Shown here piece by piece: positions 1 to 64,000 of a stretch of DNA of 64,000 bases. Each line of letters begins with the position of its first letter. Position 1 is the stretch's first letter. The DNA is from Halorubrum depositum (GTDB lineage: Archaea; Halobacteriota; Halobacteria; Halobacteriales; Haloferacaceae), in assembly GCF_007671725.1 (NCBI RefSeq), contig NZ_VCNM01000002.1, forward strand, positions 186,001-250,000, read 5' to 3'. The translations under genes and the position numbers were made by a program. The notes under the pieces were generated by a model, which was not told the origin of the DNA, searched no databases, and saw only the letters and a list, made by a program, of their open reading frames with translations.

Positions 1-1
1 G

Positions 2-184
2 GTTGGCGATCTCGCCCGGGCGGACCGGATCGTGTTCACCCCGGAGCTCCCGAAGACGCGCTCGGGGAAGATCATGCGCCGCCTGCTGGAAGACATCGCG
101 CGCGGCGAGGAGTTCGGCGACGTCAGCGCGCTCCGGAACCCGGAGGTCGTCGGCGAGATCGAGTCTTCCGTCCGAAAGGAGTAA
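2..184 (+). CDS. acs: Acetyl-CoA synthetase, C-terminal fragment (cut by window edge)
   Basis: Only the last 60 codons are present; the gene begins left of the window. The segment reads through [18 protein letters not shown], the conserved C-terminal motif of AMP-forming acetyl-CoA ligases whose lysine in SGK is the catalytic and acetylation-sensitive residue. It closely matches the end of the complete synthetase at 2660-4654 (same [18 protein letters not shown] and LRNPE blocks), so the two are paralogues about 2.5 kb apart. The reaction is acetate + ATP + CoA to acetyl-CoA + AMP + PPi. The stop codon TAA at 182-184 lies inside a 20-bp palindrome. Confidence 0.9.
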
Positions 185-199
185 CTATATATAGTTACT
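180..199. promoter_or_regulatory. Perfect 20-bp AT-rich palindrome at the end of the first acs
   Basis: Bases 180-199 equal their own reverse complement over all 20 positions, with centre TATATA and arms AGTAACTA/TAGTTACT. The site overlaps the acs stop codon and is followed by CTTTTAG. It lies about 30 bases upstream of the TATA-like CATATAGG (230-237) that probably serves the DUF2061 gene starting at 257. It could be a dimeric regulator site or take part in termination; the sequence cannot tell these apart. Confidence 0.5.
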
Positions 200-256
200 T
201 TTAGCGAGGATAGAAATCTCTCAAAGTTTCATATAGGTGGACTCCGACGTACCGGT

Positions 257-493
257 ATGGGCACGTTCGTCTCTCGGTCCGCGCTCCACGCCCGGAAGCG
301 CGCTGTCGCCAAGACGCTCTGTTACCGCGCGGTCATGGTCACGATCACCGTGATCGTGGCGTGGGCGATCGTCGGCGACGTCAGCGACGCCGTGAACATC
401 GGGCTGGTGACCAACGTCGTCAAGACCGCGACCTACTACGCCTACGAGCGCCTGTGGGACCACATCGCGTGGGGCGTCGCCGACGGGGCCTGA
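257..493 (+). CDS. DUF2061 family small membrane protein
   Basis: 78 residues. It begins with a basic stretch, then K-T-L-C-Y-R-A-V followed by a hydrophobic segment (about residues 23-41), and a second amphipathic part with the N-V-V-K-T-x-x-Y-Y-x-Y-E-R-x-W-D signature near residues 53-68. This pattern and length fit DUF2061, a family of short membrane proteins of unknown function in bacteria and archaea. The ATG at 257 follows a TATA-like CATATAGG at 230-237, consistent with a short or absent leader. Its position between acetate genes is not enough to assign a role. Confidence 0.8.
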   Translation: MGTFVSRSALHARKRAVAKTLCYRAVMVTITVIVAWAIVGDVSDAVNIGLVTNVVKTATYYAYERLWDHIAWGVADGA

Positions 494-730
494 GTTGACG
501 GTGTCTGGGCCGAGGCCGCCTGAACCGACCGCTCGGTCGGAGCGGCCCGTCTTCGATCCGGCGACCGACCGTTGTTTCGGGTTTGATCTGACATCCGAAA
601 CTTTGACCATCGATATTTCGCAACTGGACCCGTCTGCCGAACGCGTCGGACGCGACTCGGCTCGCGAACCGCGACAGACGGCCATCGGGGGAAGATTTTT
701 GATTCGGGTTTCTGTGTATTCACGAAACAG

Positions 731-2518
731 ATGGTCGACGGGCTCGACGGCGAGGCGTACGACGCGCTCCTGACCGCCGCGGAGACGTACCGCGCCGCGG
801 TCGTGGTTCGGCTCGCCGGTGAGGCCGGGCTCCGGACCGGCGAGATCACGCGCGTCGCGCCGCGGCACCTCCGGGATCCGGGCGTCGGTTCCGGCGCGTC
901 CCTCCTCGCCGTCCCCGACGACGGCGCGGAAGCGCGGGGTAAGGGCGAGGAGGAACCGTCGAGCGGCGACGCCGCGGTGGAACCGATCGACCGCGAGACC
1001 GTCGTCCCAGCCTCGCTGGCGTCCGAGCTCCGGCGGTACGCCGAGAGTGAGGGGCTCGGCGACGCGGAGCCGTTCGTCGGCGTCTCCCCCCGTCGCGTCC
1101 AGATGATCGTGAGCGAGACCGCCGAGCGGGCGGCGGCGCGGACCGACGGCGCGGTGCCCGCCGACGTCACGCCTCGCGACCTCCGGGACGCGTTCGCGCG
1201 CCGGCACCTCGTCGACCGGGGCGTCGACCCCCACGCCGTGCGGGAGGCCGGCGGCTGGGAGACGCTGGGGACGCTCGACGAGTTCCTCGGCCCGCTCGAC
1301 GGGCGCGAGGTGGCCGAGGCGTTCGCGGTCGCCGGAGCCGCCGCGGACGCCGAGGGCGCCGACACCGAGGGCGACGCCGGCGGACGAGAACCGTCCGCGC
1401 TCGGCGGCTTCGAGGCCCTCGCCGACGGTGAGGGGGAGAAGTCTCCCCTCGCGACCGTTCCGGAGCGGCTGGTCGACTCCGGACGGTGGACCGAGGCGTG
1501 GGTGGTCCGCGGGTCGGTCGACGGCGGCCGGACGGAGGTCGTGGGCGCCGCGGGCGTCGACCGGGAGGTCCTCGTCGACCGCGGCGTCACGCGGGAGGGG
1601 CCGTGGCTTGACGCGGTCGAGGACGGCGAGCCCGTGCCGACCGGCGGCGAACCGACCGCCGACGGGCGCCCCGGGATTGCCGTCCCCGCGAGCTACCGGG
1701 GCGTGACGCACGGAGCGCTCTGCGTCGTCGCCGGGGACGGGACGCCGGTCTCGGAGACCGAACGGCGGGAGCTGGTGGCGCTCGGGCGCTGTCTCGGGTG
1801 GGCGGTGACGGCCGGTCGGTGGCGCGACCTCCTCCACTCGGACGCGGTCACGGAGGTGGAGTTCCACGTCGCCGACGGCGGGGCGTTCCTCGCCCGCGCG
1901 AGCGCCGCCCTCGGCTGTGCGATCGATCTCGACTCCACCGTCGGCGTCACCGACGACGCCTCTCGGCTGTACCTCTCCGTCGCGGGCGCGAGGCCCCAAG
2001 ACGTCGCCGACGTCGTCGACGGCGCAGACGGCGTCACGGACCTCCGGGTGACCGAGACGCGGGAGGACGGCTGCTCGGCCTCGGTGCGCGTCGAGGGGGG
2101 GTCGGCCGTTCGGACGCTCACCGAGCACGGCGCGACGGTCCGCGAGGCGACCGCGGAGGACGGGCGCGTGCGCGTCGTCGCCGACCTCCCCGGGGGCGCA
2201 GACGTCAGGCCGGTGGCCGACGGGCTCCGCACCGAATTCGACGACGCCCGGCTCGCGAGCAAGGAGTCCGCGGTCCGCGCGTCGCGCTCGGAGTCGGCGT
2301 TCCGCGAGGACGTCGCCGACCGATTCACCGATCGGCAGTGGGCCGCGCTGTCGGCCGCGTACCACGGCGGCTACTTCGACTGGCCGCGGGAGAGCACCGC
2401 CGAGGAGGTCGCCGACGCGATGGACGTCTCCTCGCCGACGTTCCACAACCACCTGCGGAAGGCCCAGCGCGCGCTTCTCGACGGCCTCTTCGAGGAGGAG
2501 CACCGAGAGCGCCGTTGA
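731..2518 (+). CDS. Bat-type transcriptional regulator with degenerate tyrosine-recombinase-like N-terminus
   Basis: 595 residues. The C-terminus (about 535-590) is the HTH-10 domain of bacterio-opsin activator proteins (FTDRQ, then WPRESTAEEVADAM and SPTFHNHLRKAQ). The preceding 250 residues resemble the GAF-like and BAT sensory domains (for example TEVEFHVADGG near residue 375). Residues 20-190 look like a tyrosine recombinase catalytic domain: GLR with Arg35, and TPRDLRDAFARRHL near 147-160. However, the usual His is Arg149 and the nucleophile Tyr position holds Phe185 (DEFLGPL), so recombination activity is unlikely. The gene lies just upstream of acs on the same strand, so it probably controls acetate genes; that is inference. 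A T-rich box at 696-704 fits a leaderless ATG at 731. Confidence 0.8.
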   Translation: MVDGLDGEAYDALLTAAETYRAAVVVRLAGEAGLRTGEITRVAPRHLRDPGVGSGASLLAVPDDGAEARGKGEEEPSSGDAAVEPIDRETVVPASLASELRRYAESEGLGDAEPFVGVSPRRVQMIVSETAERAAARTDGAVPADVTPRDLRDAFARRHLVDRGVDPHAVREAGGWETLGTLDEFLGPLDGREVAEAFAVAGAAADAEGADTEGDAGGREPSALGGFEALADGEGEKSPLATVPERLVDSGRWTEAWVVRGSVDGGRTEVVGAAGVDREVLVDRGVTREGPWLDAVEDGEPVPTGGEPTADGRPGIAVPASYRGVTHGALCVVAGDGTPVSETERRELVALGRCLGWAVTAGRWRDLLHSDAVTEVEFHVADGGAFLARASAALGCAIDLDSTVGVTDDASRLYLSVAGARPQDVADVVDGADGVTDLRVTETREDGCSASVRVEGGSAVRTLTEHGATVREATAEDGRVRVVADLPGGADVRPVADGLRTEFDDARLASKESAVRASRSESAFREDVADRFTDRQWAALSAAYHGGYFDWPRESTAEEVADAMDVSSPTFHNHLRKAQRALLDGLFEEEHRERR

Positions 2519-2623
2519 GACGGAGCTCGCGGAGCGCTCGCGGGCACCGGGAGCGCGACTCGGGTGGGAGGGACCGGGCAGAGACCCGCGAATTCCTCAT
2601 GATTTTTCGTATTTAGCGTCAGC

Positions 2624-2630
2624 GTTTATA
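2624..2630 (+). promoter_or_regulatory. TATA box for acs, fixing its start at 2660
   Basis: GTTTATA ends at the A of the first in-frame ATG (2630-2632) and lies 30-36 bases before the next in-frame ATG at 2660. In haloarchaea the transcription start is about 25 bases downstream of the TATA box, so the 2630 ATG would not be in the mRNA and 2660 is the leaderless start. Confidence 0.65.
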
Positions 2631-2659
2631 TGCCGAGATCGGTTGGATACGATCGTACC

Positions 2660-4654
2660 ATGACAGAGGGTGACGGTCAACTGGAAGCGAGACTGGAAGA
2701 GCAGGAGGTGTTCGAGCCGCCCGAGTCGTTCGCGGCGCAGGCGAACGTCTCCGACCCCGAGATCTACGAGAAGTTCGAGGAGAACTGGCCGCAGTGCTGG
2801 CAGGCCGCGGCCGACCTCCTCGACTGGGAGTCCGACTACGACCAGGTGCTGGACGACAGCGACCCGCCCTTCTACGAGTGGTTCACCGGCGGCGAACTGA
2901 ACGCGTCGGCGAACTGCCTCGACCGACACCTCGACGAGCGCGGCGACGAGGCCGCGATCGAGTGGGTCGGCGAGCCGGTCGACGAGGACGACCGCACGTA
3001 CACGTACGCCGAGCTCCACCGCGAGGTGAACGAGTTCGCGGCCGCGCTCCGCGCCCAGGGCGTCGAGGAGGACGACGTCGTGACGATGTACATGCCGATG
3101 ATCCCGGAGCTGCCGATCGCGATGCTGGCGTGCGCCCGGATCGGCGCGCCCCACAGCGTCGTCTTCGCCGGGTTCTCGGCGGACGCGCTCGCGACGCGGA
3201 TGAACTCCGCGGAGTCGGAGTACCTCGTCACCTGCGACGGCTACTACCGGCGCGGCGACCCCCTCGACCACCTCGACAAGGCGAACGAGGGGCTCTCCGG
3301 GGTCGACCACGACACGACCACGGTCGTCGTCGACCGACTCGGACCGAACGGCGACGACTTCGGCCACGAGCTCGGCGACGACCAGCTCGACTACGGCGAC
3401 CTCGTCGCGGAGCACGAGGGCGCGGAGGTCGAGCCGGTCACCCGCGACGCCGAGGACATGCTGTTCTTAATGTACACCTCGGGGACGACGGGGAAGCCGA
3501 AGGGGGTGAAACACACGACCGGCGGCTACCTCTCGTGGGTGTCGTGGACCTCGCAGTCCGTCCTCGACATCAAGCCGGATGACACGTACTTCTGTTCGGC
3601 CGACATCGGGTGGATCACGGGTCACTCCTACATCGTCTACGGGCCGCTCGCGCTCGGGACGACGACGATGATGTACGAGGGGACGCCGGATCACCCCGAA
3701 CAGGACCGCCTGTGGGAGATCGTCGAGGAGTACGAGGCGACCCAGCTGTACACGGCGCCCACGGCGATCCGCGCGTTCATGAAGTGGGGCGCGGAGTACC
3801 CCGACCGCCACGACCTCTCCAGCCTGCGGCTGCTCGGCACGGTCGGCGAGCCGATCAACCCGCGGGCGTGGAAGTGGTACTACCAGCACATCGGCGACGA
3901 GGAGTGCCCCATCGTCGACACGTGGTGGCAGACCGAGACCGGCGGGATGATGATCACGACGCTGCCCGGGACCAAGGACATGAAGCCGGGCGCCGCGGGG
4001 CCGCCGCTCCCGGGGCTCGACATCCAGATCCTCGACACGCTCGGCGACGAGGTCGAGCCCGGAAAGGCCGGCTACCTCACGGTCCAGAAGCCGTGGCCCG
4101 GCATGCTTCGGACCCTGTACAAAAACGACGAGCGCTACATCGAGGAGTACTGGGCCGAGTACTCGGACACCGACAGCGACGACCCCGAGGACTGGGTCTA
4201 CTTCCCGGAGGACGGCGCGAAGATCGACGAGGACGGCTACATCACCGTTCTCGGTCGCGTCGACGACGTGCTCAACGTCTCCGGCCACCGGCTGGGGACG
4301 ATGGAGATCGAGTCCGCGATCGTCGGCGTCGAGGGGGTCGCGGAGGCCGCCGTCGTCGGCGGCGACCACGAGATCAAGGGCGAGGCCGTCTACGCGTACG
4401 TGACGACCGAGGACGGGTACGAGGGCACCGACGAGCTCCGCGACGCGATCGTCGCCGGCGTCGAGGACGCCATCGGTCCGATCGCCCGGCCGGAGCAGGT
4501 CGTGTTCACCCCCGACCTGCCGAAGACGCGCTCGGGGAAGATCATGCGGCGCCTGTTGGAGAACATCGCCGACGGCAAGGAGCTCGGTAACACGAGCACG
4601 CTCCGGAACCCGGAGATCGTCGAGGAGATCCAGCAGAAGGCGAAACGCGAGTAG
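2660..4654 (+). CDS. acs: Acetyl-CoA synthetase (AMP-forming)
   Basis: 664 residues, the usual length for Acs (about 650). The nucleotide-binding P-loop-like motif is YTSGTTGKPKGVKH, the adenylate-site motif is DTWWQTETGG, and the C-terminal [11 protein letters not shown] carries the catalytic lysine. It activates acetate to acetyl-CoA in the cytoplasm for growth on acetate. A regulator lies upstream and a sodium:acetate-type symporter pair downstream, giving a coherent uptake-and-activation block with the first acs fragment. The start was set at 2660 rather than the in-frame ATG at 2630 because the TATA box overlaps the latter. Confidence 0.96.
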   Translation: MTEGDGQLEARLEEQEVFEPPESFAAQANVSDPEIYEKFEENWPQCWQAAADLLDWESDYDQVLDDSDPPFYEWFTGGELNASANCLDRHLDERGDEAAIEWVGEPVDEDDRTYTYAELHREVNEFAAALRAQGVEEDDVVTMYMPMIPELPIAMLACARIGAPHSVVFAGFSADALATRMNSAESEYLVTCDGYYRRGDPLDHLDKANEGLSGVDHDTTTVVVDRLGPNGDDFGHELGDDQLDYGDLVAEHEGAEVEPVTRDAEDMLFLMYTSGTTGKPKGVKHTTGGYLSWVSWTSQSVLDIKPDDTYFCSADIGWITGHSYIVYGPLALGTTTMMYEGTPDHPEQDRLWEIVEEYEATQLYTAPTAIRAFMKWGAEYPDRHDLSSLRLLGTVGEPINPRAWKWYYQHIGDEECPIVDTWWQTETGGMMITTLPGTKDMKPGAAGPPLPGLDIQILDTLGDEVEPGKAGYLTVQKPWPGMLRTLYKNDERYIEEYWAEYSDTDSDDPEDWVYFPEDGAKIDEDGYITVLGRVDDVLNVSGHRLGTMEIESAIVGVEGVAEAAVVGGDHEIKGEAVYAYVTTEDGYEGTDELRDAIVAGVEDAIGPIARPEQVVFTPDLPKTRSGKIMRRLLENIADGKELGNTSTLRNPEIVEEIQQKAKRE

Positions 4655-4777
4655 CCGAACGGCGGCTCCGTTTTCGACGCGACCACACGATCCGACGACG
4701 CCGACGCGCGAACGAATATCACGATCGAATCGAATAAACGACGCACGACGACACACCACAACGACACACAGCGATAC

Positions 4778-5314
4778 ATGACAGATAATAGCACACACGA
4801 CTCAGGCGACGCGTCCGCCGATAGTGGGTCCGCGGTTGACGACGCGGTCACTGACGGGGGCCGCGCACCGAACGACGCGGCCACGGATGGTGGACGCGCA
4901 ACTGACGACGCGGCCACCGACGGCGGCGTCGCCACGGGCGCGGCACAGACGCACAACGACACCGACTATCTCGGAGCGGAGGTGAACATCCTGAACCCGA
5001 GCACGCCGTACATGCGGGACCACCTCCGCATCGTCTGGACCGGGTTCACCGTCTGGGTCCTGGCGGTATGGGGGCCGGTGACGCTGACGCGGCTCGCGCC
5101 CGGCCCGATGACGAGTCAGATGCCGATCTTAGGCTTCCCTCTCCACTACTTCCTCGTCGCCTTCGGGGCGCCGACCAGCGCGCTGATCCTCGCGTTCTGG
5201 TACTCTCGTAAGCGTGACGCGCTCGACGACAAGTACGGTATCGATCACGCCACCGTCACGGAGACCGGAAGCGGCGCTGATGTCGCGGCGGCCGACGGGG
5301 GGGCCGAGGAATGA
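4778..5314 (+). CDS. DUF4212 small subunit of a sodium:solute symporter
   Basis: 178 residues. The core (about 60-160) has two hydrophobic segments, HLRIVWTGFTVWVLAVWGP and a second around LHYFLVAFGAPTSALILAFWY. This is the layout of DUF4212, the small membrane partner of SSS-family acetate-type permeases. Residues 20-50 hold an 11-residue repeat of TDGGRA(x)xDAA type, also found at the C-terminus of the large subunit. The stop overlaps the next start in an ATGA, so the two are translationally coupled. A TATA-like GAATAAACG lies near 4731-4739, giving a short leader. Confidence 0.88.
   Translation: MTDNSTHDSGDASADSGSAVDDAVTDGGRAPNDAATDGGRATDDAATDGGVATGAAQTHNDTDYLGAEVNILNPSTPYMRDHLRIVWTGFTVWVLAVWGPVTLTRLAPGPMTSQMPILGFPLHYFLVAFGAPTSALILAFWYSRKRDALDDKYGIDHATVTETGSGADVAAADGGAEE
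4835..4927 (+). repeat. 33-bp coding repeats (TDGGRA-type) in the DUF4212 N-terminus
   Basis: Roughly three imperfect copies of a 33-base unit encode the 11-residue repeat T-D-G-G-R-A-x-x-D-A-A. A related pair of near-identical units occurs about 2.1 kb downstream at 6985-7064. The repeats are low-complexity, acidic and probably unstructured. Confidence 0.75.
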
Positions 5315-7067
5315 CGGCGGGATCGGTCCTGCTGCAGAGCGACCTCCTTCCGGAGGCCCTCGACATCTCGTTCAAGCTGGCGCCGGCGATCCTCGTGATC
5401 GGGATGCTGGGGCTGTTCCTCACGATCGGCTTCGTCTTCCGCGTGGCCGACACCGACGACATGTGGGTCGCCGGCCGGTCCATCGGGAACGTCGAGAACG
5501 GGATGGCGATCGGGGCGAACTGGATGTCGGCGGCGTCCTATCTCGGGATGCGGCGTCCATCGCGCTGGCCGGCTTCTACGGGCTCGTGTTCGTCGTCGGC
5601 TGGACGACGGGATACTTCATCCTGCTCATCTTCCTCGCCGCGCAGCTGCGCCGGTTCGGGAAGTACACGGCGCCGGACTTCGTCGGCGACCGGTTCAACT
5701 CCGACACCGCGCGCGCCATCGCGGCGGTGACCACGTTCCTCATCGGCTTCGTCTACGCCATCGGACAGGCGAAGGGGATGGCGCTGGTCGGCCTGTACAT
5801 CTTCGGTAACTACGGGGGACTCATCCCCGGCCTCGACGGGTACCAGGTGATGGTCGTCGCCATGATGGTCGTCACCGTCGGCTACCTGACGCTGTCCGGC
5901 ATGCTGGGCGCCACGAAGAACCAGGCGGTCCAGTACGTCATCCTCATCCTCGCGTTCGTCGTCGGGCTGTTCGTCGTCGGCTACACCAACGGCTACTCCA
6001 CGGTGTTGCCGCAGCTCGAGTACGGGATGCTGATCAGCGAGCTCGGCAGCGAGTTCTCCGAGCCGTTCGCCTCGTCGAGCTACTACCTCTGGGTCGCCAC
6101 GACGTTCTCGCTGATCGTCGGCACCTGCGGGCTCCCGCACGTGCTCGTCCGGTTCTACACGGTCGAGAGCGAGCGGACGGCCCGCTGGTCGACGGTCTGG
6201 GGGCTGTTCTTCATCTGTATCCTCTACTGGAGCGCCCCGGCGTTCGCCGCGTTCGGCACCGATCTCTACTCGCAGAACGTCGGCGCGACGTACGGTGACC
6301 CCGGGATGACGGGCGCGGCCAGCGAGGTCATCGTCGTGCTGGCGGCGCAGCTGTCCGGGCTCCCGGACTGGTTCGTCGGGATCGTCGCGGCGGGCGGTAT
6401 CGCCGCGGCCATCGCGACGGTCGCCGGGCTGTTCATCGCCGGCTCGTCGGCGATCAGCCACGACATCTACACGAACATCATCAACGAGGACGCGACGCAG
6501 CGCCAGCAGATCCTCGTCGGCCGCCTCTCGATCGTCGCGCTCGGCGCGCTGACCACGCTGGCCGCGCTCAACCCCGCGTCGTCGATCGCCGCGCTCGTGG
6601 GCTACGCGTTCTCGCTCGCCGGCTCCGTCCTGTTCCCGATGTTCTTCCTCGGCATGTGGTGGGAGAACGCCAACCGGCCGGGGGCGCTCGCCGGCATGAC
6701 GACCGGACTGACCCTCTGGTCCATTCCGATGTTCAACCAGATCGTCCCGACGTACATCGGCTCGCTCGACGCGCCGCTGTCGGCGGGACTGGCGCAGTGG
6801 ATGCCCGCCATCGGCTCGGCGCTCATCACGCTCCCGGTCGTGTTCGTCGTCACCATCGTCGTCTCGATGGCCACCGACGAGCCGTCGCTCGAAACGAAGC
6901 GGATCGTCCGGCAGTGTCACAGCCCCGAACCGATGGGGCAGCAGGAGACCGCCGAGGACGTCGTCGCCGACGGCGGCGAGGACGTGGCGACCGACGGTGG
7001 GCGCGCAGTTGACGACGCGACGACCGACGGTGGGCGCGCAGTTGACGACGCGGCCACGGAGGAGTGA
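5311..7067 (+). pseudogene. Sodium:solute symporter large subunit (acetate-type SSS permease), reading frame broken by a 1-base deletion
   Basis: The N-terminus starts at the ATG of the ATGA overlap (5311) and reads MTAGSVLLQSD through NWMSAASYLGM to base 5550. From about 5553 the family sequence resumes in the next frame as ASIALAGFYGLVFVVGWTTG and continues to 7067. The junction reads GGGATG-CGGCG; one extra G would restore G-M-A-A-S-I. The join gives about 585 residues with some 13 membrane segments, the normal SSS size, and the downstream part is otherwise intact. So this is either a recent inactivating mutation or an assembly error. With the DUF4212 subunit it would import acetate or a related carboxylate with sodium. 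The C-terminal tail carries two 33-base repeats. Confidence 0.88.
6985..7064 (+). repeat. Tandem 33-bp repeat in the symporter C-terminal tail
   Basis: Two almost identical 33-base units (period from the CCGACGGTGG at 6991 to that at 7024) encode TDGGRAVDDAT twice. They resemble the units in the N-terminal tail of the small subunit gene at 4835-4927. Confidence 0.75.
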
Positions 7068-7070
7068 TCC

Positions 7071-7532
7071 ATGTACGAACGAATCCTGATCCCGACCGAC
7101 GGAAGCGACGTGGCGGAGTCCGCAGTCGAGCACGCGCTCGACCTCGCCGAGAAGTACGACGCCGACGTCCACGCGCTATACGTGGTCGACATCGACTCGG
7201 TCAACCTCGGCCTCGGAACCGAACAGGTCGACCGGCTCAAGCAGGGCCGGTTCGGCGAGATGGAGGAGCTGAAATCGAAGGCCGACGAGGCGACCGGCAC
7301 CGTCGCCGAACGCGGTGCGGAGCGCGACATCGACGTCGTCGAACACGTCTCCGGCGGCCGCCCGCACAAGGTGATCGCCGACTACGCCGAGGACCACGAC
7401 GTGGACCTGATCGTGATGGGGAGCCACGGTCGCGCCGGGGTCCGGCGCGCGCTCCTCGGAAGCGTCACCGAGCGCACGCTGCGCTCGACGCACGTGCCCG
7501 TCCTCGTCGTCGACTTCCTCGAAGAGGACTGA
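7071..7532 (+). CDS. Universal stress protein (UspA family)
   Basis: 153 residues. It opens with MYERILIPTDGS and ends with the ATP-binding G-x2-G-x9-G-S signature (GSHGRAGVRRALLGS) and VPVLVVD. It starts 3 bases after the symporter stop, so it belongs to the same transcript. Pairing of a Usp protein with SSS symporters is common in haloarchaea and suggests a role in transporter control or stress response; the exact function is unknown. Confidence 0.92.
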   Translation: MYERILIPTDGSDVAESAVEHALDLAEKYDADVHALYVVDIDSVNLGLGTEQVDRLKQGRFGEMEELKSKADEATGTVAERGAERDIDVVEHVSGGRPHKVIADYAEDHDVDLIVMGSHGRAGVRRALLGSVTERTLRSTHVPVLVVDFLEED

Positions 7533-7643
7533 GTCGCGGTCCCGACTCCGGGCTCGGTCCTGCCGCCCGGGGCGTCGACTCGCTTCGCCGCCGAACCGCC
7601 TCGCTTCCGGAACACCGACGTACCCCGACCGACACCCTCACCT

Positions 7644-7901
7644 ATGCCAGAGACGGACGCGACCGACGACCCGAATGAGAAGAGCCTCGCGGAGCGCGTC
7701 CGGTCGCAGGTCAGCGAGAACCGGACCGGTATGCTACAGGACCTCGTGTTCGCGGTCGCGTGGGTGACGCTCGTGTCCCTCCTCTACGACTTCGCGTTCG
7801 CGAGCGCCCCGCAGTGGGTGTTGTACCTGTTCATGCTCGCCGGCATCCCGGCGTACTTCGGCTTTTTCATCTCACTGCAGATGGCGAGAGAGCAGCGGTA
7901 G
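7644..7901 (+). CDS. Small two-helix membrane protein, unrecognised
   Basis: 85 residues. A charged N-terminus of about 30 residues is followed by two hydrophobic segments (LVFAVAWVTLVSLLYDFAF and WVLYLFMLAGIPAYFGFFI) and a short basic end. It converges with the MATE gene, ending 18 bases from that gene's stop. I do not recognise a family and propose no function. Confidence 0.7.
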   Translation: MPETDATDDPNEKSLAERVRSQVSENRTGMLQDLVFAVAWVTLVSLLYDFAFASAPQWVLYLFMLAGIPAYFGFFISLQMAREQR

Positions 7902-7918
7902 ACGCGTCTCTCGCTTTC

Positions 7919-9391
7919 TCAATCGTCGACGGTCTCGACGGACGCCTCCGGGCTGTCGTCGACGACCCCCTCCGTCCACGTCCCGCGCAGGAACCACGCC
8001 GCGCCGACCGCGAAGGAGGCCACGGCGGCCGTCGCGTACGCCCACCACAGCCCGACGACGCCCCAGTCGAGTCCGACGTAGCCGACCTCGACCGCGGGGA
8101 CGTCGACGGGACCGACCGCGACCCCGCCGAGCGTGACGCCGACCGCCCCGAACGCGAGCAGGGCGGCCAGCGGGATCCGGACGGCCCACCGGGAGAGGAG
8201 AGAGAGCGCCAGCGCGGCCTTGGTGTGTCCCGCCCCGCGGAACGCCCCCTGTATCACCATGAGCCCGCCGAAGAAGGCCCACGACAGCGCGATGACCCGG
8301 AGGAAGACGACCCCCTCCGCGACCGTCGCCGGGTCGTCGATGAAGACGCGCATCGCGACCGCCGGGAACAGCCAGACGGCGCCGCCGGCGGCGCCGAGGA
8401 GGGCCATGGTCCCCAGGGTGGCGACGCGGGTGACGGCGACGGCGCGGTCGGGCGTGTCGGCGCCGAGGTTCTGTCCGACGCCGGTCGCGGTCGCCTGCCC
8501 GACCGCGCCCGCGACCGACCAGGAGACGGACATGAGCCTGACGCCGATCCCGTACGCCGCGGTCGCGGCCGGGCCGAACCGCGCGACGAGCGCCGCCATG
8601 AAGACGGAGGCGAACGACCGCGCCCACCCGTCGAGCGTCGCCGGATACCCCACGTCGATCAGCTTCCGGAGGATCTCCGGGTTCGGGACGAGGTCGCGGA
8701 CGTACAGCTTCACCCCCCAGTCGCCGCGCAGCAGGATCCAGACGCCCGCCGCGGTCGCGAACAGGCGCGCGATCAGCGTCGCGATCGCGGCCCCGCGCGT
8801 CCCGAGCGCCGGGACCGGCCCCCACCCGAGGATGAAGACGGGGTCGATGACGATGTTGATCCCGGCCGAGATCCCGACCAGCCACATCGCGGTCGTCGTG
8901 TCGCCCGCGCCCTGCAGCGAGGCGCGGAACGCGAAGAAGAGGAACGTGAGCGGGAGCGTGAGGAGGATCACTTCGATGTACGCGAGCGACTCGACGAACA
9001 CCGCGTCTCGCGCGCCGATCCAGTAGAGCAGCCGGTGACGGGCCGCGAAGCCGACGACCGCGAGGGCGACGGAGACCGCGACCGCGAGCAGGACCGTCTG
9101 TCCCACGACCTCGTCGGCGCGCCGGTCGTTGCCGGCGCCGACGTGCTGGGAGACCAAGGCGATCGTCGCGGCCGTGAGCCCCATCGCGGTCGAGACGAAC
9201 AGCCACGAGAGCGGGAACATGAGCGAGACGGCGGCGACGGCCTCGGTGCTCACCCGTCCGACCCAGAACATGTCCGCGAGGTTGTACAGGGTCTGGAGGA
9301 GGTTCCCGAGCACCAGCGGCCACGCGAGGTCGAACAGCTTCGGCGAGATCGCTCCCGCCGTCATGTCGACCCGAGCGTCGTCGTTTCCCAC
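7919..9391 (-). CDS. MATE family efflux transporter
   Basis: 490 residues with about 12 membrane segments in two homologous halves. The first half begins FDLAWPLVLGNLLQTLYNLADMFWVG, typical of MATE (NorM/DinF-like) exporters, which move cationic drugs or metabolites out using a sodium or proton gradient. The start used here is a GTG at 9391. An in-frame ATG at 9364 is the alternative, but an AACGTTAGGG box about 30 bases upstream of 9391 favours the longer form. Confidence 0.9.
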   Translation of the reverse strand: MGNDDARVDMTAGAISPKLFDLAWPLVLGNLLQTLYNLADMFWVGRVSTEAVAAVSLMFPLSWLFVSTAMGLTAATIALVSQHVGAGNDRRADEVVGQTVLLAVAVSVALAVVGFAARHRLLYWIGARDAVFVESLAYIEVILLTLPLTFLFFAFRASLQGAGDTTTAMWLVGISAGINIVIDPVFILGWGPVPALGTRGAAIATLIARLFATAAGVWILLRGDWGVKLYVRDLVPNPEILRKLIDVGYPATLDGWARSFASVFMAALVARFGPAATAAYGIGVRLMSVSWSVAGAVGQATATGVGQNLGADTPDRAVAVTRVATLGTMALLGAAGGAVWLFPAVAMRVFIDDPATVAEGVVFLRVIALSWAFFGGLMVIQGAFRGAGHTKAALALSLLSRWAVRIPLAALLAFGAVGVTLGGVAVGPVDVPAVEVGYVGLDWGVVGLWWAYATAAVASFAVGAAWFLRGTWTEGVVDDSPEASVETVDD

Positions 9392-9649
9392 GAACTGTCC
9401 GATCGAACGGTCGCTCGCGCCCTAACGTTTCGGGAACCGGTCCGCGGTGCGGCTCGCGGTCCGGTGCGACAGTCGATTACCGCGCGTGACCGAGGTCGAT
9501 TCGAGCGGTCCGGCATCTCTCGGGCGAGACGACGGAGATCCGACCCGGAAAAGCGGAATCAGCGGCTTTCCGGCCCGGAGACCGGCGAATGGGAGTGGAT
9601 CGGCGCGCACACAACACTTATCACGGAGTCGGGAGTGGTCTCGGGTGCG

Positions 9650-9844
9650 ATGGCGACAGGCAAGGTCGACTTCTTCAACGACACCGGCGGCTACGGATTC
9701 ATCGAGACTGACGACGCTGACGAAGACGTGTTCTTCCACATGGAAGACGTCGGCGGCCCGGACCTCGAGGAAGGCCAGGAGGTAGAGTTCGAGATCGAGG
9801 AGGCGGACAAGGGTCCGCGCGCGACGAACCTCACTCGGCTGTAG
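9650..9844 (+). CDS. cspA: Cold-shock domain protein
   Basis: 64 residues, the full length of a single cold-shock domain. It has the RNP1-like GYGFIETDD and RNP2-like DVFFHMED motifs, so it should bind single-stranded nucleic acids. The ATG at 9650 follows a CACTTATC box near 9616-9623, consistent with a leaderless transcript. It is monocistronic and faces the convergent SDR gene. Confidence 0.95.
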   Translation: MATGKVDFFNDTGGYGFIETDDADEDVFFHMEDVGGPDLEEGQEVEFEIEEADKGPRATNLTRL

Positions 9845-9971
9845 CTCGCTCGGCCGTACCCGCGACCGGCGACGGCGGACAGCTCTCGAAACGCGTTCCG
9901 CGTATATCACACCGCGAGCGGCGTCTCCGGGGTTTCAATTCGCCCGGAGCGGCGGGGGTTTTCGGCCGAGG

Positions 9972-10922
9972 CTACAGCGGGAACTGCACGCTCGTCGCCT
10001 CCTCGGAGTACTCCCAGAGGCGGCGCGCGTCCGCGCGGTCGTAGGAGGCGTCGTTCGACCGTCCCACGGTCGGCGTCCCCCGCATGTTCATGAGGCCGCC
10101 CGGCTCGACGTAGGCGCCGCCGTCGACGTCGGCGGTCGCGGCGTACAGCATCGGCAGCGCGCCCGTCGCGGCGTCCTGCCCGAGGACCGCGTTCGCGGCC
10201 TTCATCCCGACCTTCATCAGGGGGTTCCCGCTCTCCTCCGCGGTGCGGTGCTGGAGGTTCGTCGCCGCGTAGCCCGGATGGCAGGCGACGCTCCGGACGC
10301 CGGAGACGTCGGCCGCGGCGAGGCGCCGCTGGAGCTCGTAGGCGAACAGCAGGTTCGCGAGCTTGCTCCGACCGTACGCCTTCCACTTCCCGTACGAGCG
10401 CTCCCAGTTGAGGTCCGAGAAGTCCATCTCGCCCTGCTCGTGGGCGCCCGACGATTGCGTGACGACGCGGGCCGCCCCGTCGATCCCCTCGGCGGCCTCC
10501 AGGAGCGGGAACAGGCGTCCCGTGAGCGCGAAGTGGCCGAGGTGGTTGACGCCGAACTGCGTCTCGAAGCCGTCCTCCGTCTCGCTGCGGGGGATCGCCA
10601 TCACCCCGGCGTTGTTACAGAGGGCGTCGACCGCGTCGTAGTCGGCGGCGAGCCCGTCGGCGAAGGCCGCCACCGAGTCGAGCGACGCGAGGTCGCACTC
10701 GCGGACGTCGAGGTCGAGTTCCTCGCGGTCGAGGGCGCTCTCGCGGCGGATCTCGGCGGCCGCGCGCTCGCCCCGATCCACGCTCCGGCACGCCATCACG
10801 ACGGTCGCGCCCCGCTCCGCGAACGCGCGGGTCCCCTCGTAGCCGAGCCCGCTGTTCGCCCCGGTGACGACGACCCTCTTTCCGTCCAGTCGCGGCATCT
10901 CGTCGGTCGTCCAGCCTGACAT
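9972..10922 (-). CDS. Short-chain dehydrogenase/reductase (retinol-dehydrogenase-like)
   Basis: 316 residues. The Rossmann motif TGANSGLG lies near residue 20, NNAGVM near residue 110, the catalytic Ser in VTQSSGAHEQ, and YGRSK (YxxxK) near residue 190. The HPGYAATNL block and length place it with the retinol dehydrogenase/protochlorophyllide-reductase-like SDRs that use NAD(P)H. The substrate is unknown. The start chosen is the ATG at 10922 just ahead of the Rossmann fold; a longer upstream reading lacks family sequence. Confidence 0.9.
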   Translation of the reverse strand: MSGWTTDEMPRLDGKRVVVTGANSGLGYEGTRAFAERGATVVMACRSVDRGERAAAEIRRESALDREELDLDVRECDLASLDSVAAFADGLAADYDAVDALCNNAGVMAIPRSETEDGFETQFGVNHLGHFALTGRLFPLLEAAEGIDGAARVVTQSSGAHEQGEMDFSDLNWERSYGKWKAYGRSKLANLLFAYELQRRLAAADVSGVRSVACHPGYAATNLQHRTAEESGNPLMKVGMKAANAVLGQDAATGALPMLYAATADVDGGAYVEPGGLMNMRGTPTVGRSNDASYDRADARRLWEYSEEATSVQFPL

Positions 10923-11091
10923 GCTCGGTGGAAGGGGCCTCACGGGGAGAAACCTGTTGACGGGGAGACCCGTCACCACGCCGGTCCGCACGCTCCCGAA
11001 CCCGCATCGAGACGGCGTCTGACGCCGGGATCCACTTTCACCGCGCCGGCGGTGCGTTTTTAGGTGCCTCGGTGGAAGGGAGGGGTACCGA

Positions 11092-13569
11092 ATGACGTCC
11101 TTCCAGTCGACGATCGGCGACGAGGAGGGGATCGCGGAGGAGCTGGCCGAGGGCCAGCGCGAGATCTCCATCGCCGAGTTCTTCGAGAAGAACAAGCACA
11201 TGCTCGGGTTCGACTCGGGCGCCCGCGGGCTCGTCACCGCCGTCAAGGAGGCGGTCGACAACGCCCTCGACGCGACCGAGGAGGCCGGCGTCCTCCCCGA
11301 CATCTACATCGAGATCGAGGAGGTGGGCGACTACTACCGGCTCGTCATCGAGGACAACGGGCCGGGCATCACGAAAGAGCAGCTCCCGAAGGTGTTCGGG
11401 AAGCTGCTGTACGGGTCGCGGTTTCACAAGCGCGAGCAGAATCGGGGACAGCAGGGGATCGGGATCTCCGCGGCGGTGCTGTACTCGCAGCTGACATCGG
11501 GCCAGCCCGCGAAGATCACCTCGCGTCCGAAGGGGCAGTCGCGGGCGCAGTACTTCGAGCTCATCATCGACACGGACACGAACGAGCCGGAGATCAAGGC
11601 GGACGAGGAGACGACGTGGGACCGCCCCCACGGTACTCGCATCGAGTTGGAGATGGAAGCGAACATGCGCGCGCGCAACCAGCTCCACGACTACGTGAAA
11701 CACACCGCGGTCGTCAACCCCCACGCCCGGATCGAGCTGCGAGAGCCGGGGCTCGACGAGCCGATGAAGTTCGAGCGCGCGACCGACGAGCTGCCGGCGG
11801 AGACGAAGGAGATCCGCCCGCACCCGCACGGGGTCGAGCTCGGCGCGCTGATCAAGATGCTGGAGGCGACCGAGTCGTACTCCGTCTCCGGGTTCCTCCA
11901 GGAGGAGTTCACGCGGGTCGGCAAGAAGACCGCGGACAGCGTCATCGACAACTTCCGTGACGTCTACTTCGGGCGCGAGCTCTCGTGGACGCCGCCGCGC
12001 GCGCACTCTGACCGCGACGTCGCGACCGCGGTCAGCGAGGCGGTCGCCAACAAGGGGAAGGCGGCGACGACCGCCTTCGCCGAGGGCGTCGCCGAGACGG
12101 TATCGGGCAACGACCGCCTCTCGCGCTCCGAGCTCGCGACGATCGTCGGGAACATCGCCGACAGTGTCGAGGACGACACCGGAAAGACGTTCGGCGGGAC
12201 CGTCCGCGAGAACGCCGTCGACGCGGCGTGGCGGGCGATCACCGGCGTCGACTCCGACGGCGAGCCGGTCGGGGCCGCCGCGGGAGACGCGGCCGGCGAC
12301 GACGAGGACGACGGGGGAGAGGCCGACTCCCCCCTCGTCGCCGACGCGTACGCGCTCGTCGACGAGGCGACCTCGACGCGGAAGGACGACGCCGCGGTGC
12401 GGGCGATGGCCGACGCGCTGACGCGCCGGTTCCTGAACCTCGACGCCGACGCCTTCCGGATCGCCCGCGACGACTTGGAGCGGCTCGTCGCCGACGCGGC
12501 GAACTTCGTCGCCGAGCAGCACGACGCCACGTTCGGCGAGACCGCCCGGGAGAACGTCGTCGAGGCGTTCTGGTCCCGAGCGCGAACCGTGCCCGACGAC
12601 CCGCCGAAGGTGAAGTCGATCGCCGCCGACCGCGACGCCGCGGCCGACCTGCTCGAGGCGATGCGGACGACGGACATCCTCGCGCCGCCGACGGACTGCC
12701 TCGCGCCGATCACGGCCGAGCTGGTCGAGGCGGGGCTCCGCAAGGAGTACGACGCCGACTTCTACGCGGCGGCGACCCGCGACGCCGAGGTCCACGGCGG
12801 CGACCCGTTCATCGTCGAGGCCGGCATCGCCTACGGCGGGGAGATCCCGGCGGAGGGGTCGGTGGAGCTCCTCCGGTTCGCGAACCGCGTCCCGCTCGTC
12901 TACCAGCGCGGCGCCTGCGCGACGACGGACGTGATCAAGTCGATCGGCTGGCGCAACTACGGGCTCGACCAGCCCGGCGGGTCGGGGATGCCGAACGGGC
13001 CGGCCGTCATCAGCATTCACGTCGCCTCCACGAACGTCCCGTTCACGAGCGAGTCGAAGGACGCGCTCGCGAACGTCCCCGCGATCGAAGACGAGATCGA
13101 GCTCGCCGTGCGCGAGGCCGCCCGGGAGCTGAAGTCGTTCCTCAACAAGCGGCGCTCGATGCAGCAGCGCCGCGAGAAGCAGGACGTGCTCGGGAAGATC
13201 CTCCCGGAGATGGCCGACAAGGTCTCTGAGGTGACGGGCCGGCCGCGCCCCGACATCGACGGCGCGCTGGCGCGGATCATGAACAACGTTAGCGTCGAGC
13301 GCGAGGTGTCCGACGGCACCGTGACGCTGGTCGTCGAGAACCACTCCGACGTGAACGAGCGGCTGGAGATCACCGACATCGTCTCGACCGAGCCGACCGA
13401 CCCCTCGGACGGGACGGTCGTCGACATGGACGGCGAGTGGTTCGTGCAGTGGAAGCCCGAGGTCCCCTCGGGCGACGAGCGGGAACTGACGTACGCGGTC
13501 GACGAGGACGCCGAGTTCGAGGTCAGCGTCGGCGGCGTCGAGACGGAGAAACTCACGGTGAACGCGTAA
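11092..13569 (+). CDS. top6B: DNA topoisomerase VI subunit B
   Basis: 825 residues. The GHKL ATPase motifs are clear: [10 protein letters not shown] (N box, near residue 50), [12 protein letters not shown] (G1) and [15 protein letters not shown] (G2), followed by the transducer domain. An acidic, alanine-rich insertion near residues 390-420 is a haloarchaeal trait. With subunit A it forms the type IIB topoisomerase that relaxes supercoils and decatenates DNA. A TTTTTAG box at 11057-11063 lies about 30 bases before the ATG, so the gene is likely leaderless. The subunit A gene starts at the next base after its stop. Confidence 0.97.
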
Positions 13570-14655
13570 ATGACGACAGACACAGACGCACGAGACGAGC
13601 TGATCGACCTGGCCGCCGACTTCTACGACCAGTTCGCGGGCGGCAAGATCCCGGAGCTTCAGCTGCCGACGCGGACGAAGAGCAACATCGAGTACGACAC
13701 GGAGAGCGGCGTGTGGACGTACGGCGACCGCACGTCGACCCGGAGCGCCAACTCAGTGCGCGGCGCCCGCAAGCTGCTGAAGGCGGCGTACACGATCGAG
13801 TTCCTCGCGAACCAGCTCGACGAGGGTCGCTCCTCGACGCTGCGGGAGCTGTACTACCTCTCCGAGTCGTGGGACAACGACGAGGCCCAGTTCAAGTCGC
13901 AGGACGAGTCCAACGACCTCGTGGAGGACTTAGAGATCGTCACGGGCGTCACCCGCGAAGACTTCCACATGCGCCCGGAGGAGTCGGGTGCCACCCTGAT
14001 GGGGCCGCTGGAGATCCGCGAGCAGACCCGGCGCGGCGAGCGCGAGATCCACTGTCAGGAGGACGTCGGCGAGGGCGGCTACCAGATCCCGAACAACCCG
14101 GATATGATCGAGTTCCTCGACGACGACATCGACTTCGCGCTCGCGGTGGAGACCGGCGGGATGCGCGACCGCCTCGTCGAGAACGGGTTCGACGAGGAGT
14201 ACGACTGCCTCGTCATCCACCTGAAGGGCCAGCCAGCGCGGGCGACCCGCCGGATCACGAAGCGCGTCCACGACGAACTGGACGTCCCCATCGCCGTCTT
14301 CGCCGACGGCGACCCGTGGTCCTACCGGATCTACGGCTCCGTGGCGTACGGCTCGATCAAGTCCGCGCACCTCTCGAAGTACCTCGCGACCCCGGAGGCG
14401 CAGTTCGTCGGGATCCAGCCCGAGGACATCGTCGAGTACGACCTCCCGGCCGACCCGCTCTCCGACTCGGACGTGAACGCCCTCGAATCCGAGCTGGAAG
14501 ACCCGCGCTTCCAGACGGACTACTGGGAAGAACAGATCGAGCTCCAGCTCGACATCGGGAAGAAGTCCGAACAGCAGTCGCTCGCGAGCCGCGGGCTCGA
14601 CTTCGTCACCGACACCTACCTCCCCGAGCGGCTCGGAGCGATGGGCGTTATCTGA
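13570..14655 (+). CDS. top6A: DNA topoisomerase VI subunit A (Spo11 homologue)
   Basis: 361 residues, normal length. The CAP-like domain has [11 protein letters not shown] with the active-site tyrosine pair near residue 95. The Toprim part has the acidic [15 protein letters not shown] segment, where the D-x-D binds metal. It makes the transient double-strand break for topoisomerase VI. It begins immediately after the stop of subunit B (TAA-ATG with no gap), a fixed operon arrangement in haloarchaea. Confidence 0.97.
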
Positions 14656-14665
14656 GCCCCGCCGG

Positions 14666-14911
14666 TCACTCCTCCGCGCGCTCCGCGTAGACGATCTCGT
14701 CGATCTCGCGGCGCTCGCCGTCGGCGTCGTCGTTCGCGTACTTGTAGACGACTCCCTCCGTCTCGTCCTCGGTCGCCCTGTGAGAGCCGTCGCACAGCGG
14801 TTTCGAGTCGGAGAGGCCGCACCGACAGACGTAGATCAGGTCGTCGTCGCCCATGTCGGACTCGTCGAGTATCGCCGGCCCCCGCTCCTCGTGGGTCACT
14901 TCGCGCGTCAT
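14666..14911 (-). CDS. CDGSH iron-sulfur domain protein
   Basis: 81 residues. The motif C-x-C-x2-S-x3-P-x-C-D-G-S-H is complete (CRCGLSDSKPLCDGSH, residues 29-44), giving the 3Cys-1His ligand set of a [2Fe-2S] mitoNEET-type cluster. The start is the ATG at 14911, which gives the compact domain; longer in-frame sequence upstream is not family-like. It converges with top6A, separated by 10 bases. The physiological partner is unknown. Confidence 0.93.
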   Translation of the reverse strand: MTREVTHEERGPAILDESDMGDDDLIYVCRCGLSDSKPLCDGSHRATEDETEGVVYKYANDDADGERREIDEIVYAERAEE

Positions 14912-15029
14912 ATGCGGGGATGGAATGGCGGCGGGATACGGCTTGTGGCCGCCCGCCTCCGCTCGATTGACTCCGTCCGGACGCGGGATCCGCCGCAACC
15001 CCCTTGCCCGTGGGGCGCCTACCGGGAGT

Positions 15030-15440
15030 ATGAGCGAGACCGACGACCCCGACCCGCGGGAGCTGACCGACGAGGAGTGGCGCGAGCGGCTCTCCGAGGA
15101 GGAGTACCGCGTGCTCCGCGAGAGCGGCACGGAGGCGAAGTTCTCGGGCGAGTACGTCGACCACCACCCCGACGACGGGGAGTACCGCTGTCGGGCCTGC
15201 GGGACCGTCCTCTTCGACGCCGAGACGAAGTACGAGTCCGGCTGCGGCTGGCCCGCCTTCTACGCCGCGGAGGAGGAGTCGGTGACGACGACGGTCGACA
15301 CGAGCCACGGGATGCGCCGCACCGAGGTCCGGTGTGCGAACTGCGACTCCCACCTCGGCCACGTGTTCGACGACGGCCCCGAGCCGACTGGCAAGCGGTT
15401 CTGTATCAACTCGGTCGCGATGGAGTACGGCGGGGAGTAG
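15030..15440 (+). CDS. msrB: Peptide-methionine (R)-S-oxide reductase
   Basis: 136 residues. Two CxxC zinc pairs are present (CRAC and CANC), with GCGWPAFYAA, SHLGHVFDDGPEPTGKRFCINS and the catalytic cysteine in RFCINS. It repairs R-methionine sulfoxide in proteins using thioredoxin-type reductant. The ATG at 15030 was chosen because the family sequence begins at about residue 10 from there. Confidence 0.96.
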   Translation: MSETDDPDPRELTDEEWRERLSEEEYRVLRESGTEAKFSGEYVDHHPDDGEYRCRACGTVLFDAETKYESGCGWPAFYAAEEESVTTTVDTSHGMRRTEVRCANCDSHLGHVFDDGPEPTGKRFCINSVAMEYGGE

Positions 15441-15459
15441 GCCGACGGCGAGCCGGCGC

Positions 15460-16614
15460 TCAGAACCCCTCGTCGAGCAGCTCGCGGGCGACGATGTTCT
15501 TCTGGATCTCGGTGGTTCCCTCGTAGATCTGGGTGATCTTCGCGTCGCGGTAGAGCCGCTCGACGTCGTGGTCGTTGACGAAGCCGGCGCCGCCGTGGAC
15601 CTGGACCGCCTCGTCGGCGACGTCGACGGCGACCCGCGACGCGAACTCCTTGGCCATCGACGCGAGAGCGGTCAGGTCTCCGGCCTCGTTGTCGACCGCC
15701 CACGCGGAGCGGTAGGTGAGCCAGCGGGCGGCCTCCGTGTTCGTGTGCATCTCCGCGAGCTTGTGTTTGATCGCCTGGAAGTCGCTGATCGGGCGGTCGA
15801 ACTGCTCGCGCTCCTGCGCGTACTCCAGCGCGCGCTCGGCCGCGCCGCGGGCGATCCCGACGCCCTGCGCGGCGACCGCGGTCCGGGTCTCGTCGAAGAA
15901 CTGCATGAGCTGTAAAAAGCCCATCCCGCGCTGGCCGATGAGGTTCTCCTCGGGTACCCGCACGTCGTCGAAGCGGAGCTCGGCGGTGTCGCTCGCGCGG
16001 ATGCCGAGCTTCCCGGTGATCTTGTCGCGGGTGAGCCCGTCGCGGTCGCCCTCGACGAGGATCTGCGAGTAGCCCGAGTAGCGGTCGTCGATCTCGGGGT
16101 CCGTCTCGCAGACGACGACGAAGTAGTCGGCGACGGTGCCGTTCGTGATCCACATCTTCGAGCCGTTGATCACCCACTCGTCGCCGTCCTTCTCCGCGCT
16201 AGTCGCGACCGACGTCACGTCCGAGCCCGCCTGCGGCTCCGAGATCGCCGACCCCATCACCGCGTCGCCGGCGGTCACCTCGGGGAGCACGCGCTCCTTC
16301 TGTTCGTCCGTGCCGAACTCCATCAGCGCCTCGGCGCCGAACCCGGCGCTGGAGACGCAGAGGCCGATCCCGGGGTCGGCCGCGAACAGCTCCTCGGTGA
16401 GGATCGCGTTCTCCAGCGAGGAGTAGCCGACGCCGCCGTACTCGACGGGGACGTGCGGCGCGAGCAGCCCCATCTCGGCGGCCTTCTCCATCACCTCGTG
16501 CGGGTACGCCTCGTCGACGTCGTACTCGGTCGCGACCGGTCGAATCTCCTCGTCCGCGAACTTCCGTACCTCCTCGCGCAGCTGTTTCTGCTCGTCCGTT
16601 AGCTGGAAATCCAT
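15460..16614 (-). CDS. Acyl-CoA dehydrogenase
   Basis: 384 residues, the standard length. Family signatures include AISEPQAGSDVTS near residue 130, KMWITNG and the C-terminal QVHGGAGFVNDHDVERLYRDAKITQIYEGT. It catalyses FAD-dependent alpha,beta-dehydrogenation of acyl-CoA esters; the glutamate in YEGT matches the catalytic base of short and medium-chain enzymes. The start is set at the ATG at 16614 (MDFQLTDEQ), six codons inside the longest frame, with a GTTATC box about 25 bases upstream. Confidence 0.95.
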   Translation of the reverse strand: MDFQLTDEQKQLREEVRKFADEEIRPVATEYDVDEAYPHEVMEKAAEMGLLAPHVPVEYGGVGYSSLENAILTEELFAADPGIGLCVSSAGFGAEALMEFGTDEQKERVLPEVTAGDAVMGSAISEPQAGSDVTSVATSAEKDGDEWVINGSKMWITNGTVADYFVVVCETDPEIDDRYSGYSQILVEGDRDGLTRDKITGKLGIRASDTAELRFDDVRVPEENLIGQRGMGFLQLMQFFDETRTAVAAQGVGIARGAAERALEYAQEREQFDRPISDFQAIKHKLAEMHTNTEAARWLTYRSAWAVDNEAGDLTALASMAKEFASRVAVDVADEAVQVHGGAGFVNDHDVERLYRDAKITQIYEGTTEIQKNIVARELLDEGF

Positions 16615-16735
16615 ATCGGAAGATCCGAACAAACCGTGATAACCGTTAGCGAACGTTGAGAAATTCGAGAGGAGTTGTTCGTTTACCGGTCCGTCGTCGA
16701 CGGCGGCCGCCGGGCGCGCCCCGTCGACGTCGGCC

Positions 16736-17875
16736 TCAGCGGTTCTCGACGAACGTCGCGATCCGGTCGGTCGCCTCCTTCAGCTCGTGCATCGAGGTCG
16801 CGTACGACACCCGGAGGTGGCCCTCGCCGCCCGCCCCGAAGACGGAGCCGGGGACGACCGCGACGCCCTGCGCCTCCAGCAGCTCCTCCGCGAACGCCTC
16901 GTCGTCGCCGCCGCAGTCGGGGAACGCGTAGAACGCGCCGCCGGGCTCGAACGTGTCGAGGCCCATCTCGTTGAACCGGGAGACGACGAGCCGCCGACGG
17001 CGGTTGTACTCGTTCACCATCTCCGTGACCTCGTCGTCGCAGCGGTCGAGCGCTTCGATCGCCGCGTACTGCGGCGTCGTCGGCGCCGACAGCATCGTGT
17101 ACTGGTGGATCCGGTTCATCGCGTCGATCGCATCGCTCGGTCCCAGGGCGTACCCGAGCCGGAGCCCGGTCATGGCGTACGCCTTCGAGAAGCCGTTGAC
17201 GACGACGGTCCGCTCGCGCATCCCCGGCCGCGTGGCGATCGAGGCGTGGTTGGTCCCGAAGGTGAGCGCGGCGTAAATCTCGTCGGCGATCACCCGGAGG
17301 TCGTTCTCGCGGCAGAAGGCGGCGACCTCGGCGTACTCCTCGTCGGTCATCGTCGCGCCCGTCGGGTTGTTCGGGTAACAGAGGACGAGGAGGTCGGCGG
17401 CGGCCGCGCCCGACGCCTCCAGCGCGCTCCGCGTGAGCGCGAAGTCGTCCTCGGCCCGCGTGGGGACCGTGAGCCGCTCGCCGCCCGCCAGCTCGATCCC
17501 GGGGCCGTACGAGATGTACGTCGGCTCGTGGACGGCGACCGTGTCGCCGGGGTCGACGAGCGCGCGGAAGGCCAGATCGACCGCCTCGCTCGCGCCGGTG
17601 GTCACGAGCACCTCCTCGGCCGGGTCGTACGACTGGTTGTAGCGCTCGTGGTGGGCCGCGATCCGCTCGCGGAGCGCGGCCATCCCGCGGTTCGACGTGT
17701 AGGAGGTCTTCCCGCGTTCGAGCGAGTCGATCGCGGCGGTTCGGGCCGCCCACGGCGCCGAGAAGTCCGGCTCGCCGACCCCGAGGGAGATCACGTCGTC
17801 GCGCGCCTCCGCGAGCTCGAAGAACTTCCGGATCCCCGACTCCGGGAGGTCGCTGGCGCGGTCCGAGAGCCTCAT
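16736..17875 (-). CDS. PLP-dependent class I/II aminotransferase
   Basis: 379 residues. The PLP lysine is in VNGFSKAYAMTGLRLGY, with YPNNPTGA and ADEIYAALTF upstream of it, as in aspartate/aromatic aminotransferases of fold type I. The substrate is not determined. Its ATG overlaps the end of the Lrp-type regulator gene by 4 bases, so the two form a coupled operon and the regulator may sense an amino acid made or used by this enzyme. Confidence 0.93.
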   Translation of the reverse strand: MRLSDRASDLPESGIRKFFELAEARDDVISLGVGEPDFSAPWAARTAAIDSLERGKTSYTSNRGMAALRERIAAHHERYNQSYDPAEEVLVTTGASEAVDLAFRALVDPGDTVAVHEPTYISYGPGIELAGGERLTVPTRAEDDFALTRSALEASGAAAADLLVLCYPNNPTGATMTDEEYAEVAAFCRENDLRVIADEIYAALTFGTNHASIATRPGMRERTVVVNGFSKAYAMTGLRLGYALGPSDAIDAMNRIHQYTMLSAPTTPQYAAIEALDRCDDEVTEMVNEYNRRRRLVVSRFNEMGLDTFEPGGAFYAFPDCGGDDEAFAEELLEAQGVAVVPGSVFGAGGEGHLRVSYATSMHELKEATDRIATFVENR

Positions 17876-18360
17876 GGCGAGACGGAGAGGCGGTCGTCGT
17901 CGTCGCCGTCCTCGAACCGCACGCCACCGTCCTTGTACGTCTCCATGATGTAGTGGGTCACCGTCTGGGTGACCTCCGGCATGGGCGCGACCTGCTCGGA
18001 GATGAACCGCGAGACGTCCTGCATCGTCTCGCCGAGCACCTCGACGGCGAAGTCGTAGTCGCCGGAGACGAGGTGGAGGGCGTCGACGGCCGGGAACTTC
18101 GCGATCCGGTCGGCGACCTCCTCGTAGCCCGTCTCACGGTCGAGTTCGACGTTGATCTCGACGACCGCGCGGATCTTCCCCTCGTCGACGCGGTCCCAGT
18201 CGATCACCGCCTGGTAGCCGTGAACCACGTTGTCCGCCTCCAGCGCCGCGATGGCCTCCGCTACCGCTTCCGCGTCGAGGCCCGTCTGGGCCGCGATGTC
18301 GTCGATGTCCTCGCGGGCGTTCCGCGCCAACACGTCGAGTACCTCGCGCTCGGCGTCCAT
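17872..18360 (-). CDS. Lrp/AsnC family transcriptional regulator
   Basis: 162 residues. An N-terminal winged helix-turn-helix (residues 1-50, with DIDDIAAQTGLDAEAVAEAIAA) is followed by the RAM/AsnC ligand-binding domain containing the LHLVSGDYDFAVEVLG block. It is the first gene of the pair with the aminotransferase. A CATAAACC box on the minus strand near 18382-18389 lies about 25 bases from the ATG. The C-terminal 20 residues are an acidic extension. Confidence 0.94.
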   Translation of the reverse strand: MDAEREVLDVLARNAREDIDDIAAQTGLDAEAVAEAIAALEADNVVHGYQAVIDWDRVDEGKIRAVVEINVELDRETGYEEVADRIAKFPAVDALHLVSGDYDFAVEVLGETMQDVSRFISEQVAPMPEVTQTVTHYIMETYKDGGVRFEDGDDDDRLSVSP

Positions 18361-18469
18361 AGGGTAAGATTACGCGGGGGCGGTTTATGAGTAGCGACGC
18401 GCGCAAGACGGGCGAGCGGTCGAACGACGACCCGACGTGGCGAGGGCCGAGTGCCCCGAACCCTTTTCA

Positions 18470-18487
18470 GTGATACCGCTGTATCAC
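18470..18487. promoter_or_regulatory. Inverted-repeat operator upstream of the RHH antitoxin
   Basis: GTGATAC (18470-18476) and GTATCAC (18481-18487) are a perfect 7-bp inverted repeat around CGCT, ending 5 bases before the antitoxin ATG. Type II antitoxins with RHH domains normally repress their own operon at such dyads. The site covers the segment between the expected TATA position and the start, so bound protein would block transcription. Autoregulation is inferred. Confidence 0.65.
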
Positions 18488-18492
18488 ACTAT

Positions 18493-18768
18493 ATGAGCGC
18501 CGACGCGAACGCCGGCGACGATCGGATGGAGAAGATCAACGTGCGCGTTCCGAAGTCCCTCCTAGACCGGATCGACGAGGAGTGGGAGCGGCGAGGGTAC
18601 GCGAGCAAGTCCGAGGCGATCCGCGACGCCCTACGTGACTGGGTTGACCCGTCGGTGACGCTGTCCGAGGAGACGCTGTCAGACCTGTCGGAAAGCCGGG
18701 AGCAGGCGAAACGCGACGAGACGGTGTCGGCCGAGGAGGCCCGCGAGCGACTGGGTCTGGATGACTGA
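18493..18768 (+). CDS. Ribbon-helix-helix (CopG/Arc-type) antitoxin
   Basis: 91 residues. The RHH core is MEKINVRVPKSLLDRIDEEW then GYASKSEAIRDALRDWV (residues 12-47), followed by a charged C-terminal tail that would wrap the toxin. It overlaps the downstream RelE-like gene by 8 bases. A longer in-frame start exists upstream, but the ATG at 18493 directly follows the operator and gives the expected size. Confidence 0.87.
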   Translation: MSADANAGDDRMEKINVRVPKSLLDRIDEEWERRGYASKSEAIRDALRDWVDPSVTLSEETLSDLSESREQAKRDETVSAEEARERLGLDD

Positions 18769-19024
18769 GGTCGAGTACACCGAGCAGGCGCTTTCTCATC
18801 TCGAATCCCTCGATCCGCAGGTCGCCGATCGGGTCATGAACAAGGTCGACGAAGCGACGGAGTGGACCGAACACAGATTGGAACCGCTCTCCGGCTACCC
18901 GTACCACAAACTGCGAGCCGGCGACTACCGGGCCATCGTCACCTGGAATCGGGCCGCCGACATCGTTCGTGTCGAGGCCGTCGGTCACCGCAGGAACGTG
19001 TACGATCGACACCTCCCGCCCTGA
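18761..19024 (+). CDS. RelE/ParE family toxin
   Basis: 87 residues. It shows the RelE fold signature: VEYTEQALSHLESLDPQV at the N-terminus, then LSGYPYHKLRAGDYRAIVTW and a final VGHRRNVYDR. The arginines and the YD near the C-terminus match residues used by RelE mRNA interferases, although ParE-type gyrase inhibition cannot be excluded. The overlap with the RHH gene and the operator make a complete type II toxin-antitoxin unit. Confidence 0.88.
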   Translation: MTEVEYTEQALSHLESLDPQVADRVMNKVDEATEWTEHRLEPLSGYPYHKLRAGDYRAIVTWNRAADIVRVEAVGHRRNVYDRHLPP

Positions 19025-19028
19025 GCGT

Positions 19029-19033
19029 TTTTC
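19029..19033 (+). terminator. T-run terminator after the toxin gene
   Basis: A run of five T follows the toxin stop by 4 bases. Short T-runs are the usual archaeal termination signal. Confidence 0.45.
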
Positions 19034-19100
19034 CTCCCGCGCCTCCACGTCCCCTTCCGGCATCCCCACGGCTTTCCGGGTGGCCCGAGATAGTTCGCCC

Positions 19101-19967
19101 ATGGCTTCGAACACCACCAGCGGGAGCGACACGTTCGACATCGGCGGCGAACTGACCGTCAACCGCCTCGGCTTCGGCGCGATGCGGATCACGGGCGAGG
19201 ACATCATCGGCCGCCCCGACGACGAGGACGCGGCGAAGGACGTGCTCCGGCACGCTGTCGACCTCGGCGTCGACTTCGTCGACACCGCCGACTCCTACGG
19301 GCCGGGCGTCTCGGAGCGGCTCATCGGCGAGGCGCTCGGCGACCCCGACGATGTCGTCGTCGCCTCGAAGGCGGGGCTGCTCCGCAACCGCGAGGGCGAC
19401 TGGCTCCCCCACGGCGACCCCGACTTCCTGAAGAACCAGGTGCTGTGTAGCCTCGACCGGCTCGGGACCGACACGATCGACCTCTACCAGTACCATCGTC
19501 CCGACCCTAACACCGACTTCGAGGCGTCCGTCCACGCGTTCGCGGAGATGAAGGACGCCGGCCAGATATCGCACGTCGGCCTCTCGAACGTCACCGTCGA
19601 GCAGCTGGAGACCTCGACGGAGATCGTCGACGTCGCCACCGTCCAGAACCGGTACAACGTCGGCCACCGCGACGACGAGGACGTGCTCCGCGCCTGCGAG
19701 GACCACGGCGTCGGGTTCATCCCGTGGGGGCCGATGTACACGGTCGACGAGGCGGGCGTCGCGGAGGTGCTCGGCGAGGTGGCCGACCGGCGCGACGCCA
19801 CCCGCCGACAGGTCGCGCTCGCGTGGCTGCTGGAACACTCCGACGTGACGCTCCCGATCCCGGGCACGTCGAGCGTCGAGCACCTGGAGTCGAACGTCGC
19901 TGCCGCGGAGCTGTCGCTCACCGACGAGGACATGGCCGCGCTGAACGGGATCGACCTGCAGGAGTAA
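19101..19967 (+). CDS. Aldo/keto reductase
   Basis: 288 residues. It has the AKR barrel landmarks: FVDTADSYGPGVSERLIGEAL (catalytic Asp and Tyr), VVASKAG (catalytic Lys), the YQYHRPDP His position, and the C-terminal cofactor segment LPIPGTSSVEHLESNV. It should reduce aldehydes or ketones with NADPH; the substrate is unknown. The ATG at 19101 is chosen over upstream in-frame codons because the barrel begins about 10 residues later. It converges on purA. Confidence 0.93.
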   Translation: MASNTTSGSDTFDIGGELTVNRLGFGAMRITGEDIIGRPDDEDAAKDVLRHAVDLGVDFVDTADSYGPGVSERLIGEALGDPDDVVVASKAGLLRNREGDWLPHGDPDFLKNQVLCSLDRLGTDTIDLYQYHRPDPNTDFEASVHAFAEMKDAGQISHVGLSNVTVEQLETSTEIVDVATVQNRYNVGHRDDEDVLRACEDHGVGFIPWGPMYTVDEAGVAEVLGEVADRRDATRRQVALAWLLEHSDVTLPIPGTSSVEHLESNVAAAELSLTDEDMAALNGIDLQE

Positions 19968-19989
19968 CGCTCCGGGGGCGTTCGAAGAC

Positions 19990-21384
19990 CTACTCCTCGA
20001 ACGGGTTCGTCAGCTCGACCGTCTCCTCGCGGTCGGGACCGACGCCGACCGCGTAGACGGGCGTGTCGGTCTCGTCGGCGACGAGCTCCAGGTACTCGCG
20101 CGCGGCCTCGGGCAGCGCGTCGTACCCTTCCGCGGCGACGGCGGACGAATCGAACTCGTCCCAGGTGTCGAGCGTCTCGTACACCGGCTCGCAGCGCTCC
20201 CAGCGGTCGGCCGTCGTGGGAACGGTGTCGATCTCCTCGCCGTCGCCGGACTGCGTCCGGCTGCCAGAGGCGCCTTGCGCCTCGCTGTCCAGTTCGTAGC
20301 CGGTACACACCTTCAGCTCGTCGAGCCCGGCGAGCACGTCGACGTGGTTGACCGCGAGCCCCGTGAAGCCGGAGACGCGCGCGGCGTGGCGCAGCATCGG
20401 GAGGTCGAGCCAGCCGATCCGGCGCGGGCGACCCGTCACCGTGCCGAACTCGCCGCCCTTCTCGCGGATGTCGTCGGCGAGGGCCTCCTCGTCGGCGTCG
20501 CCGTCGAGCTCGGTCGGCATCGGCCCCTCGCCGACGCGCGAGAGGTACGCCTTCACGATACCGACGACCTCGCCGGAGCCGACTTTCGTGACGCCGAGCC
20601 CCGACCCCACCGCGGCGGCGCCTGCGGTCGGATTCGAGGAGGTGACGAACGGGTAGTTGCCGTGGTCGACGTCGATGTGCGTGCCCTGCGCGCCCTCGAA
20701 GAGGATCTCGTCGCCGGCCTCGTGGCGGCGGTGGAGGTAATCGGAGCAGTTGACGGTCATCCCCTCGTCGGCGAGGCGCTCGCCGATCGCGGCGAACTCC
20801 TCGTGGAGGGCGTCGACGTCGAACGCCTCGGCGCGGTCGTCGTCGATCTCGAGACCGTACACGTCCTCGACGAGCGCCCGCTTCTGTGGGACGGCGTACT
20901 CGAGCTTCTCGCGGAGCGCGTCGGGGTCGAGCAGGTCGGCGACCCGGATCCCCCGCCGTCCCGCCTTGTCCTCGTACGTCGGGCCGATGCCGCGACCGGT
21001 CGTGCCGACCTCGTCGCCGGCGTCGTCGTCGGCCTTGACTTCCTCCTCGATACCGTCCAGGACGCGGTGATACGGCATGATCACGTGCGCCCGGCGGGCG
21101 ACCCGCACGTCGGGGTCGAGCCCTCGCTCGCGCAGGTCGTCGATCTCGGTGAACAGCGTGCGCGGGTTGACGACGCAGCCGTTGCCGAGGATCCCGACCG
21201 TGCCCCGGACGGCCCCGCTCGGTACCAGCGAGAGCTTGTACTCCGCGCCCCCTTCGACGACGGTGTGGCCGGCGTTGTCGCCGCCCTGATAACGGACTAC
21301 GACGTCCGCGTCCCCTCCCCACCGGTCGACGAGCGCGCCCTTGCCCTCGTCTCCCAGCTGGGAGCCGACGATGGTGAGTGTCAT
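19990..21384 (-). CDS. purA: Adenylosuccinate synthetase
   Basis: 464 residues, some 30 longer than the bacterial enzyme. The GTP-binding loop GSQLGDEGKGALVD is at the N-terminus, followed by GGDNAGHT, the IMP-binding TTGRGIGPTYEDK and FEGAQGTHID. It joins IMP and aspartate in AMP synthesis. The extra length includes an acidic insertion around GASGSRTQSGDGEEID near residues 375-390. Its promoter region is shared with the divergent HTH gene. Confidence 0.97.
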   Translation of the reverse strand: MTLTIVGSQLGDEGKGALVDRWGGDADVVVRYQGGDNAGHTVVEGGAEYKLSLVPSGAVRGTVGILGNGCVVNPRTLFTEIDDLRERGLDPDVRVARRAHVIMPYHRVLDGIEEEVKADDDAGDEVGTTGRGIGPTYEDKAGRRGIRVADLLDPDALREKLEYAVPQKRALVEDVYGLEIDDDRAEAFDVDALHEEFAAIGERLADEGMTVNCSDYLHRRHEAGDEILFEGAQGTHIDVDHGNYPFVTSSNPTAGAAAVGSGLGVTKVGSGEVVGIVKAYLSRVGEGPMPTELDGDADEEALADDIREKGGEFGTVTGRPRRIGWLDLPMLRHAARVSGFTGLAVNHVDVLAGLDELKVCTGYELDSEAQGASGSRTQSGDGEEIDTVPTTADRWERCEPVYETLDTWDEFDSSAVAAEGYDALPEAAREYLELVADETDTPVYAVGVGPDREETVELTNPFEE

Positions 21385-21708
21385 ACGGCCCGAGGGTTCC
21401 GGCCGGGGGGTAAAACCGATTACGGTCCGTGGACGCGATCACCCCACGGGCGTGGATCACTTGACATCGCGGTCGAGCGAGATATGCCCGTTCGTGCGGT
21501 CGATCTCCGAACTCACCCGATCGCGACCCGAGTCACTCGATCGCGACCGACGCCCCGACGGCGGTGTGCGGCCGATTCGCGGACGTCGTCGGGGGTCGAA
21601 GCGATCGAACACGTTAACTACTCCCACGTCAAAGCGTGGGATCGAGCGACCCGGGGGCGGCCGCCGACAGCAACTTTTAAACCGGGGCATGACGAGTTAA
21701 CATGTGCC
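21385..21708. other. 324-base divergent intergenic region with an isolated hairpin
   Basis: Between purA and the HTH gene. It holds the TATA box of the HTH gene (TTTTAAA, 21675-21681), a strong isolated hairpin at 21622-21641 and a weaker 5-bp hairpin (CCACG-GG-CGTGG, 21444-21455). The short element CGATCGCGACC occurs twice near 21519-21550. No credible gene was found in it. Confidence 0.6.
21622..21641. repeat. Isolated 7-bp hairpin, possible IS200/IS605-type end remnant
   Basis: TCCCACG and CGTGGGA pair perfectly around TCAAAG, preceded by GTTAACTAC. The pattern of a CTAC followed by a CCCACG...CGTGGG hairpin resembles the right-end hairpins of haloarchaeal IS200/IS605/IS1341 elements. No transposase, TnpB or left end is nearby, so at most this is a solo remnant. 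An alternative is a regulatory or leader hairpin just upstream of the HTH gene promoter. Confidence 0.35.
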
Positions 21709-22014
21709 ATGATAGATCGACTAGAGAAGGAGGTAGACATGCTGGAACGACACCTCCAGGTCCTGCGGATGGTCATCGAGAACGAGCCGATCGGTATCGT
21801 GAAGATGTCGAACGAGACCGGCTACCCCCACCACAAGGTCCGCTACTCGCTGCGCGTGCTCGAGGAGGAGAACCTCATCGAGCCGTCCAGCCAAGGCGCC
21901 ATCACCACCGAACGGACCCACGAGTTCGTCGACGAACTCGACGAGAAGCTCGACGAGACGGTCGAGAAGCTCGGCTCCATGCGGATCGACGACGCCGCCG
22001 AACTCGAGAACTGA
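21709..22014 (+). CDS. Small winged-helix DNA-binding protein
   Basis: 101 residues. Residues 1-65 read as a winged HTH: MIDRLEKEVDMLERHLQVLR, then IGIVKMSNETGYPHHKVRYSLRVLEEENLIEPS, with a glutamate-rich coiled C-terminal tail. It resembles conserved haloarchaeal predicted HTH regulators of unknown targets. The ATG at 21709 lies about 30 bases after TTTTAAA, so it is leaderless; the much longer frame running upstream is antisense to purA and was not used. Confidence 0.85.
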   Translation: MIDRLEKEVDMLERHLQVLRMVIENEPIGIVKMSNETGYPHHKVRYSLRVLEEENLIEPSSQGAITTERTHEFVDELDEKLDETVEKLGSMRIDDAAELEN

Positions 22015-22207
22015 GCGCCTCCGTTCGTACGCACCGCCGGCCGCGAGTCTGCGTTTTGATCTCGGGTCACCGCAGCTACTACCGTAGCGCGCCGCGAGTA
22101 CGATCGCCCGCCATCGGTCACCCGCGATCGCCTTTCTCGCTCTCCGTTCCTCTCGATACCTGACTAGCCCCACCGGACACCGTTTTCCGACCGCGAACAG
22201 CGCTCCG

Positions 22208-24505
22208 CTACAGGTCGGGGACGGTCATGTGGAAGCCGCCGTCGCGGGCCTCGACCAGACAGAGGTGGTACCCCTGCTTGCGCGAGAGCTTCACGAAGCT
22301 GGCGCGCTTCGACCGGCTGAACAGTCCGCCGCCGACCGCGTCGCTCGCGGTCTCTAACGCGCCCGGCTCGAAGAAGCTCTCCGTCACCGCGAACGCCGCC
22401 GCGAACGAGTCGTTCGACTCGGCGATGTCGCGGCCGTTGCCCACGAGCGACTCCAGCGTCCCCTCGGCGGTCGGGTCGCGACTGTCGTTGAGGTCGGCGA
22501 CGAACAGGGGGTTCCCCATCCGGTCGCGCAACACGAGGTCGAACGTGCGCTGCTCGCGCGTCTCCTCGCCGTTCTCCCGGATCGCTATCGACACCGACCC
22601 GCCGATCTCCGCGCGATCGATCTCGGGGATCGCGTCGTACAGGTCCCGGAGGACGCTCTGGTTGCCGGTCCCGCTCACCTCGAACGGGAGGTCCTCGACG
22701 AGCCACCGGGTGAACCCGTACTCGATCGTGTCTCGCAGGAACTCCTCGTACGGCCGCCCGTCGACCGCGAGCCCGTCCGTCTCGAAGCTCGTGTGGTGCT
22801 CGATCCGCAGGTTCTCGCGGAGCGCCTCGCGGTCGACCGCCCCGTCGTGGGCGTCCTCCAGCGTCGCGCCGCCCTTCGAGTCGTACCGCACGAAGAGGTT
22901 CGTCCCGCTCCGCGCCTCCGCGGGCGAGAGCGACCGGTCGCTCTCGGGGAGTCGGTCGCGCGCCGCGGCGAGCTCGTCGGCCAGCCGGTCGCGCTCCTCG
23001 CGGAGCGTCGAGAGCTCCGACTTCAGGCGGTCGACCTCGGCGGACAGCTCGTCGCGCTCGCCCTCCAACTCGTCCCGCTCCGCGGCGGCCTCCTCCAACT
23101 CCGCCGCCAGCGATTCGCGCTCCCGCTCGGACTCCTCCAGCGCGCTCTCGAGCTGTCGGAGCCGCTCTCGACGCTGTCCGTCGCCGCGCGATGCACCGGA
23201 ATTCCCCGAGCGCTGCGACACGGCGGACCGGTTCGAGCCGGCCTCGCCGGTCGACCGCGGCTCCGGGGAGTCCTCGTCCGCGGTTCGGCCGGCCCGCTCG
23301 GGTTCCTCCCGGCGTGCGGCGCCGTTCGATCCGCGGGGCTGCTGGGAGCCGCGAGCGGACTCTGCTCCGGTCCCGTTGCGACCCTCCGGCGGGTCGCTGG
23401 CCTCCGACGGGTCCAAGGCGGGGATCGACTTCTGTTCGCGCCACTGCTCCTCCTCGGAGAACACGTCGTCGCTCGGGCGCGGATCGTCCTCGGACCGATC
23501 GGAGTCGGCCGAGACGACGGCCGCGGAGGGGGACTCGCGGTCGTCGGACGCGTCCGTCGGGCCGGTACCCTCGGAGTCGCTCGCCGCCTCGCCCCCGCGG
23601 TCGTCGCCGTCGATCGACGCCTCGTCCGCGCTCTCTGTCGACGTCTCCTCTGCGCGAGCGTCGCCGCTCGGGCCCCGCCGGTCGCCGTCGTGGCTCTCGC
23701 GGCTCTCGCGGCTCTCGTCCGCCGCCCCGCTTCCGGCGACATCGGGCGGCGAAGGACCGCCGTCGGGGCCGTCCGCTTCGGCGTCAGCGGGCTCCTCGGA
23801 CGCGGCGACGCCGTCTCGATCCGGTTCGTCTTCCAGGGCCGCGGCGTTCGGCTCCGACGGGTCCTCGGTCGTCGTCGCGTCGGGCGCCGCGTCGTCCGCG
23901 GGAACGGCTCCGGGCGCCGCGCCGCCCGCGGGAGCGCCCTCGGACGCGGCGTCTCCCGCGTCGCCGTCGGTGGGGATCTCGCGGACGTCCAGGTCGACCT
24001 CGTAGACGGTGTAGATGCCGACCTCGTCGTCGGCCAGCGAGAACGCCTTCTCGCCCGTCTCCAGCCGCCGGGAGTTGCCGACGTAGGCGGCGGCCATCGA
24101 CTCGCCCGCCGTGTACGTGACGTAGTAGTCGCCCGAGAGCACGTTCTCCGACAGCTCGACGTAGCCGGTGAACCCGCCCTGCGAGAGCTTGCGGTCCGCT
24201 TCCGAGAGCGGGGTGTCGTTCGTGTAGTACTGCGCCCGCGGCTCGCCGCCACGCTCCTGCATGGCGAACAGGACCGGAAGGACCCCCTCGGGGGCCTCGT
24301 ACAGGGTGCCCGAGGCCTCCGCGAAGTCGTCCAGGTCGCCGTCGGCCACCCCGACGACGCGCCCCTCGAACACGAACAGCCACGCCGTGCCGTCCGTCAC
24401 CGCGCCGGAGAACCCGCGGTCGACGAGGCGCCCGAGCTCGGCGAACCCGCCCGAGAACTCGCGGGCGTCCCACCCGGTGATCTCCGATCGTCGCTCTGCG
24501 TCCAT
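22208..24505 (-). CDS. Large haloarchaeal protein with acidic disordered centre and coiled coil
   Basis: 765 residues in four parts. Residues 1-185 form a compact domain (FSGAVTDGTAWLFVFEGRVVGV, YYVTYTAGESMAAAYVGN). Residues 190-400 are a Ser/Asp/Glu/Pro-rich low-complexity linker. Residues 420-505 are a heptad-like coiled coil (EESERERESLAAELEEAAAE). The C-terminal 250 residues form a globular domain (NLFVRYDSKGGATLEDAHDG ... GYHLCLVEARDGGFHMTVPD). I recognise it only as a conserved haloarchaeal protein without known function. The start is the ATG at 24505, with a TATTTGG box about 30 bases upstream; a TTG 7 codons earlier was rejected. Confidence 0.8.
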   Translation of the reverse strand: MDAERRSEITGWDAREFSGGFAELGRLVDRGFSGAVTDGTAWLFVFEGRVVGVADGDLDDFAEASGTLYEAPEGVLPVLFAMQERGGEPRAQYYTNDTPLSEADRKLSQGGFTGYVELSENVLSGDYYVTYTAGESMAAAYVGNSRRLETGEKAFSLADDEVGIYTVYEVDLDVREIPTDGDAGDAASEGAPAGGAAPGAVPADDAAPDATTTEDPSEPNAAALEDEPDRDGVAASEEPADAEADGPDGGPSPPDVAGSGAADESRESRESHDGDRRGPSGDARAEETSTESADEASIDGDDRGGEAASDSEGTGPTDASDDRESPSAAVVSADSDRSEDDPRPSDDVFSEEEQWREQKSIPALDPSEASDPPEGRNGTGAESARGSQQPRGSNGAARREEPERAGRTADEDSPEPRSTGEAGSNRSAVSQRSGNSGASRGDGQRRERLRQLESALEESERERESLAAELEEAAAERDELEGERDELSAEVDRLKSELSTLREERDRLADELAAARDRLPESDRSLSPAEARSGTNLFVRYDSKGGATLEDAHDGAVDREALRENLRIEHHTSFETDGLAVDGRPYEEFLRDTIEYGFTRWLVEDLPFEVSGTGNQSVLRDLYDAIPEIDRAEIGGSVSIAIRENGEETREQRTFDLVLRDRMGNPLFVADLNDSRDPTAEGTLESLVGNGRDIAESNDSFAAAFAVTESFFEPGALETASDAVGGGLFSRSKRASFVKLSRKQGYHLCLVEARDGGFHMTVPDL

Positions 24506-24661
24506 CTTGGTCCATGTCGCCTGCAACGACCCAAATACCTTCCGGACCGTGAGACGACCGTCTGACGCCGATCGAACGGGGATCCGCGGCGGTCGACCCC
24601 CGCGCGGACCGGCGGTCTCTCGGGCCCGTCGGGCCTCGCGGCTCGTCGAGCCGTCGCCCGA

Positions 24662-25135
24662 CTACGCGTCGTCGACGGCCGCGATCGCTTCGCGACCGAG
24701 CTCGATCACGTCCGGCTGCAGGTCGCTCGCGGCCAGCTCGGTCGGTGTGTACCAGCGCCACGCGTCCGGGTCGGCCTCGTCGTCGCCGCCCGGCGCGATC
24801 TCGCGGGAGTCGACGCGGGCGAAGTAGAGGTGATCGACGTGCTGGTGGCCCACCGACCCGTCCTCGTGGACGTTGATGTCGTGGAGCATGAGGTGAGCCG
24901 GCTCCGGCAGGCCGCGCGTGTTCGGCCCCTCGATCGACGACTCGGTCGCGACCAGCTCGGCGGTCAGGCCGGTCTCCTCGCGGACCTCGCGGAGCGCCGC
25001 CTCGTGGGGCAGCTCGTCGCGGTCGACGTGGCCGCCCGGCGGGAGCCGGATCCCGAGCCGATCGTGGGCGTGGAGCGCGGTCGCGCCGTCGTTGACGACG
25101 TACGTCGTCGCGGTGAAGTGACGGGTGGTCTCCAT
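24662..25135 (-). CDS. NUDIX hydrolase
   Basis: 157 residues. The Nudix box is complete, G-x5-E-x7-R-E-V-x-E-E-T-G, starting at the second G of LPPGGHVDRDELPHEA. The surrounding domain fits hydrolases of nucleoside diphosphate derivatives; the substrate cannot be told. The stop lies about 155 bases from the next gene on the same strand. Confidence 0.92.
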   Translation of the reverse strand: METTRHFTATTYVVNDGATALHAHDRLGIRLPPGGHVDRDELPHEAALREVREETGLTAELVATESSIEGPNTRGLPEPAHLMLHDINVHEDGSVGHQHVDHLYFARVDSREIAPGGDDEADPDAWRWYTPTELAASDLQPDVIELGREAIAAVDDA

Positions 25136-25171
25136 ACGCGCCGCTCGGCCCGCGGGGGTTTGTGCGTTCGG

Positions 25172-25177
25172 AAAAAA
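25172..25177 (-). terminator. T-run terminator downstream of tfb
   Basis: Six A on the plus strand are a U6 run on the tfb transcript, about 23 bases after the tfb stop codon. Confidence 0.5.
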
Positions 25178-25199
25178 CGGCGGGAGTCGACGGGTCGGT

Positions 25200-26171
25200 T
25201 CAGTTCAGCGCGACGCCGTCCTCGGCCTCCAACAGCTCGTGGTAGCGGTTCCGGATGGTGACCTCGCTGATGTTCGCCACGTCGCTGACCTCGCTCTGCG
25301 TCACCTTCTCGTTGACCAGCAGGGAGGCGGCGTACACCGCCGCGGCGGCGAGGCCGACCGGCGACTTGCCGGAGTGGATCCCCTGCGACTTCGCGGTGTC
25401 GAGCAGCGACCGGGCGCGGCGCTCGGCCTCGTCGGAGAGGCCGAGATCGGAGGCGAACCGCGGGACGTAGCTCTCGGGGTCCGCGGGCTGGATCTCCAGC
25501 TTGAGCTCGCGGACGACGTAGCGATACGTCCGGGCGATCTCGTCCTTCTCGACGCGGGAGACGGCCGCGATCTCGTCGAGCGAGCGCGGCGTGCCCGCCT
25601 GCCGGGCGGCCGCGTACAGCGAGGCGGTCGAGACGCCCTCGATGGAGCGGCCGGGGAGGAGGTCCTCGTCGAGCGCGCGGCGGTAGATGACGGAGGCGGT
25701 CTCGCGGACGTTGTCCGGGAGGCCGAGCGCCGAGGCCATCCGGTCGATCTCGCCGAGCGCCTGCTTGAGATTGCGCTCCTTGGAGTCGCGGGTGCGGAAC
25801 CGCTCGTTCCAGGTGCGGAGCCGCTGCATCTTCTCGCGCTGGCGGCTGGAGAGGGACTTCCCGTAGGCGTCTTTGTCCTGCCAGCCGATGTTCGTCGAGA
25901 GCCCCTTGTCGTGCATCATGTTCGTCGTCGGGGCGCCCACCCGGGACTTGCTGTCCTTCTCCTTGGAGTCGAACGCGCGCCACTCCGGCCCGCGGTCGAT
26001 CTCGTCCTCCTCGACGACGAGCCCGCAGTCGACACAGACCGTCTCGCCGTGCTCCGTGTCGGTCGCGAGCTGGCCGCCGCATTCGGGACATCGCAGTTCC
26101 TCGTCGGACGACTCGGTCTCCTCCTCGTCGTCGACGTGCTCCGCCGTGTACGTTCGAACGTTTTCGCTCAT
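25200..26171 (-). CDS. tfb: Transcription initiation factor IIB (TFB)
   Basis: 323 residues. The N-terminal zinc ribbon CPEC-x(16)-CVDCG is followed by the B-finger region (DRGPEWRAFDSKEKDSKSRVGAP) and two cyclin-like repeats containing RETASVIYRRALDE and GLAAAAVYAASLLVNEKVTQSEV. It recruits RNA polymerase to TBP-TATA complexes. Haloarchaea carry several TFBs, so this may be one of a set. The ATG at 26171 was used rather than a TTG four codons earlier. An ATTTAAAT box lies near 26253-26260, implying a leader of roughly 50 bases, unlike most neighbours. Confidence 0.96.
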   Translation of the reverse strand: MSENVRTYTAEHVDDEEETESSDEELRCPECGGQLATDTEHGETVCVDCGLVVEEDEIDRGPEWRAFDSKEKDSKSRVGAPTTNMMHDKGLSTNIGWQDKDAYGKSLSSRQREKMQRLRTWNERFRTRDSKERNLKQALGEIDRMASALGLPDNVRETASVIYRRALDEDLLPGRSIEGVSTASLYAAARQAGTPRSLDEIAAVSRVEKDEIARTYRYVVRELKLEIQPADPESYVPRFASDLGLSDEAERRARSLLDTAKSQGIHSGKSPVGLAAAAVYAASLLVNEKVTQSEVSDVANISEVTIRNRYHELLEAEDGVALN

Positions 26172-26482
26172 TGGTTGGTTCAAATGGAGGGAACGAGGGG
26201 ACCGAGAGACGCGTCTCGGTTGCTTTCCTCACTAACGGATAAGGACCGAACGAATTTAAATGTTCGCGTTGGTTTCGGTTCTGAAAATCAACGGGAGAGG
26301 CGATCACGAACGTCGTTACGCCGCTAACAGCCGGTATCTCTGCTCCGTTCGTCGACGCCGATCTCGGCTCGCCGAGTCGGCGATCGCTACTATATAGATA
26401 TTTCGTGACAGACTGCGGCTCGCCGGGCCGGCGACGGTTCCGCGAGGGCAACCGATTTGGGCCTCGCCCGAGCACCTCGCGT
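26172..26482. other. 311-base divergent promoter region between tfb and the M24 peptidase gene
   Basis: Contains ATTTAAAT near 26253-26260 (suited to tfb on the minus strand), a TATATAG near 26391-26397 and an ACCGATTTGG box at 26451-26460 suited to the peptidase gene. The AT-rich boxes stand out against the GC-rich background. No gene was found. Confidence 0.6.
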
Positions 26483-27670
26483 ATGAACCGGACACGCCTC
26501 GAAGAGACGCTCTCCGCGGTCGACACGGACGGATACCTGCTCGACGCGTCACAGGAGGACGCGAACCAGCTGTACCTCTCCGGGTTCACCGGCCCGGACC
26601 CGTTCCTGACGCTGTACGCCGACGGCGAGGTCCACGTGCTCGTCTCCGGGCTGGAGTACGGGCGAGCGAAGGCGGAGGCCGCCGCCGACACCGTCGAGCG
26701 GCACGCCGACTACGACTACGAGTACGGCGGCCGCGAGGAGCGGTACGACATGTACGCCGACTTCGTCCGCGACAAGGGCGTCGAGTCGGTGTCGATGCCG
26801 CCCCGCGGCCCGGTGGGCACCGCCGACGCGATGCGCGAGCGCGGGGTCGACGTCGCGGTCGACGGCGACGACCTCCTCCGCGAGGTCCGCGCGGTGAAGA
26901 CCGACGAGGAGGTCGAGGCGATCCGCGACGCGCAGCGGGCGAACGAGGCCGCGATGCGCGCCGCCGAGGAGCTGCTCGCGAGCGCGGACGTGGCGGGAGA
27001 GGGGGACGGCGCCGACGGCGACGCCGAGCCCGGGACGCTCCTGCTCGCGGACGGCGAGCCGCTCACCAGCGAGCGCGTCGCCGAGGAGATCGAGGTGACC
27101 CTGCTCCGCCACGGCTGCGCGCTCGACGAGACGATCGTGGCCGGCGGCGCGCAGGCGGCCGACCCCCACGACCGCGGCTCCGGCCCGCTCCGGGCGAACG
27201 AGGCGATCATTATCGATATTTTCCCCCGGTCGAAGGCGACGAAGTACAACGCCGACATGACCCGGACGTTCTGCGTCGGCGAGCCGCCGGCCGCCCTCCG
27301 CGAGTGGTACGACCTCACCGAACGCGCGCTGGCGGCCGCGCTCGACGCGGTCGAGCCGGGCGCGACCGGCGAGGACGTCCACGCCGCGGCCTGCGAGGTG
27401 TACGAGGAGGCCGGCGAGCCGACGTTCCGCACCGACCCCGAGACGGAGACGGGGTTCATCCACTCGACCGGCCACGGGATCGGGCTCGACGTCCACGAGT
27501 CCCCGCGCCTCGCGAGCGGCGGCGGCGAGCTGGAGCCCGGCCACGTGGTCACCGTCGAGCCGGGGCTGTACGACCCCGACGTCGGCGGCGTCCGGATCGA
27601 GGACCTCGTGGTGGTCACCGAGGACGGGTACGAGAACCTCACCGAGTACCCGATCGCGTTCGAGGTCTGA
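26483..27670 (+). CDS. M24 family metallopeptidase (Xaa-Pro aminopeptidase-like)
   Basis: 395 residues. An N-terminal creatinase-like domain is followed by the pita-bread catalytic domain. The metal ligands are in IIIDIFPRSKATKYNADMTR (two Asp), HSTGHGIGLDVHESP (His), TVEPGLYDP (Glu) and GVRIEDLVVV (Glu). It should remove N-terminal residues preceding proline or cleave X-Pro dipeptides. The ATG at 26483 is chosen with an ACCGATTTGG box about 28 bases upstream; an upstream GTG extension carries no family sequence. Confidence 0.94.
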   Translation: MNRTRLEETLSAVDTDGYLLDASQEDANQLYLSGFTGPDPFLTLYADGEVHVLVSGLEYGRAKAEAAADTVERHADYDYEYGGREERYDMYADFVRDKGVESVSMPPRGPVGTADAMRERGVDVAVDGDDLLREVRAVKTDEEVEAIRDAQRANEAAMRAAEELLASADVAGEGDGADGDAEPGTLLLADGEPLTSERVAEEIEVTLLRHGCALDETIVAGGAQAADPHDRGSGPLRANEAIIIDIFPRSKATKYNADMTRTFCVGEPPAALREWYDLTERALAAALDAVEPGATGEDVHAAACEVYEEAGEPTFRTDPETETGFIHSTGHGIGLDVHESPRLASGGGELEPGHVVTVEPGLYDPDVGGVRIEDLVVVTEDGYENLTEYPIAFEV

Positions 27671-27805
27671 CGGGGCTCGGCCGTCGCGGTCGGCGAGGGC
27701 GCGAGCGACGCGGTCGCCGGCGCCCCCGCCGACCGGTGCCACACCACACTCGGCCCGACTGGCCGCGACCGGAACCCGCTTTGACCCGGGTCGAGAACGG
27801 CGCCC

Positions 27806-28990
27806 GTGAACTGGCGGTACCGGCACACGGCGCTCGCCCTCTGCACGCTCGCGTTCACCGCGACGATGGTCGCGCGGCTGGTCATCAGCCCGCTGGTCCC
27901 GCAGATCACGACGCGGTTCGGCGTCACGAACGCGACGGTCGGCCTCGCGCTCTCGGGGATGTGGCTGGCGTACGCGCTCGCACAGTTCCCCTCCGGCGTG
28001 CTCGGCGACCGGTACGGGGAGCGCGCCGTCATCCTGACCGCGGTCGGGGCCACCGCGGTCGCCTCCCTGCTGATCGCCGTCTCCCCGTCGATCGCCGTCT
28101 TCATGCTGTTCACGGTGATCCTCGGCGCGGGCGCCGGGCTCCACTACTCGGTGGCGACGACGTTCCTCGCCAAGCAGTTCGACGACATCGGTCGCGCCAT
28201 CGGCGTCCACGTCGCCGGCGGGCCGATCGCCGGGCTCGCCGCGCCGCCGCTCGCCGCGCTCGTCGGGTCCCGGTACGGCTGGCGGGCCGGGATCCTCCTC
28301 GGCGCCGCGGTCGCGGTGCCCGTGTTCGCCCTGTTCGCGTGGCGGGTGCGGCCCACGGAGCCGGTCCGGCCCGACCAGGCGATCCGCGAGCGGTTCGAGC
28401 TCGCGGCTCTCGTCGAACTGCTCTCGCGGCCGCCGATCCTCTACACGACCGCGCTGGCGACGATGGGAGCGTTCACGTGGCAGGCGACCGCGTCGTTCCT
28501 CCCGACGTTCCTCGACGTCGGGAGCGGCCTCTCGACGGCGCTGTCGGCGCTGCTGTTCTCGCTGTACTTCCTCGTCCACGGCGGGACCCAACCGGTCACG
28601 GGCTCGCTCTCCGATCGGTTCGGCCGCGACGTGACGGCCATGGGAACGATGAGCGCGGGGATCGTCGGCTACGGGCTCCTCGTCGCGACGGCGCGGTTCG
28701 GCCTCGGGCTCGCCCCGACGGTCGCCGCCGTCTGTTTCGTCGGCGTCGCGATGTCGTGGGGCGCGCCCGTCCAGTCGCGGTTCATGGACCTGCTCTCCGA
28801 CGCCGAGCGCGGCGCCGGCTTCGGGCTCGTCCGGACCGCGTACATGGTGCTCGGGGCGTCCGGCAGCGTCGTCGTCGGGACCGTCTCCGACGTCGCGGGC
28901 TGGGAGGCAGCCTTCGGCCTGCTCGCGGGCGTGATGGCGCTCGGGCTGGTCACGCTGCTCGCGAACCGGGCGCTGAGACTAGGCTACTGA
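27806..28990 (+). CDS. MFS transporter
   Basis: 394 residues with 12 predicted membrane helices. The MFS motif between helices 2 and 3 is visible as GVLGDRYGERAVIL, and its second-half copy as GSLSDRFGRDVTAMG. The substrate is unknown. The start is a GTG with a CTTTGA box about 27 bases upstream, which fits a leaderless mRNA. Confidence 0.92.
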   Translation: MNWRYRHTALALCTLAFTATMVARLVISPLVPQITTRFGVTNATVGLALSGMWLAYALAQFPSGVLGDRYGERAVILTAVGATAVASLLIAVSPSIAVFMLFTVILGAGAGLHYSVATTFLAKQFDDIGRAIGVHVAGGPIAGLAAPPLAALVGSRYGWRAGILLGAAVAVPVFALFAWRVRPTEPVRPDQAIRERFELAALVELLSRPPILYTTALATMGAFTWQATASFLPTFLDVGSGLSTALSALLFSLYFLVHGGTQPVTGSLSDRFGRDVTAMGTMSAGIVGYGLLVATARFGLGLAPTVAAVCFVGVAMSWGAPVQSRFMDLLSDAERGAGFGLVRTAYMVLGASGSVVVGTVSDVAGWEAAFGLLAGVMALGLVTLLANRALRLGY

Positions 28991-29023
28991 CGGGAGCGGT
29001 GAGCGGCGGAAAAGCGGGCCCGC

Positions 29024-29260
29024 CTACAGTCGGTCGTCTTCGAGGCTACCGGGGTCCTCGGCGGTGTCGAACATGTTGTTCTCCGCGCCGTCGAGCATCT
29101 CGTCGCGCGGTTCGTCGTCGACGACGCTCACGTTGTACGCCTCGATGCCGGAGGCGATCAGGTCCTCGGCGGCCTGTTCCTCGGAGACGAACTCCTGGTC
29201 GGCGAGCTGCTGGAACTCCGCGTAGACGTCGTCCGAGAGGTTCAGTTCGAAGGTCGGCAT
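29024..29260 (-). CDS. Small ribbon-helix-helix-like protein with acidic tail
   Basis: 78 residues. The first 45 residues (MPTFELNLSDDVYAEFQQLA ... FVSEEQAAEDLIASGIEAY) have the strand-helix-helix pattern of Arc/MetJ-type RHH proteins; the rest is strongly acidic. No partner toxin gene is adjacent, so a DNA-binding role is only probable. A CTTAAAA box on the minus strand (29284-29290) lies 24-30 bases upstream of the ATG. Confidence 0.78.
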   Translation of the reverse strand: MPTFELNLSDDVYAEFQQLADQEFVSEEQAAEDLIASGIEAYNVSVVDDEPRDEMLDGAENNMFDTAEDPGSLEDDRL

Positions 29261-29706
29261 ACCCCCTCGTTCCGGCCGGACGCTTTTAAGTTGATCCCTC
29301 GGCCGGGCCGACCGTTCGGTCCGGCGACCGTGTCCACGCTTTTTGCCACCTCGTCGTGCGAGCCGCCGATGCGGGTCGCGACCGAGACGGTGCTCCGGCG
29401 GTGTTCTCCGACGACCGTATTTAAACCGCCGAACAGTTCGGGAGTAGCCGTTTCCCCGTTTCCGGCGTAGAGATATGTACATATTACCGACACGCACACC
29501 CCGACCAGGGCGGGACTCTTTCACGGGCGGGGTCGCCTCGCTCGAACCGCGCCGAAGCGACACCGCCCGGACTCCCCCGGGCGCGGAACGGCGGGCGCGA
29601 GTCTCGACCCCGACCGGCCGCGAGGTACCGTCACGGGAGAACCGGCGTCGCGGTCGCCGGGATCTCCCCGGACCGCCAAGAGACTGATTCACCCACACTT
29701 CACACC
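29261..29706. other. 446-base region upstream of the nitrate reductase operon
   Basis: Contains the promoter of the small minus-strand gene, a strong plus-strand TATTTAAA box with an adjacent dyad (29418-29441), and a 12-bp palindrome ATATGTACATAT at 29473-29484. Possible short frames here are arginine-rich and lack family resemblance, so no gene is called. The stretch 29490-29690 shows nothing I can interpret. Confidence 0.6.
29418..29441 (+). promoter_or_regulatory. TATA box with adjoining inverted repeat, candidate regulated promoter
   Basis: TATTTAAA (29418-29425) is followed after 3 bases by CCGAAC-A-GTTCGG, a perfect 6-bp inverted repeat with a 1-base centre (29429-29441). A dyad directly downstream of the TATA box would overlap polymerase binding. 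The nearest downstream gene begins at 29707, implying a leader of about 260 bases if this serves the nitrate reductase operon. An oxygen or nitrate responsive regulator is plausible but unproven. Confidence 0.5.
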
Positions 29707-30330
29707 ATGGACCGACGAACGGCCGTCGTTCTCCTCGTCGTGCTCGCCGTGCTGCTCCCGACCTGGTACGTCGGGATGCACGGGGAGCCGTCGTCGGAGG
29801 ATATCAGGATCGATCAGAGCGTCAGCGAGATGCAACCACTCGAGGGCATCGTCGACGCGCCGACGAAGCTCTCGCCGAGCCAAGTCGGCGTCATCGTCTG
29901 GGTCGCGCTGCTGGCGCTGCTCGGCGCCGTGGCCTTCTTCCACCGCTTCATGAACCGCGCGGCGCGTCCCGACGAGCAGGGAGGCGGCGCCCCCGACTCG
30001 GCCGCCACCGACGGGGGCGCGGCCCGCGCCCGGCCCTCCGAGCGGTCGGACGGGCTCACCTTCCCGTGGCTGGAGACGGACGACCGGTGGGTCGTGGAGT
30101 ACAAGGACGCCAGCGACGCAATCGAGGGGCTCGTGGCGATGGGCGGGCTCACCGTCCTCGCCATCGTCTTCGCCGCGCTGTTCACCGCCGAGTACCTGAC
30201 GCTGGCGCGCACCCAGTACTTCGGCCTCTACGCGTTCGGGCTGTTCATGTCCCTCCTCGGTTCGACCGTCTCCTACTACGCCTGGTTCATGCCCCACGTC
30301 GAGGTCGCCGAGCGGAGGGATCACGGATGA
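29707..30330 (+). CDS. Membrane protein, first gene of the nitrate reductase operon
   Basis: 207 residues with about four hydrophobic segments (residues 5-23, 60-80, 145-162, 172-195) and a hydrophilic acidic middle. This position is occupied in other haloarchaeal nar operons by a small membrane protein (often called narA) preceding the Rieske gene. It lacks heme or Fe-S motifs and probably anchors or assembles the Rieske/cytochrome b module. Its stop overlaps the next start in an ATGA. Confidence 0.8.
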   Translation: MDRRTAVVLLVVLAVLLPTWYVGMHGEPSSEDIRIDQSVSEMQPLEGIVDAPTKLSPSQVGVIVWVALLALLGAVAFFHRFMNRAARPDEQGGGAPDSAATDGGAARARPSERSDGLTFPWLETDDRWVVEYKDASDAIEGLVAMGGLTVLAIVFAALFTAEYLTLARTQYFGLYAFGLFMSLLGSTVSYYAWFMPHVEVAERRDHG

Positions 30331-31061
30331 CCGGTGACGCGACCGCCCCCGACCGCGACGGGCGAGAGGGGCACGAGGGCGGCGACTCCGACGGTTCCGA
30401 CGGACGCGCCCTCCCCGAGAGCGGCGACCGCTGTGACGCCTGTCCCGAGGGAGACGACGGGATCGCGGTCGACCCCACCATCTACGAGTCGTTCTGGCGG
30501 GACGCGCGGGCCGAGCTCGAGCGGCGCGACTACGCGAAGCTGCTCGCGACCGTGGGCGGGATCACCGCGGTCGGCAGTCTCGCCGCGCCGGTCGCCGGGC
30601 TGACGCGCGTCTTCGACCGCAAGTACCAGGGCCCGGTGTACACCGACGGGGTCCCGCTCGTCGACGCTGCGGGCGAGCGGGTCGGAGAGGACCGCCTCTC
30701 CCCGGGCGAACTGCTCACCGTGTTCCCGGAGCCGCGGCCGGGGATCGAGGACGCGCCGACCCTCCTGGTCCGGTTCGAGGAGTCAGCGTACGCGAGCGAG
30801 GTGCGCGACGAGTACGTCGTCAGCGGCTACGCCGCCTTCTCGAAGGTCTGCACCCACGCCGGCTGCATGGTCGACGGCCGCGACGGCACCGTGCTCGTCT
30901 GTCCGTGTCACTCCGGCCGCTTCGATCCGACGACCGGGGCGCGGGTCGTCGGCGGACCGCCGCCGCGGTCGCTCCCGCAGCTCCCGATCACGGTGTCGAG
31001 CGACGGGTACCTCGTCGCGACCGGCGACTTCCAGGGGCCCGTCGGCGCGGGGGGTGAGTGA
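30327..31061 (+). CDS. narB: Rieske [2Fe-2S] protein of the nitrate reductase operon
   Basis: 244 residues. Box 1 is CTHAGC (Cys175, His177, Cys180) and box 2 is CPCHSG (Cys192, Cys194, His195), so cluster ligands and the disulfide pair are complete. A single hydrophobic helix at about 72-93 anchors it. An extra CDAC pair near residue 36 is unusual. It should carry electrons from quinol oxidation by cytochrome b to the NarGH complex on the outer side. Its stop overlaps the cytochrome b start by one base (TGATG). Confidence 0.93.
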
Positions 31062-32566
31062 TGTCTCGGACCGACGCCGCGTCCGACCGGGCCCGAGACG
31101 TCTACGACTGGGTCGACTCCCGGCTCGACGTAGACGACGCGAGCGACTTCCTCGGGAAAGCGTTCCCGGCGGAGGACTCGTTCCTCCTCGGCGAGGTGGC
31201 GCTGTTCTGTTTCGTCATCCTCGTGTCGACGGGCACCTTCCTCGCGTTCTTCTACGAGCCGAGCACGGCGCCCGTCGAGTACGCCGGCAGCGTCGTCCGC
31301 TATCAGGGCGAGGAGGTCCCGGCCGCGTTCAAGAGCGTGCTCAACATCACCTACGACGTCCCGTTCGGGATGTTCCTGCGACGTATGCACCACTGGGCGG
31401 CGCACCTGTTCGTCGCCGCCATCGCGCTCCACATGCTCCGCGTGTTCTTCACCGGCGCGTACCGCAACCCCCGCGAGCCGAACTGGGTCGTCGGGACGGG
31501 GCTCGCCGGACTGGCGATGTTCGCCGCGTACACGGGGTACTCGCTCCCGTACGACGAGTTCGCGAGCACGGCGGTCGGGATCGGCTACAACGTCGCCAGC
31601 TCGATCCCCGTCGTGGGCGACCCGGTCGCGAGCATCGTGTTCGGCGGCCAGTTTCCGACGAGCGCGACGATCCCCCGGCTGTTCTTCCTCCACGTGTTCC
31701 TCATCCCGGCCGCGATCGCCGGGCTCATCGCCGTCCACATGGCGATCCTGCTCCGGCAGAAACACACCGAGGGCCAGCGCGACGGCGACGTCGCGCCGGC
31801 GAGTCGGGAAACCGCCGAGAGCGCCCGTCCGGCGCAGGACGCCGGTCCGGCAGGCGACGGACCGGCGGGCGCCGGATCGGCGAGCGACGCGACCGGCACG
31901 GCTGACGGGGGGCGACCGGTGCTCGACCGCGACGACGACAGCGTCGTGATCGGGCTCCCCGCGTTCCCGAACCAGACAGCGGTGAGCGCGATGGTCTTCT
32001 TCCTCACCATGGCCGTGCTCTCGCTGCTCGCGGGGTTCCTCCCCGTCCACAACATCGCCGCGTACGGCCCGAACGACCCGGCGTCGACCCCCTCGCTCAT
32101 CATGCCGGACTGGTTCCTGATGTGGGGGTACGGATTCCTGAAGCTCACCCCCTCGTGGCTGAGCTTCGACGTCCTCGGCGTCCACGTCAGCTCCGAGTTC
32201 GTGGGCGGCGTGCTGCTGCCGAGCCTGGTGTTCCTCGCCGTCGTGGTCTGGCCGTTCGTCGACCGCGCCGAGGAGCCGGAGCACTTCACGCGGAACTACC
32301 TCGACCGACCGTTCCCGACCGCGGTCGGAATCGTCGGCGTCACGCTCGTGATGGTCGCCTCCGTCGCGGGGATGGACGTCATCCTCGCGGAGATCCTCGG
32401 GACGTCGACCGCCGTGCTGCGGCCTTACCTGACCGCGGCCCTCGTCCTCGTCCCCGCCGCCGCCGGGACCGTCACGTACTGGACCCTCGGCGGGTTCGAC
32501 GACGGCTCCGGCGGGACGGGATCCGGCGACGCGCCCGGCGACACGGAGGGGGTCGCCGATGACTGA
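31061..32566 (+). CDS. narC: Cytochrome b, quinol oxidase partner of nitrate reductase
   Basis: 501 residues. The N-terminal four-helix part has the two bis-histidine heme pairs expected of a bc-type cytochrome b: His110 or His111 with His124, and His211 with His226. A hydrophilic, Gly/Ala/Asp-rich linker at about 235-295 joins it to a C-terminal subunit IV-like part with a PDWF motif (counterpart of PEWY at the quinol site). The fusion of both halves is normal in haloarchaeal nar operons. It overlaps the next gene by 8 bases. Confidence 0.93.
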
Positions 32567-32756
32567 CTCGACCCCCATCGCGAGGCTCTCGCTGTCGTCT
32601 CGCCGGTACCGGTGGGCGGACCGACTGACGAAACTGGCCGGCGTCGGGCTGATCGCCGCCGGTCTCGACGCGGGCGGCGGCACCTCGACGGGCCTGGCAC
32701 TCGCGGCCCTCGGCGCCGCGTTCGGGCTCGCGACCGTACTCATCGACAAACAATGA
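32559..32756 (+). CDS. Small membrane protein between cytochrome b and NarG
   Basis: 65 residues, with a basic N-terminus ([10 protein letters not shown]) and two hydrophobic segments ([13 protein letters not shown] and [18 protein letters not shown]). It overlaps cytochrome b by 8 bases and narG by 4 (ATGA). It matches the small orf4 position of haloarchaeal nar operons; its role is unknown, possibly a membrane anchor. Confidence 0.8.
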
Positions 32757-35740
32757 CTGACACGACAGACGCCACGGACGAACAGACGCGAGACGACGTC
32801 GCCGCGGCCCGTCGCGACTTCCTGAAGGGAGTCGGGGCGGCCGCCGCCGTCGGCGCGACCGGACTGGGGAGCGCACAGGACCTCACGGAGATGAACGCGC
32901 TGGAGGTCGTCGACGACCCGATCGGCGACTACCCGTACCGAGACTGGGAGGACCTCTACCGCGAGGAGTGGGACTGGGACGACACGGCCCGCTCCACCCA
33001 CAGCGTGAACTGCACGGGGAGCTGCTCCTGGCAGGTGTACACCCGCAACGGGCAGGTGTGGCGCGAGGAGCAGGCCGGCGACTACCCCCGGTTCGACGAG
33101 TCGCTGCCCGACCCGAACCCCCGCGGGTGTCAGAAGGGGGCCTGCTTCACCGACTACGTGAACGCTGACCACCGCGTCACCCATCCCCTCCGGCGGACCG
33201 GGGAACGGGGCGAGGGGAAGTGGGAGCGGGTCTCGTGGGACGAGGCGCTCACCGAGATCGCCGAAGAGGTCGTCGACGCGGTCGAAGACGAAGAGTACGA
33301 CGCGATAAGCGGCTTCACGCCGATCCCCGCGATGAGCCCCGTCTCGTTCGCCTCCGGGAGCCGCCTTATCAACCTGCTCGGCGGCGTCAGCCACTCGTTT
33401 TACGACTGGTACTCCGACCTCCCGCCGGGCCAGCCGATCACGTGGGGGACCCAGACTGAGAACGCTGAGAGCGCGGACTGGTACAACGCCGACTACATCA
33501 TCGCGTGGGGCTCGAACATCAACGTCACGCGGATCCCCGACGCGAAGTACTTCCTCGAGGCGGGCTACGACGGCGCGAAGCGGGTCGGGATCTTCACCGA
33601 CTACAGCCAGACGGCGATCCACTGCGACGAGTGGATCGGCCCCGACCCCGGCTCCGATACGGCCCTCGCGCTCGGGATGGCTCGGACCATCGTCGACGAG
33701 GGGCTGTACGACGAGGGACACTTGAAAGAGCAGACCGACATGCCGCTGCTCGTCCGCGAGGACACCGGGAAGTTCCTCCGCGCGAGCGAGGTCGCCGGGC
33801 TCTCCGTCGACGCCGACCGCCCCGAGAAGGTGTTCGTCATGCAGGACGCCGACGGCGGGCTCAGGGCGGCGCCCGGCTCGCTCGGCGGGCGCGACGGCCA
33901 GCACGACGCGTCCGCGAGCATCGCGCTCGACTTCGATCCGGAGCTGGCTGCCGAACGAACGGTCGACACCGACGACGGGAGCGTCGAGACGCGGTCGGTC
34001 TGGCTGAACCTCCGCGACGAGCTGTCGGCGTACACTCCCGAACGGGTGCACGAGCTGACCGGCGTCGGAGAGTTCACTCACCGGAAGATCGCCCGCGAGT
34101 TCGCCGACGCGGACCGCGCGAAGATCATCCACGGGAAGGGGGTCAACGACTGGTACCACAACGACCTCGGGAACCGCGCGATCCAGCTCCTCGTCACGCT
34201 CACCGGGAACCTCGGCCGCCAGGGGACCGGGCTCGACCACTACGTCGGCCAGGAGAAGATCTGGACGTACAACGGCTGGCAGACCCTCTCGTTCCCGACC
34301 GGAAGCGTGCGCGGGGTGCCGACGACGCTGTGGACGTACTACCACGCCGGCATCATGGAGAACACGGACCCGGACACCGCCGCGCGGATCCGCGAGTCGG
34401 TCGAGAAGGGGTGGATGCCGCTGTACCCCAGCGAGCGCGACGACGGCTCGCGACCGGACCCGCGGGTGATGTTCGTCTGGCGCGGGAACTACTTCAACCA
34501 GGCCAAGGGCAACGTCGCGGTCGAAGAGGAGCTGTGGCCCAAGCTCGATCTGGTCGTCGACGTCAACTTCCGGATGGACTCGACCGCGCTCAACAGCGAC
34601 ATCGTCCTGCCGACGGCGAGCCACTACGAGAAGCACGACCTCTCGGAGACGGACATGCACACGTACGTGCACCCGTTCACGCCGGCCGTCGAACCCCTCG
34701 GCGAGGCCAAGACGGACTGGGAGATATTCCGGGCGCTCGCCGAGAAGATCCAAGAGGTCGCCGAAGCGCGCGACGCCGGCCCGGTCGACGATCGGAAGTT
34801 CGACCGGCGGATCGACCTCCAGTCGGTCCACGACGACTACGTCCGCGACTGGGAGACCGGCGAGGCGGACGCGCTCGCCGAGGACCGGGCGGCCGCGGAG
34901 TTCATCTTGGAGAACTCCGAGGAGACGAATCCGTCCGACACGACCGAGCGGATCGAGTTCGACGACATCGACGAACAGCCGCGACGACTCCTCGCGGCCG
35001 GCGACCACTGGACCTCCGACATCGAGGACGGGGAGGCGTACACGCCGTGGAAGGACTACGTCCAGGACAAGCAGCCGTGGCCGACGTTCACGGGTCGCCA
35101 GCAGTACTACATCGACCACGACTGGTTCTTAGAGCTGGGCGAGGAGCTCCCGACGCACAAGGAGTCGCCGGTCCTCCAGGAGAAGTCGGAGTACCCGCTC
35201 AGCTACAACACGCCGCACAGCCGGTGGTCGATCCACTCGACGTGGCGCGACGACACGAAGATGCTCCGGCTCCAGCGCGGCGAGCCGACCGTCTACCTCA
35301 ACCCCGACGACGCCGAGGAGCGCGGCATCGAGGACGGCGACACCGTGCGGGTGTACAACGACCTGGACTCGGTCGAGGTGCAGGCGAAGATCTACCCGAG
35401 CGGGGAGCCCGGCACCGCCAGGCACTTCTTCAGCTGGGAGCGGTTCCAGTACCCCGACCGGAACAACTTCAACTCGCTCGTGCCGATGTACATGAAGCCG
35501 ACGCAGCTCGTCCAGTACCCGGAGGACTCGGGCGAGCACCTCCACTTCTTCCCGAATTACTGGGGCCCGACCGGCGTGAACAGCGACGTGCGCGTCGAGG
35601 TGGAGCCCGTCGAGGGAGGAGCCGAATCGGTCGCGGGCGGCGCGGTCGACGGCGGCGAGCGTTCCGACGGCGACGCGGACGAGACCGCTCGCGGACCGCT
35701 CGATCGCGTGACCGACCTGCTCGGGGGTGGTGACCGATGA
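32753..35740 (+). CDS. narG: Respiratory nitrate reductase catalytic subunit (Mo-bisMGD)
   Basis: 995 residues. The N-terminus has a twin-arginine signal (ARRDFLKGVGAAAAVGATG, Arg20-Arg21), so the enzyme is exported folded and works on the outer face, as known for archaeal Nar. The FS0 cluster ligands are His83, Cys87, Cys91 and Cys126 (HSVNCTGSC), the histidine-type of the DMSO reductase type II family. The FYDWYSDLPP segment holds the conserved aspartates used as Mo ligand in NarG. It reduces nitrate to nitrite. The ATG at 32753 overlaps the preceding stop; a longer upstream frame is not family sequence. Confidence 0.96.
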   Translation: MTDTTDATDEQTRDDVAAARRDFLKGVGAAAAVGATGLGSAQDLTEMNALEVVDDPIGDYPYRDWEDLYREEWDWDDTARSTHSVNCTGSCSWQVYTRNGQVWREEQAGDYPRFDESLPDPNPRGCQKGACFTDYVNADHRVTHPLRRTGERGEGKWERVSWDEALTEIAEEVVDAVEDEEYDAISGFTPIPAMSPVSFASGSRLINLLGGVSHSFYDWYSDLPPGQPITWGTQTENAESADWYNADYIIAWGSNINVTRIPDAKYFLEAGYDGAKRVGIFTDYSQTAIHCDEWIGPDPGSDTALALGMARTIVDEGLYDEGHLKEQTDMPLLVREDTGKFLRASEVAGLSVDADRPEKVFVMQDADGGLRAAPGSLGGRDGQHDASASIALDFDPELAAERTVDTDDGSVETRSVWLNLRDELSAYTPERVHELTGVGEFTHRKIAREFADADRAKIIHGKGVNDWYHNDLGNRAIQLLVTLTGNLGRQGTGLDHYVGQEKIWTYNGWQTLSFPTGSVRGVPTTLWTYYHAGIMENTDPDTAARIRESVEKGWMPLYPSERDDGSRPDPRVMFVWRGNYFNQAKGNVAVEEELWPKLDLVVDVNFRMDSTALNSDIVLPTASHYEKHDLSETDMHTYVHPFTPAVEPLGEAKTDWEIFRALAEKIQEVAEARDAGPVDDRKFDRRIDLQSVHDDYVRDWETGEADALAEDRAAAEFILENSEETNPSDTTERIEFDDIDEQPRRLLAAGDHWTSDIEDGEAYTPWKDYVQDKQPWPTFTGRQQYYIDHDWFLELGEELPTHKESPVLQEKSEYPLSYNTPHSRWSIHSTWRDDTKMLRLQRGEPTVYLNPDDAEERGIEDGDTVRVYNDLDSVEVQAKIYPSGEPGTARHFFSWERFQYPDRNNFNSLVPMYMKPTQLVQYPEDSGEHLHFFPNYWGPTGVNSDVRVEVEPVEGGAESVAGGAVDGGERSDGDADETARGPLDRVTDLLGGGDR

Positions 35741-36843
35741 GCAAGACCGACGACGACGGGACGGGGCGAGTCGGCGACGAGGGACGAGCGGCCCAGACCG
35801 ACGACGGGAACGTCCCGATCGCCGAGGGCGTCGACCACCAGGTCGCGATGGTGATGGACCTGAACAAGTGTATCGGCTGTCAGACGTGCACGATCGCCTG
35901 CAAGACCAACTGGACCGAGTCGGGCGGCCGCGAGTACATGTACTGGAACAACGTCGAGACGAAGCCCGGCGCGGGCTACCCGCGCGACTGGGAGGAGCTC
36001 GGCGGCGGCTGGGACGACGAGGGGCAGGAGCGGACGCCGGGCGAGCTCCCCGACGAAGAGGCGTACGGCCGCCCGTGGGAGTTCAACCACGAGGCGATCA
36101 TGTACGAGGGCAGCGACGAGCCCCTCCGCCCCATGGAGAACGCCGACTGGGGGCCGAACTGGGACGAGGACGAGGGGGCCGGCGAGTACCCGAACTCCTA
36201 CTACTTCTACCTCCCCCGAATCTGCAACCACTGCACGCACCCCTCCTGCGTCGAGGCCTGTCCGCGCTCCGCGATATACAAGCGCGAGGAGGACGGGATC
36301 GTCTTGATCGACCAGGACCGCTGTCGCGGCTACCGCTACTGCGTCGAGGGGTGTCCCTACAAGAAGGTGTTCTACAACGCGCAGACGAAGACGAGCGAGA
36401 AGTGCATCTTCTGTTACCCCCGGATCGAGGGAGAGGGGCCGGAAGGCGAGGTCCGTCCCCCGTCCTGCGCCGAGGACTGCCCGCCGCAGCTCCGGCACGT
36501 CGGGTTCCTCGACGACGAGGGCGGGCCGATCCACAAGCTCGTGAACGAGTACGAGGTCGCGCTCCGGCTCCACCCCGAGTACCGGACCGAGCCGAACGTT
36601 TACTACATCCCGCCGTACGCGCCGCCGCAGACCGGCGATGACGGCGAGACGGTCGACGCCGATCGCATCCCGCTGAACTACCTCGAGGAGCTGTTCGGCC
36701 CGCAGGTGGAGGAGGCGCTCAACACGATCACCCGCGAGCGGGAGCGGGCGGAGCGCGGCGTGGAGAGCGAGCTCATGGAGATCCTCTCGACCGTGAACAA
36801 CGACGACCAGTACCGGCTGGAGGTGTTCGACGATGCGGCGTGA
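35737..36843 (+). CDS. narH: Nitrate reductase iron-sulfur subunit
   Basis: 368 residues. Four ferredoxin-like clusters are visible: Cys45/48/51/55, Cys163/166/171/175, Cys223/226/244/248, and Cys196/202/206 where Tyr199 replaces the fourth cysteine (CRGYRYCVEGCP). This replaces the Trp seen in E. coli NarH, so a [3Fe-4S] centre is expected. There is no signal peptide; it should be co-exported with NarG. It overlaps NarG by 4 bases and the heme subunit by 11. Confidence 0.96.
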   Translation: MSKTDDDGTGRVGDEGRAAQTDDGNVPIAEGVDHQVAMVMDLNKCIGCQTCTIACKTNWTESGGREYMYWNNVETKPGAGYPRDWEELGGGWDDEGQERTPGELPDEEAYGRPWEFNHEAIMYEGSDEPLRPMENADWGPNWDEDEGAGEYPNSYYFYLPRICNHCTHPSCVEACPRSAIYKREEDGIVLIDQDRCRGYRYCVEGCPYKKVFYNAQTKTSEKCIFCYPRIEGEGPEGEVRPPSCAEDCPPQLRHVGFLDDEGGPIHKLVNEYEVALRLHPEYRTEPNVYYIPPYAPPQTGDDGETVDADRIPLNYLEELFGPQVEEALNTITRERERAERGVESELMEILSTVNNDDQYRLEVFDDAA

Positions 36844-37705
36844 GGACGACGCCGACGGGACCGGTGATCGACGCCTCGTGTTCCGAGGCGTCACGTCCCG
36901 AGACCTCGCGCTCGCGGCAGCGATCGCGGTCGCCCTCGTGGCCGCGACCGCGGCGTTCCCGGCGCTCGCCGACGCGCAGGGTGCCTACGAGATACCGGTC
37001 GACCGGCGGGGAGACCCGGCCGATCTGGCCGAACCGACCGGATCCGCGTGGGGATCGGCGGAGACCGTGGAGATGCCGATGACCAGCGCGGGCGCGGCGG
37101 TCCCGCAGGGCTCGGAGACGGCGGTCGAGGCCGCTCGCGTGAAGGCCGTTCGGACCGACGAACGGCTGTTCCTCCGGGTGTCGTGGTCGGACCCGACCGC
37201 CAACGCCTCGACCGACGGGATCCGTGAGTTCGCCGACGCCGCCGCGGTCCAGTTCCCGGCTGCGCCGACGGATCGACCGCCGCTCGCGATGGGGTCGACG
37301 GAGAACCCGGTGAACGTCTGGTACTGGAACGGCGCCGGCGCGTCGGAGTCCCTGCTCGCCGGCGGCCCGGGGAGCACGACAGAGATGAACGGGTCGGCGG
37401 TCCGGACGGCGGCGACCCACGAGGACGGTCGGTGGACGGTGGTGTTCTCCCGGCCGCTCCCGAGCGACCGCGCGAACGTCACCGACCTCACCACCGAGGC
37501 GGACACGAACGTGGCGTTCGCGGTCTGGGAGGGCTCGAACGGCGAGCGGTCCGGGCGGAAGGCCGCGAGCGAGTGGTTCTACCTCTCGTTCACCGACGAC
37601 ACCGGTGCCCCCTACGAGATACTCCTCTGGACCGTCGCGGGGGTCGCCGTCGTGTTCACCACGCTCGTGACCGTCGAGGGGATCCGCCGGACGAGGGGTG
37701 AGTGA
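36833..37705 (+). CDS. Type II DMSO-reductase family heme b subunit (ethylbenzene dehydrogenase gamma-like)
   Basis: 290 residues. A hydrophobic signal or anchor (residues 25-48, ending near ADAQ) leads into a beta-rich extracytoplasmic domain (VKAVRTDERLFLRVSWSD, VNVWYWNGAG, FAVWEGSNGERSGRKAASEW). It ends with a C-terminal membrane helix and a basic tail. This layout matches the heme-b gamma subunits of EbdC/DdhC/SerC type, where Met and Lys bind heme; candidate Mets are in the VEMPMTSAG segment. It probably passes electrons to NarH. It couples to narJ by a GTGA overlap. Confidence 0.85.
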   Translation: MRREDDADGTGDRRLVFRGVTSRDLALAAAIAVALVAATAAFPALADAQGAYEIPVDRRGDPADLAEPTGSAWGSAETVEMPMTSAGAAVPQGSETAVEAARVKAVRTDERLFLRVSWSDPTANASTDGIREFADAAAVQFPAAPTDRPPLAMGSTENPVNVWYWNGAGASESLLAGGPGSTTEMNGSAVRTAATHEDGRWTVVFSRPLPSDRANVTDLTTEADTNVAFAVWEGSNGERSGRKAASEWFYLSFTDDTGAPYEILLWTVAGVAVVFTTLVTVEGIRRTRGE

Positions 37706-38484
37706 CCGTGTCCGAATCGACCGCCGAACGCGACGGCGAGTTCGAGGGGTCGGAGAACCCCGACCGTCGCGCCCCGGACGAGGCCGTCGACGCCGAGACG
37801 GGCGCCCGCGGGGCGGTCTACGGGCTCCTCGCGAGCGCCTTCGACGAGCCGACGCCGGAGCCGCACGAGGAGTTCGCCGACGGCTCCGTCGACCGCGCGA
37901 TGGCGACGCTCGTCGAGCGGTCGGGGCTCGACGTCGACCCCCCGGACCTGACGGTCGACGACGACCGCGAGACCCTCGCGGCCCGGTACAACGACCTGTT
38001 CGTCGTCGGCTACTCCGAGGTGATCGACGGGACGGACGGGACGGTCGAGAACCAGGGCCCGCCGGCGTCGCTGTACGAGTCGACCTACCGGTCCGACGCC
38101 TCGTGGAACGACGTGAACCTCGACCTGGCGCGGGCGTACGAGCACTTCGGCTGCGAGATCGGCGGCGACGAGCGCCGCCACCACGACAACCTCCGGCTGG
38201 AGCTGGAGTTCGCGGGGTACCTCTGCCGGCTCGCCGCGGCGACCGAAGGCGACGGGGACGGCTACGACCGCGCGCGGCTCGACTTCCACGACCGCCACCT
38301 CTCGGTGCTCGCCGGCGGGCTCGACGACGCGCTCGATTCCGAGCCGGGGACCGGCGTGTACGGTCGGCTCGCCGCGTTCCTCGCGGAGTTCGTCGCGGCC
38401 GACGTCTCGGACCTTGCGGCCCGGCTCGACGTCGGCGCGGGAAGCGGCGCGGAGTCCGACGGCGACGGGGGTGAGGGCGCGTGA
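37702..38484 (+). CDS. narJ: NarJ/TorD family molybdoenzyme chaperone
   Basis: 260 residues, all-helical. The family patterns include a central YNDLFVVGY with PPASLYESTYRSD and YEHFGCEIGGDERRHHDNLRLELEF, typical of TorD/DmsD/NarJ chaperones. It should bind apo-NarG and its Tat signal during cofactor insertion. The start is a GTG at 37702 overlapping the previous stop; a second GTG at 37708 is an equal alternative. The C-terminus is low-complexity. Confidence 0.9.
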   Translation: MTVSESTAERDGEFEGSENPDRRAPDEAVDAETGARGAVYGLLASAFDEPTPEPHEEFADGSVDRAMATLVERSGLDVDPPDLTVDDDRETLAARYNDLFVVGYSEVIDGTDGTVENQGPPASLYESTYRSDASWNDVNLDLARAYEHFGCEIGGDERRHHDNLRLELEFAGYLCRLAAATEGDGDGYDRARLDFHDRHLSVLAGGLDDALDSEPGTGVYGRLAAFLAEFVAADVSDLAARLDVGAGSGAESDGDGGEGA

Positions 38485-39428
38485 CTGCGTCGACCGTGGC
38501 CGTCGAGTCCGACCGCGACGACGCCGAGGCCGTGAGCGGTCCGTCCTCGAACGCGACCGAGGACGCGACGGCCGAGCGCCGAGCGCGGGACGCCCCGCTC
38601 GACGGGCGACTCCTCGTCGTCCTCGTGACGGCGGCGGCCGCCGTCGCCGCGTCGACCGCGATCCGGATCGCGTACAACGCGCCGTTCGCTCCGGTCGAGG
38701 TCCCGACCCGCGCGATACCGGCCGCGAACGCGGTCGCCCTGCTCGGCGTCGGGGCGGCGCTCGGGACGCTCGCGCTCGCGTCGCGCCGCTCCGGCGTCCG
38801 CGTCGGGCTCCTCTTCGCGGCGGTGTTCGGGGCGCTCGCGACTGCCTCCGACGCCGCGGCCGTCGCGGCGGCGGTCGCGGTTCCCGCCGGCGCCGCCGTC
38901 GCCCTCGCGCACGCCCTGTGGCGGCCGACGACCTACGTGGAGCTCCGGCGACGCGTCGTCGCCGCGGCGTTTCCGGCCGCGATCGGGCTCTCGCTCGTCG
39001 GAACGGCGTGGGGGCTCGGAGCCGGCGTCCGCGAGGCCGGCTCCGTCGCGTTCCTCCTCGCGGCGACGCTTCTCGCCGCCCTCGCGGAGACGGACCGCCT
39101 CGCGCTGCTCGCGGGAGCGGGCGGCTTCCTCTGCGTCGCCGCCGCGAGCGCCGCCGCGCCGTACGTGACCGGGAGCGCGCTGCTCGCCGGGTTCGGCGTC
39201 GTGGGGAGCCCCCACCTGCTCGCCGCGACGGCGGCGTTCGGCGGCGTCGCGGCCCTGGTCGCCGGCCTCCGGGACGGCGACCGGTCGCTCGCGCTGGGGG
39301 CGGGAGTGCTGCTCGTCGCCGGCGTCCCGGCCGCGCCGACCGCCGCGCTCGCGGCGTCTCTCGGCGCCGTGCTCGTCGCGGTCGACCCGGCTGACCTGCT
39401 CGCGACCGCGGAGGTGAGCTCCCGATGA
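38481..39428 (+). CDS. Polytopic membrane protein in nar operon, unrecognised
   Basis: 315 residues with roughly nine Ala/Val/Leu-rich membrane segments after a hydrophilic N-terminus of about 40 residues. No heme, Fe-S or transporter motif is apparent. It starts with a GTG in a GTGA overlap with narJ and ends in an ATGA overlap with the HEAT-repeat gene, so it is part of the operon. Its role (assembly, nitrate or nitrite transport, or insertion) is unknown. Confidence 0.75.
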   Translation: MTASTVAVESDRDDAEAVSGPSSNATEDATAERRARDAPLDGRLLVVLVTAAAAVAASTAIRIAYNAPFAPVEVPTRAIPAANAVALLGVGAALGTLALASRRSGVRVGLLFAAVFGALATASDAAAVAAAVAVPAGAAVALAHALWRPTTYVELRRRVVAAAFPAAIGLSLVGTAWGLGAGVREAGSVAFLLAATLLAALAETDRLALLAGAGGFLCVAAASAAAPYVTGSALLAGFGVVGSPHLLAATAAFGGVAALVAGLRDGDRSLALGAGVLLVAGVPAAPTAALAASLGAVLVAVDPADLLATAEVSSR

Positions 39429-40261
39429 GAGACCCGGACGAGGCGACCGACGGCCCCACCGACCCCCGCGTGCATCCCGAGGAGAGCCCGGGGTTCGGCG
39501 ACAACCCGGACGGGCTCGAGGACATCGAGGTGGACCGCGACGTCACCGTCGGCGAGGCCTCACAGCGCGAGCTTCAGGCGACGGACACCGCGCCGCTCCG
39601 CGGGACCGAGGCCGCGGAGAAGATCGCGACGCTCGCGGACGGCGACCCGGTCGAGCGGCGCCGGGCGGCGCTGGCGCTCGGTGAGGGGCGTCGGAGCGAC
39701 GCCGTCGTCGACGCGCTCGTCGAGCGGGGTCTCGCGGACGAGGACGCCGACGTGCGCCAGTTCGCGGTCGAGGCGCTCGGTCAGCTCGGCGGAGACCGGG
39801 CGAGCGCGGCCGCGACCGAGACGCTCGCGGACGACGATCCGTGGGTCCGCGCCGAGGCCGTCGTCGCGCTCGACCGGATCGACCGGGCCGCCAACGCCGA
39901 CGCGATCGAGGCCGCGCTCGACGACGGCCACCACGCGGTCGTCAGGAACGCGATGGTGTCGCTGTTCAAGCTCCGCGGCGAGGCCCTGCTCCCTGTGTTG
40001 CTCGACCGCTCGCGAGCGGAGAGCGAGCGGCTCCGAGAGTGGGCCGTCCACCTGCTCGCCGGCGTCGACGACGAGCGCGCGACCGAGCGGCTCGAGACGG
40101 TCGCCGCCGACGAGTCGGAGCCACGGGTCGTTCGCAGCACCGCCGCGCGGGCGCTCGACGCCGACCCGGGGAAGTTCAGGCGCCAGTTCAGCGGCGGCAC
40201 CGAGAACGACAGCGCCGCCCTCCCGGGCGAGAGCACGCTCAACCGGCGGCCAGACCTGTGA
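39425..40261 (+). CDS. HEAT-repeat protein in nar operon
   Basis: 278 residues. After an acidic, Pro-rich N-terminus of about 60 residues it has about six helical repeats of HEAT/PBS-lyase type (RRRAALALGEGRRSDAVVDAL, DVRQFAVEALGQLG, WVRAEAVVALDRID, VRSTAARALDAD). Such scaffolds bind proteins; here an assembly or chaperone-like role for the nitrate reductase complex is inferred from position only. It overlaps the upstream gene by 4 bases. Confidence 0.85.
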   Translation: MRDPDEATDGPTDPRVHPEESPGFGDNPDGLEDIEVDRDVTVGEASQRELQATDTAPLRGTEAAEKIATLADGDPVERRRAALALGEGRRSDAVVDALVERGLADEDADVRQFAVEALGQLGGDRASAAATETLADDDPWVRAEAVVALDRIDRAANADAIEAALDDGHHAVVRNAMVSLFKLRGEALLPVLLDRSRAESERLREWAVHLLAGVDDERATERLETVAADESEPRVVRSTAARALDADPGKFRRQFSGGTENDSAALPGESTLNRRPDL

Positions 40262-40301
40262 TCACCCCCCATCCCCGCGCCGATACCCGAGGAAATCTCA
40301 G

Positions 40302-41657
40302 ATGACCGATTCCACCACCGACCGACCGACCGCGGACGAATCGACCCCCGAGAACCGACCGGAAGACGGAGAGAGTACGGACGCCGACGGTTCGGGCCTC
40401 TCGACCGACGACGTCGAGGCCGCGCTCCGAAAGGTCCGCGACCCCGACGCGGAGGTGAGCGCGTTCGAGGCCGGCGTCGTCGAGGACCTCTCGATCGACG
40501 ACGGCACGGTCGCGATCGAGGCCGACCTGCGCGAGTTTCCCCCCGACGCGGCCGAGCGGGTGTCGGCGGCCATGGTGCGGGCCGCCGCCGACGTCTCCGG
40601 CGTCTCCGACGTTCGGGTCGAGCAGGTCGATCCGAGCCCGGACCTCGACGGCCGGGAGTCGGGGATCGGGGCCGCAGACAGGGTGATCGCGGTCGCGAGC
40701 ACGAAGGGCGGCGTCGGCAAGACGACGGTGGCGACGACGCTGGCGTGCGCGTTGGCGGCCGGAGACGGCGACGCCGGGGGAGGTGTCGACCCCGCCGTCG
40801 GGCTGTTCGACGCCGACATCTACGGCCCCAACGTCCCCGAAGTGGTCGACGCGGGCGGCCCCGTCTACAGCGACGACGACGGGAACCCCGTTCCGATCGA
40901 CGTCGGCGGGCTGGAAGTGATGAGCGTGGGGCTGCTCTCCGGCGACGGCCCGCTCGCGTGGCGGGGCGCGATGGCCCACGACGCGCTCTCGGACCTGTTC
41001 GAGACGGTCGCCTGGAGCGACCCCGACACCGTCGTCGTCGACATGCCGCCGGGGACCGGCGACGTGGCGCTGACCACCCTCCAGGAGGTGCCCGTCGACG
41101 GCGTCGTCCTCGTCACGACGCCGTTCCACGCGGCGGTCTCCGACACCGCCCGCGCGCTGGAGCTGTTCGAGGAGAACGAGGTGCCCGTCCTCGGCGTCGT
41201 CTCGAACATGGGGGAGTTCGTCTGCGACGAGTGCGGCACTCCCCACGACCTGTTCGGCGGCGACGACCCGATCGAGGCGCTCGGTCTGCCGGTGCTCGCC
41301 GAGCTCCCGTTCGATCCGGAGATGCAGTCGACGCCGGCTCCGTCGACCGACGCGCTCCCCGAGGGCGCCGACGCGCTCGCGGGCGCGGTTGACGAGCGGT
41401 ACGAAGAGGTCTGGACCGTCGACCCGCCCGAGGACGCCGTCGATCTCCGGGGCCTCGATCCGGGGACCCGAAAGGAGCGCGTCGCAGAGCGGTTCCGCGA
41501 ACTCGACGCCGGCGAGGAGTGTCTCGTCGTGAGCGACCGCGACCCGGCGCCCGTCCGGGAATTCCTGCTCGACCTGGTCGACGCCGACGCGCTCCCGAGC
41601 TTCCGCGTCAAGCGACAGAACCCGGAGACGTGGTTCGCGAAGGCGACGCGGCCGTAA
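40302..41657 (+). CDS. DUF59-Mrp-DUF2249 fusion ATPase
   Basis: 451 residues in three parts. Residues 33-110 form a DUF59/MIP18-like domain. Residues 125-375 form an Mrp/NBP35 P-loop ATPase with deviant Walker A STKGGVGKTT (133-142), VDMPPGTGDVAL and a metal-binding CDEC pair (Cys308, Cys311). Residues 381-451 match DUF2249 (VDLRGLDPGTRKERV ... ECLVVSDRDPAPVREFL). Mrp proteins carry or deliver Fe-S clusters. The last gene of the operon, it starts 40 bases after the HEAT gene; the ATG at 40302 is used because the longer upstream frame is antisense-like. Confidence 0.9.
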   Translation: MTDSTTDRPTADESTPENRPEDGESTDADGSGLSTDDVEAALRKVRDPDAEVSAFEAGVVEDLSIDDGTVAIEADLREFPPDAAERVSAAMVRAAADVSGVSDVRVEQVDPSPDLDGRESGIGAADRVIAVASTKGGVGKTTVATTLACALAAGDGDAGGGVDPAVGLFDADIYGPNVPEVVDAGGPVYSDDDGNPVPIDVGGLEVMSVGLLSGDGPLAWRGAMAHDALSDLFETVAWSDPDTVVVDMPPGTGDVALTTLQEVPVDGVVLVTTPFHAAVSDTARALELFEENEVPVLGVVSNMGEFVCDECGTPHDLFGGDDPIEALGLPVLAELPFDPEMQSTPAPSTDALPEGADALAGAVDERYEEVWTVDPPEDAVDLRGLDPGTRKERVAERFRELDAGEECLVVSDRDPAPVREFLLDLVDADALPSFRVKRQNPETWFAKATRP

Positions 41658-42068
41658 TCGCCCTTCTCGTTTCTGTCGTACGTGTCCGTAGGTGAGACGT
41701 TCTCTTCTGGTCTCGATCGGCACGGGCACGGCGGTGGTCGTATATAAATGACACTGCGGTGGCGCGCCCCGGTGAGCGGCCCAGAGGGCCGCGAGCCGAC
41801 GGTGCGAGGGAGTCGCTGGCGGCTGTCGCCGCCAGCGACGAGGCTGGGGAGGCGTGGGGTTCGGTTGCGGTGCTGTGCGGGGCGGGACTCAAAGGGGCAG
41901 TCGCGCTCGGCGAACCCCAGCGACGCAAGGACCGCAAGGAGGGAGCGTGAGCGACCGACTGAGGACCGCAGCGAGCTGTGGGAGCCGAGCGCGACTGGGG
42001 CTTTGGACGTGTTCACCGCAGCGTCGCCGGCGACTTATAAATCACTGACAGCAACACCGTGATCCGAC
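41658..42068. other. 411-base gene-free region holding a multi-hairpin element
   Basis: Between the Mrp gene and the convergent phosphatidyltransferase gene. The first 80 bases show nothing special; 41741-42047 are the structured element described separately. The 13-base CGACTTATAAATC occurs twice, at 42031-42043 and 42065-42077, the second covering the phosphatidyltransferase stop codon. Arginine-rich short frames here are not genes. Confidence 0.7.
41741..42047 (+). repeat. Structured intergenic element with three hairpins, candidate interspersed repeat or non-coding RNA
   Basis: Three inverted repeats lie in order. Hairpin 1 is GCGGCCC/GGGCCGC with loop AGA (41776-41792). Hairpin 2 is a perfect 12-bp stem with loop TGTC (41812-41839). 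Hairpin 3 is long (41890-42005): CAAAG pairs with CTTTG, then a GGG/GGG internal loop, a perfect 14-bp stem (41898-41911 with 41984-41997), and an inner 7-bp stem with one bulge (CCCCAGC 41915-41921 with 41975-41982). A TATATAAATG box at 41741-41750 would place a transcript start close to hairpin 1. Related flanks, TATAAAT-GA-CACTG on the left (41743-41756) and TATAAAT-CACTG on the right (42036-42047), could be an eroded duplication. From memory, similar blocks recur in Halorubrum genomes; this needs a search. Confidence 0.6.
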
Positions 42069-42671
42069 TTATAAATCGGACCACGCGCCGAGGAACCGCT
42101 GGACCGCGGTGAGGTGGCCGACCGCGGCGAACAGCGCGAGCAGGAGGCCGACGACGTTGAGCCCGGCGACGACCGGCGCCGCGTAGACGGCGGCGACGAG
42201 GCCGACGGCTCCCATCAGCGCGAGCCGATCCGCCCGGCCCAGGAGTCCCCCGTACTCGCGGCCGATGCCGACCGCCTGGATCTGGGTGCCCATGTACGAA
42301 GTCATCAGGACGCCGGTGACGGCGAGGAAGCCGAGGGCGTACGCCTCGATCCCGACCGTGAACCCCGCGATGATCGCGATGTCGGCGTACCGGTCGAGCA
42401 CGTGGTCGAGGAGGTCGCCGCCGTCCGAGGAGACCGCCAGGTGACGGGCGAGCGCGCCGTCGACGAGGTCGAGCCAGCCGTTGAGCAGGACGCAGACCGC
42501 GCCGACGGCGTAAAACAGCGGCTCGCCGACCGCGAACGCGCCCGCGGCCGCGACCGCCACGCCGAACGCGAGGACGCTCACCTGGTCTGGCGAGAGCCCG
42601 AGCCGGGCCGCGGCGCGCACCCACGGGCCGAGCAGCCGGTCCGCCACCGAGCGGTACTGGTCGAGGGTCAT
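42069..42671 (-). CDS. CDP-alcohol phosphatidyltransferase
   Basis: 200 residues with about six membrane helices. The catalytic signature D-G-x2-A-R-x8-G-x3-D-x3-D is complete (DGALAR, then GDLLDHVLD). It transfers a phosphoalcohol to a CDP-linked archaeol for membrane lipid synthesis. The acceptor (inositol phosphate, glycerol phosphate or serine) cannot be told from the motif. It ends next to the structured element and lies downstream of the kinase gene on the same strand. Confidence 0.93.
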   Translation of the reverse strand: MTLDQYRSVADRLLGPWVRAAARLGLSPDQVSVLAFGVAVAAAGAFAVGEPLFYAVGAVCVLLNGWLDLVDGALARHLAVSSDGGDLLDHVLDRYADIAIIAGFTVGIEAYALGFLAVTGVLMTSYMGTQIQAVGIGREYGGLLGRADRLALMGAVGLVAAVYAAPVVAGLNVVGLLLALFAAVGHLTAVQRFLGAWSDL

Positions 42672-42693
42672 CTACCGTCCCGACCGTCGCGGG

Positions 42694-43272
42694 TCATATA
42701 TATTCGATGAAGTCGACGGTGCCGGCGCTCGGGCCGCGCTCGCCCTCGATCGCGGCGCGGATCTCGTCGGCCACGGCTTGAGGGTCGCGGTCCGTCGTGT
42801 CGATCTCGTACACGTTCTCCGTCCCGTGTTCCGCGACGGCCTCCGAGAGGATCACGTCGAGCGCCTCGCTCTCCGCGTTTTCCTCTGCCGTCGCGTCCGG
42901 CTCCCCGCGCTCGCGGAGCCGCGTCTCGACCGTCTCCGGGTGACAGCGCAAGACGACGACGCGGTCGACGTCGAACCGGTGCGCGAGGTGGGAGTCGAGG
43001 ACGCCGGTCCAGTCGCCGAGGTGTTCCCGCACCGCGTCGAGGTCGGCGACGAGGGTGTCGCGGTCGGCGTCGCGCTCGGTCCAGAGCGCGTCGTCGTCCT
43101 TTATCAGGTCGTTGAGGTGGATCACGTCGTATTCGTCTTCGAGCAAGGCGGTCGCGGTCGACTTACCGGTTCCGGGGGTGCCGGTGACGGCGACGCGGGT
43201 CGGGTCGGGGTCCGAATCGGCGTCCCGGTGGGCGGCGGCGTCTCCGCCCTCCGTCGACGACTCCCCGCTCAC
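42694..43272 (-). CDS. Adenylate kinase family protein (Fap7/broad-specificity NMP kinase)
   Basis: 192 residues. The P-loop GTPGTGKST is near residue 30, followed by NMP-bind and LID-like segments (HLNDLIKDDDALW, VLDSHLAHRF, VVVLRCHPETVETRLRERG). The length and the short LID fit the archaeal Fap7/COG1936 group, which includes ribosome-biogenesis kinases. The start is a GTG that overlaps the hisC stop (GTGA), so the gene is coupled to hisC. An acidic tail precedes the P-loop. Confidence 0.88.
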   Translation of the reverse strand: MSGESSTEGGDAAAHRDADSDPDPTRVAVTGTPGTGKSTATALLEDEYDVIHLNDLIKDDDALWTERDADRDTLVADLDAVREHLGDWTGVLDSHLAHRFDVDRVVVLRCHPETVETRLRERGEPDATAEENAESEALDVILSEAVAEHGTENVYEIDTTDRDPQAVADEIRAAIEGERGPSAGTVDFIEYI

Positions 43273-44363
43273 GCCCGAACACCGAGCCCGAGGTCGGCGA
43301 GCGTCTCGTTGAGCCGGTCGATCGCCTCTCGGGTCTCCTCGCGGGTCCCGGTCGAGATCCGGACGTGGTTCGGCAGCCCGAACGAGGTGCAGTCGCGGAT
43401 GATCACGCCGCGCTCCTGGGCCGCGTCGGCGACCCGCTCCGCGTCGCCGACCTCGGCGAGCACGAAGTTGCCGGCCGACTCGACGGTCGGTGCGTCGAGC
43501 TCGTCCACGATGTACTCGCGGGCCCAGCGGGCCGTCTCGATCGACTCCTCGACGTGTCCCTCGTCGTCGAGGGCGGCGAGCGCGGCCCGGCAGGCGAGCT
43601 CGTTCGCGGCGAACGGGGTGTTCACCCGGGCGTACGCCTCGCCCCACGCCTCGGGGACGACGCTGTACCCGATCCGGAGCCCCGCGAGCCCGTACGCCTT
43701 CGAGAACGTCCGGAGCACCGCTACGTCGTCGCGCTCGTCGACGAGGGGGATCGCGCTGTCGACGTCGGCGAACTCGCCGTACGCCTCGTCCACGACGACG
43801 AGCGTCTCCTCGGCGGTCGCGTCCGCGATCGCCTCGACCTCGTCCAGCGGCATCGTCGACCCCGAGGGGTTGTGCGGGGAGGTGACGTAGACGATCCGTT
43901 CGCCGCCGTACGCGCTCAGGACCGTCTCGGCGTCCTGCGCGAAGCCGTCGGCCGGGGAGAGGTCGTACTCCGTCACCTCGCCGTGGTGGTACCGGGCCGA
44001 CATCCCGTAGTAGGCGAAGCCGGGCGCCGGGACGAGGACCTCGTCGCCCGGTTCCAGCGCGGCCCGCGCGAGGTAGTCGATCGAGCCGTCGGCGCCGGGC
44101 GAGACCCACACCTGCTCGGTCGTCACGCCCCACTTCTCGGCGATCTTCGCGGTGAGGTCGGTGTGCGAGGACTTCGGGTACTGGTGGACGCGGTCGGCGT
44201 GCTCGCGGATCGCCTCGACCGCCGCCGGGCTCGGGCCGTGCGGGTTCTCGTTCGAGGAGAGCTTGATCAGGTCGTCGGGGTCGATCCCGCGCTCGCGGGC
44301 GACCTCCTCGACGCCCCGGCCCGGGACGTACGGCGAGTGGTCCGAGAGATCGCGTGGTTGCAT
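43269..44363 (-). CDS. hisC: Histidinol-phosphate aminotransferase
   Basis: 364 residues. It begins with the HisC-type SPYVPGRGVEEVARE and has LSSNENPHGPS, the PLP lysine in RTFSKAYGLAGLRIGY, and SPHNPSGS. It makes histidinol phosphate in histidine synthesis. It is the first gene of a three-gene run with the kinase and phosphatidyltransferase genes. A CTTAAGA box on the minus strand near 44387-44393 lies about 25 bases upstream of the ATG. Confidence 0.95.
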   Translation of the reverse strand: MQPRDLSDHSPYVPGRGVEEVARERGIDPDDLIKLSSNENPHGPSPAAVEAIREHADRVHQYPKSSHTDLTAKIAEKWGVTTEQVWVSPGADGSIDYLARAALEPGDEVLVPAPGFAYYGMSARYHHGEVTEYDLSPADGFAQDAETVLSAYGGERIVYVTSPHNPSGSTMPLDEVEAIADATAEETLVVVDEAYGEFADVDSAIPLVDERDDVAVLRTFSKAYGLAGLRIGYSVVPEAWGEAYARVNTPFAANELACRAALAALDDEGHVEESIETARWAREYIVDELDAPTVESAGNFVLAEVGDAERVADAAQERGVIIRDCTSFGLPNHVRISTGTREETREAIDRLNETLADLGLGVRA

Positions 44364-44452
44364 GCCCGTTCGTCCGGGACGGGCGCTCTTAAGGGTGGTT
44401 GAACGGGACGGCGTCGACGGCGGCCCCGCGCCACCGATTCCGCGAGCACGTA

Positions 44453-44494
44453 GCCCGCGCGTTCACCGGATGCGTCGCCCGCGCGTTCACCGGA
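44453..44494. repeat. Two-copy 24-bp tandem repeat
   Basis: GCCCGCGCGTTCACCGGA occurs at 44453-44470 and again at 44477-44494, with a 6-base spacer, in the 189-base gap between hisC and the FAH gene. No function can be assigned. Confidence 0.7.
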
Positions 44495-44552
44495 AACCCG
44501 GTGTGCGACCGGGCCGCAGGGAGCGCCGGACGGTGCGAGTTCCGTCCGCCGG

Positions 44553-45296
44553 TCAGGGGACGCGCACGTCGTGTTCGAGGGTCCCGACGCCTTCGATCTC
44601 GACCTCGACCGTGTCGCCGTCGGAGAGCGCGCCCACGCCCTCCGGCGTCCCGGTCGCGATCACGTCGCCGGCCTCCAGCGTGAGGTACGTCGTGATCTCC
44701 TCGATCAGGGTCGGCACGTCGAAGATGAGGTGTTCGCGGTCGCTCGACTGCTTCGTCTCGCCGTTCACCCGGAGCTCGACGCTCGCGTCCGCGGGGACCT
44801 CGTCCGGGGTCGCCATCACGGGCCCGAGCGGCGCGGCGTTGTCGAACGCCTTCCCGCGCACCCAGTTCTGCTCGCGGTTCTGGTCGTCGCGGTTCGAGAC
44901 GTCGTTCATGCAGGTGAAGCCGGCGACGACGTCCATCGCGTCGTCGGCGTCGACGGCCTTGCACTGCTCGCCGATCACGACCGCCAGCTCCGCCTCCCAG
45001 TCGATCCGGTCTTTCCCCTCGGGGACGGTGACCGTGTCGCCGTGGCTCGCCAGCGCGTTCGGCGGCTTCAGGAAGAGGAGCGGGCGGTCCGGCACGTCGT
45101 TGCCGAGCTCGGCCGCGTGGTCGGCGTAGTTGCGTCCGATACAGACGATCTTCGTGGGGTCCGTCGGCGGGAGCACGTCGATCGCGGAGTCGTCGAGCGC
45201 GTACTCGTCGCCGCCGAAGGCGACGGTGTCGGTCGCGGGGTCGTACGTGCCTTCGCGGATCGAGCCGGCCGGATCGCGGAACCGTGCGTGGTGCAT
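44553..45296 (-). CDS. Fumarylacetoacetate hydrolase family protein
   Basis: 247 residues. The FAH barrel motifs are IGRNYADHAAELG, the metal-binding DWEAELAVVIG, and the C-terminal GDVIATGTPEGVG. These match fumarylpyruvate/acylpyruvate hydrolase-like enzymes. The substrate is unknown. A TTTTTAAGA box on the minus strand (about 45317-45326) precedes the ATG by about 25 bases. Confidence 0.93.
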   Translation of the reverse strand: MHHARFRDPAGSIREGTYDPATDTVAFGGDEYALDDSAIDVLPPTDPTKIVCIGRNYADHAAELGNDVPDRPLLFLKPPNALASHGDTVTVPEGKDRIDWEAELAVVIGEQCKAVDADDAMDVVAGFTCMNDVSNRDDQNREQNWVRGKAFDNAAPLGPVMATPDEVPADASVELRVNGETKQSSDREHLIFDVPTLIEEITTYLTLEAGDVIATGTPEGVGALSDGDTVEVEIEGVGTLEHDVRVP

Positions 45297-45350
45297 GTGC
45301 GAGCGATCGGGCGGGGTCTTAAAAAGGGTTGCCGGACGGCGCCGGCCGCG

Positions 45351-46349
45351 TCACTCCCCTTCGCGGTCCGCCGACTCCGAGAGCTCGGTGGGGTGCTCCC
45401 GGTCGCCGGAGCCGGTGTCGGGTGCATCGAGGCCCGGTCCGACCGCATCGAGGTCGGGCCCCTCCCCGGCGGATCCGCCGAACAGCTCCTCGCGGGCGCA
45501 GTCCGCGCAGTAGTGGTTGTGACGGACCGCGTGTGTACGGACCGGCACGCCCGCCACGACCGTCTCGTCGCGCCGTCGACTGACGACTCCGCGCTCGAAG
45601 GGCTCGCCGCAGACGACGCACGGGTCGTCGACGGACTCCGGCGGGCGGACCACTCGGTGGTCGACCGTCTTCAGTCGGCCGAACGCGGTGACCCGGTGGC
45701 GACGCTGTAGGCGCTCTTGGGCCGGCGGCGCCGCGCCCGCGCCGAGGAGGGCGAACGCCAGTCCGACGAGCGCGACGGGCAGGGAGGCGACCTCGAAGGC
45801 GAAAAAGCCGATCCAGCCGCCGACGGCCAGCAGCAGCCCGCTCAGGAGGTACGCGGAGACCGTTCCGAGCCGCCGACTGCGCTCGGAGCGCGAGGGGGCG
45901 CGGACCCGCGTCGAGTCGCCCCGAACCAGCCGGCGCCGCTCGGCCAGCTTCGAGTAGTGCCACCAGCCGTACAGCAGGTTCCCGACGCCGCCCGTGAACA
46001 GCAAAAGGAGGACGTGGACGCCCACCGAGCCGATCTCCCTGTCGACGACGGTGACGCGGTCGCCGTCGTCGCGCTCGATCTCCCACCCGGCGTCGAGGTG
46101 GTCCCGGACGCGGCGACGGAACGCCCGCTCGCTCTCGCCGTCGGCGTCGGGGCGGGACGCGCCGCAGTTCGAGCAGAACCGGTCGTCCGGTTCGAACCGG
46201 TCGCCGCAGTCCGGGCAGTGCGCGGATCGGCCGCCGACGTCGGCGCCGCAGTCCGGACAGAAGCTCGCGTCGGACGGGAGCGACGCGTCGCACGACGGAC
46301 AGACCGACGGCGGGTCGGCGGGGCCGCTGGTCGTGGAGGGCATCTCCAT
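45351..46349 (-). CDS. Zinc-ribbon membrane protein
   Basis: 332 residues. The N-terminus holds three CxxC pairs (CPSC, CPDC, CPDC and FCSNCG) forming double zinc ribbons. Then come a basic segment, two membrane regions (VGVHVLLLLFTGGVGNLLYGWW and the pair around LLSGLLLAVGGWIGFFAFEV) and a C-terminal ribbon (CVVCGEPF and HYCADCA). It is a haloarchaeal-style zinc-ribbon membrane protein with no known partner. The ATG at 46349 is supported by a GATTAACC box about 25 bases upstream; longer frames are shadows. Confidence 0.82.
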   Translation of the reverse strand: MEMPSTTSGPADPPSVCPSCDASLPSDASFCPDCGADVGGRSAHCPDCGDRFEPDDRFCSNCGASRPDADGESERAFRRRVRDHLDAGWEIERDDGDRVTVVDREIGSVGVHVLLLLFTGGVGNLLYGWWHYSKLAERRRLVRGDSTRVRAPSRSERSRRLGTVSAYLLSGLLLAVGGWIGFFAFEVASLPVALVGLAFALLGAGAAPPAQERLQRRHRVTAFGRLKTVDHRVVRPPESVDDPCVVCGEPFERGVVSRRRDETVVAGVPVRTHAVRHNHYCADCAREELFGGSAGEGPDLDAVGPGLDAPDTGSGDREHPTELSESADREGE

Positions 46350-46514
46350 CCCGTAGACGCCCGGGACGGTTAATCGCTTTCGCCGCCGTCTCGCTCGCCC
46401 GGGCCGCGATCGCGTCTCGTCGCCGGTGGCCCGCCGTCGCGTCGCCACGACCGCAGGCCCGTCTTCCGCGGCGTCGGCTTTTATTACTGTTCGCCGAGAG
46501 GATCCAGACGAACC

Positions 46515-47240
46515 ATGGAACTCACCTGGCACGGTCACTCGACGTGGCACGTCGTCGTCGACGACACGGAGCTCCTGATCGATCCGTACTTCGACAACCC
46601 GAAGACCGACGTCGACCCGGAGGAGCTCGACCCCGACTACCTCCTCTTGACCCACGGACACACGGACCACATCGCCGACGCCGACCGCTTCGAGGGCGCG
46701 ACCGTCGTCGCCACCCCGGAGCTCACCGGCTACGTCCAGGACACGTTCGGCCACGAGCACACGCTCCCCGCCGGCGGGATGAACATCGGCGGCACCGTCG
46801 AGTGCGGCGACGCGTGGGTGACGATGGTCCGCGCGGACCACTCGAACGGGATCGACACCGGGTACGGCACCTCCGGCGGGATGCCGACCGGCTTCGTCAT
46901 CGGGGACAAGAAGCCGACCCAGGAGTCCGACCCCGACTGCACGACGTTCTACCACGCGGGCGACACCGCGCTGATGTCCGAGATGGTCGACGTGATCGCC
47001 CCGTACCTGGAGCCGGACGCCGCCGCGCTCCCCGCCGGCGACCACTTCACGATGGGGCCAGCGGGCGCCGGCATCGCCGCCGACTGGGTGGGCGCCGACG
47101 TGGTGTTCCCGATGCATTACGACACGTTCGGACCGATCGAGATCGAGACGCGGGAGTTCGTCAACGAGGTGAAGGCCGCGGGCGCCGCCGCCGAGCCCGT
47201 CGTCCTCGAGGGCGACGAGACGTACGTGCTGGAGTCGTAG
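46515..47240 (+). CDS. Metal-dependent hydrolase of the metallo-beta-lactamase fold (UPF0173-like)
   Basis: 241 residues. The metal-binding THGHTDH motif lies near residue 55, with WHGHSTWHV at the start and the downstream histidines in [17 protein letters not shown] and FPMHYDTFG. This is the UPF0173 pattern. It starts after a TTTTATT box about 30 bases upstream. It has no operon neighbour and the substrate is not known. Confidence 0.9.
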
Positions 47241-47262
47241 CCGGTCGATCGGCCGCGTTCCG

Positions 47263-47268
47263 TTTTTT
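47263..47268 (+). terminator. T-run terminator after the MBL-fold hydrolase
   Basis: Six T, 22 bases after the stop codon and about 70 bases before the next gene. Confidence 0.5.
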
Positions 47269-47338
47269 CGAGGATTCCGCCGGTGCGAACGTGATTGATG
47301 GCAACCTTTAGGCCGCGGCGAGCCCTCTGTCGACGCGT

Positions 47339-47737
47339 ATGTCTGACATCCAGACGTCGACCGTCTCCGAGGAAGGGTACGCCTGCACGAGTCAGGTCGG
47401 CGACTTCGACCTGCAGATCGACGCGACCGACGAGACGGGACCGAACCCGAACGCCGCGCTCGTCGCGACGTACGCCTCCTGTTACCTCCCCGCATTCCGC
47501 GTGGGCGGGAGCCAGCGCGGCGAGGAGGACCTCGGGAAGATCCAGATCGACGCGAGCGCCGATCTCGACGACGACGACGACCTGGAGGCCATCGCCTTCG
47601 ACGTCCACGTCGAGGCCGACCTCGACGACGAGACCGCGTCCGAGATCGCCGAGCGCGCCGAGGGGATCTGTCACGTCCACAGCGCGCTGCGCGAGGGGCT
47701 CCACGCCGACATCAGCGTCTACCCCGGCGCGTTCTGA
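47339..47737 (+). CDS. OsmC/Ohr family protein
   Basis: 132 residues. It has the two OsmC-fold cysteines, in TYASCYLPAF (near residue 48) and GICHVHSAL (near residue 112), which reduce organic hydroperoxides in this family. It is leaderless, with an AACCTTTAGG box about 30 bases upstream. It stands alone between the MBL hydrolase and a convergent sensor kinase. Confidence 0.9.
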   Translation: MSDIQTSTVSEEGYACTSQVGDFDLQIDATDETGPNPNAALVATYASCYLPAFRVGGSQRGEEDLGKIQIDASADLDDDDDLEAIAFDVHVEADLDDETASEIAERAEGICHVHSALREGLHADISVYPGAF

Positions 47738-47789
47738 GGAACCGCCGACCGCGACCCGTTTTCGCTTCTCGCCGCACTCGTAGGAACGC

Positions 47790-50378
47790 CTACGGCGAGC
47801 CGACCTCGTCGGCGCCGTCGACGAGATCGACCCCGCGGAACTCGAAGCGCGCCCCGCCCGACTCGCTCTCGGTCAGCGTGACCGTCCAGCCGTGGGCCCC
47901 GGCGATGCGCTCCACGATCGCGAGCCCGAACCCGGTACCGGTCTCGGAGGTCGTGCGCCCGTTCTCGAACACCTCCTCGCGGCGCTCCTCGGGGATCCCC
48001 GGCCCGTCGTCGGCGACGTAGAAGCCGTCGTCGAGGTCTCCGACGACGACCCGCCCCCCGCCGTGTTCCGCGCTGTTCCGAAAGAGGTTCTCCAGGAGTC
48101 GCTTCAGGCGGTCGCGGTCCGCGAGCACCGCTCCGGTAACCTCGAAGGAGACGTCGAGAGCGTTCGCGTGGCCCCCGTCCCCGCCGGACGCGGCGCCCCC
48201 GAGCGGCTCGAACTCGCCCGCGTCGTACCGGTCCGCCAGCTCGTCGACGGCGACCGGCTCGACCGGCCCCACGGCGTCGCCCTGTCTGGCGAGCGTGAGG
48301 ACGTCCTCGATCAGCCGCTCCATCTCGTCGAGCGCCCGATCACAGCGATCGAAGTAGGACTCCTCGCCCGTCTCCCTGGCGAGCCGGAGGTAGCCGGAGA
48401 GCACGTTGAGGGGGTTCCGGAGGTCGTGCGAGACGATGGAGGCGAACTCGTCGAGCCGCTCGTTCTCGCGCTCGATCCTGCGCTCGTACGCCTTCCGTTC
48501 CGAGATATCACGGCTCGTGGCGAGGAACCGATCCTCGCCGTGGACGTCTATCCGGCGCACGTGGACCTCGGCGGGGAACGTCGTTCCGTCGGCCCGCGCG
48601 AACGTCGTCTCCAGGCGGATGGTCTCGTCCATCTCGATCTCCTTCCACATCTCGACGGCCTCGTCGGGGTCCATCTCCCGGTCGACGTCCCACACCTTCA
48701 TCCCGGACAGCGCCTCGCGGTCGTAGCCGAGCTCCGTCGTCATCGCTCGGTTCACGTCGAGTATCTCCCCCGTTTCGTCGTGGATGTCGATCATGTCGGG
48801 GGAGCCGTCGTAGAGCGCCTCCAGCCGCGCCGAGGTGCGTTCGAGGCGGCGCTGGCGACGCCGCTGCTCGGTCACGTCCCGCGAGATCCCCAGGACGCCG
48901 TCGAACTCGCCGTCGATGACGAGGCGGCGCAGTCCGAAGTCGACGATCGTCTCCGGTCGACCGGGGAAGTCGAGGTCGGTCGTCCCCGTGAGCGTCGCGA
49001 GGTCGCCGTCGACGAGCGCCGCGAACGGGTCGCCGTCGCGGGTCTCGCGGATCCGGTCGATCAGCCGGCTCCGCCGACCGACCAACTCCTCGCGGGACGT
49101 CTCGTACACGTCGGCGATGCGGTCGTTGACGAGCTCGAAGCGCCCGTCGGCGTCGTAGACGGCCACCGAGTCGGGGAGGTCGTCGACCAGCCGCCGGTAG
49201 CGTTCGAGGTCGCGCTCGCGCTCCTTCTCCGCCGTCACGTCGATGTGGATCCCCACGGCGCGCACCGGCTCCCCGTCCTCGTCGCGCTCGACGACGCGGC
49301 CCCGGTCCCGGATCCACCGCCACTCGCCGGACTTCGATCGCATCCGGTGGTCGCACTGGTAGTGCTCGGTCTCGCCGGCGAAGTGCGCCTCCAGCGCCGA
49401 CCACGCCCCGTCGATGTCGTCCGGGTGGACGCGGTCCTCCCACTCCGAGAGCTCGAAGGAGATCTCGGAGCGGTCGTAGCCCAGCATCGCGGCCCACCGC
49501 TCGTCGAACCGGACCTCGTCGGTGCGGAGGTCCCAGTCCCAGACGCCGACGTCGGCTCCCTCGACCGCGAGCCGGAGCCGCTCGGAGAGCTCGCGGAGCT
49601 CGCGCTCGCGCTCCTTCTCCTCGGTCACGTCGCGGAAGTAGACGGAGAGTCCCGTCGCCGAGGGGTAGACGCTGATAGCGAGGTCGGCGCCGAGCGCGTC
49701 GAAGCGGTACTCGAACTCGCGGGGCTCACCCTCCGCCATCGCCGTCCGGAGCTCCTCCTCGAGGACCGTCCCGCGGACGCCGGGGAACCGCTCCCAGATC
49801 GGGTCGCCGAGGAGGTCGGCGGCGTCGCGCTCGAGCATCTCCTTGGCCCGCTCGTTGAGGTACGTGAGACGCCACTCGCCGTCGATCCCGCAGAACGCGT
49901 CCGTCATCCGGTCGAGGTGCTCCGCGAGCCGTCGGTCGGTTCGCGCCTCCGACACGGCGCCCGCGATCCGCGACGCGAGCGTCGCGTAGGGTTCGTCGAC
50001 GCCGTTCTTCGGGAGGTACGCGTCGGCGCCCGCGGCGACCGCCTCGCTCGCCACCCGCTCGGACCCGCGACCGGTGAACAGCACGAACGGGAGGTCTCCG
50101 CAGCGCTCGCGAACGGTTCTGAGGAGTTCGATCCCGTCGCCCCCGGACATCTCGTAGTCGCTGACGACGCAGTCGAACGTCCCCGACTCGACCGCGGTCA
50201 GCGCCTCGGTCGGATCGGTCTCGGGCGTCACGTCGAACCGGTCGTCGCGCGCCTCGACGAGCGACGCCGCGGTGTCCGCGAACCCCGGCTCGTCGTCGAC
50301 GAGGAGGACTCGGATCCGGTCCGGAGAGCTTCCCGCGGCCGCGACCGACGTCGATCCGTCCGGGTCCCCACCTGTCAT
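47790..50378 (-). CDS. Hybrid sensor: receiver-PAS(x4)-histidine kinase
   Basis: 862 residues. A receiver domain lies at about 18-135 (VLLVDDEPGFADTA; phosphoacceptor Asp in CVVSDYEM). Four PAS/PAC modules follow at roughly 150-270, 275-395, 400-520 and 530-650. The kinase H box is SIVSHDLRNPLNV (His near 668), the N box LLENLFRNSAEHG, and the ATP boxes VADDGPGIPEE and TGFGLAIV. There are no membrane segments, so it is a cytoplasmic sensor. It has no adjacent response regulator. A GTGTACAC palindrome lies at 50385-50392, just upstream of the ATG. Confidence 0.93.
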   Translation of the reverse strand: MTGGDPDGSTSVAAAGSSPDRIRVLLVDDEPGFADTAASLVEARDDRFDVTPETDPTEALTAVESGTFDCVVSDYEMSGGDGIELLRTVRERCGDLPFVLFTGRGSERVASEAVAAGADAYLPKNGVDEPYATLASRIAGAVSEARTDRRLAEHLDRMTDAFCGIDGEWRLTYLNERAKEMLERDAADLLGDPIWERFPGVRGTVLEEELRTAMAEGEPREFEYRFDALGADLAISVYPSATGLSVYFRDVTEEKERERELRELSERLRLAVEGADVGVWDWDLRTDEVRFDERWAAMLGYDRSEISFELSEWEDRVHPDDIDGAWSALEAHFAGETEHYQCDHRMRSKSGEWRWIRDRGRVVERDEDGEPVRAVGIHIDVTAEKERERDLERYRRLVDDLPDSVAVYDADGRFELVNDRIADVYETSREELVGRRSRLIDRIRETRDGDPFAALVDGDLATLTGTTDLDFPGRPETIVDFGLRRLVIDGEFDGVLGISRDVTEQRRRQRRLERTSARLEALYDGSPDMIDIHDETGEILDVNRAMTTELGYDREALSGMKVWDVDREMDPDEAVEMWKEIEMDETIRLETTFARADGTTFPAEVHVRRIDVHGEDRFLATSRDISERKAYERRIERENERLDEFASIVSHDLRNPLNVLSGYLRLARETGEESYFDRCDRALDEMERLIEDVLTLARQGDAVGPVEPVAVDELADRYDAGEFEPLGGAASGGDGGHANALDVSFEVTGAVLADRDRLKRLLENLFRNSAEHGGGRVVVGDLDDGFYVADDGPGIPEERREEVFENGRTTSETGTGFGLAIVERIAGAHGWTVTLTESESGGARFEFRGVDLVDGADEVGSP

Positions 50379-50428
50379 TCGTAAGTGTACACCTGATCCG
50401 ACATGTTAACCGTTCCGTCTTCGGCCCG

Positions 50429-50614
50429 TCACGCCCCCGCGTACTCGGCGACCGCGCTCGACGCGACGTAGCCGATGGCGGCGACGACGAGCCCCGCGAC
50501 GAGCGCGAGCGCGAACTCCCGACCCACCGCGTACGCCAGCAGGAACCCGACCATGCCGGCGCCGTTCGCGCACAACAGGCGGAGCGTTCGGTAGCTCGGC
50601 TCGCGGGTGGACAT
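50429..50614 (-). CDS. Small membrane protein, unrecognised
   Basis: 61 residues: a basic start (STREPSYRTLR) and two hydrophobic segments (LLCANGAGMVGFLLAYAVG and FALALVAGLVVAAIGYVASS). A GGCTTTTGCC box lies about 25 bases upstream. It resembles many haloarchaeal short membrane proteins; no function is proposed. Confidence 0.7.
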   Translation of the reverse strand: MSTREPSYRTLRLLCANGAGMVGFLLAYAVGREFALALVAGLVVAAIGYVASSAVAEYAGA

Positions 50615-50709
50615 ACCCCTCCTACGCGGGCTCGGGGCAAAAGCCCTGAGTCGTCGGCAGTCCGCGGTCGGTCCGGAGGTTTAAGCGAGGTTACGCGGCC
50701 AGCGCACCC

Positions 50710-51105
50710 GTGCGACTTCGCGAGCGACGACCGCGGGAACCGCCGAGGGCGCGCCGCCGCGACCGCGATCCGGAGGGATCGGAAGACCGCCCGAAACGCG
50801 GCGGTGGCGGAACGCCGGCGCGCTCGGGACGACGCGCCGGACCGAGCGCGTCCGGCCCGCGACCCGCCGCGGGCGGGATCGTCGGGGTCGTCTCCGCGTT
50901 CGGCGAGGCGATGGCGGTCCTCGCCGCGGTTGCCGGGCTGGTCGCGCCGGTCGCGCCGGCCGCCGGGACGGATCCGCTCCCGCCCGGCGCGGTCGCGCTG
51001 CCGAACTGGGCACCCCTCGTCGCCGCCGCGGTCGCGTTCGCGGCCTGTTGGCTGGCCGCGATCGGCGCGGCGCACGCGCTCGCGACGGCGTTCGGGCGAC
51101 GGTGA
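50710..51105 (+). CDS. Possible small membrane protein with arginine-rich N-terminus
   Basis: 131 residues. The first 55 residues are Arg/Pro-rich; two hydrophobic segments follow (GIVGVVSAFGEAMAVLAAVA and LVAAAVAFAACWLAAIGAAHA). It would start at a GTG 24-30 bases after a GGTTTAAGC box (50679-50686), which supports a leaderless gene. The arginine-rich part is not typical of haloarchaeal proteins, so the true start could be internal. Confidence 0.5.
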   Translation: MRLRERRPREPPRARRRDRDPEGSEDRPKRGGGGTPARSGRRAGPSASGPRPAAGGIVGVVSAFGEAMAVLAAVAGLVAPVAPAAGTDPLPPGAVALPNWAPLVAAAVAFAACWLAAIGAAHALATAFGRR

Positions 51106-51245
51106 CTCGGTCGGCACCGCCCGGAGCCGGTCGCGCGGCGCTATACGCCCGAAGCCGAGCGCTCGCCGTCGACCGCGCCGGGAGCGCGTCCGAGGGCATC
51201 GCCGCCGGAGAGGGGTTGAAAGGGATCCGGGCCGAATGGATTCGT

Positions 51246-51944
51246 ATGGGAATGAAAGGCGACGGCGAGGCGGAGCTTCACGAGATCGACCGGTTCGACG
51301 GCGGCGTCGGCTGGATCGCGTATCCCGAGGAGGCGATGGAGCGCGCGAGCCACGCGGTCGCGGTGCCGAACGAGGAGAGCGACGCCGACGACGTCTGGGT
51401 GTTCGACCCGGTCGACGCCCCCGAGCTCGACGACCTGCTCGCGGAGCTCGGCGATGTGGCCGGCGTCGTCGTCGGGCTCGACCGCCACAAGCGGGACAGC
51501 GCCGCGATCGCGACCCGCCACGGCGTCTCGGTGTGGGTCCCCGAGTGGATGACGGGCGTCGCGAGCGACCTCGACGCGCCGGTCGAGCGGTTCGGCGATC
51601 GGCTGGCCGACACCGGCTTCGAGGCGTTCCGGGTCCGCGACTCCTCGCTGCCGCCGTGGCAGGAGGCCGGGTTCTTCGACGGCGAGACCCTGATCGTCCC
51701 GGAGTCGCTCGGCACCTCGTCGTACTTCCGCGGCGACCGCGAGCGGATCGGCGTCCACCCGATGCTCCGGCTGACGCCGCCGACGGCTGCGCTCTCGGGC
51801 CGTGACCCGGACCGCGTGCTGGTCGGGCACGGCGTCGGCGTGCTCGACGGCGCGGCGATCGCGGTCGAGGACGCGCTCTCGAACTCGCGGGGGAAGGCGC
51901 CGGGGCTCTACGCGAAGACGCTCCGGTCGGCGATCGGGATCTGA
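51246..51944 (+). CDS. Conserved protein, possibly a degenerate metallo-beta-lactamase fold
   Basis: 232 residues. It has VVVGLDRHKRDSAAIATRHG where an MBL protein would have HxHxDH, and LVGHGVGVLDGAA near the end, resembling the final MBL histidine block. Most metal ligands are absent, so hydrolase activity is doubtful. The ATG at 51246 was used (another lies two codons on). The next gene begins 2 bases after the stop, so the two are probably co-transcribed. I do not recognise a named family. Confidence 0.7.
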   Translation: MGMKGDGEAELHEIDRFDGGVGWIAYPEEAMERASHAVAVPNEESDADDVWVFDPVDAPELDDLLAELGDVAGVVVGLDRHKRDSAAIATRHGVSVWVPEWMTGVASDLDAPVERFGDRLADTGFEAFRVRDSSLPPWQEAGFFDGETLIVPESLGTSSYFRGDRERIGVHPMLRLTPPTAALSGRDPDRVLVGHGVGVLDGAAIAVEDALSNSRGKAPGLYAKTLRSAIGI

Positions 51945-51946
51945 GC

Positions 51947-52360
51947 GTGATCCACGTCACGCGCGACCTGTTGACGGTGCTCCTCGAACGCGCCGCCGAG
52001 CGCGACCCGGGCGAGACGAACCTCAGGCTGTCGGCCACGCGCGCCGGCGACTTCGAGACCGACACCGGTCTCGACCCGGAGACGCCCGTGTTGACGCATT
52101 TCACGCCGGACGTCGGCGGGTCGGTGAACGCGGTGTTCGGCGTCGACCTCGGCACCCCGGCGGGTCACGGCGGAGCGCGGTTCCTCTCGCACCCGGACGG
52201 GTTCCTCGGCGTGTCGAAGACGGACGACCTCGCCGCCGTCGTGCTCGTCGCCGTCCCCCCGTACGACGACGAGAGCGTCGCCGCGTTCGACCGCTCGGGC
52301 GACGGGATGGGGCTCGCCGTGGTCGACGCGGCGCCGCCCGAGGAGTCGATCCCGGAGTGA
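51947..52360 (+). CDS. Unrecognised protein co-transcribed with the MBL-like gene
   Basis: 137 residues starting at a GTG 2 bases after the preceding stop. It reads as an alpha/beta protein (MIHVTRDLLTVLLERAAERD, VLTHFTPDVGGSVNAVFGVD, LAAVVLVAVPPYDDES) without clear catalytic motifs. The acidic composition fits a real haloarchaeal protein. No function is proposed. Confidence 0.68.
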   Translation: MIHVTRDLLTVLLERAAERDPGETNLRLSATRAGDFETDTGLDPETPVLTHFTPDVGGSVNAVFGVDLGTPAGHGGARFLSHPDGFLGVSKTDDLAAVVLVAVPPYDDESVAAFDRSGDGMGLAVVDAAPPEESIPE

Positions 52361-52449
52361 GCCGCCCGGGAGCGGCTTCCGGAGCGGGTCGACGAGCGGA
52401 CGCGGCGCGAGCATGGGTTTAAAAAGGACCGAGCGAGTACTCACCGCCG

Positions 52450-52776
52450 ATGGCAGCACGCCCACCCGGCGGCGGCGGTTCCTCCGAGCCCGACGCGATC
52501 GAGTTCGGCATCGCCGTGCTCGACGAGCGGGTCGAGGAGGCCGGCGTCTCGTTTCCCGCGACCGGCGAGGAGATCGTCGACGCGCTCGACGACGGCGCGA
52601 TCCCGTACGACGCCAAGGGACGGACGATCCGCCTCTCCGAGGCGCTGGAACAGGTACCCCAGACCGAGTTCAAGAACGAGACCGAATTCCTCGACGCCCT
52701 CTACCCGGTGTTCGACCGCAAGCGCCGGGAGGGCGGCGGCTTCCTCACCAGCCTCCGCGACGCGCTCCCCTTTTGA
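52450..52776 (+). CDS. Small acidic protein, unrecognised
   Basis: 108 residues. After a Gly/Pro-rich start it has FPATGEEIVDALDDGAIPYD and LSEALEQVPQTEFKNETEF, a helical domain of about 70 residues. A TTTAAAAAG box at 52418-52426 lies 24-32 bases before the ATG, so expression is well supported. It converges with the PRC-barrel gene. Confidence 0.72.
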   Translation: MAARPPGGGGSSEPDAIEFGIAVLDERVEEAGVSFPATGEEIVDALDDGAIPYDAKGRTIRLSEALEQVPQTEFKNETEFLDALYPVFDRKRREGGGFLTSLRDALPF

Positions 52777-52780
52777 ATAG

Positions 52781-53086
52781 CTACGCGGACTGGCCGATCT
52801 CGACTTCCTCGTCCTCCTCGCTCCCGGTGTCGAGCCGTTCGATGACGTCGTTGATCAGCACGACGTCGCCGACGGCGCGGACCCATCGGTAGGGGACGAT
52901 GACGCCCGTGTTCCCGTCGACGCGCCCGGCGAACAGCTCGTGATTGAGCTCCGCGAGCGCGAGCCCGGTCACCGACCGCGCGTCCAGATCGAGGCGCACG
53001 TCCTCGATCTCCCCGACGAAGACGCCGTTGTTCGAGTACACCTCACGACCGACGAGCGACGTGATCTCCTGTGGAGCCGCGTTCAT
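52781..53086 (-). CDS. PRC-barrel protein (possible CdpB-type cell-division factor)
   Basis: 101 residues. The PRC-barrel core covers LVGREVYSNNGVFVGEIEDV through VIVPYRWVRAVGDVVLINDVI, then an acidic tail. Short PRC-barrel proteins such as CdpB act with SepF in haloarchaeal cell division; others bind RNA or ribosome-maturation factors, so the assignment is tentative. The ATG at 53086 follows a CTTAATAG box (53109-53116), supporting it over a GTG five codons upstream. Confidence 0.82.
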   Translation of the reverse strand: MNAAPQEITSLVGREVYSNNGVFVGEIEDVRLDLDARSVTGLALAELNHELFAGRVDGNTGVIVPYRWVRAVGDVVLINDVIERLDTGSEEDEEVEIGQSA

Positions 53087-53207
53087 ATGAGATACGGTCA
53101 CGAGCGCGCCTATTAAGCGTTCGTTGTCGAACGACGCCCGTCAGACGCGGGTCGGGCGTTCGCGAGGTCACCCTCCCCATCGCCGAGGCCACCCTCCCCG
53201 TCACGCC

Positions 53208-55442
53208 TCACTCCCGCGGCGCGACCAGCTCGACGGGATGCATCGGCGTGTCGCCGAGGAGCGCGTCGATCTGCTCGGTGCAGGAGGTGCCGGCGGCGAC
53301 GACGGTGCGGTCGGTGTCGCCGAACTGCTCCCGTATCGGCTCGCCCACGTCCATGCTCAGCTCGTAGTAGTCGTGCTTGTAGCCGAACGAGCCGGCCATC
53401 CCGCAGCACTCGGTGTCGGAGACGCGCACGTCGTAGCCGAGCGCCTCCATCACGGCGGTCGCGTGCTCGCCGACGCCGATCGTCCGCGCCTGGCAGTGCG
53501 GGTGGTAAGCGACGCGCTTCCCGGCGGCCACCGGGCCGGTGCCCTCGGCCGGCGCGCGCAGATCGCTCGGGTCGGCGCCGTTCTCCAGCAGGCCGAAGAC
53601 GTACTCCATCACGTCGTAGCTGGCCGCGGCGAGGCGCTCGTGGGAGGCCTCCGGGAGGAACTTCTCGTACTCGCTCCGGAACATCGCGAGGTCGCTCGGT
53701 TCGATCACGACCACGTCGCGGCCGGCGTCGACGTGGGTCGCGAGCCCGGCGTACACGTCCTCGGCGGCCGACTCCGCCGTCGCGATCATCCCCTGCGAGA
53801 GTGGCGGGCGGCCGCTCCCCGGCAGGTCCGGCACCCGCACGTGAACGTCGAGCGCCTCCAGCGCGCGGACGGCGGCCTTCCCGCGATCGACGTCGACGTA
53901 GTTCGTCGCCGTGTCGGCGTAGAGCACGGCCTCGCGCTCGGCCTCGTCGGCGGACACCCGGGAGCCGCCGCGGGCCTCGAACCAGTCCACGAGCGGCTCG
54001 CCAGCGAACTCGGGCAGGTCGCGACGGCGGTCGATCCCGGCGACCCGCTCGGCGAGCGCGCGGACCGGGCCCGCGTCCGAGAGCCGGTTCGCTATCGGCG
54101 CGGTCCGGCTCCCCCACTTCGCCAGCGTCTCGTAGTTGCCGACGATGCGGGTGGACAGATCGAGCCCGCCGGGCTCCTCGTCCGGGACGAGCTCCTCGAA
54201 CATCCAGTCCGTCTGGCCGGGGTCGGCCTCGCCGCGGTTGATCCGGTCGCGGACCACCGTGTTGATCCACGGGATGTCGATCCCGACCGGACACGCCGGG
54301 ACGCACCGCGAGCAGCCGGTACAGAGGTCGTTGAACTCGGCGGCGACGTCGAGCCCCTCGATGCCCGCCTCCCAGCCGGTCGCGATGCCGCCGGAGTACG
54401 TCTCGCCGCCGAACGCGTGGCCGCCGACGCTCTGGAAGTTGCCGCAGGCGTTCGAGCAGGCGGAACACCGGATGCAGTACAGCGTCTCCTTCAGCTGCTC
54501 GTCCTCGCGCATCTCCATCCGGCCGTTGTCGATGAGCACGAGGTGGAAGTCGCGGTCGTCGCCCGAGCCGTCGGCGAGGGGCCCGTCGTCGTGCTCGAAG
54601 TCGGGTACCGGCGAGCCGACGGGCGGGGTCAGCGTTGAGATGTACGAGGTCACGTCCTGTCCCGTCCCGGAGCGCCCGATCAGCTCGACGAAGGGGGAAA
54701 AGTCCTCGACGGTCGGGACGAGCTTCTCGACGCCCGCGACCGCGACGTGGGTGTCCGTCGCGGTCACCGTCTTCCGGGCGTTGCCCTCGCTGGTGACGAG
54801 CAGCATGGTGCCGGAGTCGGCCGCGACGAAGTTCGCCCCCGTCATCCCCACGTCGGCGTCCTCGATCAGCTCCCCGAGCCGCTCGCGGGCGAACATCGTG
54901 AGCTCCTCGGCGGTCTCCGGCGGGTCGTCGGGGTCGAACCGCTCCGCGAACAGCTCCGCGATCCCCTCGCGGGACTTGTGGATCGCCGGCGCGACGATGT
55001 GCGAGGGCGCCTCGTCGGCGACCTGGAGCACCCACTCGCCGAGGTCCGTCTCGACCACCTCCACGCCCTCGGCCTCCAGCGCCTCGTTCACCTCGATCTC
55101 CTCGCTCGTCATCGACTTCGATTTTACGAGGCGGTCGGCGTCGCGTTCCTCGGCGGTCAGCTCGGTGATGTACCGGTTCGCGTCGGCCGCGTCGTCCGCG
55201 ACGTAGACGGTGCCGCCGTTCGCCTCGACCGTCCTCCTCACCTCCTCGATCAGCTCCGGGAGCCGAGCGATCGCGTCCTCCTTGATCCCGCGGGCCTCCG
55301 CCTTCAGCTCCTCGTAGTCGTCGAGCCGCCCCGTCGACTCGTACCGCCCCTGATTGAACCCACGCGTGTTCTCGGCGACCGCGTCGCCCTCGGTCGCCAT
55401 CAGCTCGCGGATCCGGTCTCCCTTCGTCGCGTCGCTACTCAT
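53208..55442 (-). CDS. LUD-domain/4Fe-4S/CCG fusion protein (LutA-LutB-like)
   Basis: 744 residues. An N-terminal LUD domain (about 60-300, with MTGANFVAADSGTMLLVTSEG) is followed by two 4Fe-4S sets, Cys323/326/329/333 and Cys374/377/380/384. A C-terminal cysteine-rich CCG part follows (HPHCQART, ECCGMAGSFGYKHDY). This joins the functions of LutB and LutA, the L-lactate oxidation subunits. It overlaps the lutC-like gene by 8 bases. Its C-terminal 400 residues are paralogous to those of the divergent oxidase at 56167. Confidence 0.9.
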   Translation of the reverse strand: MSSDATKGDRIRELMATEGDAVAENTRGFNQGRYESTGRLDDYEELKAEARGIKEDAIARLPELIEEVRRTVEANGGTVYVADDAADANRYITELTAEERDADRLVKSKSMTSEEIEVNEALEAEGVEVVETDLGEWVLQVADEAPSHIVAPAIHKSREGIAELFAERFDPDDPPETAEELTMFARERLGELIEDADVGMTGANFVAADSGTMLLVTSEGNARKTVTATDTHVAVAGVEKLVPTVEDFSPFVELIGRSGTGQDVTSYISTLTPPVGSPVPDFEHDDGPLADGSGDDRDFHLVLIDNGRMEMREDEQLKETLYCIRCSACSNACGNFQSVGGHAFGGETYSGGIATGWEAGIEGLDVAAEFNDLCTGCSRCVPACPVGIDIPWINTVVRDRINRGEADPGQTDWMFEELVPDEEPGGLDLSTRIVGNYETLAKWGSRTAPIANRLSDAGPVRALAERVAGIDRRRDLPEFAGEPLVDWFEARGGSRVSADEAEREAVLYADTATNYVDVDRGKAAVRALEALDVHVRVPDLPGSGRPPLSQGMIATAESAAEDVYAGLATHVDAGRDVVVIEPSDLAMFRSEYEKFLPEASHERLAAASYDVMEYVFGLLENGADPSDLRAPAEGTGPVAAGKRVAYHPHCQARTIGVGEHATAVMEALGYDVRVSDTECCGMAGSFGYKHDYYELSMDVGEPIREQFGDTDRTVVAAGTSCTEQIDALLGDTPMHPVELVAPRE

Positions 55443-55992
55443 CGGCGCTCACCTCCGGGTCTGTGGCGTCGCTTTCGCCGCTCCCGTCCTCACCTGGCTC
55501 CCGCAACAGCACCACGTGCACCTCCTTCGGGCCGTGCGCACCGTGGACGAGCCCGCCCATGTCGGCGGTCGCGCTCGGCCCGGTCGCGAACACCACGTCG
55601 GTCGACTCGTCGCGCGCCCTCGGGCCCAGCCACTCGAACGCGTCGGGCATGTCCGGGACGAGGTCGGCCTCGCGGAGGACGACGACGTGGCGGTCGACGA
55701 AGAGGCTCACCGGCTCCGTGCCGGCGCCGTCAGCCTCGATCGCGACGCTCCCGTACTCGGCGACGCCGAGCTCCGCGTCCGTGACGCCGGTGTGGGCCGC
55801 GCGGAGCTCGGCCGTGGTCGGGTCCGTCTCGATGCGGTCCGGAAGGGAGCCGGCGTCGAGCGCGACGCCGACCGCCGGGTCGCCGGCGGCCTCGTCGATC
55901 AGTTCCGCGCACTCGCTCTCGGGCCCCTCGGTCACGGTCACGCCGAGGGAGTCGAGGCGACGCTTGAACGTCGAGCGGTCGGCGACTGACAT
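55435..55992 (-). CDS. LUD-domain protein (LutC-like)
   Basis: 185 residues. It has the LutC fold pattern with TGVTDAELGVAEYGSVAIE and VFATGPSATADMGGLVHGAHGPKEVHVVLL at the end. It belongs with the overlapping LutA/B fusion as the third part of the lactate-oxidation complex. A minus-strand CATATATG box near 56012-56019 lies 20-27 bases upstream of the ATG. Confidence 0.9.
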   Translation of the reverse strand: MSVADRSTFKRRLDSLGVTVTEGPESECAELIDEAAGDPAVGVALDAGSLPDRIETDPTTAELRAAHTGVTDAELGVAEYGSVAIEADGAGTEPVSLFVDRHVVVLREADLVPDMPDAFEWLGPRARDESTDVVFATGPSATADMGGLVHGAHGPKEVHVVLLREPGEDGSGESDATDPEVSADE

Positions 55993-56166
55993 ACGTCACC
56001 ATTCAAGGGGACATATATGGGTGTTGTGCCGGCTCCCGCGCGTCGGCGACGCCGCCCCTCGCCCCGTCGCCCTCCGCGGTCGGCGTTCGCGCTCTCGACC
56101 GGTTCGGATTCCCGAGTGCTCGGCGGGGTCAGGGGATTTTTCATAGTTCGACCGTGAGGGAATGCC

Positions 56167-59100
56167 ATGGCAACTAACACGCCGGACCCGGACCCGCGGG
56201 ACGGGGGGGACTTCGACTACACCGGGGGCGACACCGAGCGGCCGGAGCTCGTGGCCGCGCTCGAGCGCCGCGTCGACGGCGACGTGCGGTTCGACGACTA
56301 CTCGAAGCGACTCTACGCGACCGACGCCTCGGCGTACGAGGTGACGCCCATCGGCGTCGTGATGCCGGAGTCGACCGCGGACGTGGCCGCGGTCCAAGAG
56401 TACTGCTTCGAGGAGGGGATCCCCGTGCTGCCGCGGGGCGGCGGTACGTCTCTCGCCGGGCAGACGGTGAACGAGGCGGTCGTCCTCGATCTGACCGACT
56501 CGATGGACGGGATCGTCTCGACCGACCCGGACGCGGCGACTGCTCGGGTCGAGGCCGGCGCCTACGTCGGCGACCTCAACGCGGCGGTCGAGCCCCACGG
56601 ACTGAAGTTCGCCCCCGACCCGGCGTGGCGCGACAAGTCCGCGGTCGGCGGCGCCATCGGCAACAACTCCACCGGCTCGCACTCGCTGAAGTACGGGAAG
56701 ACGGACCACTACGTCGAGGAGGCGGAGGTCGTGCTCGCGGACGGGACGGTGACGACGTTCGGCGAGGTCGCCGTCGACGAGCTCCGCGAGTCGGCCGACC
56801 CCGACGCCGACGAGTTGCTCCCGCGGATCCACGCCGAGGTCGTCCGGATCCTCGACGAGGAGGCCGACGAGATCGACGAGCGCTACCCGGAGATGAAGCG
56901 GAACGTCTCCGGCTACAACCTCGACCGGCTGCTCGCCGAGCACCGCGGCGAGTACGGCGAGGAAGGGGTGGTGAACCTCGCCCGGCTCATGGCCGGCAGC
57001 GAGGGGACGCTCGCGACGGTCACCGAGGCGACCGTCTCGCTCGTCGAGATCCCGCACACGAAGGCGGTCGCGCTGCTGACGTACGACGACCTCCTCGACG
57101 CGATGGAGGACGTGGCGCCGATCTTAGAGCACGACCCCGCCGCCGTCGAGGTGATGGACGACGTCCTCCTCGGGCTCGCCGCCGACACGCCGGAGTTCGC
57201 GGACGTCGTCGGCATGCTGCCCGAGGGGACGAACTCCGTCCTCCTCGTCGAGTTCTACGCCGAGGGCGACGCGGACGGGCGACAGAAGGTCGCCGACCTC
57301 GTCGCCGACCGGGTGGGCGCGACAGACGACCGGTCTCGCCCCGAGACGGAGGCGGACCCGAGCGAGGGCGCCGCCGACGTGACGAGCCAGCCGCGCCGCG
57401 CCGTCCACGCGATGGAGGCGCACGACCCCGAGAAGCGCGACCGGTTCTGGAAGATGCGCAAGGCCGGGCTCCCGATCCTGCTTTCGCGGACCACCGACGA
57501 GAAGCACATCTCCTTCATCGAGGACTGCGCGATCCCGCCGGAGCACCTCCCCGAGTACACCCGCGAGTTCCAGCAGATCCTCGAAGACAACGGCACGTTC
57601 GCGACGTTCTACGCGCACGCCGGTCCCGGCGTGCTCCACATCCGGCCGCTGATCAACACGAAAGAGGTCGACGACGTCGAGGCGATGGTCGACATCGCCG
57701 ACCGCGTCACCGACGCCGTGGTCCGGCTCGGCGGGTCGGTGTCGGGCGAGCACGGGGACGGCCACGCCCGGACCCAGTGGAACCGGAAGCTGTACGGCGA
57801 CGAGCTCTGGGACTCCTTCCGGGACCTGAAGACCGCGTTCGACCCCGACTGGCTGCTCAACCCCGGCAACGTCTGCGGCGACCACGACATGAGCGAGCAC
57901 CTCCGGTTCGACTCGGAGTACGAGTACGACGCCGGCTTCGACCCCGCGATGGAGTGGGCGATCGACAACGGGATGCAGGGGATGGTCGAGCTCTGTCACG
58001 GCTGCGGCGGCTGCCGGGGGCCGCAGGAGACCACCGGCAGCGTGATGTGTCCGACCTACCGCGCCTCCGAGGAGGAGATCCAGGCGACCCGCGGCCGGGC
58101 GAACATGCTCCGCGGCGCCATCTCGGGGGAGCTTCCCGACGACCCAACCGACGACGAGTTCGTCACGGAGGTGATGGACCTCTGTGTCGGCTGTAAGGGC
58201 TGTAAGGTGGACTGCCCGAGCGGCGTCGACATGGCGAAGCTGAAGGCCGAGGTCGAACACGCCCATCACGAGGAGCACGGGGTCGACCTCCGGACCCGTC
58301 TGCTCGGGAACTTCGAGTCGCTCGCGCCGCTCGGCTCGAAGCTCGCGCCGCTCTCGAACCTCCCGGGGAAGCTCCCCGGCGCCGGTCTCGTCATGGAGAA
58401 GGCGCTCGGAATCGCGAGCGAGCGCGACCTCCCGACCTTCCGCTCGGAGAGCCTGACCGACTGGTTCGAGGCCCGCGGCGGCGCCGGCGTCCCCCGCGCC
58501 GAGGCCGACCGCGAGGTCCTCCTGTTCCCCGACGTGTACACCACCTACACGAACCCCGGCGCCGGGAAGGCCGCGGTCCGGGTGTTAGAGGCCGCGAACT
58601 GCCACGTCGAGATCCCCGACGTCGACGGGAGCGGCCGCCCGCCCCACTCGAAGGGGATGCTCGACGAGTCGCGCGCGGCGGCGAGAGACGCCGTGGAAAC
58701 GCTCGCGCCCGACGTCCGAGACGGCCGCGACGTGGTCGTCGTCGAGCCGACCGACGCCGTGATGCTCCAGAGCGACTACCACGACCTGCTCGACGGCGAC
58801 GCCAGCGACGTGCCCGACGACGACGTCGCGGCGGTCTCCGGGAACACCTACGGGATCATGGAGTACGTCGACGCCCACCGGCTCGACGAGACGCTCGCCC
58901 TCGACGCCCCCACGGAGTCGCTCACCTACCACGGTCACTGCCACCAGAAGGCGACGAAGAAGGACCACCACGCGGTCGGGGTGCTCCGCCGCGCCGGCTA
59001 CGGCGTCGACCCGCTCGACTCCTCCTGTTGCGGGATGGCGGGCTCGTTCGGCTACGAGGCCGAGCACTACTCGATGAGCAAGGCGATCGGCCGGATCCTC

Positions 59101-59238
59101 TTCGATCAGGTCGAGGAGAGCGACGGCGACGCGGTCGTCGCCCCGGGCGCCTCCTGCCGGACGCAGCTGAAGGACCGCGACGGCGACGCGTCGGAGCCGC
59201 CGCACCCGGTGGAGAAGCTCGCTGCCGCGCTGGCGTAA
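56167..59238 (+). CDS. FAD-linked D-lactate/glycolate dehydrogenase fused to Fe-S and CCG domains
   Basis: 1023 residues. The N-terminal VAO-type FAD domain has PRGGGTSLAGQTV and GGAIGNNSTGSHSLKYGKT (about 90-185), followed by a GlcD-like C-terminal cap with GEHGDGHART. Fe-S motifs CGGCRG and CVGCKGCKVDCPSGV lie at about 615-680. A CCG domain follows (CHQKATKKDHH, CCGMAGSFGYEAEHYS, near 920-965). It oxidises a 2-hydroxyacid such as D-lactate and passes electrons to the membrane pool. It is divergent from the lut-like pair, with a 174-base shared promoter region. The ATG at 56167 has an ATTTTTCATA box about 25 bases upstream. Confidence 0.93.
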   Translation: MATNTPDPDPRDGGDFDYTGGDTERPELVAALERRVDGDVRFDDYSKRLYATDASAYEVTPIGVVMPESTADVAAVQEYCFEEGIPVLPRGGGTSLAGQTVNEAVVLDLTDSMDGIVSTDPDAATARVEAGAYVGDLNAAVEPHGLKFAPDPAWRDKSAVGGAIGNNSTGSHSLKYGKTDHYVEEAEVVLADGTVTTFGEVAVDELRESADPDADELLPRIHAEVVRILDEEADEIDERYPEMKRNVSGYNLDRLLAEHRGEYGEEGVVNLARLMAGSEGTLATVTEATVSLVEIPHTKAVALLTYDDLLDAMEDVAPILEHDPAAVEVMDDVLLGLAADTPEFADVVGMLPEGTNSVLLVEFYAEGDADGRQKVADLVADRVGATDDRSRPETEADPSEGAADVTSQPRRAVHAMEAHDPEKRDRFWKMRKAGLPILLSRTTDEKHISFIEDCAIPPEHLPEYTREFQQILEDNGTFATFYAHAGPGVLHIRPLINTKEVDDVEAMVDIADRVTDAVVRLGGSVSGEHGDGHARTQWNRKLYGDELWDSFRDLKTAFDPDWLLNPGNVCGDHDMSEHLRFDSEYEYDAGFDPAMEWAIDNGMQGMVELCHGCGGCRGPQETTGSVMCPTYRASEEEIQATRGRANMLRGAISGELPDDPTDDEFVTEVMDLCVGCKGCKVDCPSGVDMAKLKAEVEHAHHEEHGVDLRTRLLGNFESLAPLGSKLAPLSNLPGKLPGAGLVMEKALGIASERDLPTFRSESLTDWFEARGGAGVPRAEADREVLLFPDVYTTYTNPGAGKAAVRVLEAANCHVEIPDVDGSGRPPHSKGMLDESRAAARDAVETLAPDVRDGRDVVVVEPTDAVMLQSDYHDLLDGDASDVPDDDVAAVSGNTYGIMEYVDAHRLDETLALDAPTESLTYHGHCHQKATKKDHHAVGVLRRAGYGVDPLDSSCCGMAGSFGYEAEHYSMSKAIGRILFDQVEESDGDAVVAPGASCRTQLKDRDGDASEPPHPVEKLAAALA

Positions 59239-59263
59239 GCGGTCGGTCGCGCGGGGGGGACCG

Positions 59264-60295
59264 TCAGTCGTCGCGACCCGACTCGACCCGATCGCGCTCG
59301 CGGTCCCGCCGCCGCTCTAACACCCGCCCGACCCCCTTTCCGGGACCGCCCTCGATCGGCCAGCCCTTCGTGCGCCACTGCGGCGGTTCGGGCGAAAAAG
59401 ATGGGCAGGAGCCGGAACACTCCCGCGCGGTGGGGACCTTTTCCTTGGCCACGCAGTACGGGACGAGCGCGCACCCCTCGCGACGCAGTTCGAAGTGGCG
59501 ACAGTCGGGTCGCATCGTGTCGCGGAAGGAGCGCCACCCCTTCCCGTAGGCGCGCTCGGCGATCTCCAAGCGGAGCGTCTCCGTTTCGGGGTCGCGCGAC
59601 TCGGCGCGCCCGGCCGGGTCGTCGCCGCCGGGAGACCCGCCGGGCGAGAGGTCGCTCGGGTGCCACGCCACGCTCGCCGCGTCGGCGCGGACGCCCTCGG
59701 AGAAGTCGGTCGCGAGGATCCCGGCCTCGACCGGCATCTCGCGGAGGAGCGCGGGCTCGACGCGCTCGCCCGTCGTCTCGGTCGCGAGCCACGCCTCGTC
59801 GGCGAGGCCGGTCTCGACGTCGTGGGACAGCTGCTCGGCGAGCCGGTCGGCCGCGGAGCGGTCCAGGTCCGGCTTGTTCTCGACCGCGACGACCCGCTCG
59901 ACCCAGTCCGGGTACGGTCGCACTCGGCGGAGCTGGATCCGGTTGTTCCGTCGGCGCTTCTCGATCAGGTCCCGACCCGCGGCGCGGTGGACGGCCTGCC
60001 GGACGTAGCGCCACGGGTAGCCGGGATGGGGGAGCGCGTCGCGGTACCACGACCACTCCGCGGGCGCGTGCCGAACGACGTGGAGGAGGTCGGAGTCGAT
60101 GGCCCGTTCGCCGAAGGCGCGCCGAGCCGCGAACGCCGCGGGGTCGACCTCGATCACGACCGTGTCCCAGCGGCGCTCCTGCGTGCCGAGCTGGCGGGCG
60201 ACGAGCGCGGGGCGCGGGCCGTCGCTCGGATGCCACGCCAGCTCGGCGTACCGACAGACGAGGAGCTCGTAGCCGAATTCGGTGTCCGGAGTCAC
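59264..60295 (-). CDS. DUF5787-like haloarchaeal protein
   Basis: 343 residues. The N-terminal part (TEFGYELLVCRYAELAWHPS, VVIEVDPAAF, VENKPDLDRSAADRLAEQLSHDVETGLADEAWLATE) suggests a nuclease-like alpha/beta fold with acidic residues. The C-terminus has a cysteine cluster (Cys in RPDCRHFELRREGCALVPYC and RECSGSC) that could bind Fe-S or zinc. It matches what I recall as DUF5787; the activity is unproven. The start is a GTG with a GTTTTTAACC box about 25 bases upstream. Confidence 0.72.
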   Translation of the reverse strand: MTPDTEFGYELLVCRYAELAWHPSDGPRPALVARQLGTQERRWDTVVIEVDPAAFAARRAFGERAIDSDLLHVVRHAPAEWSWYRDALPHPGYPWRYVRQAVHRAAGRDLIEKRRRNNRIQLRRVRPYPDWVERVVAVENKPDLDRSAADRLAEQLSHDVETGLADEAWLATETTGERVEPALLREMPVEAGILATDFSEGVRADAASVAWHPSDLSPGGSPGGDDPAGRAESRDPETETLRLEIAERAYGKGWRSFRDTMRPDCRHFELRREGCALVPYCVAKEKVPTARECSGSCPSFSPEPPQWRTKGWPIEGGPGKGVGRVLERRRDRERDRVESGRDD

Positions 60296-60343
60296 GGCTG
60301 CGATAGCGCGGGACCGGTTAAAAACGAACCGCCGGGCGACGTT

Positions 60344-60790
60344 TTAAACGTAGTCGCCGCTCTCCTCGTCCTTCCGCTCGTCGAGGTAGTCGTGGGCGTC
60401 CTCGAGGATATCGCGGGGCCCGTTCTGGGTGATCGTGTTGAGCGCCTGGTCGTAGTCGCGCCACTGCAGGTCGCGGTGCTCGTTCGAGATCTCGGCGCTC
60501 GCCTCGAACGAGCGCGCGATGAACAGGTGCACCGTCTTGTGGATGGTGTCGCCGTTCGCCTCGAACACGTAGTCGTACTCCTTGCGGAAGCCGTCGATCA
60601 GCCGGAAATCCTCGATTCCGGCCTCCTCCGACACCTCCCTGATCGCCGTTTGCTGGAGCTCCTCGTCCCCCTCGACCCCGCCTTTGGGGAACTCCCAGTC
60701 CCCCGGTCGGCTCTTCAGGAGCAGGTACTCCCGTTCGCCGCGGGTGTCGCGGAAGAGGATGGCTCCGGCACTGGTCGCTTCGACCGTCAT
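60344..60790 (-). CDS. NUDIX hydrolase, diadenosine tetraphosphatase-like
   Basis: 148 residues. It opens with AGAILFRD and has WEFPKGGVEGDEELQQTA with the Nudix box ending REVSEEAG, as in asymmetric Ap4A hydrolases. It would clear signalling or toxic dinucleotides. The ATG at 60790 follows a minus-strand CTTTAAGG box near 60809-60816. Confidence 0.92.
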   Translation of the reverse strand: MTVEATSAGAILFRDTRGEREYLLLKSRPGDWEFPKGGVEGDEELQQTAIREVSEEAGIEDFRLIDGFRKEYDYVFEANGDTIHKTVHLFIARSFEASAEISNEHRDLQWRDYDQALNTITQNGPRDILEDAHDYLDERKDEESGDYV

Positions 60791-60932
60791 TGTCGTTAGG
60801 TAAGCGAGCACCCTTAAAGAGCGTGTCGGACTTCGGAACGGTGTAGCGGGCGGTGGGACCGCCGATCGGGCGGGCCTCGCGGGTAGATGCGTTTTTACCC
60901 CTCGGCCGACGATGGGCGGACGACCCCCAGCC

Positions 60933-61265
60933 ATGACCTTCGTCACGAAACTCTCCTTCGCCTCCGGCGACCGCGACGTCCTCGCCGAGACGGTCCAGGA
61001 GCTCAAGTCGACGCTCGAACGAAAGGGCGCGGAGTGTAAGGGCCCGCACGCCGCGCCCGCCGAGACCGTCCGCGTACCCCTTTATAAACAGCTCCGCGCG
61101 GGCGACGAGTTCTCGCCGTGGAGCTACTCCGTCTACAAGCGCTCGATGGAGATCCACGGCGCCGACGACATCGCTCGCGAGGTCGTCGGCCGCGACTTCC
61201 CCGACTCGATCCACGTCGAGGTCGAGGTCGACCAGAAGAAGCCGCTCGGCCACCGCCGGGACTGA
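60933..61265 (+). CDS. uS10/mL48-like protein (ribosomal protein S10 paralogue)
   Basis: 110 residues, close in size to S10. It has MTFVTKLSFASGDRDVLAE, GPHAAPAETVRVPL and YSVYKRSMEIHGADD, the S10 RNA-binding fold without the rest of the typical archaeal S10 operon context. It is monocistronic. The GTTTTTACC near 60890-60898 places the transcript start after the ATG at 60912, so the ATG at 60933 was used. Confidence 0.85.
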   Translation: MTFVTKLSFASGDRDVLAETVQELKSTLERKGAECKGPHAAPAETVRVPLYKQLRAGDEFSPWSYSVYKRSMEIHGADDIAREVVGRDFPDSIHVEVEVDQKKPLGHRRD

Positions 61266-61333
61266 CTTTTCGCGGCGTCGACCGATCTGAAACGGGAGGG
61301 CCGTTCGCGACGCGACGCCTCTCGACATAACTG

Positions 61334-61354
61334 TAGATATCTATATATACGTAT
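61334..61354 (+). promoter_or_regulatory. AT-rich palindromic promoter of the glycosyltransferase gene
   Basis: TAGATATCTA (61334-61343) is a perfect 10-bp palindrome, TATATATA (61342-61349) lies 23-30 bases before the ATG at 61372, and ATACGTAT (61347-61354) is another palindrome. The TATA position supports a leaderless start. The cluster of dyads around the TATA box could be an operator. Confidence 0.5.
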
Positions 61355-61371
61355 CTGGCATATTACTGTCA

Positions 61372-64000
61372 ATGATACTTTCTCGGAAATATGAATATCT
61401 CTGGTTCGTTTCGGTGGTAGCCGCGCTCGTCGGGGTCGTCGCTGTGGGGCTCTGGCGACATCCGATCGGCTGGGCGCTCCTCTCGGGCGGCGTGACCGTG
61501 CTGACCGTCGCCGCGCTCGCGGACGCGTGGCGGTTGACGCGCTCCCGCGCCGCCCGCCCCGTCGGCGGCGCAGCGGCGATCCTGTTCGGAACCGCCGCGC
61601 TCGTCGTCGCGCTTCTGTTGGCCGGCGAGGTCGTCGTCGACCTCCCGACGTCGGTTCGCGTCGTCTCGCTGACGGCCGGCGTACAGGCGTTCTTCGTCGC
61701 GATCGACGTTCGTATATCGGGGGCCTCCCGTAGCGAACGGGTCGCCGTCCCGTTCAGCGGCCACCTCGCGGTGTTGCTCGGGTCGGCGCTGGTGTTGGAG
61801 TCCGGACTTTTCGCTCCGCGGGCGGCGCTGCTGGCGTACGCCAGCGGTTTCGGTGCGCTGGCGATACACGTGTTCTGGATGCGCCAACGGGCGCTCGGCG
61901 TGGCCCCGCCGCGGCCACACAGCCATCCGCGATACTGGGAGACCGCGCTACTAACGGCGATCGGCGGCGGCGCGCTCGCGGCGGTGGTCGTCGCGTTTAC
62001 CGCGGAACCCGACCCGATAGTGTCCGCGCCGTGGGCGGCGCGTCCGGCGGCGGTCGTCGCCGGCATCGGGCTCGTGGTCGGGCTCGCGGCGCAGGCGCCC
62101 GCGCCCCGCCTCCCCGAACTGCCGGCGGCGCTGATCGGCGTGAGCGCGACCGCGATCCAACACGCGTTCGCAACGGTCGTGGCGTTTAACACGTTGGTCC
62201 TCGCGCTGCTTCTGGCCGACCTCCGAACGTTTCTGCCGCTTCTCGGCGGGTACCTCGCGCTGCTGACCGTCGGCGTCGCCTTCGAGTACGTGATGGTCCT
62301 CAAGGCCCGACAGCGGCTCCGTCGCGACCGGATCGACCTGGATCCGCTCGGCCCGGACGCCCCCGTAACCGTCGTGGTGTCCGCGGCCAACGAGGGGTCG
62401 GTGTTGCCCGAGAGCCTCTCGCATAATCTGGATGCCCTCCCAGGGCTCCGGTTTCTGCTGTTGCCGGCGGCGAAGTCGTCAGACGACACCGTGGCGGTCG
62501 CCCTCGAGTTCCGAGAGATGTACCCCGATCGGGTCCGAGTGATGGAGGGCGTCACGGGCTCGAAGGCGGGCGACCTCAACGCCGCGTGGGAGCTCGTCGA
62601 GACGCCGTTCGCCCTGCTGCTCGACGCAGACGAGACCGTCGACGCCGACTTCGTCTCCCGGGGGCTGGCGCGGCTGGAGGCGAACCCGGAGGTCGGCGTG
62701 GTTCAGGGCCGGAAGGCCGCGAAATACCCGGAACAGAGCGCGCTGTCGCGATTCGTCAGCGCGGACCGGCAACACAGCACGTGGATCGAACACGCCTTCA
62801 TGGACGAGGTGTTCGGCGCCGCCCACTTCGCCGGATCGGCCGCGATCTTCAGGCGCGAGGTGCCGCCGGCGGTCGGCGGCTGGTCGCCGTACCGACTCAC
62901 GGAGGACATCGACCTGACGCTCCGGCTGCTCGTCGAGACCGACTGGCGGGTGGCCTACGATCCGGAGATGATCGCACGCGAGTTCAACCCGGCCACCGTC
63001 TCCGCGCTGATCCGCCAGCGCGTTCGCTGGGCGCGGGGGTGGGCGCAGGTGACGGCGAACCACGGTGGCAGCGTGGTGCGGTCGTGGCGCTCGCTCGGGA
63101 TCAAGCGCACGGTCGGCATCTGCTGGCTGCTGTTCGCCTCGGTCAGCGCGCCCTTCTACACGGTGTTCCCGGCGCTGTTGCTCCTGTCGCTCGTCGGCTT
63201 CGCGGGGCCGATACCGGGCGCGGTGGCGATCGGGCTGGCGTTGCTGCTGTTACCCGCACGGGGGATCGCCATCGGCTACGCGACGACGCGGGACCCCGAC
63301 GTCGAACTCCCCGGGGGGATCGGCCGGCGGGTGCGGATGCTCGGTCACGCGTACCTCTGGATCCCGGTCGGCTGGGTGATCCAGATACACGCGCTGTACC
63401 TCCAACTCGCCGGTGCCCCGGGAGTCTGGCACGTGACGCCGAAGCGAGGCGACAGCGCGGCGATACGGCGACCGGCGGTGCGTGGCCCCCGATCGCCGGC
63501 GGGCGCGACCACCCTGCGTGAGGGCGAGTCCGACGAGGAGCCGTGGACCCGGGCTCGGTTCGAGGTGTACACCGACCGGGCGGGCGAGGCTCGCTTCCGG
63601 CTCCGACACGAGAACGGCAACGTCCTCGCCGACGGCGGGGAGGGATACGCCTCCCGCCGGGGCGTCCGGCGGGCGATAACCGCGCTCCGGGAGCTGGTCG
63701 GCCCCGCGGTGTACCTCCGGTGTGACCCGGCCGGTTTCGAGGTGTACCGCGACGAGGGAGAGGCCTGGCGGTGGCGGCTAGTGGGACCGAACGGCCGTGC
63801 GCTCGCCGAGTCGCCGACGGGGTACTCCGGCCGTTCGGGGGCGACGAAGGGGGCCGAGCGCGCGCGAGACGGCCTCGCAGACGACGAAACGGAACCGGAG
63901 GTGACGTGGGACGGCGAGGAATCGTACCGGTGGCGGCTCCGCGCGGGAAACGGTCGCCCCGTCGCGCGGAGCGCTCGGTCGTTCGGCGGGGAGCGAGCGG
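61372..64000 (+). CDS. Membrane glycosyltransferase 2 with tandem YegP-like (DUF1508) C-terminal repeats, 3' end cut off
   Basis: Open from the ATG at 61372 to the window edge (876 codons) without a stop; the end is missing. Residues 1-325 contain about eight to ten membrane helices. The GT2 domain spans about 328-560 with DADE (Asp418-Asp420), TEDIDL (Asp512) and QRVRW (Q549-W553), the catalytic set of BcsA-type processive synthases. Two more membrane regions lie at about 575-690. From about 729 the protein has two clear DUF1508 units (FEVYTDRAGEARFRLRHENG, then FEVYRDEGEAWRWRLVGPNG) and the start of a third (near 844). It should polymerise or transfer sugars at the membrane; the role of the repeats is unknown. 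Codons such as ATA and CTT are more common near the start than in neighbours. Confidence 0.88.
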   Translation, partial: MILSRKYEYLWFVSVVAALVGVVAVGLWRHPIGWALLSGGVTVLTVAALADAWRLTRSRAARPVGGAAAILFGTAALVVALLLAGEVVVDLPTSVRVVSLTAGVQAFFVAIDVRISGASRSERVAVPFSGHLAVLLGSALVLESGLFAPRAALLAYASGFGALAIHVFWMRQRALGVAPPRPHSHPRYWETALLTAIGGGALAAVVVAFTAEPDPIVSAPWAARPAAVVAGIGLVVGLAAQAPAPRLPELPAALIGVSATAIQHAFATVVAFNTLVLALLLADLRTFLPLLGGYLALLTVGVAFEYVMVLKARQRLRRDRIDLDPLGPDAPVTVVVSAANEGSVLPESLSHNLDALPGLRFLLLPAAKSSDDTVAVALEFREMYPDRVRVMEGVTGSKAGDLNAAWELVETPFALLLDADETVDADFVSRGLARLEANPEVGVVQGRKAAKYPEQSALSRFVSADRQHSTWIEHAFMDEVFGAAHFAGSAAIFRREVPPAVGGWSPYRLTEDIDLTLRLLVETDWRVAYDPEMIAREFNPATVSALIRQRVRWARGWAQVTANHGGSVVRSWRSLGIKRTVGICWLLFASVSAPFYTVFPALLLLSLVGFAGPIPGAVAIGLALLLLPARGIAIGYATTRDPDVELPGGIGRRVRMLGHAYLWIPVGWVIQIHALYLQLAGAPGVWHVTPKRGDSAAIRRPAVRGPRSPAGATTLREGESDEEPWTRARFEVYTDRAGEARFRLRHENGNVLADGGEGYASRRGVRRAITALRELVGPAVYLRCDPAGFEVYRDEGEAWRWRLVGPNGRALAESPTGYSGRSGATKGAERARDGLADDETEPEVTWDGEESYRWRLRAGNGRPVARSARSFGGERA

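Follow-up and report, generated by a model that had tools for sequence, protein, structure and literature searches.

A non-coding block at the end of the nitrate reductase cluster of Halorubrum depositum represents a dispersed element of the Halobacteria that does not code for protein, and comparison of its many copies argues that the plus strand is under selection to fold when single-stranded, most probably as RNA. Confidence is strong for the element's copy number, range, covariation and folding strand, moderate for RNA rather than DNA as the form of that strand, and weak for any specific function.

Anatomy of the window copy

Within the window, the 64,000-nucleotide stretch of the H. depositum genome that was analysed as a whole, the element occupies positions 41741-42018 plus a 3′ tail, a non-coding block of ∼280 bases. 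It is flanked by a gene for a NUBPL/Mrp-type P-loop NTPase, which ends at 41657 and forms the end of the nitrate reductase cluster (delta subunit gene at 37702-38484), and by a convergent CDP-alcohol phosphatidyltransferase gene on the minus strand. An initial annotation, made from the letters of the window alone, had seen no credible gene here, and none emerged: a 104-aa open reading frame has no Pfam match, and the conserved linker changes length between copies with no 3-base period (70/59/58), on which grounds a protein-coding reading was rejected. The block has a predicted minimum free energy of -152.1 kcal/mol (z = -5.0), and 0 of 200 shuffled versions folded as well.

On the plus strand, the 5′ edge of the element is a GCGGTGG block (41756-41762). 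Every feature named in the initial annotation was found at its given position, and the three inverted repeats among these features are parts of three hairpins. Hairpin 1 (41763-41806) consists of two helices separated by a GA/GA internal loop and contains a 7-bp stem (41776-41782/41786-41792), while hairpin 2 (41812-41839), the most variable module, is built on a perfect 12-bp stem (41812-41823/41828-41839). A near-invariant G-rich linker, GAGGCTGGGGAGGCGTGNGG...GGGACT (41840-41889), leads into hairpin 3 (41890-42005), the class-wide core. Its compound arm (41890-41911/41984-42005) is 22 nt long and 86% complementary, with an outer CAAAG/CTTTG closing stem, a GGG/GGG internal loop and a 14-bp stem, and its tip is branched and carries alternating GA/GA loops. 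This architecture of hairpin 1, hairpin 2, G-rich linker and branched hairpin 3 is fixed across copies. Extra small hairpins, such as GAGAGCGAAGCTCTC, occur in the loops of hairpins 2 and 3 in the manner of expansion segments (L178 and L190 of genome G007; L106 of genome G003).

In Halorubrum copies the core is followed by a 3′ block, GGACGTGTTCACCG in the window (42005-42018; consensus GGAGGTGTTCACCG). The 3′ tail (42019-42077) holds two copies of CGACTTATAAATC, at 42031-42043 and 42065-42077, the second of which covers the stop codon of the phosphatidyltransferase gene, as had been noted. Elsewhere the tail often repeats a 57-base unit in tandem that is near-identical within a locus and different between loci (L021, L023, L091, L069, L188); these tails look like local duplications.

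The TATA-like box reported upstream of hairpin 1 was found as TATATAAA at 41741-41748. Its self-palindromic consensus, TTTATAAA, is conserved among Halorubrum copies only: 54 of the 91 Halorubrum copies with readable 5′ ends match it in at least 7 of its 8 positions, it usually ends 6-8 bases before GCGGTGG, and nothing like it was seen upstream of 16 copies read from other genera. A minority of Halorubrum copies have a further AT-rich box upstream. In archaeal promoters the TATA element is centred ∼26 bases before the transcript start, so the observed spacing would place an RNA start inside the first arm of hairpin 1. Such spacing is at odds with a full-length transcript, and a promoter belonging to this element, which the initial annotation had entertained, is at most putative.

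Covariation and the folding strand

Compensatory changes, which the initial annotation had looked to homologues to supply, were abundant in the stems. In an alignment of 49 copies, picked from good matches so that truncated copies are under-represented, 98.4% of pair cells contained standard pairs, compared with 84.8% after shuffling, and versions of the alignment that had been slid out of register were 26-42% paired. Double changes affected 31 of the 46 pairs and 292 cells against 80 expected, although these counts are not independent events because the copies are related and exchange segments. The result extends to 39 matches from other genera, which lay outside model building but were aligned by the model: 96.5% of cells were paired (32-44% in slid versions), with double changes in 37 of 46 pairs and 295 cells. 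Even hairpin 2, which occurs as 145 distinct sequences in 203 copies, had complementary arms in 194 of the 203, as opposed to 38 after shuffling. The covariation thus exceeds what column composition accounts for and is found on one strand, the pattern by which structured RNAs are recognised.

The identity of that strand is given by G-U pairs, which outnumber A-C mismatches by 156 to 8 on the plus strand and by 52 to 13 in other genera. Since the relation is reversed when the other strand is read, it is the plus strand that folds. Three GA/GA internal loops and the GGG/GGG loop are kept in 45-48 of the 49 copies (GGG/GGG in 47), while the pairs beside these invariant loops covary freely; that mismatched loops are retained amid changing pairs counts against complementarity of purely mutational origin. 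The single-stranded blocks are likewise strongly conserved across families. Together, the covariation, the asymmetry between G-U and A-C and the invariant loops argue that one strand is selected to fold, most likely in the form of RNA.

Copy number, range and turnover

The initial annotation had proposed an abundant element with further copies, and both points were borne out. A BLAST search with the whole block gave 42 matches in the H. depositum genome at E ≤ 1e-3, including the window copy, and a covariance model built from the 49 copies found 78, a figure that includes truncated copies. A pattern for the linker (≤2 mismatches) occurred 75 times in this genome and 102, 127, 130, 15, 152 and 69 times in six congeners with genomes in one to three contigs, as against 0 or 1 occurrence of a reversed control pattern. 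Among 31 full copies in H. depositum, the best paralog identity was 78-89% and no aligned pair exceeded 89%, which gives no hint of a recent burst. No even spacing of the kind expected for a structural role was seen on the chromosome: copies are random on contig C1 and, if anything, clustered on C2. None of the 78 matches falls on the two smallest contigs, which total ∼133 kb. Copies are found right at the ends of contigs or close to them (C3:1-196 and C2:1386123-1386291), and the repeat therefore probably breaks assemblies.

The initial annotation's statement that similar blocks occur in Halorubrum proved correct for all 34 other Halorubrum genomes searched, but understated the range, which takes in essentially the whole class Halobacteria. 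Named records with a match came almost exclusively from Halorubrum species, the others being Haloarchaeobius iranensis and Halobium salinum. In a class-wide sample, 165 of 194 Halobacteria genomes and 58 of 65 genera matched the model at E ≤ 0.001, ∼150 of the 165 with E-values no higher than 1e-8; all of these are minimum counts because only 9 candidates per genome were scored, and several other genera had at least 100 copies per genome once more candidates were included. A phylum-wide draw placed all 20 of its matches within the same order and none in 124 genomes outside it. Many non-Halorubrum copies consist of the hairpin 3 core alone (∼125 bases). Outside Halorubrum, copies often form inverted pairs, head to head or tail to tail (G058, G073; L377, L378, L355, L363, L372), with 7 head-to-head pairs among the 63 strong matches listed.

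Distant relatives were found on plasmids of Halobaculum, Natrinema, Halorussus, Haloarcula, Haladaptatus, Halorientalis and Haloplanus, and are unannotated at nearly all of the matched places. A viral or plasmid origin of the element was rejected: the exact linker pattern occurred in 0 viral contigs, phage records gave no match, and among plasmid records the window copy had no more than partial matches, in just 4 of them.

Placement was scored for 107 copies against gene calls from a simple codon-usage caller. Copies are intergenic and occur preferentially at gene 3′ ends and in convergent gaps. The upstream gene is on the same strand for 68 copies (64%), with a median distance of 38 bases between its stop codon and the copy, and on the opposite strand for the remaining 36%; 43 copies (40%) lie in convergent gaps, whose share of all gaps longer than 100 bases is 21%. 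Close relatives with unchanged neighbouring genes can differ in whether a site carries a copy. Counted by hand from coordinates over 400 kb that are collinear between H. depositum and a congener, 11 sites were shared, 2 were private to H. depositum and 6 to the other genome, and a copy present at one site in four species was missing from that site in a fifth. At two shared sites that were inspected, orthologous copies differed wholesale in their hairpins and agreed in their linkers, a patchwork for which gene conversion between copies would be the simplest reading. No target-site duplication was visible at the few sites compared by hand, where flanks diverge too fast for exact ends to be placed. 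In another genome (G007:C1 ∼648969-654910), a 6-kb island absent from H. depositum has a copy on either side, the two being inverted and carrying the same extra hairpins. The island was rejected as an autonomous partner, as it holds a sugar ABC-transporter-like operon (translations read by eye).

Alternative explanations and known systems

How the element might work can be sketched from these comparisons. In some Halorubrum copies, transcription may start from the TATA box or from the upstream box; alternatively, copies may be transcribed by read-through from the gene just upstream, a route that would not be general because 36% of copies follow an opposite-strand gene. The RNA would then serve a cellular protein or ribonucleoprotein as a folded scaffold, and copies would spread rarely, by a route not encoded in themselves, and be kept alike through gene conversion. 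RNA is the likeliest form because the fold is elaborate and its non-canonical motifs are kept. Assembled in full, as a structured RNA with no Rfam relative, present in most of the Halobacteria with dispersed copies numbering up to ∼150 per genome, serving in trans as the scaffold of a ribonucleoprotein and spreading without an IS200/605-type enzyme, the proposal is possible but tentative.

A folded single-stranded DNA would give the same covariation and strand bias as an RNA. The element could in that case be a substrate for a trans-acting recombinase or HUH transposase, as are REP sequences and PATEs, with the strand bias reflecting recognition of one DNA strand. Several observations fit: copies are numerous, intergenic and often placed after stop codons, some genomes have head-to-head pairs, target duplication was not seen at the hand-compared sites, and TTTATAA beside the left end might serve as a target. 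Against this, the Y1 transposase domain (TnpA, PF01797) gave 0 matches in five genomes that carry 75 (H. depositum, G000), 127 (G015), 130 (G018), 37 (G041) and at least 102 (G058) copies, and the TnpB domain (PF01385) had no match in the last of these, results on which dependence on IS200/605 elements was rejected. In addition, no aligned pair within H. depositum exceeds 89% identity, and the conserved tip and series of GA loops go far beyond a REP hairpin in complexity. We consider the DNA explanation unlikely.

It is also rather doubtful that the element acts in cis at gene 3′ ends, as a transcript boundary, mRNA stabiliser or convergent-gene insulator within the RNA of the upstream gene. 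The short median distance from the stop codon of a same-strand gene in 64% of copies and the near doubling in convergent gaps (40% vs. 21%) are in its favour, but a 3′UTR element would be expected nearly always in sense, whereas 36% of copies lie behind an opposite-strand gene, and site occupancy differs between close relatives whose neighbouring genes are unchanged. Least credible, and already disfavoured, is that these are old MITE-like repeats, the hairpins of which are mended by template switching during replication (quasi-palindrome correction) with no selection on the fold. Rare mended loops do occur, with CCC/GGG in place of GGG/GGG or TC in place of GA, and in hairpin 3 of L090 and the G007 copy at C1 ∼830732 GGG/GGG has become CCCC/GGGG, a mended palindrome. 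Against template switching stand the excess of G-U over A-C, which needs strand-specific selection, the retention of the mismatched GA/GA and GGG/GGG loops by more than 90% of copies, and the conservation of single-stranded blocks across families. The MITE-like alternative in the initial annotation is not supported by the anatomy either: terminal inverted repeats were not found, the inverted repeats being internal hairpins rather than termini and the two TTTATAAA boxes a palindromic 8-mer; no target-site duplication was visible at the few hand-compared sites with their fast-diverging flanks, and the 31 full H. depositum copies include no near-identical recent ones.

Structured RNAs that are both large and conserved are, as a rule, parts of basic machinery or of mobile elements. 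A structured element at ∼100 places per genome across an archaeal class, and outside Rfam, would represent a new RNA machine or else a new mode of repeat spread and maintenance; both possibilities can be tested directly in the model haloarchaea for which genetics and RNA-seq are available. The element resembles Rfam families in being a structured non-coding RNA by covariation, and membership of a known family was rejected: at gathering score, Rfam 15 (4227 models) had no match in the window or in 20 loci from other genera save one ordinary tRNA, and permissive searches gave chance-level matches or none. No description of the element was found among open-licence papers, and an earlier account elsewhere is possible.

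Close in kind are the PATEs (palindrome-associated transposable elements) of Haloquadratum walsbyi, which are reported to be related to IS605-type transposons (PMC3119063). Like these, the element is short, palindromic, transposase-free and abundant in haloarchaea, with no target duplication seen. It appears to differ in that carriers with 75-130 copies lack a detected Y1, and G058 a TnpB domain also, and in that its conserved unit is a multi-domain covarying fold. TnpB omega-RNAs of IS200/IS605 elements, reported in archaea (PMC12558985), are likewise structured, multi-copy and strand-specific. The present element, in contrast, is solitary at the loci examined and abundant in G058, with its lack of a PF01385 match. 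Bacterial REP/BIME and ERIC sequences share with it an intergenic location, many copies, a bias to gene 3′ ends and sometimes inverted pairs. In anatomy they are unlike the element described here, which is ∼125-280 bases long, with three domains, conserved linkers and non-canonical loops. It differs from them further in that a RAYT-type Y1 protein was undetected in several carriers, in being archaeal, and in the selection of one strand.
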